This document shows positions 1-42,524 of a stretch of DNA of 42,524 nucleotides, one piece after another. The DNA comes from Candidatus Saelkia tenebricola (GTDB lineage: Bacteria > Omnitrophota > Gorgyraeia > Kaelpiales > Kaelpiaceae). Each line of letters begins with the position of its first letter. The first letter of the stretch is position 1. The DNA lies in assembly GCA_030765145.1 (NCBI GenBank), contig JAVCDA010000057.1, positions 1 through 42,524 on the forward strand, written 5' to 3'. A program made the position numbers and the translations under genes. The notes under the pieces are model-generated. The model saw nothing but the letters and a program-made list of their open reading frames with translations, searched no databases and was not told where the DNA came from.

Positions 1-66
1 CTCAGTTGGCAGAGCGCTTGATTGTGGTTCAAGTTGTCGCGGGTTCAAATCCCGTCATCCACCCCA
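1..66 (+). tRNA. tRNA-His (GTG), 5' end cut by window edge
   Basis: Starts inside the D-arm. The anticodon stem pairs 17-21 with 29-33, and its seven-base loop has anticodon GTG at 24-26 (His). The T-arm pairs 41-side bases with 51-55 around loop TTCAAAT. The 3' acceptor strand is 56-62, followed by discriminator C at 63, which is typical of bacterial tRNA-His, and an encoded CCA at 64-66. The 5' acceptor strand lies outside the window. Confidence 0.93.
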
Positions 67-191
67 TTTAATTCAAGGTAAATCCCTTTGTTTTCAATAA
101 GAAAGAAAAGTTTTTAAATGTTCTCTTCGGATTTTCAATTTAGACTAATTACTATCAATTTATATGAATTGGGATGAATTTTGTCACAATT

Positions 192-383
192 TTAAAACGA
201 GAAGAGGTGGGGGTGGTAAACAGCACAATATTTAAGGAGCAATTGAGGTATACCGCCATGCTTCTCTATCAAGTGCTTTACTAAAATATCTATTGAGCCC
301 CCTGAATTAAATAGATGGAGTCCTAATTTGCAATGCTTCTCAATATATGTTAATACTTTATTAGGAAAAGAGGGGGCATATAT
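192..383 (-). pseudogene. Open frame without a start codon; possible gene remnant
   Basis: The 66-406 stretch has no confident gene. Its minus strand stays open for 63 codons between stops at 384-386 and 192-194. The translation looks protein-like: it begins near APSFPNKVLTYIEKHCKLGL and contains GGSIDILVKHLIEKHGG, with alternating hydrophobic and charged residues. There is no ATG, GTG or TTG near its beginning, so it is not a normal complete gene. It may be the C-terminal remnant of a gene interrupted next to the tRNA, or simply a chance open frame. I do not recognise the family. Nothing else is evident between 67 and 190. Confidence 0.3.
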
Positions 384-430
384 TTAAAAATCTAATTCTA
401 TTAAGTTTGTCGTGTTATTTCTTGCAGATA

Positions 431-1687
431 ATGCCTGCATATTCTTTATCATCTAATATCACTAGAAGAGTTAAATCTTCTCAATTTGAGGTTACATCAA
501 TGCATGGTTTCGCCATGGCTATATTTAATAGATTTGGTTCGGAGCAATTTACTATGAAAGAAGCCCAGGAAGTTTTAGATAATAAAAATCCTTATTATTC
601 ATTACAGTTACTCTCTGATGCTGGAGTTCTTGAAGCGTATAAACCTGGTCTACGTAAAGAAAACCTTTATCGTCTTATTCCGCCTTTTAGTTATTCTGAA
701 AATAATCTAAAACTGTTATCTTTTATTCCAGAATTTCAAAATAAAACAGTTAGTTCTAAAGACTTTACTGATGAATTGATCAGCAGTGCTAGAGCTAACG
801 TTAACGTTGTAAAAGAAGCGATTGGATTATTTGATAAAGGTGTTTTTGATATTTCGCTTTTAGGTGAATTGAGTCAGCATGAGGAAATTAAGTTTCAATT
901 TCTTATGGGCGTGATATCGCAGGATTTAGTAGGTCTTTATAAGACGTTTTCCAAGATTGAAATTAGAAATGCTGGCCTAGATCCTAAGGTTAATATAGAT
1001 TATAATGCAGTAAATAATTCACTCATGATATCGCTTCCAGGATATCCTTTTGATTTTGCGTATGAAGATGATAGGGCGTCACTATTACTAATGAAAACAA
1101 TGGGAATTGGTGTAGATTTAGATTCTTTAGAAATTCGAGCTGACAATATGTGGAAGTGGATAGGTACCCCAGAATTTAAGAGAGAGTTAATTTATGCTGT
1201 TGTACAAGGAGATATAATGTTCGAGGCTTTATTGACGCCTCTTGAAGGGCTTCTCTTGGGTAATTTGAGGGTTTCAATTGCAACGTTACCATTGCCTGAA
1301 GAAGTAGACTGTATTGATTTTCTTGCAAATATCGTCGAGTTTAGAAATCATTCTTCAATTAAACAAGTATATCGAGAATTTCTTAATGTTGAAAAAGAAA
1401 TATTGAAAATTAAATTGCAAGCTATGGATCAGTTAACGTTTGATGAGAAGAAAATTATTGTTTTAAAATATGGGTTAGAGGATGGGCAGATGAGGACAAC
1501 AGATCAAGTTGCTGAAATTCTTCAGTTATCTATAGAAAGGGTTCGGCAGATAACAATAAGTGCTCTTGAAAAAATAAGGGATCGAGGATTTTTAGAAGAG
1601 ATTGAAGAGCAATTAATTCCTTATCAAGATCAACTTAGAGAAGCTTTAGAGATGTTATATCAAGAGCTGCTAAAAATAAATCCTTAA
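431..1687 (+). CDS. Winged-helix-like protein with C-terminal sigma-70 region 4
   Basis: The C-terminus (roughly 50 residues before a 33-residue tail) reads as sigma-70 region 4: LTFDEKKIIVLKYGL, then a helix-turn-helix ending in the family signature ERVRQI and ALEKIRDRG. No sigma region 2 or 3 is visible in the preceding ~330 residues, so this is not a complete sigma factor. The N-terminus (AIFNRFGSEQFTMKEAQEVL, then SLQLLSDAGVLE) resembles a winged helix. The middle is unrecognised. The start is uncertain: the frame opens at TTG 407, ATG 431 has no clear Shine-Dalgarno, and ATG 500 has GAGGT seven bases upstream. It is probably a DNA-binding regulator that may contact RNA polymerase; its targets are unknown. 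It stands alone, with 240 bp before the next gene. Confidence 0.72.
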   Translation: MPAYSLSSNITRRVKSSQFEVTSMHGFAMAIFNRFGSEQFTMKEAQEVLDNKNPYYSLQLLSDAGVLEAYKPGLRKENLYRLIPPFSYSENNLKLLSFIPEFQNKTVSSKDFTDELISSARANVNVVKEAIGLFDKGVFDISLLGELSQHEEIKFQFLMGVISQDLVGLYKTFSKIEIRNAGLDPKVNIDYNAVNNSLMISLPGYPFDFAYEDDRASLLLMKTMGIGVDLDSLEIRADNMWKWIGTPEFKRELIYAVVQGDIMFEALLTPLEGLLLGNLRVSIATLPLPEEVDCIDFLANIVEFRNHSSIKQVYREFLNVEKEILKIKLQAMDQLTFDEKKIIVLKYGLEDGQMRTTDQVAEILQLSIERVRQITISALEKIRDRGFLEEIEEQLIPYQDQLREALEMLYQELLKINP

Positions 1688-1842
1688 TATCCAGCCGAAT
1701 CCCTTAATGTGATTCAAGCAGCCACAAAATAGTCACAATGACACTGCAAAAATCACCACTTCAAATCTACTACTTATAAACCATTGATAATCAAGTACTA
1801 ATAACAAATTAATTTAAATAATCTAGACATGCACTTGACTGT

Positions 1843-1878
1843 GGCGAGGGTGAGTACCCTTCAATCTTAATTAACGCC
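1843..1878. promoter_or_regulatory. Nested inverted repeat upstream of exported-protein genes
   Basis: GGCG (1843-1846) can pair with CGCC (1875-1878). Inside lies a short hairpin, AGGGT GAGT ACCCT (1847-1860). Two copies of TTGACTGT followed by KGC flank the structure (from 1835 and from 1885), and the second could serve as a -35 with TACTTT 18 bases later. Either a leader-RNA structure or an operator is possible. The rest of 1688-1927 shows nothing else I can support. Confidence 0.3.
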
Positions 1879-1939
1879 CCTAATTTGACTGTTGCTCTAT
1901 ATATGGCATACTTTATAAAGAGGGGAATTGGTACAAAAT

Positions 1940-2647
1940 ATGGGAAATCTAAAGATTAAAGGGATTGTTTTATTTATGTTAGGAATTTTTCTGTCTCTAC
2001 CTAATTTTGTAGAGGCCAGAAGAATTAAACAGCCTTTAACAAGTATCAGGCTTGAAATGGCGATACGCGTTGAATCGTTTCCTCAAGTGATTCGCACTCA
2101 TTTTGCAGGCTTATTAACGAGCGAGGAAGAGGTTTATATATCTGGACTTGATTATGGAGCAGGTGATGGTGAGAAAACAATAATTATCAAGGCAACCTTA
2201 GAGGATGTTTTTGGGTTCGGCTATGTTTCGTTCTGGGGTATAGACCACGGTGAACTTTGTACAAACAGTGAAAGTGCATTAAGAATTGGGGTTCAGAGAA
2301 TGGACCTAAATGATATTTCCGATAATAGCGGTATGCAGGGCAGGATGGATATAATAACGATATTTGCTCCAGCAGGTGCCTTGGGTTTCTTCGTTGAGAC
2401 AGCAAAAAAGATGATACATCCAGATGGCTTAATTGTAGTTGCACTATATCACCCCGAGATGCTTGAACTTTTCCAGGATAGAGCTCCTTTAGGATTCTGG
2501 GCACCAGAAGAGCTATTAAAGGAATTAACCGGATTTACCTTTATACGTTTTAATAGCGATGAAGGATGGTCTAAAGGGAGAATAGTGCCGCAAGGATATT
2601 GTGCGTTTATCTATTCTCCAAATGGATTAAAAATAGATGAATTATAA
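1940..2647 (+). CDS. Exported methyltransferase-fold protein with signal-RR N-terminus
   Basis: Residues 1-26 form a signal peptide: a basic start, a hydrophobic core, then VEA followed by Arg27-Arg28. The mature part has a class I SAM-methyltransferase-like pattern: a glycine-rich loop GLDYGAGDGEKT, a following strand with GIDHGELC, then a strand (MDIITIFAPAG) and HPDGLIVVALY, matching the usual motif I, motif II and post-motif order. The acceptor substrate is unknown, and an exported SAM-dependent enzyme would be odd because SAM is cytosolic. The start is uncertain: the frame opens at TTG 1928, and ATG 1940 is preferred although AGGGG lies 14 bases upstream. It is followed within 15 bp by a second gene of the same exported type. 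Confidence 0.6.
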   Translation: MGNLKIKGIVLFMLGIFLSLPNFVEARRIKQPLTSIRLEMAIRVESFPQVIRTHFAGLLTSEEEVYISGLDYGAGDGEKTIIIKATLEDVFGFGYVSFWGIDHGELCTNSESALRIGVQRMDLNDISDNSGMQGRMDIITIFAPAGALGFFVETAKKMIHPDGLIVVALYHPEMLELFQDRAPLGFWAPEELLKELTGFTFIRFNSDEGWSKGRIVPQGYCAFIYSPNGLKIDEL

Positions 2648-2661
2648 AAGTTTTATGGATA

Positions 2662-5319
2662 ATGAAATATTTTAAGGTAATTATTTTATTTATAGTGGGA
2701 GTTGTTTTATTTTCTTGTCCTGTAGATGCAAGACGAATTCATACCAGTAGTACTATTGAGGTTATTTCTAATCGTAGCTCTGCGTTACCTAGTAAACTTG
2801 TTATAGCAGTATTTGATGTTCATGGAACTTTGCTTGAGCCTACTTGGAAACAGGAGTATGGAGATACCTATAGAGCTTGTACAGGTAGGGATGATGTTGA
2901 AGAATGGATAGATTTAAATGCTTGGAGTAAATCAACAACCGAGATTCTTAATCTTATAGCCGAGGTTTCAGGTAAAACAATTGAAGACGTTGAAGAGATA
3001 TACGCTTCTTTTTATGAACATTATAGAGCTGATAACCTAGCAGAAGCTAAACCCTATACTTTAGATATCTTAAGAAGTTTAAATGAGCAGAATATACCAA
3101 TAATTATAATTACTGGTAGTAGTAAAGATGTGATATTAAGGCAACTTGATGAGGCTGGGCTTCTTCAATATATAAACATAGAAAATGTTATAAGCCAGGG
3201 AGATTTAGAAAATAATTTAGGGCGAGAGATAGATAGGCGAGAGGTCTTTAGATTTTTGCAAAATAGATTATCAGATTATACCTTTGCTTATTTTGATGAT
3301 TGGAACAGAGGTATGCAGCAAATAATTACAGAAGGTGGCATAGTCTTTGGATTACCTCAGGGTGAGTTCGAAAGCGGAGAGTGGTTTAAGAATAGGAATC
3401 TACATATTGCATCTGGTGCAAACTATATTCTTAATGGCTGGTCTGGATTTCAAGATGTAGTGAACATATTAACAGCAAATGAGAGTTTAGCAGTAGATAT
3501 TGAACAGATTGAGGTTGGTCAAGACTTAATTGAAGAATTTACTCAAGAGTTATCTATTGCTCAAGATAGAGTAGTTAACATAGAGGTTTTTGTCGCAGCT
3601 AATAGAGGGCGTGATTTTACAGTCTATACTCGCTTAATGGGTGCTGCAACTTATGCAAAAGCCGATGCTACATTTCCTTATTTCCCAGAGTTTCAGGAAG
3701 GAGATGTAATAGTTGATGCAGGTTCTGGAACCGGAGAGCTTGCGGAGCTTATGGCACTTGAATTTAGAGGTGTAAGGGTTATAGAACTAGATATATCTCA
3801 TGAACTTCAGGAGAGGGCATCTGAAAATCAGACATTAACGGAGCTTGTTTACGGAGATGCTCAAGAGATTAATTTTCCACCTGGGTCGATAAAACTTAAA
3901 TGTTATTTTACAGTTGGCCATGAGATCGAGTCTTTTGGAGGTAGCATGGAAATAGCCCTTAGTAATACCTTTGTTGAGTTAAAACCAGGTGGCCGTATTA
4001 TTGTAAGAGATTTTGTTATACCTTCTAGGACAGAGCCTTTATATATGAAGCTGGATTCAACTGATGGTTTGAATGCATTACCAGAAGGGTTAAGTTCTGA
4101 TGGTATTGATTATAGTACGTTGTCAACTAGAGCTCTATTCGATAGATTTTATCAAGAGTTTGGAGATGGGGAGGCATTTGAATATGAGTCAGTTATGATT
4201 GATGGAGAGGAGTATATAAAGATAGCTCCTGAATGGGCATATGAGTTCTATATGCGAAAAGATTATACCGCAAACTGGCGTAATGAGATAAAAGAGAAGT
4301 ATGGATATTGGAGTCTTGAAGAGGCTGAGAACACTCTAATTGGTTTAGGTTATGAGAATATAAGAGCAGTTCCAGAATATAATGATTGGATAATAGGCAA
4401 TCGTCTTAGAGGTCAGATCGGATTATATGAAATCAATGAAGACGGATTGCTCTATGAAGTAGAATTATCGCCTACCCATATGATTGTTGTAGCAGATAAG
4501 CCTTTAATTGATTCAGAAGTAGGTGGTCAAATAGGTACAGAAGGTGCAATTGATGTTATAAATTATCAGAATCTATTTGATTCTATTACGATTGATAGCG
4601 AGAGAGGCATAGTTAGAATAGATGACAACGAGTTTTTAGTAGATATGGATTCAGTTAAGATAAGCTCTAAACATGTTGTTTTTGAACTTAAAGATAGAGA
4701 GGGTTATGTTCTAAAAATTGTACGATCGGATACCAGGAGCGCTCATAATGTATTTAAATCAATGTATCAGATTGTAGAGCGTCAGGATATATTAGATGAA
4801 TTTGGTATTCCTTATCTTAAGGTAGCTGAATTTGATACCGCAGGGCCACCTTATCGTTATGTCGTACAAGAAGCGGCTCTTGAAGGGTCTATATCAGCTG
4901 CAGATCTAATTTTAAATGGAGAGTTATCCGAAGTAGATATATTGCAGATAGCGGAGATAGTCAATAGATTTGAAAAATCTAAACAGTATCAATTAAATAT
5001 GAACCCTTACGCTTGGTATAGAGTTAAAAATGATGATGGGACTACTCAGATGGTCTATTTTTCAGGGATAGTATATCTCTATGATGAGAGATGGGAGTTT
5101 AGGTATATAGGTTTAATGCAGTGGATAGACAAAAAATATTTAGAAGGGGCAGAGGATTATAGAGCTGTTGTACCTTCTATAAATGAGTATAGAGAGTTTT
5201 ATAGCTATGACTGGCTAGACTCTAGCAGCGATCCTATTAGAGTATGGAAGAAGTATCTAGATAAAGCTGTATGGCCAATCGAGAGAATATTAAAGATAGA
5301 TAGCAATGAAGATAATTAA
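2662..5319 (+). CDS. Exported fusion: HAD fold, class I methyltransferase, kinase-like domain
   Basis: 885 aa. Residues 1-23 are a signal peptide ending VDA, followed by Arg24-Arg25. About 45-270 is a HAD hydrolase fold: motif I is FDVHGTLL (nucleophile Asp52 present, the second Asp replaced by His54), motif II is IIIITGSS and motif IV is YFDDWNRG. About 345-475 is a class I methyltransferase with VIVDAGSGTGELAELM and LKPGGRIIVRDF. About 665-860 resembles an aminoglycoside-phosphotransferase or protein-kinase fold with a VLKIV lysine near 684 and a VVQEAAL hinge, but no clear HxD or DFG motif, so it is probably inactive. It overlaps the next gene by 14 bp, so the two are translationally coupled. 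The domain calls come from motifs, and the overall function is unknown. Confidence 0.72.
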   Translation: MKYFKVIILFIVGVVLFSCPVDARRIHTSSTIEVISNRSSALPSKLVIAVFDVHGTLLEPTWKQEYGDTYRACTGRDDVEEWIDLNAWSKSTTEILNLIAEVSGKTIEDVEEIYASFYEHYRADNLAEAKPYTLDILRSLNEQNIPIIIITGSSKDVILRQLDEAGLLQYINIENVISQGDLENNLGREIDRREVFRFLQNRLSDYTFAYFDDWNRGMQQIITEGGIVFGLPQGEFESGEWFKNRNLHIASGANYILNGWSGFQDVVNILTANESLAVDIEQIEVGQDLIEEFTQELSIAQDRVVNIEVFVAANRGRDFTVYTRLMGAATYAKADATFPYFPEFQEGDVIVDAGSGTGELAELMALEFRGVRVIELDISHELQERASENQTLTELVYGDAQEINFPPGSIKLKCYFTVGHEIESFGGSMEIALSNTFVELKPGGRIIVRDFVIPSRTEPLYMKLDSTDGLNALPEGLSSDGIDYSTLSTRALFDRFYQEFGDGEAFEYESVMIDGEEYIKIAPEWAYEFYMRKDYTANWRNEIKEKYGYWSLEEAENTLIGLGYENIRAVPEYNDWIIGNRLRGQIGLYEINEDGLLYEVELSPTHMIVVADKPLIDSEVGGQIGTEGAIDVINYQNLFDSITIDSERGIVRIDDNEFLVDMDSVKISSKHVVFELKDREGYVLKIVRSDTRSAHNVFKSMYQIVERQDILDEFGIPYLKVAEFDTAGPPYRYVVQEAALEGSISAADLILNGELSEVDILQIAEIVNRFEKSKQYQLNMNPYAWYRVKNDDGTTQMVYFSGIVYLYDERWEFRYIGLMQWIDKKYLEGAEDYRAVVPSINEYREFYSYDWLDSSSDPIRVWKKYLDKAVWPIERILKIDSNEDN

Positions 5320-5584
5320 AAATATTGGGTTGTTTGTCGTATTAGTACTGTTCTTTGTTTCTAATTTTGCTGATGCAAGAAGAGCGAAAAGCAACAGTAT
5401 TTTATTAGCCGTTAATCATTATAGGGCTATATTAAATCAAGATCCTAGAAATGAGTTGCTTCTTGGCAATTTAATAGAACAATTAAGGAGCGTGGATGCT
5501 GAGGAGGCTTTAACTGCATCTTTAGTATTAATGGTTTCTCCAGAGAGAATAAATTGTAGCTATGTGTTTAAAGTTAAGGTTTGA
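5306..5584 (+). CDS. Small exported protein with the same signal-RR N-terminus
   Basis: 92 aa. Residues 1-24 are a signal peptide ending ADA, followed by Arg25-Arg26, the same arrangement as the two upstream genes. The rest includes SILLAVNHYRAILNQDPRNE, which resembles a helical TPR-like repeat, then a leucine-rich helix. It is short compared with its neighbours and ends abruptly after FKVKV, so it may be a truncated member of a larger family. The ATG overlaps the 3' end of the 885-aa gene, so it belongs to the same operon. Function unknown. Confidence 0.55.
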   Translation: MKIIKNIGLFVVLVLFFVSNFADARRAKSNSILLAVNHYRAILNQDPRNELLLGNLIEQLRSVDAEEALTASLVLMVSPERINCSYVFKVKV

Positions 5585-5660
5585 CATATATGTAGTCATC
5601 TTTTGGCTAAAAGACGGTGTTAAGTTGTGATTAATAAAAGATAAATTTGTTAATTTATAC

Positions 5661-5688
5661 TTGACAATAAAGATTTTCAAGGTATACT
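5661..5688 (+). promoter_or_regulatory. Sigma-70 promoter for the XRE-cupin gene
   Basis: A consensus -35 TTGACA (5661-5666) and -10 TATACT (5683-5688) are separated by 16 bp, about 20 bp before the ATG at 5709. This explains why the longer open frame beginning at the TTG of the -35 box is not the true start. Confidence 0.75.
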
Positions 5689-5708
5689 TATTTTTAGAGG
5701 CAGAAGAG

Positions 5709-6260
5709 ATGAAGATTGTCGGAGTAAATATAAAGCGACTTAGGGAGGATCAGGGCTTGACGCTCAGAGCTTTAGCTAAAAAGCTGGGCATCAGCGCAAG
5801 CTTCTTATCGCAGGTTGAAAGCGGTAAGGCTTCCCCATCTTTAGCAACATTAAAAAGTATTTCTGATGCTCTTACCACGACTGTTGGCAGTCTCGTAGGG
5901 GAAGAGCAGAAGATAGATGACAATCCTATAGTAAGATTAAGCGAAAGAAAACATGTACAGGAAGCAGGGAAGGGGATTAACATGTATCTATTGACATCGC
6001 GTGATCCTAACAAACAGATGGAGCCTCTGCTGTTTAAATTGAAAGAAGGTGCGATATCAGGGGCGGCATCTTATAAGCATTTTGGGCAGGAATTCGTGAT
6101 GGTGCTGAGAGGTTACATTGAGATTACGCTTAATGAAATAGTCTATACGTTAAGGAAGGGTGATAGCATATACTTCAATTCAAGCGTACCACATGCTTTT
6201 AAGAATATAGGTAAGGGAGAGTCGGAGGCTATATGGGTTATAACACCACCGACTTTTTAA
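5709..6260 (+). CDS. XRE-family regulator with C-terminal cupin domain
   Basis: 183 aa, the usual size for this family. Residues about 5-60 are a Cro/CI-type helix-turn-helix (IKRLREDQGLTLRALAKKLG, then ISASFLSQVESGKASPSLAT). A linker leads to a cupin barrel at about 105-180 (FGQEFVMVLRG, LRKGDSIYFNSSVPHAFKN). XRE-cupin proteins usually regulate adjacent catabolic or amino-acid genes, with the cupin binding the small-molecule ligand. The ATG at 5709 has GAGG eight bases upstream and sits just after a consensus promoter, so the TTG 48 bp upstream is rejected. The next genes (M20 hydrolase and two acetate-kinase homologues) are the likely targets. Confidence 0.9.
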   Translation: MKIVGVNIKRLREDQGLTLRALAKKLGISASFLSQVESGKASPSLATLKSISDALTTTVGSLVGEEQKIDDNPIVRLSERKHVQEAGKGINMYLLTSRDPNKQMEPLLFKLKEGAISGAASYKHFGQEFVMVLRGYIEITLNEIVYTLRKGDSIYFNSSVPHAFKNIGKGESEAIWVITPPTF

Positions 6261-6278
6261 AAAAGTAATTTTTTTTGA
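6252..6278 (+). terminator. Weak AT-rich hairpin plus T-tract
   Basis: ACTTTTT followed by AAAAAAGT overlaps the stop codon of the XRE-cupin gene. A run of eight T follows. It could act as a weak intrinsic terminator, but the stem is entirely AT-rich. Confidence 0.3.
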
Positions 6279-6282
6279 GAAA

Positions 6283-6311
6283 AGTGTTAACCAATAGTTA
6301 ATAGTGTTAAC
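6283..6311. promoter_or_regulatory. Two direct repeats AGTGTTAAC, 20 bp apart; candidate operator
   Basis: AGTGTTAAC occurs at 6283-6291 and 6303-6311, so the starts are 20 bp apart (about two helical turns). Each copy contains the palindrome GTTAAC, and a third partial copy, GTTAAT, lies between them at 6297-6302. The site is just upstream of the M20-hydrolase ribosome-binding site and just downstream of the XRE-cupin regulator gene, which makes that regulator the natural candidate binder. Confidence 0.45.
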
Positions 6312-6338
6312 TTGGACAAAACAAAATGGAGGTGTATT

Positions 6339-7556
6339 ATGAAAGAACTAATGAAAGCAAAGGCTAAGGGCCTCAGAGAGTCACTGGCGAAGTTTTCCGA
6401 AAAGATCGAAAGTTTTGAACTCATGCCTTCAAATATGGGTGAGTTTACGGATCTTATTTTATCCGAGATGAGATATCTGGGATTTGACAAAGTTATCAAG
6501 GATAAGGCTGGCAATTTGGTAGGCGTAATAAAAGGTTACGGTAATAAGGATGCCATTGCTATGGTGTCGCACATTGATATTATGACACCAACACAACAAA
6601 AACTGGAAGTTATTAGTAATAGTGGGATAGCAAAGTTTAGATCCGGAGTTATCTCAAGTGTTTATTCGGGTGCCCTAATGAAAAGAACCATGTTACCCAT
6701 GACCGGCGATTTGATAATTTGCTGTGTGCCCAGGATTGAATGTTGTGATTTCGGCATCAAATATCTTTTTGATGATTTTTTAAAGGATAGGATCAAAAAG
6801 ATTAAAGGTGTAATACTTTGTGAGCCTACCGATTTTAATATCAATCTAGGGCATAAAGGAAGGATGGAATACGAAATAGTGGTCAAAGGCAAATTGAATA
6901 GGAATTTTCTGGAGAATCGCGGGATGAATATGCTTAGCACGATGTTTCCTTTGATAAGCGAATTAGCGAAAGTGTCAAAAGAGCTGCCAAGCGATTTTAA
7001 TTTAGGGCGTTCCGGTCTGAGAATAAAGGATGTGCGTTATAGCGGATATCAGCCGCAGGATGAGGTAAATGAATTCCGGATAGTTGTTGATAGGGTGTTT
7101 ATACCTGAGGAAACCGAAGGTTATATTTTGAATAAAGCCAAGACAATTGCAAAGACCGTATATAAGCAAGAATCAGATGTTACGGTTAATGCACTTTTGA
7201 CAAAGGAGAGGGTAAAAACACATACAGGGCTTGAACTGGTATCTGCAAAAGAGTTTAAACCCTGGTTTATGGAGAGCCATCAGCCTTTTGCTTTAGAATC
7301 GCTCAAAAGTTTAACTGAAAACGGATTCAAATCGAATTTTGGATATTGGAAAAAGATTGTAACGGAAGGCTCTTACACTTACGCGCAGCTTAAAATACCA
7401 ACAATAGGATTTGGCGCAGGATCAGAAGATAATCTAGATTCAAATACCGGTTCTTTAGGCTTGGATAAGCTTGAGAAAGCTTTCTATGGTCAAGCATTGA
7501 TCGTTCAGAGGAATATAGGTATGCCTACATTTGGATGGAGCTCTGGTGAAATTTAA
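6339..7556 (+). CDS. M20-family hydrolase-like protein with altered metal ligands
   Basis: 405 aa. It resembles the YgeY-type M20 metallohydrolases: the first metal motif is intact (His78 and Asp80 in MVSHIDIM), and the interface region has EPTDFNINLGHKGRMEYEI, as in that group. The second metal-site Asp region, usually GxSDMKGG, reads RSGVISSVYSGAL, so the Asp is missing. The usual acidic pair is replaced by RIECCD, and the C-terminal His motif is replaced by GAGSEDNLDSNTGS. It is probably inactive as a standard di-zinc peptidase or has changed chemistry. The ATG has a strong GGAGGTG four bases upstream, and I reject the earlier TTG at 6312. The 3' end overlaps the next gene. Confidence 0.72.
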   Translation: MKELMKAKAKGLRESLAKFSEKIESFELMPSNMGEFTDLILSEMRYLGFDKVIKDKAGNLVGVIKGYGNKDAIAMVSHIDIMTPTQQKLEVISNSGIAKFRSGVISSVYSGALMKRTMLPMTGDLIICCVPRIECCDFGIKYLFDDFLKDRIKKIKGVILCEPTDFNINLGHKGRMEYEIVVKGKLNRNFLENRGMNMLSTMFPLISELAKVSKELPSDFNLGRSGLRIKDVRYSGYQPQDEVNEFRIVVDRVFIPEETEGYILNKAKTIAKTVYKQESDVTVNALLTKERVKTHTGLELVSAKEFKPWFMESHQPFALESLKSLTENGFKSNFGYWKKIVTEGSYTYAQLKIPTIGFGAGSEDNLDSNTGSLGLDKLEKAFYGQALIVQRNIGMPTFGWSSGEI

Positions 7557-8781
7557 GAAGAAAACAGCTAGCATACTTGTAATTAATTGCGGAAGTTCAT
7601 CCTTAAAGTATAAGATAATAAGGATGCCGGATGGCGATGAATTAGTCTGGGGAGAGGCTGAAAGGGTGGGCATCAAGACGCAAAGCGCTTCTATTGTTAC
7701 GCATTCAGTCCTTGGTAAAAAGAGAATGATTGAGGCGTCACTTCTGGATCATTCGGCTGCGCTTAAGAAAGTGCTTGAGTTGATAGCTGATGATTCAAAG
7801 AAAAATAAAGATATAAAGTTCGATATTTTTGCTCATCGATATGTCCACCCGGGAATGTTTTTTACTCGGCCTACGAAGGTCAATCAAGCCGTTTTAACAA
7901 AACTGAAAGAAACATTGCCACTCGCAGCTATCCATAATCCAATAGTCTACAAATTGCTTGAATTTTGTCATCATGAGTATTCTTCTATAAATCAATTTGT
8001 TGTATTTGATACGACGTTTCATAAAACTATTCCTCCCGAGTTTGCTGTTTATGCTCTTCCTCTTAAAGTTATTAAGAAATACGGTATCAGAAAGATTGGT
8101 TTTCACGGCATATCTCATCGATATGTAATGGAAGAGGTTTGCAAGTTTCTTAATAGAGCTCGATCTACGCAAAAAATAATAAGCTGTCATTTGGGTACAG
8201 GCGGATCGAGCGTTTGCGCAATAAGCGACGGGAGATCTGTAAATACTTCAATGGGATTTACACCGCTTGAAGGATTGATGATGAATACCCGCTCAGGTGA
8301 TATCGATCCCGGAGTGATATTTTATATAATGTTTAAAGAACGTTTTTCTCCGGAAGAGACTGAGAATATCTTGAATAATAAAAGCGGTATTCTTGGGGTA
8401 TTTAATACATCATCGGATCTAAGAGATGTTATTAAGGATATAACTACAAATAAAAAAGCAAAAATGGCATTTGACATGTATGTACGCAGGGTAAGGGCAT
8501 ATATAAGTTTTTATTCTCTTATATTGAAGAAACCGGATATTTTGATATTTACAGATTCGCTTGGAGTGGGATCGCCCATATTGCGACAAAGCATTTGTAA
8601 GAATATGGGATTTTTAAGTCTAAGTATAGACGAAGATAAAAATGTCGAATATGGCAACGGTATAAGCGATATATCAGTGTCTAAATCTGAAACGAAAATT
8701 CTTGTGATTCCTACGAATGAAGAGATTATGATTGCAAGAGAAGCTTATAAGGAGTTGATAAAAAATGATACTGGTTATTGA
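7546..8781 (+). CDS. Acetate kinase homologue with altered nucleotide-site motifs
   Basis: 411 aa, the normal AckA length. Conserved elements include ILVINCGSSSLKYK at the N-terminus, HNP, VFDTTFHKTIPPEFAVYALP, KIGFHGISHRYV, SMGFTPLEGLMMNTRSGDID and the C-terminal IPTNEEIMIARE that carries the metal-binding Glu. Two differences stand out. HLGNG is HLGTGGSS, with the active-site Asn changed to Thr. The adenosine-site loop, usually GGIGENS, is DSLGVGS. It may use another acyl group or phosphoryl donor. No phosphotransacetylase gene is nearby. The GTG start has GGAG five bases upstream and overlaps the M20 gene's stop, indicating coupling. Confidence 0.82.
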   Translation: MKFKKKTASILVINCGSSSLKYKIIRMPDGDELVWGEAERVGIKTQSASIVTHSVLGKKRMIEASLLDHSAALKKVLELIADDSKKNKDIKFDIFAHRYVHPGMFFTRPTKVNQAVLTKLKETLPLAAIHNPIVYKLLEFCHHEYSSINQFVVFDTTFHKTIPPEFAVYALPLKVIKKYGIRKIGFHGISHRYVMEEVCKFLNRARSTQKIISCHLGTGGSSVCAISDGRSVNTSMGFTPLEGLMMNTRSGDIDPGVIFYIMFKERFSPEETENILNNKSGILGVFNTSSDLRDVIKDITTNKKAKMAFDMYVRRVRAYISFYSLILKKPDILIFTDSLGVGSPILRQSICKNMGFLSLSIDEDKNVEYGNGISDISVSKSETKILVIPTNEEIMIAREAYKELIKNDTGY

Positions 8782-9838
8782 TTATAATCTAAAAGATATA
8801 AAAGTATGGGCTTTTAAAGAAAAGTGCGATGAACTGTTCGCATCTCGCTGTATTCAAAATGTCGATGAGATAAAAGATGACGAAGCCCTCAAGAAGATCA
8901 TTCGTATTATTACCGGTAAAGAAAAGATTAAAGCTATCTCATTCAGAATATTATTCGGAGGAAATTATTTTAATAAGCCAACGCTTGTTGACGTAAAGTT
9001 TTTTTCACACTTTGAAAATTTAACGGATTCTTTCCCTTTTTATGTGCCGTTAATGTTGGAGATGTTGAAAAGATTCCAGAAAATATTCAAAAACACGCCT
9101 CTTATAGCTTTTTTCGAAACTTCATTTTTTTTGAAATTGCCTGATGAGGAGAAATATTATGCCCTGCCGTTTGATTATCATCAGAATAATAAAATAAAGA
9201 AATGGGGATTTCACGGTATATTTCATGAAGCAAATGTAAATATCTTCCCCAAAGTCGACAAAAATATATCTATAGTATTTGATAAGCAAACCACAGTATG
9301 CGCTGCTTGTAATAATAAGCCTCTTTCTGTGAGTTTGGGATATACGTCACTGGAAGGTGTTATGTCCAGAACTAGTTGTGGACATTTGGATCCAGGCATA
9401 ATATTTTACCTTATGAATGTTCATAAGTTCTCTATCTACGAAATTGATGAAATGCTGAAGAATAAAAGCGGCTTTGTGGGGCTTACGGGCTATGATATCG
9501 AATTAAAAGATATGCTGAAACTGCGTGGCAAGGATGCTAAGGTTGATCTTGCATTTGACGTTTATCTGGCTCAGATACTGAAATATATAGGCAATGGGAT
9601 ATCAGTTATGGGAGGGTTGAATAATATTGTTTTTGCCGGTAACAACGCGGGCGTATTTATTCCGATAATTCATGACGTTATCAAAAAGATATCATTTTTA
9701 GGAATAAATACTATAAGTTTGCCATGGTCTGAAGATAAAGAAATAATTGATATTACTTCTGTGGAGTCTAAAATTAAAGTATATATTAATAAAATGGATC
9801 TTGCCAAAGTTATCTTTCACAAGAGCGAGCTTTTTTAA
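8765..9838 (+). CDS. Degenerate acetate-kinase homologue (likely pseudoenzyme)
   Basis: 357 aa, about 50 shorter than AckA. It aligns through FETSFF (AckA has FDTAFH), KWGFHGIFHEA, SLGYTSLEGVMSRTSCGHLDPGIIF, LKNKSGFVGLTG and VFAGNNAG. The N-terminal NCGSSSLK phosphate loop is replaced by IDYNLKDIKVW, the catalytic Arg in TRSGD is replaced (TSCGH), and the C-terminal PTNEE metal motif is absent. It probably cannot catalyse kinase chemistry. It may partner the upstream active-type copy, since AckA is a homodimer. The ATG has AAGGAG ten bases upstream, and the gene overlaps the upstream gene by 17 bp. The intact long frame argues for selection, not decay. Confidence 0.78.
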   Translation: MILVIDYNLKDIKVWAFKEKCDELFASRCIQNVDEIKDDEALKKIIRIITGKEKIKAISFRILFGGNYFNKPTLVDVKFFSHFENLTDSFPFYVPLMLEMLKRFQKIFKNTPLIAFFETSFFLKLPDEEKYYALPFDYHQNNKIKKWGFHGIFHEANVNIFPKVDKNISIVFDKQTTVCAACNNKPLSVSLGYTSLEGVMSRTSCGHLDPGIIFYLMNVHKFSIYEIDEMLKNKSGFVGLTGYDIELKDMLKLRGKDAKVDLAFDVYLAQILKYIGNGISVMGGLNNIVFAGNNAGVFIPIIHDVIKKISFLGINTISLPWSEDKEIIDITSVESKIKVYINKMDLAKVIFHKSELF

Positions 9839-9879
9839 ACCCCCCAATGATTTAAAGAGTATAAAAGCCAGATAAGATA

Positions 9880-10125
9880 ATGTCTGAGTCAAGAGAGATT
9901 GACGAGAAAATCGATTTTACTAATCCAGGAGTAGGAGTTATTGTTAAACTTCCTGTGAATGAAGTCATAAAATCCGAAGAAGAGCTCGAGTAAGAGATCA
10001 ATAAGTATTAGTTTGGATATAATCTTGTAAGTTATAGTCGCATTAAGGAAGTTGCCCGTTTACGTGAAGTAATTGTGGATTATTTTTATGAATCAAATCA
10101 GTTTATGTCTACTGAAGTTTTGTGA
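9880..10125 (+). pseudogene. Decayed small gene with two in-frame stops
   Basis: From ATG 9880 the frame reads 37 codons (MSESREIDEKIDF, then PGVGVIVKLPVNEVI) to TAA at 9991. The same frame then continues with EINKY, a TAG, and a protein-like stretch FGYNLVSYSRIKEVARLREV to TGA at 10125. One frame of 82 codons with two stops suggests a broken gene. The first 37 codons could alternatively be a real small acidic peptide. The family is not recognised. Nothing else is supported between 9839 and 10253. Confidence 0.4.
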
Positions 10126-10253
10126 AGGAAATATTTTTTAGCTTTTACTTATGCTGCGTGTAGAGCCAGTTAATATTTCCTTTATCTGTGTCGAAATATA
10201 TTGTTTCTAGTTTGATAAGATAGTTTTTAAATAAGAATTAAGGATAGAAAATA

Positions 10254-10286
10254 AAACAGGCTCAACAAGAAATGTTGAGCCTGTTT
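10254..10286 (-). terminator. Strong intrinsic terminator of the cold-shock gene
   Basis: A perfect 14-bp stem (10254-10267 with 10273-10286) surrounds a five-base loop. On the minus strand it is followed by TTTTATTTTC. It lies just past the stop codon of the minus-strand cold-shock gene. Confidence 0.9.
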
Positions 10287-10292
10287 CGTAGG

Positions 10293-10490
10293 TTATATTG
10301 TTACTACATTAATGGCATGTTCACCTTTAGGCCCTTGTCCAATTTCAAACTCTACCTGCTGGCCTTCTTCTAGAGTAGCGTAACCTGAGCTCTGAATTGC
10401 GCTATGATGTACAAATACATCTTTGCCCGATTCAGGAGTAATAAATCCATAACCTTTTTCATTACTGAACCACTTTACTGTTCCTTTCAT
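10293..10490 (-). CDS. csp: Cold-shock protein (CspA family)
   Basis: 65 aa, a single cold-shock OB-fold. It has the RNA-binding motifs [17 protein letters not shown] (RNP1) and VFVHHSAI (RNP2). It is a single-stranded nucleic-acid chaperone. Minus-strand AAGGAGG lies ten bases before the ATG. The 5' flank of about 130 bp (10491-10620) contains a small inverted repeat, GGGAA facing TTCCC, and could be a long leader as in other csp genes. It is monocistronic with a strong terminator. Confidence 0.95.
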
Positions 10491-10643
10491 ACTGGTAAAA
10501 CCTCCTTTTTAAAAATTGCAGCAAATATCACAGGGAATTCAATTTCCCCTTTTCACCGCAACTGCTAACCTACATTATTTCTTATAGTTAGTCAACTGAA
10601 TTAATATAACTATTTGTTTTTTTAAAATACCTGTATATTCTTT

Positions 10644-10673
10644 TTGACCTGTCTTTGTCTGTGGTAGTAATAT
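10644..10673 (+). promoter_or_regulatory. Probable promoter of the PAS gene
   Basis: TTGACC (10644-10649) and TAATAT (10668-10673) are separated by 18 bp, and GAGGAGG follows before the ATG at 10710. Confidence 0.45.
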
Positions 10674-10709
10674 GAGGTTATACGTGCTAATAATATTGAG
10701 GAGGTAGAA

Positions 10710-11171
10710 ATGGAAGATAAAACAAAAGAAGAGATAGAAGTTCTACAAAAACGTATTGTGAAACTTGAAAAAACAGTATGTGAAGATAAAAGAGTAATAG
10801 AAGCATTGCGAGAATCACAGCTTCAGTTGATGAATATACTCGTGTCTATCGGTGATTTAGTTATGATCTTAGACGAAGAAGGAAGATTTACCTTCTACCA
10901 TGCTTTAGAGACTTCAGATTTATATTTACCACCTGAAGAATTTATAGGTAAAAAGTGCTCTGAAGTCATGCCGCTTGTATTGACTTCTCTAGTAGAAGAA
11001 GCTATTCAAAAAAATAAAGAAGGGGAGGTAATTGAATGTGAATACCCTCTTGATTTTAGAGGAGAAATCAGATGGTATTCTGCAAAGCTGTCTCCGATGC
11101 TGGTTAATGATCACTATGCCGGTTCGGTTGCAGTAATACGTAATATCACAAAGCACAAAGTAAAAGAATAG
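10710..11171 (+). CDS. Stand-alone PAS-domain protein
   Basis: 153 aa. The N-terminal ~45 residues form a coiled coil (EIEVLQKRIVKLEKTV). A PAS fold follows: LVSIGDLVMILDEEGRFTFY, FIGKKCSEVMP, EYPLDFRGEIRWYSAKLSPM and AVIRNITKHK. No output domain (kinase, GGDEF or HTH) is present, so it must act by binding a partner or ligand. GAGGAGG lies upstream of the ATG. The release-factor-like gene starts three bases after its stop, so the two probably share a transcript. Confidence 0.85.
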   Translation: MEDKTKEEIEVLQKRIVKLEKTVCEDKRVIEALRESQLQLMNILVSIGDLVMILDEEGRFTFYHALETSDLYLPPEEFIGKKCSEVMPLVLTSLVEEAIQKNKEGEVIECEYPLDFRGEIRWYSAKLSPMLVNDHYAGSVAVIRNITKHKVKE

Positions 11172-11173
11172 TA

Positions 11174-11602
11174 ATGCAGCATGATATAAGTAGATCTAAG
11201 AAAACATCGTTAGAAAAAAAGATGCAGAGTTTGGGGGTTTATGATGATGATATCGAGGAAAAGTTTATCCGTTCCAGCGGTAAAGGAGGTCAAAAAGTAA
11301 ATAAGTCCTCAACTTGTGTTTATCTGAGGCATATTCCCAGCGGTGTCGAAGTAAAATGCCAAAAAGAGCGCTCTCAGGTTTTAAACAGATTTTTAGCCAG
11401 AAGGATTCTTGTAAATAAAATAGAGGAGATTGTTCTAGGGGAATTGTCAGAACAGAAGAAAAAGGCAGAAAAAATAAAACGTCAGAAACGTAAGCGTTCA
11501 AAAAGAGCAAAAGAAAAAATACTTCGCGATAAAGCCCAAAGGTCTCAAAAGAAAAGCCAGCGTTCGTATAAGCCTGGGATAGATGAGCTCAATTCAGAAT
11601 AA
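11174..11602 (+). CDS. GGQ-domain release-factor-like protein (ribosome rescue)
   Basis: 142 aa. The catalytic peptidyl-tRNA hydrolysis motif of class I release factors is present: FIRSSGKGGQKVNKSSTCVY, with GGQ at about 36-38. Then come HIPSGVEVKCQKERSQ and a very basic C-terminal tail (KKKAEKIKRQKRKRSKRAKE). There is no codon-recognition domain, so it resembles ArfB/YaeJ or the C12orf65-like family that rescues stalled ribosomes, with the basic tail probing the empty mRNA channel. The exact subfamily is uncertain. It lies directly after the PAS gene, on the same strand. Confidence 0.87.
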   Translation: MQHDISRSKKTSLEKKMQSLGVYDDDIEEKFIRSSGKGGQKVNKSSTCVYLRHIPSGVEVKCQKERSQVLNRFLARRILVNKIEEIVLGELSEQKKKAEKIKRQKRKRSKRAKEKILRDKAQRSQKKSQRSYKPGIDELNSE

Positions 11603-11696
11603 TTAAAAACGACAAAGAGAATGTTTGTAGATACAAGTATTTGTGAGAATTAACCGATTATGTTTTTTCATTGTTTTCGGTTATAAATGATGTATT

Positions 11697-12851
11697 ATGT
11701 TTTCGGAAATAAAGCCGAGATTTAAAAACATGTTTAAAACCAAATATCAAAACTGTTGTAAGCTATTTTTAGTCATTGGTTTTGTTTATTTATTTTTAGT
11801 AAGCATTGGTCTTATGAGTACAGCTTTCAAAGGATTTGGTTCGGAGTTTGCTGAAAATTTAATTCAAACTACATCCAACCCCTTCATAGGATTGTTTATA
11901 GGTATTTTAGCAACAAGTATTGTGCAAAGCTCCTCAACCACAACTTCCATTATTATCGGTATGGTAGGCGGCGGTGTTATTACTATGACTAATGCTATTC
12001 CAATCATTATGGGTGCCAATATAGGTACTACGGTAACAGGTATACTGGTATCATTGGGGCATATCGGGCGTCGTGAAGAATTTAGAAGAGCTGTAAGCGG
12101 GGGAACACTGGATGGATTTTTTAAAATTATGTGTGTTTGTATTCTATTTCCTATAGAACTTGCTACGGGTGTATTAGGTAAAATGGCTGTTTGGATAAGC
12201 AGTATGTTCGTCAATATTGGAGGTATTAAGTTTACAAGTCCAATCAAACTGGCTACAAAACCTTTGATTCGTTTCATGCAAAGTATGATTATGAAAGTAG
12301 AGTTTCTTCAGAATATAGTCAATGTGGTTCTGTTGATCGTGTCGTTAGTCTTCTTGTTTTGCTCATTGTATTTTATAGTGAAAATCATGAGATCTCTGGT
12401 AGTGAAAAGAGCAGAAATTATTCTTAACAATGTTATCGGAAAATATGGTATTTTGGCTATTTTTGTTTCGCTTTTGTTTACTGCAGTAATCCAGAGCAGT
12501 TCTATAACAGTTGCTTTAATGATTCCTCTTATTGCTGCAGGGATTTTAACTGTTGAAACGATGTATCCTATTGTAATGGGGGCTAATATCGGCACTACGG
12601 TTACAGCGATTTTAGCTTCGTTTGCAACAGGTAATATTGCTGCTGTTACAACTGCTTTTGTGCATTTTCTGTTTAATACAGTAGGCTTATTAATTATTTA
12701 TCCTTTGAAACCTTTAAGGAGAATTCCTGTGTTCTTGGCTAAGAATTTGGGTAATCTGGCTTTTAAAAAACGAAGGTATGCAATAATATATACGCTAATT
12801 GTATTTTTTATAATACCGGTGATGTTTATTTTGATTTCGCAATTATTTTAA
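11697..12851 (+). CDS. Na+/phosphate cotransporter (NptA/PNaS family)
   Basis: 384 aa, multi-pass inner-membrane protein. It contains the two inverted-repeat signature segments of this family: SIVQSSSTTTSIIIGMVG with IIMGANIGTTVTGILVS, and AVIQSSSITVALMIPLI with IVMGANIGTTVTAILAS. The QSSS motifs form the phosphate/Na+ site. The PhoU region that is often fused at the C-terminus is absent here and is encoded by the next gene. The ATG lacks a clear Shine-Dalgarno. A 6-bp inverted repeat (AACCGA 11652-11657, TCGGTT 11677-11682) lies upstream. Confidence 0.92.
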   Translation: MFSEIKPRFKNMFKTKYQNCCKLFLVIGFVYLFLVSIGLMSTAFKGFGSEFAENLIQTTSNPFIGLFIGILATSIVQSSSTTTSIIIGMVGGGVITMTNAIPIIMGANIGTTVTGILVSLGHIGRREEFRRAVSGGTLDGFFKIMCVCILFPIELATGVLGKMAVWISSMFVNIGGIKFTSPIKLATKPLIRFMQSMIMKVEFLQNIVNVVLLIVSLVFLFCSLYFIVKIMRSLVVKRAEIILNNVIGKYGILAIFVSLLFTAVIQSSSITVALMIPLIAAGILTVETMYPIVMGANIGTTVTAILASFATGNIAAVTTAFVHFLFNTVGLLIIYPLKPLRRIPVFLAKNLGNLAFKKRRYAIIYTLIVFFIIPVMFILISQLF

Positions 12852-12865
12852 TAAGGAGGTGTGTG

Positions 12866-13531
12866 ATGTTTAGAAATATATTGCATTTCTGGAAAGGAAA
12901 GGATTTTCTAAATCAGGTATTGGAAGATTTTAAAAGCATGCTTAATGATACTGAGGAAATGTTCTCTTCTGTATGTAAGAAGCTTGTTTACAATGAAGAA
13001 GAGCCAAGCTTAAAAGACAGAATATATAGTATCGATAGGGAAGTAAATGAATCAGAAAGGGATATTCGAAAAAGAATTGTTGAGCATCTAAGTTTTCAAC
13101 CGTCGGTAGATGTTTCGACATCGTTACTTTTGATGAGTGTGGTAAAAGATGCCGAAAGATTAGGAGATTATTCTAAAAATCTTTTTGAAGTAAGCAAATT
13201 TTTAGACAAGCCGATAGATGCTCAGCAGTATAGAGGATTATTTGGTAACATTGATCAAGAAATATTAGAATTGTTTAAACAGACTAAAAAAGCATTTATT
13301 GATTCAGATGAAGATAAAGCAGCTAAATCCTGGGTATATAAAAGAGAGATTTCAAAAAAGTGCGAAGAAATTTTTGAAAAATTGGCAAAAAGCAATATAA
13401 GTGTAAATGAAGCAGTTTGTTTTACTCTCATGGCAAGATATTATAAGCGCTTAGCGGCACATCTCACAAATATAGCCACTTCTGTTATTTTGCCATTAAC
13501 GGATTTAGATTATTTCGATGAGAAAAGGTAA
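12866..13531 (+). CDS. PhoU-like domain protein
   Basis: 221 aa, all-helical, with two repeats typical of PhoU: LKDRIYSIDREVNESERDIR with LLLMSVVKDAERLGDYSKNL, and KREISKKCEEIFEKL with FTLMARYYKRLAAHLTNIA. These E(x)D and RxxAH positions bind metal clusters in PhoU proteins. It sits 14 bp after the Na+/phosphate transporter with AAGGAGG upstream, so it is the detached regulatory half of that transporter. A GTG three bases earlier is an alternative start. Confidence 0.9.
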   Translation: MFRNILHFWKGKDFLNQVLEDFKSMLNDTEEMFSSVCKKLVYNEEEPSLKDRIYSIDREVNESERDIRKRIVEHLSFQPSVDVSTSLLLMSVVKDAERLGDYSKNLFEVSKFLDKPIDAQQYRGLFGNIDQEILELFKQTKKAFIDSDEDKAAKSWVYKREISKKCEEIFEKLAKSNISVNEAVCFTLMARYYKRLAAHLTNIATSVILPLTDLDYFDEKR

Positions 13532-13552
13532 TAAATTATTCTCAGTTGAATT

Positions 13553-13577
13553 TTAACAGATGCGTCTTAGCTGTTAA
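13553..13577. terminator. Weak hairpin between convergent genes
   Basis: TTAACAG (13553-13559) pairs with CTGTTAA (13571-13577) around an 11-base loop, between the PhoU-like gene and the convergent HAMP gene, overlapping the latter's stop. There is no strong T-tract on either side. Confidence 0.3.
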
Positions 13578-14002
13578 TCTGTCTTAATTTTATCTAGAAG
13601 CTTGTTTACGTTGTCTACTAATGGTGAAAATTTATCGTTTTTCCTGAGGATTATAGGTCCTCTGCCTTTTCCTTCGAGATGGTCATTTAATTCTCTTACT
13701 ATTCTGTCGAAAGGTCCTACGATAGAATGTGTCATTTTGTGGGCGATAACCAATATAGCAAATATAACAATCGGTGCAGCGATAGATAATATGACGGTTA
13801 CTCGTCTTGCAGCGGGCAGAATGTTGTATGCAATAGTTTCAGGTATTCCAACTTCCATTGCAGTAATTCCGAAGATCAGGTAATACATGCAGATGGCTGC
13901 AATAATCATTGGTAATAAAGCAGATAGAGCTATGAGCAGAAAAATCTGTTTGTGGAGATTGTTGGCAAATAGTTTTTTTCTTCGGTTTCTTGGATCATTC
14001 AT
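13574..14002 (-). CDS. Two-helix membrane protein with HAMP domain
   Basis: 142 aa. Two transmembrane segments (IFLLIALSALLPMIIAAICM and RVTVILSIAAPIVIFAILVI) are followed by a HAMP-like linker: SIVGPFDRIVRELNDHLEGK, IILRKNDKFSPLVDNVNKLL. No kinase, methyl-accepting or cyclase output domain follows, so it is a HAMP-only protein. Its ATG overlaps the upstream DUF3047 gene's stop by 8 bp, which implies coupled translation and a shared role, probably envelope sensing or assembly. Function inferred only. Confidence 0.8.
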   Translation of the reverse strand: MNDPRNRRKKLFANNLHKQIFLLIALSALLPMIIAAICMYYLIFGITAMEVGIPETIAYNILPAARRVTVILSIAAPIVIFAILVIAHKMTHSIVGPFDRIVRELNDHLEGKGRGPIILRKNDKFSPLVDNVNKLLDKIKTD

Positions 14003-14672
14003 TTTTATACCCCACTTTGATTTCGGTATATAATGCTTCGGCTGTGGAAAGAGTATTGTCAGAATCTGTCATTAATGCTATAGCTCCGACATGAGGTGGC
14101 TTTTTTCCGAAGACATCTATATAATCCGTGTGTATGTTTCTTTCTTCGTATACCCAGGTGTTTATATTTGTTTTTCCCGATTCAACAACTATAATTTTTA
14201 TGTTTTCCATATAGGGACTTGTCATTGTTGTTCCTTTTGATAAGTTCTCATCCCAAACATATTCAATGCATTTAGTGTTTTTAAAAAACATAGAAGGGAA
14301 AATAACATATACTCTTGCAGGATAGTCATCTTTTTCTACCCAGCCCCCCTCTGCGTTTTCAGCTTTGCTTTTATCAGGGAATTGTGTTACTTTCCACTTC
14401 CAGCTTATCATGGGTAATTCTTTAGGATTAAATCGCAGCCTGTAAAATAGCCCCGAACAGGACTTTGTGCTCGCTGCAGCAAGGTATCCTCCTTCTTGAA
14501 TGGGCTCGACGCTGTAGAGTACTTTATTTTTAAATATTTTCTCTTTCCATTCTTTTAGGGCATTTTCTTTGTCAAATCTGAATAGCTTAGGAATATCTTC
14601 GCTGCGACTGTTATGAATAAACAGTATGAACATCGATAATACCGCAACAAGGACCGTCTTAAATTTCTGCAT
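13995..14672 (-). CDS. DUF3047 exported protein
   Basis: 225 aa. A signal peptide (TVLVAVLSMFILFIHNSRS) is followed by the DUF3047 pattern: SWKWKVTQFPDKSKAEN, KDDYPARVYVIFP, CIEYVWDENL, VVESGKTNINTWVYEERNIH, DYIDVFGKKPPHVGAIALM and DSDNTLSTAEALYTEI. It is predicted to be periplasmic or surface-exposed and beta-rich. The biochemical role of the family is unknown to me. It is the first gene of a two-gene operon with the HAMP membrane protein. Confidence 0.88.
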   Translation of the reverse strand: MQKFKTVLVAVLSMFILFIHNSRSEDIPKLFRFDKENALKEWKEKIFKNKVLYSVEPIQEGGYLAAASTKSCSGLFYRLRFNPKELPMISWKWKVTQFPDKSKAENAEGGWVEKDDYPARVYVIFPSMFFKNTKCIEYVWDENLSKGTTMTSPYMENIKIIVVESGKTNINTWVYEERNIHTDYIDVFGKKPPHVGAIALMTDSDNTLSTAEALYTEIKVGYKNE

Positions 14673-14704
14673 TTAAATTTTACAGTTTTTTAGATAGTCT
14701 TAGT

Positions 14705-14718
14705 TTAACTCTAGTTAA
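14705..14718. promoter_or_regulatory. 14-bp palindrome in a divergent intergenic region
   Basis: TTAACT CT AGTTAA is an inverted repeat with 6-bp arms. It lies between the divergent DUF3047 and deaminase genes and is a plausible operator for either. Confidence 0.35.
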
Positions 14719-14758
14719 GAAAACAGTCAAATGAGTTCTGTATATATATTTACGTTAT

Positions 14759-14767
14759 TGATATAAT
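14759..14767 (+). promoter_or_regulatory. Extended -10 promoter (TGaTATAAT) of the deaminase gene
   Basis: A perfect TATAAT at 14762-14767 is preceded by TG one base upstream, so it is an extended -10. The -35 region is weak. Transcription would start near 14774, giving a very short leader. Confidence 0.6.
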
Positions 14768-14786
14768 AAAATTGCATATAAAAATT

Positions 14787-15266
14787 ATGGTTAAAGCAAT
14801 GGATGAAAAATTTATGAGTCTTGCTATAGAAGAAGCAAGCAGAGGTGTTAAAAATGGTCAAACTCCTTTTGGGGCTTGCATTGTAAGGGGAGAAGAAGTC
14901 ATAGTAAGTGCTCATAATGTGGTTTGGCAGGATGTAGATATAACCGCCCATGCGGAGATTAATGCTATACGGGGTGCATGTAAAAAGTTAGGCATTGTTG
15001 ATTTATCAGGGTATGTGATTTATTCTACCTGTGAGCCTTGTCCGATGTGTTTTTCTGCCTGTCATTGGGCAAAAATTTCCAAAATTGTTTATGGTGTGTG
15101 CATAGAAGATGCTCAAAAATTTGGTTTCTCAGAACTGACTATTTCTAACGATAAGATGGTATCTATTGGTGGTAGTCTGATTGAGATAACTGGGGGCATA
15201 CTGAAAGAGGAGAATCTGGAACTGTTTGGATTATGGTCTGAGCGCAAGGATAAGAAGGTATATTGA
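14787..15266 (+). CDS. guaD: Guanine deaminase-like CDA-fold enzyme
   Basis: 159 aa from ATG 14787. It carries the zinc site of the cytidine-deaminase superfamily: His55-Ala-Glu57 in ITAHAEINAIR, and the CxxC Cys82/Cys85 in YSTCEPCPMCFSACHWA. The ~155-aa length and the C-terminus ending KKVY resemble Bacillus GuaD, in which a C-terminal Tyr completes the neighbouring subunit's site. It would convert guanine to xanthine in purine salvage or catabolism. A tRNA adenosine deaminase (TadA) is less likely given the C-terminus. The start is uncertain: ATG 14787 or 14799, with no clear Shine-Dalgarno. The TTG at 14772 is too close to the promoter. Confidence 0.75.
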   Translation: MVKAMDEKFMSLAIEEASRGVKNGQTPFGACIVRGEEVIVSAHNVVWQDVDITAHAEINAIRGACKKLGIVDLSGYVIYSTCEPCPMCFSACHWAKISKIVYGVCIEDAQKFGFSELTISNDKMVSIGGSLIEITGGILKEENLELFGLWSERKDKKVY

Positions 15267-15289
15267 CTATTCTTGGGGCTTGTGAGGAT

Positions 15290-15318
15290 TTGACAGTTAT
15301 GGTAAAATATACGATATT
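15290..15318 (+). promoter_or_regulatory. Promoter of the glucan phosphorylase run
   Basis: TTGACA (15290-15295) and GATATT (15313-15318) are separated by 17 bp, about 38 bp before the GTG start. Confidence 0.55.
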
Positions 15319-15355
15319 TATGTATCAATTGTAAAATAGAGAAAGGAGATTTAAG

Positions 15356-17041
15356 GTGGATAATATAGATTATGAGGGGGTTTTTAAGGGTAAAAGAGTT
15401 GTCTATTTTTCCATGGAAATAGGTATTAATTCAGAATTTTCTACCTATAGTGGTGGTTTGGGGATTTTAGCCGGAGATACTGTACGCTCAAGTGCTGATT
15501 TGAACATCCCCTTAGTTGCTGTAACATTGGTATCGAAGAAGGGTTATTTTCGTCAGGAATTTACTCCTGATGGTTGGCAGATTGAACATTCTGATGTCTG
15601 GGAGCCTGATAAACATCTGATACTTTTATCAGAGCAGGTGGAAGTAGAAATAGAAAAAAGATCTGTAAAAATTCAAGCCTGGCTTTATGTAGTAAAAAGT
15701 ACTGCAGGAGGGCAGGTGCCTGTTATTTTTCTTGATACTGATTTAGAGGTCAATGCTCCGAAAGATAGAGAAATTACTGCCCATCTGTATGGAGGAGATC
15801 AGCGCTACAGAATGAAACAGGAAATAGTGCTTGGAATTGGTGGTTTGCGTATGATCAATGCTTTAAAAATCAATGTTTTAAAATATCATTTAAACGAGGG
15901 TCATGCAAGTTTTCTTCTGTTAGATTTATTGAGAAATTTTGGCTGGAATGTAGAGAGTGTCAAAAATTTGTGTGTTTTTACAACCCATACGCCTGTAGAA
16001 GCTGGTCATGATAAATTTCCATATCAGCTTGCTTTGGAAATTTTGCCTACAGTTATTCCTATTGATACAATAAAAGAATACGCAGGTCAGGATTCTTTAA
16101 ATATGACACATCTGGCTTTAAACTTAAGCGGTTTTATTAATGGGGTTGCGGAAAAACATCGTGAGACGACAAAGAAAATGTTTCCGGGATATGAAATTCG
16201 TTCAATTACCAATGGGATTCATTCTCTAACATGGATTCATCCTGCGCTTAAGAAATTATATGATGAATATATTCCCGGTTGGGCAAAAGAGCCTGAACTA
16301 CTGGTGCGTACAGAATTTATCCCTCATGAGGAAATCTGGGAATCACACTATGATGCAAAAAAGGAGTTGATTGATTATGTAAACGGTAAAACAGGAAGAG
16401 ATTTCTCATATGATACTTTTACAATAGGATTTGCCAGACGTGCTTCGACGTATAAAAGACATGCGTTATTGTTTCAGGATTTAAAAAGATTGTTGAAAAT
16501 AAATAAGCAATTTCCTATTCAAATTATTTTTGCAGGCAAAGCCCATCCTAAAGATGAACCGGGTAAGAAGATGATTCAGGAAATATTCTCATATATCGAG
16601 AAATTAAAAAATGATGTTAAAATAGCTTATCTTGAAAATTATAACATGGACATTGCTAAAATATTAGTGCCTGGAGTGGATGTCTGGCTTAATACTCCTA
16701 TGCGCCCTATGGAAGCATCAGGGACAAGCGGTATGAAGGCAGCTCTTAATGGAGTTATTAATTTTTCTGTTTCGGATGGTTGGTGGGTAGAAGGTTGCAT
16801 TGAAGGGGTAACAGGCTGGGCAATAGGTCCGTGTTTAGAAGGAAAACTCTCAGATAGCGAGATGGCGATTCTTGAAAAACAGGATTTATACGGTAAACTG
16901 GAATATGCAATATTGCCTATGTTTTATGAACATCGGGATAGTTGGATTACAATAATGAAAAACTCCATTGGTAAGATTGCCTATTATTTCAACAGCACCA
17001 GAATGATGCGCCACTATATTACCGACGCCTATTTCGGTTGA
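15356..17041 (+). CDS. glgP: Alpha-glucan (glycogen) phosphorylase, short type
   Basis: 561 aa, the short glucan-phosphorylase type. It releases glucose-1-phosphate from glycogen or maltodextrin using PLP. Visible motifs are VVYFSMEIGINSEFSTYSGG and LGILAGDTVRSSADL at the N-terminus, KYHLNEGHASFLLLDLL, TTHTPVEAGHDKFP, FARRASTYKRHALL, and the PLP-lysine region RPMEASGTSGMKAALNG with SVSDGWWVEG. The GTG start has AAAGGAG nine bases upstream. It is first in a closely packed run with the nicotinamidase-like, adenosyltransferase, endonuclease III and AmrS genes. Confidence 0.94.
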   Translation: MDNIDYEGVFKGKRVVYFSMEIGINSEFSTYSGGLGILAGDTVRSSADLNIPLVAVTLVSKKGYFRQEFTPDGWQIEHSDVWEPDKHLILLSEQVEVEIEKRSVKIQAWLYVVKSTAGGQVPVIFLDTDLEVNAPKDREITAHLYGGDQRYRMKQEIVLGIGGLRMINALKINVLKYHLNEGHASFLLLDLLRNFGWNVESVKNLCVFTTHTPVEAGHDKFPYQLALEILPTVIPIDTIKEYAGQDSLNMTHLALNLSGFINGVAEKHRETTKKMFPGYEIRSITNGIHSLTWIHPALKKLYDEYIPGWAKEPELLVRTEFIPHEEIWESHYDAKKELIDYVNGKTGRDFSYDTFTIGFARRASTYKRHALLFQDLKRLLKINKQFPIQIIFAGKAHPKDEPGKKMIQEIFSYIEKLKNDVKIAYLENYNMDIAKILVPGVDVWLNTPMRPMEASGTSGMKAALNGVINFSVSDGWWVEGCIEGVTGWAIGPCLEGKLSDSEMAILEKQDLYGKLEYAILPMFYEHRDSWITIMKNSIGKIAYYFNSTRMMRHYITDAYFG

Positions 17042-17051
17042 AATTATAGTT

Positions 17052-17660
17052 ATGCAGGAAAAAAACGTTAAGAATAGAAAGGCGTTTTTAATAATAGACC
17101 TGCAGAATGATTTTTGTTTAGGCGGTGCTCTTGCTGTACCCCAAGGAGATCAAATAATTCCGGTTTTAAATGAATGTATAAGGGTTTTTATTCAAAAAAA
17201 ACTTCCTGTTTTGGTAACCCGTGATTGGCATCCTGAAAAAAGCAGTCATTTTAAAGAATTTGGCGGCCTTTGGCCGGCGCATTGTGTGCAGAATACAAAA
17301 GGTGCGCAATTTCATCCGCAGCTACAATTGCCCGAAAACACAATAATTATTTCTGGTGGAATGAATCCTAATGAAGATGGTTATTCTGCTTTTGATGGGG
17401 TAGATTCTAAAGGTGTTGAATTTGTTCAAGTATTAAAAGATTTAAATATCGAAGAGCTATATATCGGGGGGCTTGCTACAGATTATTGTGTCAAACAATC
17501 TGTATTGGATGCTGTAAAATATGGTTTTAAAGTTAATTTGCTGATTGATGCCATTAAAGGTGTTAACATAAGTCCTAATGATTCTAAGGTGGCAATTAAA
17601 GAGATGTTAAATTCAGGTGTTTCTGCAATAACTCTGGATGAAATGTCGAAGCAATTCTAA
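17052..17660 (+). CDS. pncA: Nicotinamidase-like isochorismatase-fold protein, catalytic Lys missing
   Basis: 202 aa. It matches nicotinamidase (nicotinamide to nicotinate, NAD salvage): Asp16 in IIDLQNDF, metal ligands Asp58 and His60 in TRDWHP, LWPAHCVQNTKGAQFHP, and the nucleophile Cys146 in GGLATDYCVKQSVLDA. The catalytic triad of this family is Asp-Lys-Cys, and Lys normally occurs in the segment SKGxxPNEDGYSAF. Here that segment is SGGMNPNEDGYSAF, with Gly102 where Lys is expected. The enzyme may be inactive or altered. It starts 10 bp after glgP, and its stop abuts the next ATG. Confidence 0.8.
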   Translation: MQEKNVKNRKAFLIIDLQNDFCLGGALAVPQGDQIIPVLNECIRVFIQKKLPVLVTRDWHPEKSSHFKEFGGLWPAHCVQNTKGAQFHPQLQLPENTIIISGGMNPNEDGYSAFDGVDSKGVEFVQVLKDLNIEELYIGGLATDYCVKQSVLDAVKYGFKVNLLIDAIKGVNISPNDSKVAIKEMLNSGVSAITLDEMSKQF

Positions 17661-18191
17661 ATGAAGAAAAATATAAAATCTATAGTTACAAAAAGAGGGG
17701 ATGGGGGGATGACTTCTCTGTATAAGGGAGGGCGATTGAGTAAAGATGATATTCAGGTTGAAGCATACGGGGTGCTGGATGAACTGTGTGCATATCTTGG
17801 ACTTGGTAAAAGCTGTATTAAAAGTAAAAAAACGAAGGCTATAATAACATCTATACAAAAAGATTTGGGCTTTATTTGTACGGAGTTGGCTACAAAATCA
17901 AATTTTCTGCATAAGCTGAATAGAAGAATAGGTGATAAAGATATAGTTCGTATAGATGAATTGATAGCTGGTATTGAATCTAAAAAAGGTAGCCAGCAAA
18001 GTTGCTTTTTTATTTTCGGGGAAAATTTCACAGCCTCTGTTTTAGATGTTGCCAGAACAGTTGCACGGCGTTTAGAAAGAAGGCTGGTTATGTTAACAAG
18101 AAAGAAGATAATTAAAAACAAATATATGCTTATTTACTTTAATCGTTTATCTGATTTGTTATTTCTTTTAGCGCGAAAATATGAAAAGTAG
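17661..18191 (+). CDS. PduO-type ATP:cob(I)alamin adenosyltransferase
   Basis: 176 aa. It transfers adenosyl from ATP to cob(I)alamin to make coenzyme B12. The N-terminal ATP-binding motif TKRGDGGMTSLYKGGRLSKD is clear, followed by VEAYGVLDELCAYLGL. The later VARTVARRLERRLV and YFNRLSDLLFLLARKYEK correspond to the conserved Arg-rich and (F/Y)xNRxSD motifs. The ATG directly follows the preceding stop, and the 3' end overlaps nth by 11 bp. Confidence 0.92.
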   Translation: MKKNIKSIVTKRGDGGMTSLYKGGRLSKDDIQVEAYGVLDELCAYLGLGKSCIKSKKTKAIITSIQKDLGFICTELATKSNFLHKLNRRIGDKDIVRIDELIAGIESKKGSQQSCFFIFGENFTASVLDVARTVARRLERRLVMLTRKKIIKNKYMLIYFNRLSDLLFLLARKYEK

Positions 18192-18849
18192 CGCTAATGA
18201 TAGAGTAGAAAAGATTGTCAAGATATTAGATGAAAATTATCCCCAAGCTCATACATCTCTTTTTTATAAAACTCCGCACCAGATGTTAGTTGCAACAATT
18301 TTGTCTGCTCAATGCAGGGATGAAATGGTTAATAAAATAACTCCGGATTTGTTTAAAAAATATAAAAATGTACGTGGTTTTGCAAAAGCTAAACAAGCTG
18401 TTTTGGAAAAAGATATTAGATCTTTAGGCCTTTATAGGAATAAAGCAAAAAATATAATAGCTGCTTCTAAAAAAATTGTAAAAGATTTCGACGGCAGTGT
18501 TCCTGATACCATGGAAAATCTTGTTTCTCTACCCGGTGTTGCGCGTAAAACAGCAAATATTGTTCTATCAAGTGTTTTTAAGAAGGCAGAAGGTATTGCT
18601 GTTGATACGCACCTTAAGAGATTATCTAAAAGGCTTGCTTTAAGCAAAGAAGATAATCCCGACAAGATAGAACGTGATTTAATGAAAATAGTTCCGTATG
18701 AATATTGGTTAAATTTTAATTATTTACTGGTTAATCATGGCAGAAAAATTTGTCACCCTGGGAAACCGTTATGTTCAGAATGTTGCATAAAACAACTTTG
18801 TCCTTTTAGCGTGAAATTTGTTTATGAAAAAAGAAGCTCTGTTGTATGA
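18181..18849 (+). CDS. nth: Endonuclease III (DNA glycosylase/AP lyase)
   Basis: 222 aa, normal length. It removes oxidised pyrimidines in base-excision repair. The helix-hairpin-helix LVSLPGVARKTANIVL holds the catalytic Lys, and the catalytic Asp is in GIAVDTHLKRLSKRL. The C-terminal iron-sulfur site is C-x6-C-x2-C-x5-C (CHPGKPLCSECCIKQLC). The N-terminus includes LVATILSAQCRDEMVN. It overlaps both neighbours, which suggests one transcript. Confidence 0.95.
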   Translation: MKSSANDRVEKIVKILDENYPQAHTSLFYKTPHQMLVATILSAQCRDEMVNKITPDLFKKYKNVRGFAKAKQAVLEKDIRSLGLYRNKAKNIIAASKKIVKDFDGSVPDTMENLVSLPGVARKTANIVLSSVFKKAEGIAVDTHLKRLSKRLALSKEDNPDKIERDLMKIVPYEYWLNFNYLLVNHGRKICHPGKPLCSECCIKQLCPFSVKFVYEKRSSVV

Positions 18850-19834
18850 AAGGCTGGAACATAGAAAAGTCCACTGTTTTCTTTGTGCGCATAATTGTCA
18901 GATTGAAAATGAAAAATTTGGTTTCTGCGGGGTGCGTAAAAATGAAGATGGTGTTTTATACAGCTATGTATATGGGGAAATTATTGCCTCTGGTGTAGAT
19001 CCAATAGAGAAAAAGCCGCTCTATCACTTTTTTCCTGGAGAGAGTTCTTATTCTATCGCAACTGCTGGGTGTAATTTTAAGTGCGGGTTTTGCCAGAACT
19101 GGCAGATATCTCAAGCTTCAATTGGTAAAAGTTCTATAGATACAATTAAAATGTTGCCGGAAGATATAGTAGATAAGGCTCGGGAAAGTGGGGCTAAAAG
19201 TATCGCTTATACCTATACGGAGCCGACTGTGTTTTTCGAATATGCATATGATATAGCTAAGATTGCTAAGGATGCGGGGTTGTATAATGTGTTTGTTACT
19301 AACGGGTATATGAGTAGAAAAGCGATAGAGATGATAGCGCCGTTTTTAGACGCTGCCAATATAGACCTAAAAAGTTTCCGGGAAGATTTTTATATAAAGA
19401 ACTGCAAGGCTCATCTGGAGCCTGTTTTAAATGCAATAAGAGTGATGAGAGAAAACAATATTTGGATTGAGCTGACAACTTTGATTATACCCGGAGAGAA
19501 TGATTCAAAGCAGGAATTGGTTGATATAGCAGAATTTATTGCCGGTGTCGGGAAAGATATTCCCTGGCATATAAGCAGGTTTCATCCTGATTTTCAATTC
19601 TCGGGATACGACGAGACGTCTATAGAAGTTTTAAAGAAAGCAGAGCAAATCGGGAAAAAAGCAGGGTTACAATATGTGTATTTAGGTAATATTCTGGAAA
19701 ATTCTAATACTTATTGTTATAAATGCGGAGAATTGTTGATAGAAAGAATGTGTTTTGATATAAAAAAGAACAAAATAGATAATGGTAAATGTTTTGCATG
19801 TGGTACTCTTATGGATGGTGTGTTTGTAGAATAA
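18824..19834 (+). CDS. amrS: AmmeMemoRadiSam system radical SAM enzyme AmrS
   Basis: 336 aa from ATG 18824. The radical SAM cluster motif is GCNFKCGFCQNWQISQ (C-x3-C-x2-C). An N-terminal cysteine region (CFLCAHNCQIENEKFGFCGV) precedes it, and the AmrS/PFL-activase-like DPIEKKPLYHFFPG, YTYTEPTVFFEYAYD, NGYMSRKAIEMIAPFLDAAN and PWHISRFHPDF follow. The C-terminus has a small zinc-ribbon-like tail (CYKCGELL, CFACGTLMDG). The AMMECR1 and Memo partners are not in this window. It overlaps nth by 26 bp. Confidence 0.93.
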   Translation: MKKEALLYERLEHRKVHCFLCAHNCQIENEKFGFCGVRKNEDGVLYSYVYGEIIASGVDPIEKKPLYHFFPGESSYSIATAGCNFKCGFCQNWQISQASIGKSSIDTIKMLPEDIVDKARESGAKSIAYTYTEPTVFFEYAYDIAKIAKDAGLYNVFVTNGYMSRKAIEMIAPFLDAANIDLKSFREDFYIKNCKAHLEPVLNAIRVMRENNIWIELTTLIIPGENDSKQELVDIAEFIAGVGKDIPWHISRFHPDFQFSGYDETSIEVLKKAEQIGKKAGLQYVYLGNILENSNTYCYKCGELLIERMCFDIKKNKIDNGKCFACGTLMDGVFVE

Positions 19835-19852
19835 TACACCTATGAAATTGAA

Positions 19853-19866
19853 AAGAGTATACTCTT
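19853..19866. promoter_or_regulatory. Perfect 14-bp palindrome AAGAGTATACTCTT
   Basis: A perfect self-complementary 14-mer lies 19 bp after the amrS stop, flanked by CACCT (19837-19841) and AGGTG (19876-19880). It could be the tip of a longer hairpin ending the amrS transcript, or a binding site. There is no proper T-tract. Confidence 0.3.
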
Positions 19867-19954
19867 GGTTGTATCAGGTGCATTTTGCCGTTGCAATGTG
19901 CATTGTTCATAATGGATGGTTTTAGTATCAGAGAAGTTTGATAAAAATTTTAAT

Positions 19955-19983
19955 TTGACATTATTTAGTCCGAATTATACAAT
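19955..19983 (+). promoter_or_regulatory. Promoter of the lacI-type gene
   Basis: Consensus -35 TTGACA (19955-19960), 17-bp spacer, -10 TACAAT (19978-19983). Transcription would start near 19990. Confidence 0.8.
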
Positions 19984-19991
19984 GATACTAA

Positions 19992-20005
19992 TGTAAACGA
20001 TTACA
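19992..20005. promoter_or_regulatory. LacI-family operator TGTAAACGATTACA
   Basis: TGTAA and TTACA arms surround a central A-CG-A, the typical pattern of GalR/LacI-family operators with a central CG. It overlaps the expected transcription start of the LacI-type gene, 11 bp before the ATG, and so points to autorepression. Confidence 0.78.
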
Positions 20006-20015
20006 GAGAATGTAA

Positions 20016-21026
20016 ATGGAAAACTTGACAATTAAAGACGTAGCTAAGAAAGCAGGTGTTTCTATTGCTACCATATCCAGGGCATTGAATCCGGAAACCA
20101 GAAATACGGTAAAACTGGAGACTGTACAAAAGATTCAAGATGTTGTTACGGAATTAGGATATTTGCCTAATAATATTGCAAGTTCTTTGCGCAGAAGAAA
20201 ATCTAAAACTATCGGTTTTCCCTACAATTTTCAAAAAGATGTAACTTCAGGTTATGTATCAGGTATCTTAAGCGGAGTGCTCAGAGGATTAAATGAAATC
20301 GGATATGGTTTAAAATTGATGCCTGTAAAAGATACCCATTCGCTCTTGGCATTGATAGATAAGCAGGGAATCGATGGGATAATTTTTACCCATGCTTCGT
20401 ATATAGAATATTCACACTTAGAAATAAATGAAAACGCAGAAAAAATATTGCCGGTAGTTGTAATCAATGATTCTGACTCTAATCAAGGAGTTAACCGATT
20501 ATATGTTAATAGTTATGACGCCAGTAGAACTATGGCAGAATATGTGTTAAGAAAAAGTGGTCCAAAAGTTTTTATAATAGGCGGAAATCCTGATGATGTT
20601 GAATCAAGGTTGAGGAAGGCTGCGTTCTTGGATGTCTTAAGAGAAAAAGAAATGCAATTTTCTGAGCATAGATATCTTGATGGAAAGTTTAGTGAGCAAG
20701 GAGGATACGAAGCTTCCAAAACGGCATTTGAAAAAGAACCGGAATTCCGGGGTGTGTTATATTGCTTAAACGATGCTATGGCAATAGGGGCGATTCGAGC
20801 TGTCGGGGAATTAGGGTTGCATTGTCCGGGAGATATTAAAATTATTGGTTTTGACGATGTATTTCAAACAGAATTTACCAACCCCCCATTGACTACTATG
20901 CGTTTTCCTTTATCCAATATGGGGCATGAAGCTGTTATGTTAATTTATAGAATATTGAAGGGAGAGATAAAGCAATACATCAAAAAAGAGTTTCCTCACG
21001 AATTAATTATCAGAGCTTCCTGTTAA
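20016..21026 (+). CDS. LacI/GalR-family transcriptional regulator
   Basis: 336 aa, standard length. The N-terminal helix-turn-helix and hinge read TIKDVAKKAGVSIATISRAL and VQKIQDVVTELGYLPNNIAS. The periplasmic-binding-protein-like effector domain includes GIIFTHASY, VFIIGGNPDDVESRLRKAAF, GVLYCLNDAMAIGAIRAVGE and IKIIGFDDV. The effector is probably a sugar or related small molecule, but no sugar genes adjoin it and the regulon is not evident. An operator over its own promoter implies autoregulation. Its 3' end overlaps the convergent kinase-like gene by 24 bp. Confidence 0.95.
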   Translation: MENLTIKDVAKKAGVSIATISRALNPETRNTVKLETVQKIQDVVTELGYLPNNIASSLRRRKSKTIGFPYNFQKDVTSGYVSGILSGVLRGLNEIGYGLKLMPVKDTHSLLALIDKQGIDGIIFTHASYIEYSHLEINENAEKILPVVVINDSDSNQGVNRLYVNSYDASRTMAEYVLRKSGPKVFIIGGNPDDVESRLRKAAFLDVLREKEMQFSEHRYLDGKFSEQGGYEASKTAFEKEPEFRGVLYCLNDAMAIGAIRAVGELGLHCPGDIKIIGFDDVFQTEFTNPPLTTMRFPLSNMGHEAVMLIYRILKGEIKQYIKKEFPHELIIRASC

Positions 21027-21809
21027 GCCTATATTCTGTAATTTTTCTAATTCCTCTTGATATGATGAATGAAACATATTAAGGACTTGTTCTCTAAAAT
21101 CCGGATCGTTATGAAAAATGCTGGGAATAAACCAGCTTCTTATTTGAATTTCAGGACTTGCGCAAGCTCTTCTGCCGAAATCAATAATTGTGATTTCTTC
21201 CCGTTCTAAATCAATAATAGTGTTGTAGTATAAAAAATCTTCATAACGGATGCCTGCATGCTTTAAGCGGGCGAGTTTAGTTGCAAGCTGTGTAATAATC
21301 CAGGGATTCTCTTTTATTATTTCAGCTCCATTTTCTTTAACACATATCTTGCTTAATTTTTCACCTTCAAAATACGGATATACCATATAGCCGTCAACCA
21401 ATGCATGGGTTTTATATTCACTTGGAATAAATTTAGCCGGGTTAGGGGCAGCCTTTATCAAGGATGCTTTTTGAAAATCCAGTGCTTCTTCTTCAGTTAT
21501 TGGTTTTACAATTATAGTAAGAGTGCCTTTGTTTGTTGCCACGCTGAATTCATAAGCTCCCCAGCTTTCTTCCTCAGTTCTGTTATAATCACCTTCTAAG
21601 TATTTTATTTCGGTAATGCTATGAATTTCAGTTACACCAGGTAGTGTTAATATAAGCTCGGCGAGATGTTGATTAAGTGTCTTAACAGAATGATCTTCGG
21701 CTTGAAAAAACTCCAGATTAAAATCGCGTGTTCTTCTGCTGTAACTTGGAAATTGGGAACTTAAAAGAAATACAAAGATTAAGACAATCGTTTTGACCGT
21801 TATCGGCAT
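21003..21809 (-). CDS. Exported kinase-fold protein with Ser-Arg-Arg after the signal peptide
   Basis: 268 aa from ATG 21809 (GGGAGGG lies five bases upstream; the frame opens 15 bp earlier). A signal peptide (VKTIVLIFVFLLSSQFPSYS) is followed by Arg25-Arg26, as in the exported proteins at 1940-5584. The mature part resembles a small aminoglycoside-phosphotransferase or protein-kinase fold: a lysine strand LTIIVKPITEEE, a hinge HALVDGYMVYPYFEG, a catalytic-loop-like RYEDFLYYNTIID (Asp then Asn, without the usual His) and EITIIDFGRRA, matching DFG. The N-lobe is not clearly recognisable. An ATP-using enzyme outside the cytoplasm would be unusual. It lies 62 bp downstream of the helicase gene. 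Confidence 0.62.
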   Translation of the reverse strand: MPITVKTIVLIFVFLLSSQFPSYSRRTRDFNLEFFQAEDHSVKTLNQHLAELILTLPGVTEIHSITEIKYLEGDYNRTEEESWGAYEFSVATNKGTLTIIVKPITEEEALDFQKASLIKAAPNPAKFIPSEYKTHALVDGYMVYPYFEGEKLSKICVKENGAEIIKENPWIITQLATKLARLKHAGIRYEDFLYYNTIIDLEREEITIIDFGRRACASPEIQIRSWFIPSIFHNDPDFREQVLNMFHSSYQEELEKLQNIGLTGSSDN

Positions 21810-21871
21810 TAATCCCTCCCGCACTTGCTTTGAAAATAGCAGTTATAGAAAAAGGTGCCAATGTTAAAGCT

Positions 21872-23773
21872 TTATATTTTTAACTGCCACTCAGCATTGA
21901 CAATGTCGCGGTTTATAATAGAGGTAGTTTTGTGAATTTTCGAACGCAGGGAGTCAGTAACAATCTTTTGATCCATGTCTCTTAGGACCTGATTCGTCAT
22001 GCGGAAGTTTCTTATTATCTCACCTTCATCTGATGAAACTTTATCAATTATCTGATTAAAATCTTTTCCCATAAGCCAGGCATGCATTGCATCGGTGAGT
22101 TGAAAATGAATAGTCTTGGTGTGCGGGAATATGCGAAAGCGTTTTTCTATTCTTTGGATTTGATGTGTGGCTAACCACATTTCCCGTTTTATTTTTTTGA
22201 GTCTTTTGTCGAGTTTAGGCAGATATTCTTTGCCTCGAACCTCAGTAATAATAGCACATATAATTATCCCTAATTCAACCCATGATAGTCTTTCAAAGAA
22301 ACCTTTATCCCAAAGTTCTCCGATAATAAGCTCATATCCGAACATGTTAGATGCAAATTGTCCTTTCATAGTTAATTTATCGTTTTGTATGTACCGAAGC
22401 TGTTTTAATAGTTTTAACTTTGCCTCTAAAATCTTTTTTTCACTTCCTTTTCTTTTTCCGAATTGAAAATAATGAAATGTTTTAGGGTATATTTCAAGAA
22501 GAGCATCTCCAGTATCATGATAAAGATTTAAAATTGTAGCGTAAGAAGCATTAAATTGGCTTTTTATCGGTTCAGGATTTCCTTGCAGTATTCTTTTGAT
22601 TGCGGTTACATCTTCCTTATAAGGCTTAAGACGGCTGATAACAAATCCCTCTTTATCGATACCGCGTCTTCCTGCACGGCCTGCCATTTGATAAAAATCT
22701 CTTTTGCGCAAATACCTGGTTTTGCCCCGGTAATATTTTGAAATTTCATCAAAACATACTGTGCGCGAAGGCATGTTTATACCCAGGGCAAATGTTTCTG
22801 TAGTAAAGATTACCTTAATGAGCTTCTCAGTAAAAATTCTCTCTATTATCTCTTTTAAGGGAGGGAGTAATCCTGCATGATGATAGGCTATGCCTCTCTC
22901 CAACAAAGAAAGCATGAAGGATGTGGAGTGGTGATGCCGGATTTTAAATTTTTTTGTGTATGAGTTATATAGTTCTTTAATTCGTGTTTCTTCTTCCTTA
23001 TTTAAAAAATTATATTTTAACATTTCCTGAGCAAACTTCTCACATTTAGCTCTTGAGAAACAGAAGTAAATGCAGGGCAGAAAAGCGTTTTCTTGGGAGT
23101 ATTTTATCAGACTGTCTACACGATTATTTTTAAAAAACTCATCTTTGTTTTTTAAAGTATGATATTCTAATTCACTGACGTTTGAAAATATGCGGTTATC
23201 TGCCTGAAAATAAAAATGTAGGGGTACTGCTCTTTTGTGTTCTTCTATTTTTTTAACAGGGTGATTATGGGTTTTTTCAATCCAGGCTATGAATTGATCG
23301 ATATTCGGCAGTGTTGCAGACAATGCAAGCATTTTCATGTTTTGAGGTAAAAATATTATAGATTCCTCCCAGACTGTGCCGCGTTCGATATCATCTAAAT
23401 AATGGACTTCGTCGAATATAACCCATTTTTTATTTTGAAGTTTTTCGATATCTTGCAAAAGATAGTTTCTAAATATCTCTGTTGTCATAATTAAAACACT
23501 GGCATGAGGATTTATCTTTACATCGCCTGTGATTATTCCAACAGATTCGGGAAATTTAGCTGAGAAATCCCTGAATTTCTGATTGCTCAAAGCCTTAATC
23601 GGTGCTGTATAGATTATGCCTTTTCCTTCCTTAAGGCATTTCTCTATTATATATTCTGCAATCAGTGTTTTTCCACTGCCTGTAGGGGCTGAGACTATGA
23701 CAGATAAGCCTTTATCCAGGTAATCAATAGCTTCGTTTTGAAAAGGGTCAAGTGTAATATGATTTAATTCCAT
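21872..23773 (-). CDS. Ski2/Mtr4-like DEVH-box helicase
   Basis: 633 aa. Superfamily 2 helicase motifs occur in order: LDPFQNEAIDYL (Q-like), SAPTGSGKT (I), YTAPIKALSNQK (Ia), VIFDEVHYLDD (II, DEVH), MLALSATLPN (III), FTTETFALGINMPSRTVCFD (IV-V) and FYQMAGRAGRRGIDKEG (VI). The C-terminal ~200 residues are helical and resemble the ratchet and DSHCT regions of Ski2/Mtr4/HelY proteins. It probably unwinds structured RNA in turnover or processing. The ATG faces the acyl-CoA dehydrogenase gene divergently, and the exported kinase-like gene follows on the same strand. Confidence 0.93.
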   Translation of the reverse strand: MELNHITLDPFQNEAIDYLDKGLSVIVSAPTGSGKTLIAEYIIEKCLKEGKGIIYTAPIKALSNQKFRDFSAKFPESVGIITGDVKINPHASVLIMTTEIFRNYLLQDIEKLQNKKWVIFDEVHYLDDIERGTVWEESIIFLPQNMKMLALSATLPNIDQFIAWIEKTHNHPVKKIEEHKRAVPLHFYFQADNRIFSNVSELEYHTLKNKDEFFKNNRVDSLIKYSQENAFLPCIYFCFSRAKCEKFAQEMLKYNFLNKEEETRIKELYNSYTKKFKIRHHHSTSFMLSLLERGIAYHHAGLLPPLKEIIERIFTEKLIKVIFTTETFALGINMPSRTVCFDEISKYYRGKTRYLRKRDFYQMAGRAGRRGIDKEGFVISRLKPYKEDVTAIKRILQGNPEPIKSQFNASYATILNLYHDTGDALLEIYPKTFHYFQFGKRKGSEKKILEAKLKLLKQLRYIQNDKLTMKGQFASNMFGYELIIGELWDKGFFERLSWVELGIIICAIITEVRGKEYLPKLDKRLKKIKREMWLATHQIQRIEKRFRIFPHTKTIHFQLTDAMHAWLMGKDFNQIIDKVSSDEGEIIRNFRMTNQVLRDMDQKIVTDSLRSKIHKTTSIINRDIVNAEWQLKI

Positions 23774-23795
23774 AAAAACATATAGTACACCATAA

Positions 23796-23824
23796 TTGAC
23801 AAAATGTCTTATTTATAATAACAT
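23796..23824 (+). promoter_or_regulatory. Promoter of the acyl-CoA dehydrogenase operon
   Basis: TTGACA (23796-23801) and TAACAT (23819-23824) are separated by 17 bp in the divergent region. A TATAAT closer to the ATG (near 23842) is an alternative -10. AAGGAGG precedes the ATG at 23862. Confidence 0.5.
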
Positions 23825-23861
23825 TAAGGCGCTGTTTTAAATATAATTTAAGGAGGTAGTA

Positions 23862-25022
23862 ATGGTTGATTATTTATTAACTGAAGAGCAACAAATGCTT
23901 AAAGAACTTGCTCATCAGATTGCAGAGGAAAAGATTCGTCCTGTTGCAAAAGAGCATGATGAAACAGGTGAATTCCCCTGGGATATTATGAAAATTATTG
24001 CCCAGAGCGATCTTTTTGGAGTTTATATTGATGAAAAATATGGAGGTACAGGAGGAGGTGTTTTTGAGCTGGCACTGGTTACTGAAGAATTATCGCGTGC
24101 TTGTGGAGGTATAGCAGTTTGCTTCGCTGCTTCTGCATTAGGTACATATCCGATACTTTTATTCGGAAACGATAAACAAAAAGATAAATACTTGCCGGAT
24201 TTAGCAAGTGGTAAGAAATTAGCTGCTTTTGCAGTTACAGAGCCCAATGCTGGAAGTGATGCCTCTGCGATTGAGACCAAGGCTGAGAAAAAGGCAGATC
24301 ATTATGTTTTAAACGGTAGGAAGCAATGGATTACAAATGGTGGTGAGGCGGAAACTTATGTTGTTATTGCTATGACTAATAGATCTAAAGGTGCAAGAGG
24401 GGCTTCAGCTTTTATTGTTGAAAAGGGAACCCCGGGTTTTGAATTCGGTAAAAAAGAGGATAAGCTCGGGATCAGAGCGTCTGCGACAAGAGAGCTTTTA
24501 TTCAACGATTGTAAAATACCACAAGAAAATATTCTTTCTCGTGAAGGCATGGGATTTATAGTTGCCATGAAGACATTTGATTGTTCCCGTTCGGGTGTTG
24601 CTGCTCAAGCTATTGGTATTGCTCAGGGGGCTTTAGAACTAACTCTTGAGTATGCGCATCAGAGGCATCAGTTCGGTAAGCCTATAACAAGTTTTCAAGG
24701 TATACAGTTTATGCTTGCTGATATGGCCACAGAGCTTGAGGCTGCACGTGCTTTAGTGTATTCAGCCTGTCGTATGGTAGATAGCGGAGCTAAAAATGTA
24801 GCGAGGGCATCTGCTATGGCTAAGATGTATGCATCTGATGTGGCTATGAAGGTTACTACTGATTGTATCCAAATTTTTGGTGGCTATGGTTATATGAAAG
24901 AATATCCAATTGAAAAATATTTCAGAGATGCAAAGATTACTCAGATTTATGAAGGGACCAACCAGATTATGAGAGGAGTTATTGCGGCTAATTTAGTTAA
25001 GGAGTTGGCAAAAAAGAAATGA
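23862..25022 (+). CDS. Acyl-CoA dehydrogenase (butyryl/caffeyl-CoA reductase type)
   Basis: 386 aa, normal length. A flavoprotein oxidising acyl-CoA, or reducing enoyl-CoA when coupled to Etf. Motifs: AFAVTEPNAGSDASAIETKA and GRKQWITNGGEA (FAD/substrate), SAQ-like GVAAQAIGIAQGALELTLEY, QRHQFGKPITSFQGIQFMLA, DCIQIFGGYGYMKEYP and IYEGTNQIMRGVIA with the catalytic Glu. It overlaps etfB by 4 bp (ATGA). The ferredoxin-fused EtfA downstream suggests an electron-bifurcating enoyl-CoA reductase. The CoA substrate cannot be read from the sequence. Confidence 0.93.
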   Translation: MVDYLLTEEQQMLKELAHQIAEEKIRPVAKEHDETGEFPWDIMKIIAQSDLFGVYIDEKYGGTGGGVFELALVTEELSRACGGIAVCFAASALGTYPILLFGNDKQKDKYLPDLASGKKLAAFAVTEPNAGSDASAIETKAEKKADHYVLNGRKQWITNGGEAETYVVIAMTNRSKGARGASAFIVEKGTPGFEFGKKEDKLGIRASATRELLFNDCKIPQENILSREGMGFIVAMKTFDCSRSGVAAQAIGIAQGALELTLEYAHQRHQFGKPITSFQGIQFMLADMATELEAARALVYSACRMVDSGAKNVARASAMAKMYASDVAMKVTTDCIQIFGGYGYMKEYPIEKYFRDAKITQIYEGTNQIMRGVIAANLVKELAKKK

Positions 25023-25807
25023 AAATCATTGTTTGTATAAAACAGGTTCCTGATACAACAAATGTTAAAATCGATCCCGAAACTAATACATTGATTAGGG
25101 AAGGTGTTGCATCTGTTATTAATCCATTTGATATGTATGCTATCGAAGAGGGATTGCGTATTAAAGAAAGAATGGCAGGGAGTGAGGTAACGGTTGTATC
25201 TATGGGGCCGCCTCAGGCAGATATCGCTTTGCGGGAGGCAGTTTCTATGGGTGTAGATAAAGCAGTTTTAGTATCAGATAGAAAAATTGCAGGTTCGGAT
25301 ACTTGGGCTACCAGCTATATTTTGTCAAAAGCGATTCAAAAGATTTCTGATTTTAACCTGATTTTATGCGGTAAACAGGCGAGTGACGGAGATACAGCTC
25401 AGGTTGGACCTGGTATTTCTTCCTGGCTGGATATCCCTCAGGTTACATATGTAAAAAAGATAGAAAAAATAGAAGTGGATAAAGCTATTGTTGAAAGAAT
25501 GACTGAGGAAGGTTTTGATATTGTAGAAATACCATTACCTTGTCTTTTTACAGTTGTTAAAGAAATTAATGAGCCGCGCCTTCCTTCTTTAAAGGGGAAA
25601 ATGAAAGCGAAAAAAATCGAAATCCCTATCTGGGGTGTAGATGATTTAGAATTAGATGAGGGAAAAATAGGATTGAATGGTTCTCCTACCAGGGTGGTTA
25701 AAATATTTACTCCTTCCGCAAGAGAGAAAGGGATGATTTTAGACGGCAAAGCAGCAGAATCTGTTAATAAAATCGCAGCTTTATTAGAGGATGTAATTAT
25801 AGGATGA
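25019..25807 (+). CDS. etfB: Electron transfer flavoprotein beta subunit
   Basis: 262 aa. It pairs with EtfA to shuttle electrons from or to the acyl-CoA dehydrogenase. Typical EtfB features are MKIIVCIKQVPDTTNVKIDP, INPFDMYAIEEGLRIKE, EVTVVSMGPPQADIALREAV, GVDKAVLVSDR, CGKQASDGDTAQVGPGISSW and LPCLFTVVKEINEPRLPSLK. The ATGA overlap at its start and 4-bp overlap at its end show tight coupling. Confidence 0.95.
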   Translation: MKIIVCIKQVPDTTNVKIDPETNTLIREGVASVINPFDMYAIEEGLRIKERMAGSEVTVVSMGPPQADIALREAVSMGVDKAVLVSDRKIAGSDTWATSYILSKAIQKISDFNLILCGKQASDGDTAQVGPGISSWLDIPQVTYVKKIEKIEVDKAIVERMTEEGFDIVEIPLPCLFTVVKEINEPRLPSLKGKMKAKKIEIPIWGVDDLELDEGKIGLNGSPTRVVKIFTPSAREKGMILDGKAAESVNKIAALLEDVIIG

Positions 25808-26991
25808 TAAAAATAGTATTAGATAAATGTACAGGCTGTACTCTTTGTGTTAAGTCTTGTCCTTTTGCGGCTATTGAAATAGTGAATAAAAAGGCAGTAA
25901 TTGATTTAACAAAATGTAATCTCTGCGGGGCATGTGTTGATGTATGTTCTTTTGAAGCCATAGTAATTGAGCGAGAAGAAGAAAAAAAAGATGTATCTGG
26001 ATATAAAAATGTTTGGGTTTTTGCAGAACAGAAAAAAGGTTTAATACAGCCGGTTGTATATGAGCTTTTGGGCAAGGGTAAAGAGTTAGCCCAGCAATTA
26101 AATTCTCAGCTTTGGGCTGTTTTGCTCGGGGCGGATATTAAAGAGAAAGCTTCTGAGCTTATTGAAAGAGGTGCGGATAAAGTTATTGTTGCTGAAGGTG
26201 CGCTTTTAGCAAATTATCTTGATGAGCCGTATACGCAAGTTTTGGTTGATTTAATAAAAAAATATAAGCCGGAAATAATTCTTTCAGGAGCAACTACTAT
26301 CGGGCGTGCTCTGGTTTCCCGGGTTGCCGTAAACATTGGCGCTGGGCTTACTGCCGATTGCACAGGATTAGAGATAGATCCTGAAAGCAAACTTTTACTG
26401 CAAACCAGGCCTGCTTTTGGCGGGAACATAATGGCGACGATTATTACTCCTAATCATAGACCGCAAATGGCAACAGTGCGTCATAAGGTGATGAAAGAAA
26501 GCCAGATAGACACAAGTAGAGAAGGGGAGGTTGAGGTTTTAAATTACAATGGCAAGCTGAGTTCCCGTACTCGTGTGTTAGACATGATTGACGAGGTAGG
26601 TAAAACCGTTAATCTTACTGAGGCTGATATAATAGTTTCCGGCGGTTACGGGTTAGGTAAGCCTGAGAATTTCAAGTTGATTGAGGAGTTAGCGGAAATT
26701 TTAGGCGGTGCGGTTGGTGCATCTCGGTCTGCGGTTGATAACGATTGGATTCCTTACTCTCATCAGGTAGGACAAACAGGACGTACTGTCTGTCCGAAAT
26801 TGTATGTTGCATGCGGAATCTCAGGACAGATTCAGCATTTAGTGGGGATGCAGTCTTCAGATGTGATTGTGGCGATTAACAAAGATTCGGAAGCGCCGAT
26901 ATTTAAAGTTGCAACTTATGGAATAGTCGGTGATCTTTTTGAAATAGTTCCCTTGTTTATGAAAAGATTCAAGGAAATATTAAAAAAGTGA
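25804..26991 (+). CDS. etfA: EtfA with N-terminal double [4Fe-4S] ferredoxin domain
   Basis: 395 aa. Residues 1-50 hold two ferredoxin motifs: Cys9-x2-Cys12-x2-Cys15-x3-Cys19, and Cys38-x2-Cys41-x2-Cys44-x3-Cys48. The EtfA body follows (VWVFAEQKKGLIQPVVYELL-type start, ILSGATTIGRALVSRVAVN, GLTADCTGLEI, TRPAFGGNIMATI) with the FAD-binding HQVGQTGRTVCPKLYVACGI and SGQIQHLVGM. Ferredoxin-fused EtfA is known from the caffeyl-CoA reductase complex (CarE) and lactate dehydrogenase (LctC), both linked to flavin-based electron bifurcation. The iron-sulfur head would exchange electrons with ferredoxin. Confidence 0.95.
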   Translation: MIKIVLDKCTGCTLCVKSCPFAAIEIVNKKAVIDLTKCNLCGACVDVCSFEAIVIEREEEKKDVSGYKNVWVFAEQKKGLIQPVVYELLGKGKELAQQLNSQLWAVLLGADIKEKASELIERGADKVIVAEGALLANYLDEPYTQVLVDLIKKYKPEIILSGATTIGRALVSRVAVNIGAGLTADCTGLEIDPESKLLLQTRPAFGGNIMATIITPNHRPQMATVRHKVMKESQIDTSREGEVEVLNYNGKLSSRTRVLDMIDEVGKTVNLTEADIIVSGGYGLGKPENFKLIEELAEILGGAVGASRSAVDNDWIPYSHQVGQTGRTVCPKLYVACGISGQIQHLVGMQSSDVIVAINKDSEAPIFKVATYGIVGDLFEIVPLFMKRFKEILKK

Positions 26992-27001
26992 GGATAGAAA
27001 A

Positions 27002-28222
27002 TTGAAAGTAGAAGATACCTATGTAAACCTTATCAAAGATGTTTTTTATTTACTCTCTGTAGCTCAGGATTTAGATGAGAAGGGGAAGTATGACCATGGA
27101 ATAAGGGTTGCTCTTTTAGCGGAGAAAATTGCCAGCCTTATGCTTCCGGAGGAAACTGATTTGCTTTTCTTTGCTGGATTACTCCATGATATAGGCGGAT
27201 TAGGTTCGAGAAATCATATCTTGCATCATCCGGATTTGATAGATCAGATTCAAGATCCAGATATATTTGAGCATCCGTATAGAGGGGTACATCTTATAAG
27301 AATGTTTCCGACTTTGTTTAAAGGGCAATATAAGATGTCGGACTATATATTTGAACATCATGAATGGTGGAAAGGCGTAGGGTATCCCCGCCAGTATAAA
27401 GGAGAAGAAATATTCCTGGGTGCAAGGATACTAAGGGCAGCGGATGCTTTTGATATTTATTCGCGTAGAGGTGGTGATACAAGCAAAGAGCAAATCTTAC
27501 CCCAAAACGCATTCCCGATTTTAGAAGTCAACGAAGAAATCGACCCGGCTATTTTTAAAGTGCTGCAGGATATAGTTAAAGACACAGAGTTTATGAATTT
27601 CTATCTTAATCCGCAGGAAAGGATTTTAGAATATATCAGGGTAAAGAACCTTGATCTTATCCTCGATGTTAAAGATGAAGATGCTCTATTTTCTTTTATC
27701 GGATATCTTATTGATTTTAAAATTGATTCCAATGGAATCGGTCATTCAGAAGGAGATGTGCATTATAGTGTACAAATTGCGCGGGCATTAAAACTGGATG
27801 AGACAGAAGTTACTCAAATAGGCAGGGCAGCATATTTGCATGATATAGGTAAGCTATCTATTCCTCATGTGGTTTTAAATAAACCTGCCTGGTTGACGGA
27901 ACAGGAATGGCAGATAGTAAAGAAGCATTCTGAAGTAACAGCTCAGCTGTTGGAATCCATTCCTTCATTAAAGAAGTACTCTTTTGCCGGGGCTCATCAT
28001 GAACGCTGGGATGGGAAAGGTTATTATCAAGGGTTAAAAGAAGAAGAAATCCCCTTAGGAGCAAGGATAATTTCTGTAGCCGATGCTTTAGATGCTATGA
28101 CTTCCAAAAGGCCCTACAGGCCGGTGCTTACGTTTAAAGAAGCATTGAGTGAGCTTGAGAAAAATTCCGGAACACAATTTGATCCTAAAATAATTGAAGT
28201 GACGCTTGAAATTTACAAGTGA
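27002..28222 (+). CDS. Tandem HD-domain protein with C-terminal HD-GYP-like domain
   Basis: 406 aa with two HD hydrolase domains. The first (about 30-165) has YDHGIRVALLAEKI, FAGLLHDIGGLG and FEHHEWWKGVGYP. The second (about 245-400) has LHDIGKLSIPHVVLNKPAWL, GAHHERWDGKGYYQGLKEEE, IPLGARIISVADALDAMTSK and RPYRP, matching HD-GYP with the GYP element changed to GYY. HD-GYP proteins hydrolyse cyclic dinucleotides; no receiver or sensor domain is attached. It has a TTG start with AGGA eight bases upstream, 10 bp after etfA. The GTG of the next gene overlaps its stop. Confidence 0.86.
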   Translation: MKVEDTYVNLIKDVFYLLSVAQDLDEKGKYDHGIRVALLAEKIASLMLPEETDLLFFAGLLHDIGGLGSRNHILHHPDLIDQIQDPDIFEHPYRGVHLIRMFPTLFKGQYKMSDYIFEHHEWWKGVGYPRQYKGEEIFLGARILRAADAFDIYSRRGGDTSKEQILPQNAFPILEVNEEIDPAIFKVLQDIVKDTEFMNFYLNPQERILEYIRVKNLDLILDVKDEDALFSFIGYLIDFKIDSNGIGHSEGDVHYSVQIARALKLDETEVTQIGRAAYLHDIGKLSIPHVVLNKPAWLTEQEWQIVKKHSEVTAQLLESIPSLKKYSFAGAHHERWDGKGYYQGLKEEEIPLGARIISVADALDAMTSKRPYRPVLTFKEALSELEKNSGTQFDPKIIEVTLEIYK

Positions 28223-28968
28223 AACCTTTTCTTTTAGCTTTTGTGCAAGGAGTTACTGAATTTCTTCCCGTAAGCAGTTCCGGACATTTATCTATATTAG
28301 AGCATTTGTTTCATATTCAGGGGAACTATATTTTTACAGTATATCTACATATTGCAACTACAGGTGCGATTATATTTTATCTGCATTCTGATATCAGGAA
28401 ATTATTTACAGATATTACTGGTGTTATAAAAATTATATTAGCTTTTGCTATTACTGTGCTAGTAGCAGTTTTCATGAAAAAATATGCTTTAATTGCATTT
28501 ACAAATTTAAATTTCATAGGGATATGTTTTTTTATTACTGCAGCTTTTCTTTTTCTTTCTGACCGTAGGAGAGAAATGATGAATGAGATAAGCTTTAAGT
28601 CAGCTTTAATCATCGGTTTTGTTCAAGGGTTGGCAGTTCTTCCAGGAATTTCTCGGTCTGGGGTTACAGTTGCAGCTGCAATATTACTGGGGGTAAAACC
28701 GGCTTCGGCATTTAAGTTTTCTTTTCTTTTAGCAATACCGACAATTTTAGGCGCAGGTATATATGAAATGGGAAGTATTAGTAATTTATTGGCTGAATTT
28801 GAATTTGTTACATCTTATCTGTTATCTTTTGCTACAGCGTTTATAGTAGGAGTTATTTCTTTAATGATATTTAAAAAACTGATTGAAAGAAAGAAACTTT
28901 TATTTTTTGCTCTTTATTGTTGTATAATAGGTGCAATAAGTCTATTGATTGGAGGTTTAAAGTGTTGA
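28219..28968 (+). CDS. uppP: Undecaprenyl-diphosphatase (BacA/UppP)
   Basis: 249 aa, multi-pass membrane protein. It recycles the lipid carrier for peptidoglycan and glycan synthesis. The two signature motifs are FVQGVTEFLPVSSSGHLSIL and GFVQGLAVLPGISRSGVTVA. It is slightly shorter than E. coli UppP (273 aa). The GTG start overlaps the HD gene's stop by 4 bp. The 3' end overlaps the argC start by 7 bp. Confidence 0.95.
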   Translation: MKPFLLAFVQGVTEFLPVSSSGHLSILEHLFHIQGNYIFTVYLHIATTGAIIFYLHSDIRKLFTDITGVIKIILAFAITVLVAVFMKKYALIAFTNLNFIGICFFITAAFLFLSDRRREMMNEISFKSALIIGFVQGLAVLPGISRSGVTVAAAILLGVKPASAFKFSFLLAIPTILGAGIYEMGSISNLLAEFEFVTSYLLSFATAFIVGVISLMIFKKLIERKKLLFFALYCCIIGAISLLIGGLKC

Positions 28969-29978
28969 ATATAGGTATTTTAGGAGCATTGGGTTATACA
29001 GGATGTGAGATCATAAGCTATCTTACCAAACATCCTAAAGTGAAAATTGTAAAACTTTGGGATAAAGAGATGATTAACAAAAAGATTTCTTCTATATTTC
29101 CTGAGTTTAAAAATATTCTGGATATTAAAATTCAGGAATTTAATATTAAAGATCTTAAAAATATCGATGTTGTATTCCTATCTCTGCCGCACACTGTTTC
29201 TTTGAAGCTGGCTCCTGAAATTGTAGGTAAAGTGAAATTAGTTATAGATTTATCGGCGGATTATAGGTTTCAAGATGCAGGAATTTATGAAAAGTGGTAT
29301 GGAATAAAGCATGAAGATAAGAAAAACCTAAAGGGTGCTGTTTATGGTTTGCCAGAAATTATGCGGGATAAAATAAAGGGTGCGCAATTTATTGCTAATC
29401 CCGGTTGCTATCCAACCAGTATGATTTTAGGTCTGTACCCTTTAGCCAAAGAAGGGCTGTTAAAAAATGCCAATGTTATAGTTGATGCTAAGACAGGGGC
29501 ATCAGGTGCAGGCAGAAAAAAGAGCAACGATTTATTGGCTAAAGATATAAATGAAAACATAAAACCCTACAAAGTGAATAAACATCAGCATATGCCGGAA
29601 GTTGTCCATTTTCTCCAAAACGAATTCAACGTTAAGTTCAATTTAAACTTTATACCTCAGCTCATTTCTTTAAAGAGAGGAATAATGAGCATGATTTATG
29701 TAATTTTTAAAAATAAACCGGCTAAAAATCTATATCCAATTTACAAGAAATATTATGGCAAAGAACAGTTTGTAAGGCTATACAATAAAGGTTTTTATCC
29801 AGAGCTCAAGGGTATTTTAAACAGTAATTTTTGCGATTTAGGATATTTAGATTTTTTAGATACCAATACTTTTCTTATTATTTCGTGTATTGACAATTTG
29901 GGTAAAGGTGCCGCATCTCAGGCGGTTCAGAATATGAATGTTGCATTAGGGCTAAAAGAATCTATGAGTTTATTATGA
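28962..29978 (+). CDS. argC: N-acetyl-gamma-glutamyl-phosphate reductase
   Basis: 338 aa from GTG 28962 (GGAGG six bases upstream; the frame opens further upstream inside uppP). It performs the third step of arginine synthesis, reducing acetylglutamyl phosphate with NADPH. It has the nucleotide loop IGILGALGYTGCEIISYL, FLSLPHTVSLKLAP, the catalytic Cys in IANPGCYPTSMILGLYPL and the active-site His region KHQHMPEV. It overlaps argJ by 4 bp. Confidence 0.95.
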   Translation: MLNIGILGALGYTGCEIISYLTKHPKVKIVKLWDKEMINKKISSIFPEFKNILDIKIQEFNIKDLKNIDVVFLSLPHTVSLKLAPEIVGKVKLVIDLSADYRFQDAGIYEKWYGIKHEDKKNLKGAVYGLPEIMRDKIKGAQFIANPGCYPTSMILGLYPLAKEGLLKNANVIVDAKTGASGAGRKKSNDLLAKDINENIKPYKVNKHQHMPEVVHFLQNEFNVKFNLNFIPQLISLKRGIMSMIYVIFKNKPAKNLYPIYKKYYGKEQFVRLYNKGFYPELKGILNSNFCDLGYLDFLDTNTFLIISCIDNLGKGAASQAVQNMNVALGLKESMSLL

Positions 29979-31129
29979 AATCACCAAAAGGATTTTTATT
30001 TAACGGAATCAACAGCGGGATAAAGAGAAAGGATAATGATTTAGCAGTTATAATTTGTGAGCCCTATGCTCATGCAGTAGGATTTTTTACCAGTAATGAA
30101 TTCCAGGCAGAATCTCTACTCGTAACTAAAAAACATATTTTAAATGATAAGATTGCAGCTATTGTTGTTAATAGCGGGTGTGCAAACTGTGCTCTTGGTA
30201 AGAGAGGTATGAATTCAGCTCTAAAAATATGTAAGAAATGCGCTGATGAACTCGGGGTTGATGAGGAAGAGATTTTAATTTGTTCAACGGGTACAATAGG
30301 TGTGCCTTTGCCGGATAAAAAGATTATATCTAGCGTTAAAAAGTTAATAAGTGGTGCTTTGCCTGAGAAATCTATGGATTTTGCTAAAGCGATTATGACT
30401 ACTGATAAGTTTCCGAAACATGAATCTATTAAATTAAAGAATGGAGTAAGTATACTTGGAATTGCCAAAGGTGCCGGCATGATAGAGCCCAATTTGGCGA
30501 CCACATTATGTTTTCTGCTCACAGATGCTAAAATTAAAAAAACCTCTTTTAAGAAAATTGTTAAGCAAATTCTGGAAGTAACATTTAACAGGATTTCAGT
30601 AGATGCTGATGAAAGTACAAACGATACTTTGCTTGCTATTTCTAATGCTGCTTCAGGGGTTAATGTTGAAGAGTCAAAAGAATATTTAGATGAGTTTACA
30701 AAAGGTGTTTTTTCAGTATTGAGTAGACTTTCGTATCAAATAGTTAAAAACGGAGAAGGTGCGACCAAGGTTGTAAAGATTACTGTTAAACGTTCCAAAA
30801 GTAAGGCTATTGCTGAGAAAATTGCTAGAAAACTCGCATCATCCATGCTCTTTAAAACCTCTATTTACGGAAATCGTGCTAATTGGGGAAGGATTATATC
30901 ATCAATTGGTTCCCTGAAGTTAGGTGTAGGTAAGAGTCTAGATGTTTATTATGGAAGCACAAAGGTTGTTAATAATGGAGTGAGTATGTATAATAATAAA
31001 AAGCAGGCAGATGTTTATTTAAAGAAGAATAAAGAAGTTGAGGTAATTATCGATTTAAAGAAAGGCAGCTTGAAGTTTTGGATTTATACGACTGATCTAA
31101 GTCCTCAATATGTGGAGATGAATAAATAA
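29975..31129 (+). CDS. argJ: Glutamate N-acetyltransferase (ArgJ)
   Basis: 384 aa. It transfers acetyl from N-acetylornithine to glutamate, recycling acetyl in arginine synthesis. ArgJ self-cleaves before a nucleophilic Thr, and the site is visible in AKGAGMIEPNLATTLCFLLT. Other family motifs are AIVVNSGCANCALGKRGM, CSTGTIGVPLP, IMTTDKFPK, SVDADESTNDTLLAI and GNRANWGRII. Its presence indicates the cyclic acetyl pathway. It overlaps argC by 4 bp, and its final base overlaps argB's ATG. Confidence 0.95.
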   Translation: MKSPKGFLFNGINSGIKRKDNDLAVIICEPYAHAVGFFTSNEFQAESLLVTKKHILNDKIAAIVVNSGCANCALGKRGMNSALKICKKCADELGVDEEEILICSTGTIGVPLPDKKIISSVKKLISGALPEKSMDFAKAIMTTDKFPKHESIKLKNGVSILGIAKGAGMIEPNLATTLCFLLTDAKIKKTSFKKIVKQILEVTFNRISVDADESTNDTLLAISNAASGVNVEESKEYLDEFTKGVFSVLSRLSYQIVKNGEGATKVVKITVKRSKSKAIAEKIARKLASSMLFKTSIYGNRANWGRIISSIGSLKLGVGKSLDVYYGSTKVVNNGVSMYNNKKQADVYLKKNKEVEVIIDLKKGSLKFWIYTTDLSPQYVEMNK

Positions 31130-31977
31130 TGGAAGAGATAATTAAAAAAGCTCAAATACTGGTAGATGCTTTTCCTTATATAAAGCAGTTTAAAGATAAA
31201 ATTGTTGTAATAAAATACGGTGGACGTGCTCTTTTAAATGAAGAGGCAAAGAGAAATATTTTAGAAGATATTGCATTTATGTCTCTTGTTGGAATTAAGC
31301 TGGTTATTATTCACGGTGGAGGGTATAAAATCACAGAGCATATAGCTCAATCGGGTGGTATCTCAAAATTCATTGAAGGAATACGCATAACAAATAAGAA
31401 AACAATGCAGGTAGCTTATCGGGTTCTGAAAGAGATGAATAAAGAATTAGTCTCGGAATTAGGTATGCTTAATGCCGAAGCAGAAGGTATAGATTCCAAA
31501 GTATCAGGAGAGATTTGTGTAAAACAGGAGTCCAAAAATCTGGGGTATGTCGGGGTGGTTAAAAAGATTAATAATACCGGAATTATAAAGCTTATCAATA
31601 ATAATGTTATCCCGGTGATAATGCCTGTGGGTGTAGATAAAGATAAAGAGCTTCATAATATAAATGCAGATGATATGGCAGCTGAAATTGCGATAAGTTT
31701 AGGAGCAGAAAAATTGGTTCTCTTAACAGATGTCCAGGGTATTCTAAGAGCTAAAGAAGATGAGAAAACTTTGATTCCGACATTAAATGTTTCTGAAGTA
31801 GATGAGCTAATAAAGATTGGGGTTATAAGCGGAGGGATGATTCCTAAAGTTAAGTCTTGCCTGCATGCTTTAGGAAATGGAGTTAAGAAAACGCATATTT
31901 TAGACGGACGTGTTTCACATGTTATTTTACTCGAGGTGTTTACGACAGAAGGTGTTGGCACAGAGATCGTAAAATAA
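31129..31977 (+). CDS. argB: Acetylglutamate kinase
   Basis: 282 aa. It phosphorylates N-acetylglutamate in arginine synthesis. Amino-acid-kinase motifs are VVIKYGGRALLNEEAKR, LVIIHGGGYKITEHIAQ, RITNKKTMQVAYRVL, PVGVDKDKELHNINADDMAA and GGMIPKVKSCLHAL. The YGGRAL segment takes the place of the commoner YGGNAM. It follows argJ without a gap. argD and argF are not in this window. Confidence 0.95.
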   Translation: MEEIIKKAQILVDAFPYIKQFKDKIVVIKYGGRALLNEEAKRNILEDIAFMSLVGIKLVIIHGGGYKITEHIAQSGGISKFIEGIRITNKKTMQVAYRVLKEMNKELVSELGMLNAEAEGIDSKVSGEICVKQESKNLGYVGVVKKINNTGIIKLINNNVIPVIMPVGVDKDKELHNINADDMAAEIAISLGAEKLVLLTDVQGILRAKEDEKTLIPTLNVSEVDELIKIGVISGGMIPKVKSCLHALGNGVKKTHILDGRVSHVILLEVFTTEGVGTEIVK

Positions 31978-32021
31978 ATCTTTTTTTTCAAGAAAGTTCT
32001 TTATTCTTTTGTTTTTTTTAG

Positions 32022-32027
32022 TATAAT
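32022..32027 (+). promoter_or_regulatory. TATAAT -10 box before pckG
   Basis: A perfect TATAAT lies 35 bp before the TTG start, in an otherwise T-rich 85-bp gap after argB. No good -35 is visible. Confidence 0.4.
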
Positions 32028-32062
32028 AGTGAGCCAAATAATTTTAAATTAAGGAGTACAGA

Positions 32063-33925
32063 TTGGAAAAAGTAGATATTTTAAAACAAAAGTGTAATAA
32101 GACGAGCTTTGAAAAACTTTCTGGATTGAATAATAGAAAGATTTTAGATTTTATATCTAAGTATGCGGCTATTTGTAATCCCGATAGTGTTTTTATAAGG
32201 TCTGATTCCACCGAAGATGCAGAGTATATTAGAAAAAAGGCTGTTGAGTTAGGCGAAGAGAATACTCTTAAAATAGCAGGCCATACTACTCATTTCGACG
32301 GAATTCATGACCAGGCGCGGGATAAGGAAAAGACTAAATTCTTAATAACAAAAGAAATGCCTCTGGAGGGTTTAAATTCAATAGATAGAGAAGAAGGTTT
32401 GGAGGAAATAGAAGTTCTGCTTAAGGATATAATGAAAGGCAGGGAGATGTATGTTTTATTTCTATGTTTAGGGCCTGTTGATTCCGAGTTTTCAATTTAT
32501 GCAGTTCAGATTACAGACTCTGCTTATGTTGCACATTCAGAAGATATACTGTATAGAGGAGCTTATCAAGTTTTTAAAAACACACCGAATATAGATTTCT
32601 TTAGATATATTCATTCTGCAGGAGAGGTGGATGAAAACAAGGCGAGTAAAGATATAGATAAAAGAAGAGTTTACGTGGATTTTTTAGAAGATACAGTTTA
32701 TTCAGTTAACACTCAATATGCAGGGAATACTGTAGGGTTGAAAAAATTGTCTCTTAGGCTTGCAATACGGAAAGCAGACCGTGAAGGCTGGCTTGCAGAA
32801 CACATGTTTGTTATGGCAGTTCATGGTGAGGAGGGCGAGAAAAATTATTTTACAGGAGCATATCCTTCCTCTTGCGGTAAAACTTCTACTTGTATGGTCA
32901 AGGGAGAGAAGATTTTAGGAGATGACATTGCATATTTAAAGAAAAAAGATGGCAAAGTTTATGCGGTTAATGTTGAGAGAGGAATATTCGGAATTATCAG
33001 GGATGTTAATCCTGGTGATGACCCTTTAATATGGAAAGCTTTGAATACAGAAGGCGAGGTTATATTTTCTAACATACTGTCTAAAGACGGGGTACCTTAT
33101 TGGAAGGGAGATAACAAGTCTACTCCTCAAGACGGGGTTAATTTTTCAGGTCCTTGGTCTGCGGGTAAAATTGATGAATTCGGTAATGAAATTCCTTTTT
33201 CTCATGCCAATGCAAGATATACAGTAAGGTTAAATAGTCTGGAAAATTGTGATTCAGAGTTAGATAATCCCAAAGGAGTTTTGGTAGAAGGCATAATTTA
33301 TGGAGGTCGTGATTCTAATACCTGGGTGCCTGTATTTGAAAGTTTCAACTGGGTGCATGGGGTTATAACGATTGCCTCCTCATTAGAGTCTGAGACCACT
33401 GCAGCAACGATTGGTAAAGTTGGCGAAAGGAAATTTAATGTAATGGCTAATTTAGATTTTCTTTCTATGCCGATAGGAAGATATATAGAAAACTATCTTG
33501 GATTTATAAAAGATCTGAAAAAAGCGCCTACAATATTTGGAGTTAATTATTTTTTACACGATAATCATGGCGAATATATCAGCAGTATACACGATAAGCG
33601 TGTTTGGCTTAAATGGATGCAGTTGCGGGTTAATGATAAGGCGGATGCCATCAAGACACCTGTAGGCTATTTGCCGAAATATCAAGATTTGAAGAAATTG
33701 TTTAATAATGTTCTTGGGAAAGATTTTTCCGAAATTGAATATGTTCAGTTTTTTAGTATCAGATGTTCTCAGAATTTAGAAAAAATCCAGAGGATAAAAA
33801 ACATTTATCATGGGTTTAAGGATGTTCCTGAGGTGGTTTTTGAGATTCTTGATGTTCAAAAGGTGAAAATAGAAAAAGCAGCTGGGGAATTTGGTGACAT
33901 TATATCTCCAGAGGAATTTATCTAA
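32063..33925 (+). CDS. pckG: Phosphoenolpyruvate carboxykinase (GTP)
   Basis: 620 aa, normal for GTP-dependent PEPCK. It interconverts oxaloacetate and PEP. It shows the kinase loop GAYPSSCGKTSTCMV with the hyper-reactive Cys, the N-terminal VFIRSDSTEDAEYIRKKA, LGPVDSEFSIYAVQITDSAY, FGIIRDVNPGDDPL, and VLVEGIIYGGRDSNTWVPVF. The kinase loop reads YPSSCGKTS where FPSACGKTN is usual. The TTG start is supported by AAGGAG six bases upstream. It may feed gluconeogenesis or anaplerosis. greA begins two bases after the stop. Confidence 0.95.
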   Translation: MEKVDILKQKCNKTSFEKLSGLNNRKILDFISKYAAICNPDSVFIRSDSTEDAEYIRKKAVELGEENTLKIAGHTTHFDGIHDQARDKEKTKFLITKEMPLEGLNSIDREEGLEEIEVLLKDIMKGREMYVLFLCLGPVDSEFSIYAVQITDSAYVAHSEDILYRGAYQVFKNTPNIDFFRYIHSAGEVDENKASKDIDKRRVYVDFLEDTVYSVNTQYAGNTVGLKKLSLRLAIRKADREGWLAEHMFVMAVHGEEGEKNYFTGAYPSSCGKTSTCMVKGEKILGDDIAYLKKKDGKVYAVNVERGIFGIIRDVNPGDDPLIWKALNTEGEVIFSNILSKDGVPYWKGDNKSTPQDGVNFSGPWSAGKIDEFGNEIPFSHANARYTVRLNSLENCDSELDNPKGVLVEGIIYGGRDSNTWVPVFESFNWVHGVITIASSLESETTAATIGKVGERKFNVMANLDFLSMPIGRYIENYLGFIKDLKKAPTIFGVNYFLHDNHGEYISSIHDKRVWLKWMQLRVNDKADAIKTPVGYLPKYQDLKKLFNNVLGKDFSEIEYVQFFSIRCSQNLEKIQRIKNIYHGFKDVPEVVFEILDVQKVKIEKAAGEFGDIISPEEFI

Positions 33926-33926
33926 T

Positions 33927-34397
33927 ATGGGCAAAATATACTTAAGCCGGGAAGGGCACGAAAAATTAAGGAAAGAGTTAGAATATTTACAAAGAACCAA
34001 ACGTAAAGAAATTACACGTGATATAGGACATGCCCGTTCCTTAGGTGATTTAAAAGAAAATGCCGAATATCATGCGGCTAAAGAAGCTCAGGGGCTGAAT
34101 GAGAAAAAGATATATGAATTGGAGAATAAATTATCTTCGGCTGAGTTGATAGAAGAGTTAAATATATCGTCTGAGGAGATTAGAATCGGTGCTAAAGCAC
34201 GTCTTTTAGATCATGATGCACAAGAAGAGTGTGAATATACTTTGGTCAGTTCTGAGGAATCCAATCCCCAAGAAGGTTTAATTTCTGTGAATGCTCCTAT
34301 CGGTAGAGCTTTACTGGGACATCGTGTGGGAGATGTATTAGAAATCAAAATTCCTGCGGGCACTTTGAAATATGAGGTTCTTCAAATTTCAAGGTGA
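33927..34397 (+). CDS. greA: Transcription elongation factor GreA
   Basis: 156 aa from ATG 33927 (the frame opens 36 bp earlier inside pckG; GAGGA lies 11 bases before the ATG). An N-terminal coiled coil (EKLRKELEYLQRTKRKEI) carries the acidic tip DLKENAEYHAAKEAQ, which enters the RNA polymerase channel. The C-terminal FKBP-like domain includes NAPIGRALLGHRVGDVLEI. It rescues backtracked polymerase. Its 3' end overlaps the convergent TPR gene by 53 bp. Confidence 0.94.
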   Translation: MGKIYLSREGHEKLRKELEYLQRTKRKEITRDIGHARSLGDLKENAEYHAAKEAQGLNEKKIYELENKLSSAELIEELNISSEEIRIGAKARLLDHDAQEECEYTLVSSEESNPQEGLISVNAPIGRALLGHRVGDVLEIKIPAGTLKYEVLQISR

Positions 34398-36240
34398 AGT
34401 TATTAGCTAATTCAGGTTCTACGTCACGTATTTTTTTAAGGTAAAAATCTGCCTCGGTTGTTTTCCCTATTGTGTTGCATATAACAGCTATGCCGTAATA
34501 TCCGTGTGCAAAATTAGGGTCTAATTTTGTTGATTGTATAAAATATTCCAAGGATTTTTCCAAATCCCGCTCCAGATATTTAATTATTCCTAACCCATAT
34601 AAAATAGGAGGGCTTATTGTATTGTTTTCCACGGCTTTTAATAGTACAGTTTTTGCTTCTTCATTCCGTTCCAGTTCAATATAAAGATAAGATAAATTAT
34701 GGTAAATATAAAAATTGTTGGGGTTTGTTGTTAAATATTTTTCATAAAGTATTATTGCATCTTCAATCTTACCTTGAAGTTTATATGTTATAGCCAGTAG
34801 ATTTCCTGCTTCATTGTCCTGGGGTGATAATTCCAGGGCTTTTTTAAATTCTTTTTCTGCTGAATCAAGTTTGTTTTGTTTTAGGTAAATAGATCCTAAT
34901 CCTCTTAACAGAATAATGTTGTTTGGGCTTAGAGTTTGTGCAGTTTTAAAATAGTACTCTGCTTTATCGGGGTTTTCTTGCTGTGTGTAGAAAGAGCCGA
35001 TTTCTGCATATGCTCGTGCGCTTTGAGGATAATATTTTAGTACACTTTCAAAAAGTGTTTTGTCATTATGCCAGTCTTTTGTCCGGCGGGTAATAGTAAA
35101 TGCATAATTTATGATTAATAATGAAAATAGTACGATTATCAAATTTTTGCGGGTTTTGGTTTTAGTGAAACGGGCTATAGATATACTTATGGCTAAGAAT
35201 ACGCCAATAGAGCTTAAATAAAGGAATCTATCCGCCACTAAAACGGTTAAAGGGACTATGTTTAATGCCGGCAGTAGGAAAAAAATAAACCAAACTATGC
35301 CAAAAGTTATTAATTTATTTTTTGGGTAGTTTTTAAAAGCCCAGATTATTAGTAGGGTATAAATTGCAACCGAGGCTAAAATGCGTATGTCGAATATTGA
35401 TTCAGGCAAGATGAAATTATAGTCTATAGAAAGATTGTAGGGATATATAAGTTTAAATATGTATTCAGAAGATATCATCATAACAGATAAGATATTGCTG
35501 TAAAAGGATCCTCCCCACCAGGGTCTTTGCGGTAACTCTTTCATTACTATTTGTCTTAAAATAAAGTAAAGCATAGCTATTATAAAGGGGGCAATTTTTA
35601 ATCTGGATTTTATCTTTTTGTCTAATAGTTTAGTTAAAGATAAAAATATGAGTGGAATGAGAATGGCTATTTCTTTAGAAAACAAAGCCAGGATAAATGC
35701 AAAAAGTGAAAAAATATAAAACCTATATTTAGTTGTCTTAATAAAATTGATAAACAGTGTTATCGCTAATAGCGAAAATAAACCTACCAACAAGTCGGCT
35801 CGAGCTCCTATCCAATTTACAGGTTCTGTTTGAACAGGATGCAGGGCAAAAAGGGCAGTGGTCAGATTTATTATCGTTTTATTGTTTGAGATAAGGGATA
35901 TGAAATAAAACAGCAGGATGATGTTTATGATATGAAGTAGTAGGTTAGTGAAATGATAACCTGCTGGATTAATGCGAAATAGTTGATACTCTAAAGAATA
36001 AATCAATGTTCTCAAAGGTCTGTATATTCCAGGCCATTTTGCAGAAGTGGTTTTTTCTATCGGGTTCAGGAAAAAATTGGGAATGTTTTTTAAACTTATA
36101 ATATTAAAATTAGTACTTATAAATCTATGGTCATCGTATACAAAGTTATTATTGAGGCAATCTTGATAACAAAATATTGTAAGCAGGATGATAAAAAACA
36201 GGATGAATTTTTGATTAGATGATTTAGGCGATTCTATCAT
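34345..36240 (-). CDS. GT-C-like membrane glycosyltransferase with TPR repeats
   Basis: 631 aa. The N-terminal ~380 residues are multi-pass, with a first loop YDDHRFI (an acidic DD as in GT-C/PMT-type enzymes), IYRPLRTLIYSLEYQLF and HPVQTEPVNWIGARADLL, a pattern of TMTC/PMT-related proteins. The C-terminal ~220 residues hold about six TPR repeats (SARAYAEIGSFYTQQENPDK, ILLRGLGSIYLKQNKLDSAE, NEAGNLLAITYKLQGKIEDA and others). It probably transfers a sugar from a polyprenyl phosphate donor to exported proteins. It overlaps the GT2 gene upstream by 17 bp, which suggests the GT2 enzyme makes its donor. Confidence 0.83.
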   Translation of the reverse strand: MIESPKSSNQKFILFFIILLTIFCYQDCLNNNFVYDDHRFISTNFNIISLKNIPNFFLNPIEKTTSAKWPGIYRPLRTLIYSLEYQLFRINPAGYHFTNLLLHIINIILLFYFISLISNNKTIINLTTALFALHPVQTEPVNWIGARADLLVGLFSLLAITLFINFIKTTKYRFYIFSLFAFILALFSKEIAILIPLIFLSLTKLLDKKIKSRLKIAPFIIAMLYFILRQIVMKELPQRPWWGGSFYSNILSVMMISSEYIFKLIYPYNLSIDYNFILPESIFDIRILASVAIYTLLIIWAFKNYPKNKLITFGIVWFIFFLLPALNIVPLTVLVADRFLYLSSIGVFLAISISIARFTKTKTRKNLIIVLFSLLIINYAFTITRRTKDWHNDKTLFESVLKYYPQSARAYAEIGSFYTQQENPDKAEYYFKTAQTLSPNNIILLRGLGSIYLKQNKLDSAEKEFKKALELSPQDNEAGNLLAITYKLQGKIEDAIILYEKYLTTNPNNFYIYHNLSYLYIELERNEEAKTVLLKAVENNTISPPILYGLGIIKYLERDLEKSLEYFIQSTKLDPNFAHGYYGIAVICNTIGKTTEADFYLKKIRDVEPELANNFTLKFEEPHISKCPQEF

Positions 36241-36955
36241 TTCGTTCTTTTAAAAGGAAAAGTTTCCATAATAAGCATGTTATAATAAATTTTAATCCGA
36301 ATTTCACAGTTTTCATTTTAGATTTCCCCTGAACCCTTAAATGATACATTGTGGGGATTTCTACTAATTTTAAATTCATTCTTACCGCATTGAATAGGAT
36401 ATCGAAATCACCCCAGGGGCATTTTCCCCAGATCATTTTCTGATAATCTTGTCTTAAGAACGCTTTTGTCCCGCAAAGTGTATCAGTAACTTTCATGCCA
36501 CTTAGCATCCAGAATATAAAAGAAAATGTTTTATTTCCAATGCGGCGGGGTATATTCATAGCGCCTTTCTCCATAGGAAGAATAAATCGACTTCCGTTAA
36601 CAAGAATCGATTTGTTTTCAATTAGCGGTTGAATGAATTTTGGAAGATCTTCCGGGGCAACGGACATATCTGCATCAAGAATAATAAGTATATCTGAGGT
36701 TGCTTTATTAAACCCTTCTTTTAAAGCGTTGCCCTTACCTTTATTGGAGGATATCTTTATAAGTTTTAGGTTATTAAAAAGGGGGTGTAGTTGTTGGGCT
36801 TTTTCTAAAGTAGCATCTGTGGAGCCGTCATCAACTACTATGATTTCTGTAAAATCACCTGTTTTAGGAATTCTTTTTATGCATTCCTGGATATTCTCCT
36901 CCTCGTTATAGCAGGGTATGATTACAGCGCAGGAAATATTTTTTAACATGTCCAT
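36224..36955 (-). CDS. GT2-family glycosyltransferase (polyprenyl-phosphate sugar synthase type)
   Basis: 243 aa. The GT-A fold is shown by AVIIPCYNEEENIQECIKRI, IIVVDDGSTDATLEKAQQ, the metal-binding DADMS, GSRFILP, and DTLCGTKAFLRQDYQ, which resembles dolichyl-phosphate glucosyl/mannosyltransferases. A single hydrophobic C-terminal segment (FGLKFIITCLLWKLFLL) would anchor it to the membrane. It is the first gene of the minus-strand pair with the GT-C/TPR protein. Donor and acceptor are not determined. Confidence 0.9.
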   Translation of the reverse strand: MDMLKNISCAVIIPCYNEEENIQECIKRIPKTGDFTEIIVVDDGSTDATLEKAQQLHPLFNNLKLIKISSNKGKGNALKEGFNKATSDILIILDADMSVAPEDLPKFIQPLIENKSILVNGSRFILPMEKGAMNIPRRIGNKTFSFIFWMLSGMKVTDTLCGTKAFLRQDYQKMIWGKCPWGDFDILFNAVRMNLKLVEIPTMYHLRVQGKSKMKTVKFGLKFIITCLLWKLFLLKERNDRIA

Positions 36956-36966
36956 AAAGATTAGCT

Positions 36967-36992
36967 TTATATTATCTGAATAGATAATATAA
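36967..36992. promoter_or_regulatory. Perfect 11-bp inverted repeat between divergent glycosyltransferase genes
   Basis: TTATATTATCT (36967-36977) and AGATAATATAA (36982-36992) flank a four-base GAAT. The repeat lies between two divergent GT2 genes and contains TATAAT (36988-36993) on the plus strand and a TATAAA-like box on the minus strand. It may therefore be an operator overlapping two promoters. Confidence 0.55.
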
Positions 36993-37039
36993 TAAATCCT
37001 ATACCATAATCAATATTTTTAAAGTTAGGGTAAGGTAAA

Positions 37040-37747
37040 ATGGAGAAACAGCTTATATTGATTCCAACATATAATGAAAGGGAGAATGTTTCTGCTTTAA
37101 TTCCTGAATTAAGAAATAAATTTCCTGAGTTGGACATTTTAGTTGTTGATGATAGCTCTCCTGATGGTACAAGTGAGGTAATAAGAAATTTCTCTAACAG
37201 TGATACAAGAGTTAATTTACTTTTAAGAGAAAACAAGGAAGGTTTAGGTAAAGCATTATTTTCTGGCTATAAATATGCTGTAGAGAATGGTTATCAAAAA
37301 ATTATTCAAATGGATGCTGATTTTTCTCATCCTACGGAATATATAAAAGATATTTTAGATCATTTAGACTCAAATACCGTTGTTATATGTTCCCGCTATG
37401 TAAGAGGTGGCGGGTCTTGCAACTGGCCTCTTCCAAGGATATTTTTAAGCTGGCTTGCCAATTTTCTTACAAGTATATTACTTACCTTAAGCATCAAGGA
37501 TGCTACCACTGGTTACAGAGGATTCCCAAGCTCGTTTCTAAAAGAATTTATCAGCGAAACTCCAATTGCTTCAGGATATCTGATTCAGGTGGAAACGGTG
37601 CTTAAATCATTAAGGTTGGGGTATCATATAAAAGAGGTGCCTTTTATTTATCAAAGAAGGCGGGGGGGGGAATCCAAACTTGATATTTGTGAAGCGTTTA
37701 AATCAGGATGGGGTCTTTTAAGGTTGAGATTCAAAAGATATAATTGA
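37040..37747 (+). CDS. Polyprenol monophosphomannose synthase (DPM1-like GT2)
   Basis: 235 aa without membrane segments, as in soluble DPM1-type enzymes. Motifs: ILIPTYNERENVSALIPEL, ILVVDDSSPDGTSEVI, the metal site MDADFSHPTEYI, CSRYVRGG, KDATTGYRGF, SGYLIQVETVLKSL and VPFIYQRRRGGESKL. It would transfer mannose from GDP-mannose to a polyprenyl phosphate, supplying an outside-acting GT-C enzyme such as the divergent TPR-fused protein. The ATG lies 17 bp before another in-frame codon set, and GGTAAGG upstream is a weak Shine-Dalgarno. Confidence 0.9.
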   Translation: MEKQLILIPTYNERENVSALIPELRNKFPELDILVVDDSSPDGTSEVIRNFSNSDTRVNLLLRENKEGLGKALFSGYKYAVENGYQKIIQMDADFSHPTEYIKDILDHLDSNTVVICSRYVRGGGSCNWPLPRIFLSWLANFLTSILLTLSIKDATTGYRGFPSSFLKEFISETPIASGYLIQVETVLKSLRLGYHIKEVPFIYQRRRGGESKLDICEAFKSGWGLLRLRFKRYN

Positions 37748-37780
37748 ATATTTACAGTATTAAAGATAAAATCGTTTAAA

Positions 37781-38860
37781 GTGAAATCAAAAATTCTAAT
37801 TTTATTTTTAGTTTTTAATATCGGTTGTGCTTCGATACCCGTTCAAAAGCGCGCTGGATATGTAGAACGTATTTCAAGGAAGGATTTATCTTTGAATGAA
37901 TTTGCCAGGAAATATGATTTTCAGGTGGATTTTGATCCATTCTTAAAAAAAATATATTTGAGTAAAGGTGATGATGTTCAGATTGTATGTGCTTTTGAAT
38001 CTCCGGTAGCTATAGTTAACGGACATACAATTTTATTGGAGTCGGATTTAAAAATAAATAATGGGAATCCACAGTTTTCATCCCAAAATATAGAAAGATT
38101 GCTGAACTATCTGTTTTATGGGCGGGTTGAGTCTAAAGCTGTGAAGCGTAAAGGTCCGGGGGAAATTTACAGAATCAAGCGTATAGTTTTAGACCCTGGT
38201 CATGGCGGACGTGATCCGGGGGCGATAGGTAAGAGCGGAGTTAAGGAAAAAGACCTGGTACTTAGTCTTGCAAAAATACTTCAATCAAAGTTAAAAAGAG
38301 CCGGGTATGAGGTTAGTATGACGCGGGAAGATGACAAATTTGTTTCTCTGTGGCAGAGAGTAGCTTTTGCCAATAAAGAAGGAGCAGATCTTTTTATCTC
38401 GATTCATGTTAATAGCGCTCGGCAGAAAAGTGCATCAGGATTCGAGGTGTTTTATCTTTCTCAGACCAGTGATGAGGAATCACGCGCTTTAGCTTCAGCA
38501 GAAAATTATCCTTTGGGTTTTGAAGATGGTTCTTCGTATGATTTAAATGTTCAGGCAACTATCTGGGATTTGCTTTATTCTGAGAACAGAAAAGATGCCG
38601 TTAGGCTTGCGGAAAAGATTTGCTTATCAATGGATGAAATAGTGGGCCTTAGGAACAGGGGTGTAAAAAGTGCTAATTTTTATGTTTTAAGAGGTGCTCA
38701 GATGCCGGCGGTTTTGGTTGAAGCGGGATTTATATCCAACAAATTTGAGGAGGAAAATCTGAAACAGTGGAGATTTAAAAACAAAATTGCAGAAGCTATA
38801 GCTGAGGGTGTTAGATCTTATGAAAAAGCATATGTTCTTACAGAAGGATTCAAAAGATAG
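37781..38860 (+). CDS. N-acetylmuramoyl-L-alanine amidase (Amidase_3)
   Basis: 359 aa. A hydrophobic N-terminus ends in NIGCAS, a possible but non-canonical lipobox. About 35-115 resembles the copper-amine-oxidase N-terminal-type domain (LNEFARKYDFQVDFDPFLKK). The catalytic domain follows, with zinc ligands in VLDPGHGGRDPGAIG and SIHVNSARQKSASGFEVFYL, and the catalytic Glu in VLVEAGFISNKFEEENL. It cleaves the amide bond between MurNAc and the stem peptide in cell-wall remodelling. The GTG start has no strong Shine-Dalgarno. The 3' end overlaps murI. Confidence 0.92.
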   Translation: MKSKILILFLVFNIGCASIPVQKRAGYVERISRKDLSLNEFARKYDFQVDFDPFLKKIYLSKGDDVQIVCAFESPVAIVNGHTILLESDLKINNGNPQFSSQNIERLLNYLFYGRVESKAVKRKGPGEIYRIKRIVLDPGHGGRDPGAIGKSGVKEKDLVLSLAKILQSKLKRAGYEVSMTREDDKFVSLWQRVAFANKEGADLFISIHVNSARQKSASGFEVFYLSQTSDEESRALASAENYPLGFEDGSSYDLNVQATIWDLLYSENRKDAVRLAEKICLSMDEIVGLRNRGVKSANFYVLRGAQMPAVLVEAGFISNKFEEENLKQWRFKNKIAEAIAEGVRSYEKAYVLTEGFKR

Positions 38861-39665
38861 AAGAAATCTTCCGATAGGTATTTTTGATTCCGGGCTCGGA
38901 GGGCTTACTGTTGTAAAAGAGGTGCTTAATTTCTTACCTCATGAGTCTGTAATATATCTTGGAGATACTGCGCGTCTTCCATACGGAAATAAATCAGAAG
39001 ATACGGTTTTAAGATTTACAAAAGAAGCGATATCTTTTTTTTCATCAAAAGATGTTAAAATACTTTTGGTTGCCTGTAATACCGCTTCATCTTTAGCGCT
39101 TCCGAAATTAGATGATGATTATAATTTCCCGATTTATGGTGTTATTGATGCAGGTGTGGAGGAAGCGAGTAAAGTGACTAGAGTCAATAGAGTTGGTGTT
39201 GTGGGGACAAAAGCGACAATTCAAAGCGGTATCTATGAGAAGAAGCTGAGAAAGAGCAGTTCAAACATGGAAGTATATAGTAAGGCTTGTCCTTTGTTTG
39301 TGCCTCTGATAGAAGAAGGCTGGATGGAAGATTCTATAGCCTATAAAGTGTCTGAAAAGTATTTGAAAGATTTTAAAAAAGAAAAGATTGATGTTTTAAT
39401 TTTAGGTTGCACTCACTATCCCTTGATGAAAACGGTTATTAAATATGCAGTAGGAGATAACGTTGCTTTAATAGATTCAGCCCGGTCTTTTGCTAAAAAG
39501 ATAAAAGAGTTTTTATCCGAGCAGAACTTATCCGCTGATACAGCGCAATCTAATTGTGAGTTTTATGTTACAGATGAACCGAGGTTATTTAGGGAGCGGA
39601 GCAGTTTATTCCTTGAGAAGGATATTGATTTTGTTACAAAAATAAATTTGGAGGATTATAAATAA
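38820..39665 (+). CDS. murI: Glutamate racemase
   Basis: 281 aa from ATG 38820. It makes D-glutamate for peptidoglycan. Both catalytic cysteines are present, in VACNTASSLAL and ILGCTHYPLMK, with IGIFDSGLGGLTVVKEV and YLGDTARLPYGNKSEDTV. Alternative starts are GTG 38808 and ATG 38832; GAGGG upstream of 38820 is the best Shine-Dalgarno. It overlaps the amidase gene by about 40 bp, and its stop overlaps the queD ATG by one base. Confidence 0.94.
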   Translation: MKKHMFLQKDSKDRRNLPIGIFDSGLGGLTVVKEVLNFLPHESVIYLGDTARLPYGNKSEDTVLRFTKEAISFFSSKDVKILLVACNTASSLALPKLDDDYNFPIYGVIDAGVEEASKVTRVNRVGVVGTKATIQSGIYEKKLRKSSSNMEVYSKACPLFVPLIEEGWMEDSIAYKVSEKYLKDFKKEKIDVLILGCTHYPLMKTVIKYAVGDNVALIDSARSFAKKIKEFLSEQNLSADTAQSNCEFYVTDEPRLFRERSSLFLEKDIDFVTKINLEDYK

Positions 39666-40036
39666 TGTATCAAATCTCAGTAAAATCTAATTTCAGCGCA
39701 GCGCATAATTTAAGGGAATATAATGGTAAGTGCGAAAATCTTCATGGGCATAATTGGTATGTTGAGGTATTCATAGAGTCAGAGGTTTTAAATAAGGAAG
39801 GCATGGTTATAGATTTTAAAGACGTCAAAAGTATTTTGAAGAAAACATTGGAGTGTATGGACCATAAATATATCAATGAAATTGAGCCTTTCAATAAAAT
39901 TAATCCAACCTCTGAAAATATTGCTGAGTTTATTTTTAATAAAATAAACCCGGAATTTAAAAGCCGTTCTTTAAATCTTGCTAAGGTAGATGTTTGGGAG
40001 ACGGATTCATCGCGGGCGAGTTATTATGAAGAGTAG
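39665..40036 (+). CDS. queD: 6-carboxytetrahydropterin synthase QueD
   Basis: 123 aa, normal size. It is the second step from GTP towards the queuosine precursor preQ0. Zinc ligands are His in FSAAHNLREY and the two His in LHGHNWYVEVFI; the catalytic Cys is in GKCENLHGH. MDHKYIN and VWETDSSRASYYE complete the family pattern. It overlaps queC by 11 bp. Confidence 0.95.
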   Translation: MYQISVKSNFSAAHNLREYNGKCENLHGHNWYVEVFIESEVLNKEGMVIDFKDVKSILKKTLECMDHKYINEIEPFNKINPTSENIAEFIFNKINPEFKSRSLNLAKVDVWETDSSRASYYEE

Positions 40037-40694
40037 TAAAAAAGCGGTTGTTTTATTATCAGGCGGTATTGATTCGGTAACTTCGATGTTCTATGCTTTG
40101 AATAAGGGGTTTAAGTTAAATGCGCTTATATTTGATTATGGGCAGCGCCATAAGCGCGAATTGGCTTCCGCTCGAAAAATAGCAGGAATTGCGGGGGTCT
40201 CTTATAAAGTGGTTAAAGTGAATTTTCCCTGGGGGGGGAGTGTGCTTTTAGATAAAAAGTCAAAACTTCCTCACGGACGTTTTATGAGGAAGACTATTCC
40301 TTCAACTTATGTTCCGGGAAGGAATATTATTTTTTTATCGCTTGGTATAAGTTATGCTGAGGCAATTTCAGCGGATGAAGTTTTTATCGGGGTAAATGCA
40401 GTTGATTATTCAGGGTATCCTGATTGTAGGCCTGATTTTATCAAAGCGTTTCAGAAAGCAGTGGATCTGGGAATAAAGTCTGTAGTCGAGGGGAAGAAGA
40501 TAAAAATATCTGTACCATTGATAAATTTGAGTAAAAAAGAGATAATTGAACTAGGGTTGAAATTAGGTGTGCCTTTTAAAGATACCTGGTCTTGTTATTC
40601 GGGAGGGGCAAATCCTTGCAATAGGTGTGATTCTTGTTTGATAAGGAGGAAGGGTTTCCAAGATGCAGGAATTAAGGACCCTTTGGATAGATAA
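40026..40694 (+). CDS. queC: 7-cyano-7-deazaguanine synthase QueC
   Basis: 222 aa from ATG 40026 (the frame opens 36 bp upstream inside queD). It converts carboxydeazaguanine to preQ0 using ATP and ammonia. The PP-loop VVLLSGGIDSVTS, FDYGQRHKRELASA, TYVPGRNIIFLSL, GYPDCRPDFI and the zinc site SCYSGGANPCNRCDSC are all visible. queE starts immediately after its stop. Confidence 0.95.
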   Translation: MKSSKKAVVLLSGGIDSVTSMFYALNKGFKLNALIFDYGQRHKRELASARKIAGIAGVSYKVVKVNFPWGGSVLLDKKSKLPHGRFMRKTIPSTYVPGRNIIFLSLGISYAEAISADEVFIGVNAVDYSGYPDCRPDFIKAFQKAVDLGIKSVVEGKKIKISVPLINLSKKEIIELGLKLGVPFKDTWSCYSGGANPCNRCDSCLIRRKGFQDAGIKDPLDR

Positions 40695-41375
40695 ATGGAA
40701 AATTTAAAAGCAAAAATAAGTGAGGTTTTTTTCTCCATTCAGGGGGAAGGTGTATATATAGGATATCCCCAGTTGTTTATAAGGTTTTGGGACTGCAATC
40801 TTAAAACCTGCAGTTTTTGTGATACAAAAAAACAGGATTACCTGGAATATTCAGCGGAGGATTTAGCGCATAAGATATCTGATTTAGGTAAGAGGTATCA
40901 TTCTATTTCACTGACAGGTGGGGAGCCTTTAATGGAAGTTGATTTTCTGGAAAAATTTCTTATGAATTTTAAAGACGGTAAAAAGGTATATCTTGAAACT
41001 AACGGGACTTTACCTAAAGCGCTGGAGAAGATTATAAATTATGTTGATATCGTGGCTATGGATATCAAGTTGCCTTCTTCAACTGGTTTAGGAAGTTTTT
41101 GGGAAGAACATAGAAAGTTTTTATTGATTGGTTGGGAAAAACAGGTTTTTGTAAAAATTGTAATTACAAAACAATCTGAATTAAAAGATTTCCAAAAAGC
41201 GCTTGAGATAATACTTTCGATTGACCCAATGATACCTCTCATTATTCAGCCTGATAGCAGGAATATGGATAAAGAGCTTATTGATAAGGTTCTTTCTTTT
41301 CAGGAAGAAGCATTTCAGTCACTTATGTATGTAAGGGTGATACCCCAAATTCATAAATATATGGGGGTTAGGTAA
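40695..41375 (+). CDS. queE: 7-carboxy-7-deazaguanine synthase QueE, atypical cysteine spacing
   Basis: 226 aa. A radical SAM enzyme making the deazaguanine ring. FFSIQGEGVYIGYPQLFIRF, SLTGGEPLM, LETNGTLPKAL and VAMDIKLPSS are typical. The cluster motif is Cys34-x4-Cys39-x2-Cys42 (DCNLKTCSFCDT) instead of C-x3-C-x2-C, so it has one extra residue. QueE is known to tolerate unusual spacing (C-x14-C-x2-C in Burkholderia multivorans). It lies between queC and the fumarase genes without gaps. Confidence 0.92.
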   Translation: MENLKAKISEVFFSIQGEGVYIGYPQLFIRFWDCNLKTCSFCDTKKQDYLEYSAEDLAHKISDLGKRYHSISLTGGEPLMEVDFLEKFLMNFKDGKKVYLETNGTLPKALEKIINYVDIVAMDIKLPSSTGLGSFWEEHRKFLLIGWEKQVFVKIVITKQSELKDFQKALEIILSIDPMIPLIIQPDSRNMDKELIDKVLSFQEEAFQSLMYVRVIPQIHKYMGVR

Positions 41376-42221
41376 ATGAATTTAAAAGAATTTCGTGTAT
41401 TGGCGTGCGATTTATATCTTGAGGCAAATTTCAAAATCCGTTCTGATATTAAAAGAGCATTAATCAAAGCTCAAAAGCAAGAGAAGAATAAGTTAGCAAA
41501 AGAAGCGCTTTCTGTAATTTTAGAAAATGCAAAATTAGCTTATCGGGACAAAGTTGCAATATGTCAGGATACTGGTTACCCGGTTTTTTTCATTACTGTA
41601 GGCGGGAGTTTTCTTAAAAATATGACTGGTATTAAAAGAGAACTTATGGCAGGCATTAGGGATGCGACTTTTAAAGGTTGCTTACGTTCATCCATTGTTA
41701 AAGATCCGCTTAAAAGAAAAAATATCAGCCCCAATGTTCCGCCTGTTATGCATATTGAATGTTGGGATAAAAACGAGTGTGAAATTACGTTATTGGTAAA
41801 AGGATTTGGTTCTGAGAACAAAAGCCGTTTATATCTTCTTAATCCCAATACTAAAGAAGACGAGATAGTTGATATTATAGTAAAACATATTAAAGAAGTT
41901 GGCAGTTCCGCCTGTCCGCCGTATATAATCGGGATAGGTATTGGGGGGACAGCTGATGCAGCACTTATGCTTTCTAAAAAAGCTACACTGATTAATTTAG
42001 ACAAGAAGAATAAAGACAGTTATTTAGATAAGCTTGAGAAAAGAATAGAAAAAGGAGTGAATGAATTAAAAATCGGCCCATTAGGGATGAAAGGAATAAC
42101 AACTTGTTTAGGAGTTAAAATCATTACCCATCCAACTCATATTGCAGGGCTGCCGCTGGCTATCAGTGTGGGTTGCCATGCTACGAGAAGTGTAAATAGG
42201 AAAATAAAACCTAAATCATGA
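41376..42221 (+). CDS. Class I fumarate hydratase, alpha subunit
   Basis: 281 aa. The N-terminal half of the two-subunit iron-sulfur fumarase/tartrate dehydratase family, interconverting fumarate and malate. It has a cluster Cys in VAICQDTGYPVFFITVG, and SSIVKDPLKRKNISPNVPPV, a second Cys in GSSACPPYIIGIGIGGTADA, and GPLGMKGITTCLGVKI. L-tartrate dehydratase is the alternative. It overlaps the beta-subunit gene by 4 bp (ATGA). Confidence 0.9.
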   Translation: MNLKEFRVLACDLYLEANFKIRSDIKRALIKAQKQEKNKLAKEALSVILENAKLAYRDKVAICQDTGYPVFFITVGGSFLKNMTGIKRELMAGIRDATFKGCLRSSIVKDPLKRKNISPNVPPVMHIECWDKNECEITLLVKGFGSENKSRLYLLNPNTKEDEIVDIIVKHIKEVGSSACPPYIIGIGIGGTADAALMLSKKATLINLDKKNKDSYLDKLEKRIEKGVNELKIGPLGMKGITTCLGVKIITHPTHIAGLPLAISVGCHATRSVNRKIKPKS

Positions 42222-42524
42222 AAATAGAAACGCCATTAACTAAGAGTGTAATTAAAAAATTAAAAGCAGGAGATTTGGTTTATATAACAGGTATTGTTTA
42301 TACGGCGCGTGATAAAGCTCATCATGAACTCACTAATGTTATATATAAAGGAAAGAATCTTCCTCTTATACTTAATGGTGCAGCAATATATTACTGTGGC
42401 CCGACGCCTAATAGAAATGGAGAGGTAATAGGTTCCTGCGGGCCGACAACAAGTTCTAGGATGGATAAATTCACCCCCTTGCTTTACAAGTCGGGAATTA
42501 GTGTGACTATTGGTAAAGGCGAGA
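42218..42524 (+). CDS. Class I fumarate hydratase, beta subunit (partial, runs off window)
   Basis: About 102 codons from ATG 42218. It reads METPLT-like: ETPLTKSVIKKLKAGDLVYI, TGIVYTARDKAHHEL, LNGAAIYYCGPTPN and SCGPTTSSRMDKFTPLL, the hallmark of the C-terminal fumarase domain. It pairs with the alpha subunit just upstream. The 3' end is outside the window. Confidence 0.92.
   Translation, partial: MKIETPLTKSVIKKLKAGDLVYITGIVYTARDKAHHELTNVIYKGKNLPLILNGAAIYYCGPTPNRNGEVIGSCGPTTSSRMDKFTPLLYKSGISVTIGKGE

What the first reader, a model, noticed from the sequence alone, without database searches (positions are those of the whole stretch)
1940..5584. Tandem exported proteins sharing a signal peptide followed by Arg-Arg
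Three consecutive genes encode N-termini with a hydrophobic core ending VEA, VDA or ADA, directly followed by RR. A fourth at 21003-21809 ends SYS then RR. The mature parts differ (methyltransferase, HAD-methyltransferase-kinase fusion, small TPR-like), so the shared part is the N-terminus. Positive charge just after the cleavage site normally disfavours Sec export, so a conserved RR there suggests a dedicated sorting, processing or anchoring signal. This is the strongest candidate for an undescribed system in the window.
Basis: partly seen in the sequence, partly recalled or inferred. Interest (0 to 1): 0.8.

Follow-up and report, generated by a model that had tools for sequence, protein, structure and literature searches.

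The report
Arg-Arg export leader on mobile cassette
One uncultured bacterial family puts the same kind of N-terminal export leader, marked by two arginines and sometimes carried on a copied promoter-plus-leader DNA cassette, on dozens of unrelated lysine-poor versions of proteins that normally work inside cells, which looks like an undescribed protein-addressing system.

Summary
All four N-termini are in the window as described. In a 478 kb sample of this genome, 12 of 41 AxA-type signal peptides have RR at +1/+2, against 0 of 36 in 15 other families of the class. An HMM of the leader finds 33 sites in this genome and matches in all five genomes of the family. Across a 285-genome phylum sample, no genome outside the family has more than one hit. 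Lys-Lys almost never replaces Arg-Arg, and 23 codon pairs encode it, so selection acts on the protein. A second class has RR 10-23 residues after the hydrophobic core. Both classes share a 24-bp promoter-like element (16 of 17 copies precede an RR leader) and a lysine-poor, acidic mature part (K 4.2% against 9.5% in cytosolic proteins). DNA identity between cassettes ends just after the RRxK codons. Cargo includes methyltransferases, HAD, PFK, GAPDH, 6PGDH, PGM, GNAT and TPR/HEAT proteins. Best reading: a Sec-type leader plus an Arg-Arg motif read outside the cytoplasm by an unidentified receptor or protease, possibly delivering proteins to the cell surface or another cell. Destination and machinery are inferred; SPase I, SecA and secretin counts are ordinary.

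The parts
1900..1923 (+). Promoter/5'UTR element TATATGGCATACTTTATAAAGAGG that starts the cassette
   Evidence: 17 copies at <=3 mismatches in 20 genomes, all in this family, reversed control 0; 16 of 17 lie upstream of an RR leader, the 17th before a decayed leader
1940..2647 (+). RR-leader gene 1 (235 aa). Leader 1940-2017, Arg-Arg codons 2018-2023. Mature part has no Pfam match; methyltransferase-like motif GLDYGAGDGE seen by eye only. K 3.4%
   Evidence: in-frame TTG 1928 is an alternative start
2662..5319 (+). RR-leader gene 2 (885 aa). Leader 2662-2730, Arg-Arg 2731-2736. HAD hydrolase plus class I SAM methyltransferase; C-terminal third unassigned. K 3.7%
5306..5584 (+). RR-leader gene 3 (92 aa). 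Leader 5306-5377, Arg-Arg 5378-5383. Mature part unassigned
21003..21809 (-). RR-leader gene 4 (268 aa). Leader 21809-21738, Arg-Arg 21737-21732. Weak Bud32-like kinase match; DFG-like IDFG seen by eye
380..1687 (+). Probable RR-leader gene 0: sigma-70 region-4 domain protein with leader IFKNLILLSLSCYFLQIMPAYSLSSNIT|RRVK (Arg-Arg 464-469). Start uncertain (ATA 380 after AGAGGGGG, or TTG 407)
   Evidence: membership inferred from the motif

Best explanation
The four (probably five) window genes belong to a family-specific export regulon. Each protein carries a Sec-type signal peptide (n-region with Lys/Arg, short hydrophobic core, AxA site or a longer linker) followed by the motif RR-[I/V/T/S]-[K/R/H/Q]. 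SHOWN: the motif is conserved at protein level, restricted to this family at genome scale, joined to about 49 unrelated mature families in a 74-protein set, and in part spread as a promoter-plus-leader DNA cassette recombined onto new 3' parts; the mature parts are lysine-poor, acidic and cysteine-poor. INFERRED: the ordinary Sec translocon exports the chain, signal peptidase I (or another peptidase in the long-linker class) cuts near the motif, and the exposed Arg-Arg is read by an unidentified receptor or Arg-specific processing protease that routes the protein beyond the ordinary periplasmic pool. SPECULATIVE: the final address is the cell surface or another (prey or partner) cell, which would explain exported enzymes that need ATP, SAM or NAD(P).
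For: Frequency against controls. Distribution: HMM A2 gives 33, 32 and 37 matches in the three near-complete genomes of the family and 9 and 8 in the partial ones; in a 285-genome phylum sample only seven genomes outside the family have any hit, one each, and of those only one shows a true ARR leader. The -3 residue is A/V/S/T/G/C in 68 of 70 short leaders (-1 was part of the selection). Arg specificity: KK version 1/87 against RR 20/87, in a 35% GC genome; 23 synonymous codon pairs. Cassette: pairwise DNA identity 0.62 in the 5'UTR, 0.66 in the leader, 0.64 in RRxK, then 0.30. Private element upstream of both classes. Mature parts K 4.2% against 9.5% cytosolic (p=4e-12) and 7.9% ordinary exported (p=7e-6), net charge -5.9/100, GC unchanged. 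Homologs of exported PFK and UDPGP-PGM found by their mature part carry RR leaders in G001 and G003, and G004 has one on 6PGDH beside a PFK fragment; exported GAPDH keeps CRRVQT between genera although overall identity is only 26-37%.
Against: No dedicated machinery found: one SPase I, one full SecA and 3-4 secretins per genome, as in relatives; no clostripain-type C11 protease. Export itself is not shown experimentally and SignalP was not run. Positive charge just after the cleavage site should slow Sec export (Arg is rate-limiting, PMC9110029). Cargo cofactors (ATP, SAM, NAD(P)) are not expected outside cells. The second unseen own sample had no short-class RR leader (0/10).
Confidence: 0.6

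Rival explanations
1. Reverse signal anchor: the hydrophobic stretch stays in the membrane with N outside and C inside, and RR-x-K holds the enzyme on the cytoplasmic face (positive-inside rule).
For: Cargo is of cytosolic type and its cofactors are cytosolic; Arg slows Sec transport (PMC9110029).
Against: Lys would serve equally but almost never replaces RR; n-regions are themselves positive, mostly 2-3 K/R; small residue at -3 in 68/70; linker of 3-23 residues between core and RR; mature parts are Lys- and Cys-poor, unlike cytosolic proteins.
Confidence: 0.15
2. Pro-peptide processing: RR is the P2-P1 site of a kexin-like protease rather than an address; the protein is then simply secreted.
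For: A relative outside the family (G017) carries R-[LIMV]-[TVI]-R at the equivalent place on homologous cargo, the kind of RR/RxxR switch known for kexin/furin-type sites; RR sits at variable distance from the core.
Against: In the short class cleavage after RR would remove only two residues beyond the SPase I site; positions +3 and +4 are also conserved; no candidate protease identified, C11 absent.
Confidence: 0.2
3. Hitch-hiking: RR is only inherited with a copied 5' cassette and has no function.
For: A subset of genes shares near-identical 5'UTR and leader DNA.
Against: Most leaders are not similar in DNA, only RRx[KRHQ] is kept; 23 codon pairs; the motif is kept between orthologs 26-37% identical; both classes share composition.
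Confidence: 0.05

Closest known systems
Lipoprotein export signal (LES) of Bacteroidota (PMC5080379)
   Same: A short charged motif near the mature N-terminus, behind a signal peptide, that adds a second address (cell surface) to Sec export
   Different: LES sits on lipoproteins (+1 Cys) and is acidic as I recall it (K-(D/E)2 type); here there is no +1 Cys, the motif is Arg-Arg, and the regulon has its own promoter element
RxLR / PEXEL host-targeting motifs of oomycetes and Plasmodium (PMC1464399)
   Same: Signal peptide followed by an Arg-containing motif on a large set of unrelated, clustered proteins; RR-[IV]-K and R-[LI]-[TV]-R resemble them superficially
   Different: Eukaryotic secretory pathway; the motif lies downstream of the signal peptide rather than at its cleavage site; no common ancestry claimed
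Terminal reassortment of type III effectors (concept; e.g. discussed in PMC5675462, PMC7406222)
   Same: A 5' segment carrying the secretion signal is recombined onto new 3' coding parts
   Different: Here the signal looks Sec-type, and no type III apparatus was sought or seen in the sequence read
Giant secreted proteins of Omnitrophota (PMC10066038)
   Same: Exported, Cys-poor proteins with odd cargo; some giants in other families contain GAPDH, PGK, enolase, aldolase
   Different: Those read here have ordinary signal peptides without RR; the RR cargo is on separate, smaller genes

Membership tests
Sec/SPase I signal peptide | Positive n-region, hydrophobic core, (-3,-1) small residues | tested here: met
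   Short class: -3 in AVSTGC 68/70, n-region K/R 1-5 in 69/70. Not met just before RR in the long-linker class
Sec/SPase I signal peptide | Prediction by SignalP and observed cleavage | not testable with these tools
   SignalP and proteomics unavailable
Tat signal peptide | Twin Arg before the hydrophobic core | tested here: not met
   The RR lies after the core in all 96 leaders (the scan required this order, and no twin Arg before the core was seen in the four window leaders)
Lipoprotein / LES | Lipobox with Cys at +1 | tested here: not met
   +1 is Arg, not Cys, in the short class
PEXEL/RxLR-type host targeting | Motif required for delivery into another cell | not testable with these tools
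   needs experiment; only the layout is comparable
PEXEL/RxLR-type host targeting | Processing protease for the motif | tested here: inconclusive
   Only SPase I and C11 counted: nothing special
Terminal reassortment | 5' similarity that stops abruptly and unrelated 3' parts | tested here: met
   DNA identity falls from about 0.65 to 0.30 after RRxK; about 49 mature families among 74 proteins

The most novel reading that the evidence does not exclude
A bacterial protein-delivery system in which a mobile promoter-plus-leader cassette converts captured metabolic and regulatory genes into exported, lysine-poor effectors that carry central-carbon enzymes (PFK, GAPDH, 6PGDH, PGM), kinases, methyltransferases and even a sigma-like factor into another cell, addressed by an Arg-Arg motif that has switched to RxxR in a related family.
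Probability: 0.25. Interest if true: 0.95.

Novelty: new variant of a known kind. Interest (0 to 1): 0.76.

Why it matters
If right, it adds an N-terminal sorting signal for non-lipoproteins that is not Tat, lipobox or LES, gives a sequence handle for listing the exported proteins of an uncultured lineage, and makes the suspected host- or prey-dependence of Omnitrophota testable through named proteins. The pairing of exported glycolytic enzymes with an Arg-Arg leader in one family, and with giant secreted proteins in others, raises the open question of what cytosolic-type enzymes do outside these cells.

Tried and rejected
Chance: rejected. Tat signals: RR is on the wrong side of the core. Contaminant contig: rejected, RR genes also sit between housekeeping genes, e.g. 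L016 beside MurA/RuvB-like genes, L009 beside a purH-like gene (named by eye). Low lysine from GC bias: rejected, GC and GC3 equal to other genes and Ile/Asn unchanged. Extra SPase I, SecA or secretin, or a C11 protease: none. Composition classifier for export: too weak (AUC 0.77). Single-sequence AlphaFold of genes 1 and 4: pLDDT 41 and 48, not used. Literature: no paper found on such a leader.

Full report
WHAT IS THERE. Pfam confirms HAD plus class I methyltransferase in gene 2 and nothing in genes 1, 3 and 4; gene 4 has a weak Bud32-kinase match. The kinase part of gene 2 and the TPR nature of gene 3 were not confirmed. The sigma-70 region-4 ORF just upstream has an N-terminal hydrophobic stretch ending ..SSNIT|RRVK if it starts at ATA 380 behind AGAGGGGG.

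IS IT MORE THAN CHANCE. A signal-peptide finder of my own that does not look at +1/+2 found RR at +1/+2 in 12 of 31 AxA signal peptides in a 289 kb sample of this genome (9 of 27 without the window) and in 0 of 36 in 350 kb from 15 other families of the class. A second, unseen 189 kb sample gave 0 of 10, because RR genes are clustered; pooled 12/41 against 0/36, p=2.5e-4. Dropping the AxA demand, 20 of 87 ORFs with an N-terminal hydrophobic segment carry RR[IVLATSM][KRHQN] soon after it, against 2 of 107 controls, and the KK version occurs once. Twenty-three codon pairs encode the two Arg. Occasional RK variants exist (L063:1333, L288:2891).

HOW WIDE. An HMM of 61 leaders gives 33 matches in this genome, 32 and 37 in two near-complete genomes of the same family, and 9 and 8 in two partial ones. 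Among 285 genomes drawn from the phylum, only the family has more than one match at E<=0.001; seven outsiders have one each, and only one of those shows a real ARR leader. About 96 distinct leaders were read in the five genomes; 70 have AxA-like residues just before RR, and in the rest RR is mostly 10-23 residues after the core and often preceded by L, C or T. In a 74-protein set the mature parts fall into about 49 families, 32 of them singletons.

TWO INDEPENDENT MARKS OF ONE SYSTEM. First, DNA: eleven loci in two genera (G000; G001 and G003) share the 5'UTR TATATGGCATACTTTATAAAGAGG..TTGGTACAAAATATG and the leader codons; mean pairwise identity is 0.62 in the 5'UTR, 0.66 in the leader, 0.64 in the RRxK codons and 0.30 immediately after. 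The element occurs 17 times in 20 genomes, only in this family, never reversed; 16 copies precede an RR leader of either class and the 17th a leader broken by a stop. Second, composition: mature RR proteins have 4.2% Lys (long-linker class 4.3%) against 9.5% in cytosolic and 7.9% in ordinary exported proteins of the same genome, net charge about -6 per 100 residues against +0.5 and -3.3, and Cys as low as ordinary exported proteins. GC is the same as in other genes, and Ile and Asn are unchanged. G001 and G003 show the same against cytosolic proteins; there the contrast with ordinary exported proteins is weaker (p 0.07 and 0.02, small samples).

CARGO. Methyltransferases, HAD, GNAT, histidine-kinase ATPase domain, arginase/UPF0489-like, TPR, HEAT, GatZ/KbaZ aldolase, 6-phosphogluconate dehydrogenase, and in the long-linker class phosphofructokinase, a double GAPDH, and a UDPGP-phosphoglucomutase fusion. 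Catalytic motifs appear intact on reading the sequences and alignments: GAPDH SCTTN and HALTKDQ, 6PGDH GHFVKSVHNGIEY, PGM TASHNP and DADGDR. Ordinary cytosolic copies of GAPDH, PFK and PGM are also present. As an unbiased check, homologs sought by mature PFK and UDPGP-PGM led to tandem RR-leader genes in G003 and G001; the G004 fragment contig holds an RR-leader 6PGDH beside a PFK fragment cut by the contig end. The exported GAPDH keeps CRRVQT between G000 and G003 while overall identity is 26-37%.

BEYOND THE FAMILY. In G017 (another family of the class) homologs of this cargo carry R-[LIMV]-[TVI]-R at the same place (FRLTR, LRITR, FRLVR, SRMVR, ARVVR, ARVIR), 6 of 28 N-terminally hydrophobic ORFs in 224 kb, against 2/100 in this genome and 1/74 in controls; two of the three clusters were reached through homology, so this rate is biased upward. 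In other families enzyme domains such as GAPDH, PGK, enolase and aldolase sit in giant ORFs (2,000-14,650 aa); those whose N-terminus was read have ordinary signal peptides. Giant secreted proteins are a published feature of Omnitrophota (PMC10066038).

MECHANISM. Steps shown: conserved leader plus motif, regulon-like promoter element, reassortment of the 5' cassette, compositional remodelling of the mature part. Steps inferred: Sec export, cleavage near the motif, and reading of Arg-Arg outside the cytoplasm. Arg is the residue that most slows Sec transport (PMC9110029), so keeping two of them there implies a benefit. The exclusion of Lys argues for a specific reader rather than mere charge. 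Low lysine recalls toxins that enter eukaryotic cytosol and escape ubiquitination (PMC4030972, PMC6769291) and also the acidic, lysine-poor make-up of salt-exposed proteins (own knowledge); the data do not choose between these. No special SPase I, SecA, secretin or C11 protease was found.

VERDICT. A real, family-specific leader system; mechanism partly inferred. It does not meet the definition of Tat, lipoprotein/LES or any other named signal that I tested. I file it as a new variant of the known kind 'signal peptide plus second sorting motif', with a stronger reading (a delivery system) left open at 0.25.

Noticed in passing
L241:5983-14958 (G125:C80): A 2,991-aa ORF with an ordinary signal peptide contains two GAPDH domains, phosphoglycerate kinase, enolase and class II FBP aldolase: much of lower glycolysis in one apparently exported protein.
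   Followed up: partly
L212:4059-5807 and 6317-8785 (G000:C30): Tandem RR-leader phosphofructokinase and double GAPDH, next to an 878-aa methyltransferase-like RR-type protein; ordinary copies exist elsewhere in the genome.
   Followed up: partly
L290:412-4868, L308:1-6113, L317:5502-8042 (G017): A different family carries R-[LIMV]-[TVI]-R at the equivalent place on similar cargo.
   Followed up: partly
window 380-1687: Sigma-70 region-4 domain protein with a probable RR leader and possibly a non-standard ATA start; an exported sigma-like protein would be very odd.
   Followed up: partly
L056:206-874, L062:525-1196, L054:3572-4240: LexA-like proteins (by eye) recur beside RR clusters in three genomes and could regulate the shared promoter element.
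   Followed up: no
L063:4205-4340: Decayed cassette: element and leader start MKKIGVIGAILFILGIRITAIA then a stop, before a 522-aa ORF.
   Followed up: yes
window 7549-9835: Two adjacent acetate-kinase-family genes, the second much diverged (3.8e-47 against 2.5e-111).
   Followed up: no
L247, L248, L250 (G076:C8): A 14,650-aa ORF with two GAPDH-like regions and almost no cysteine.
   Followed up: no
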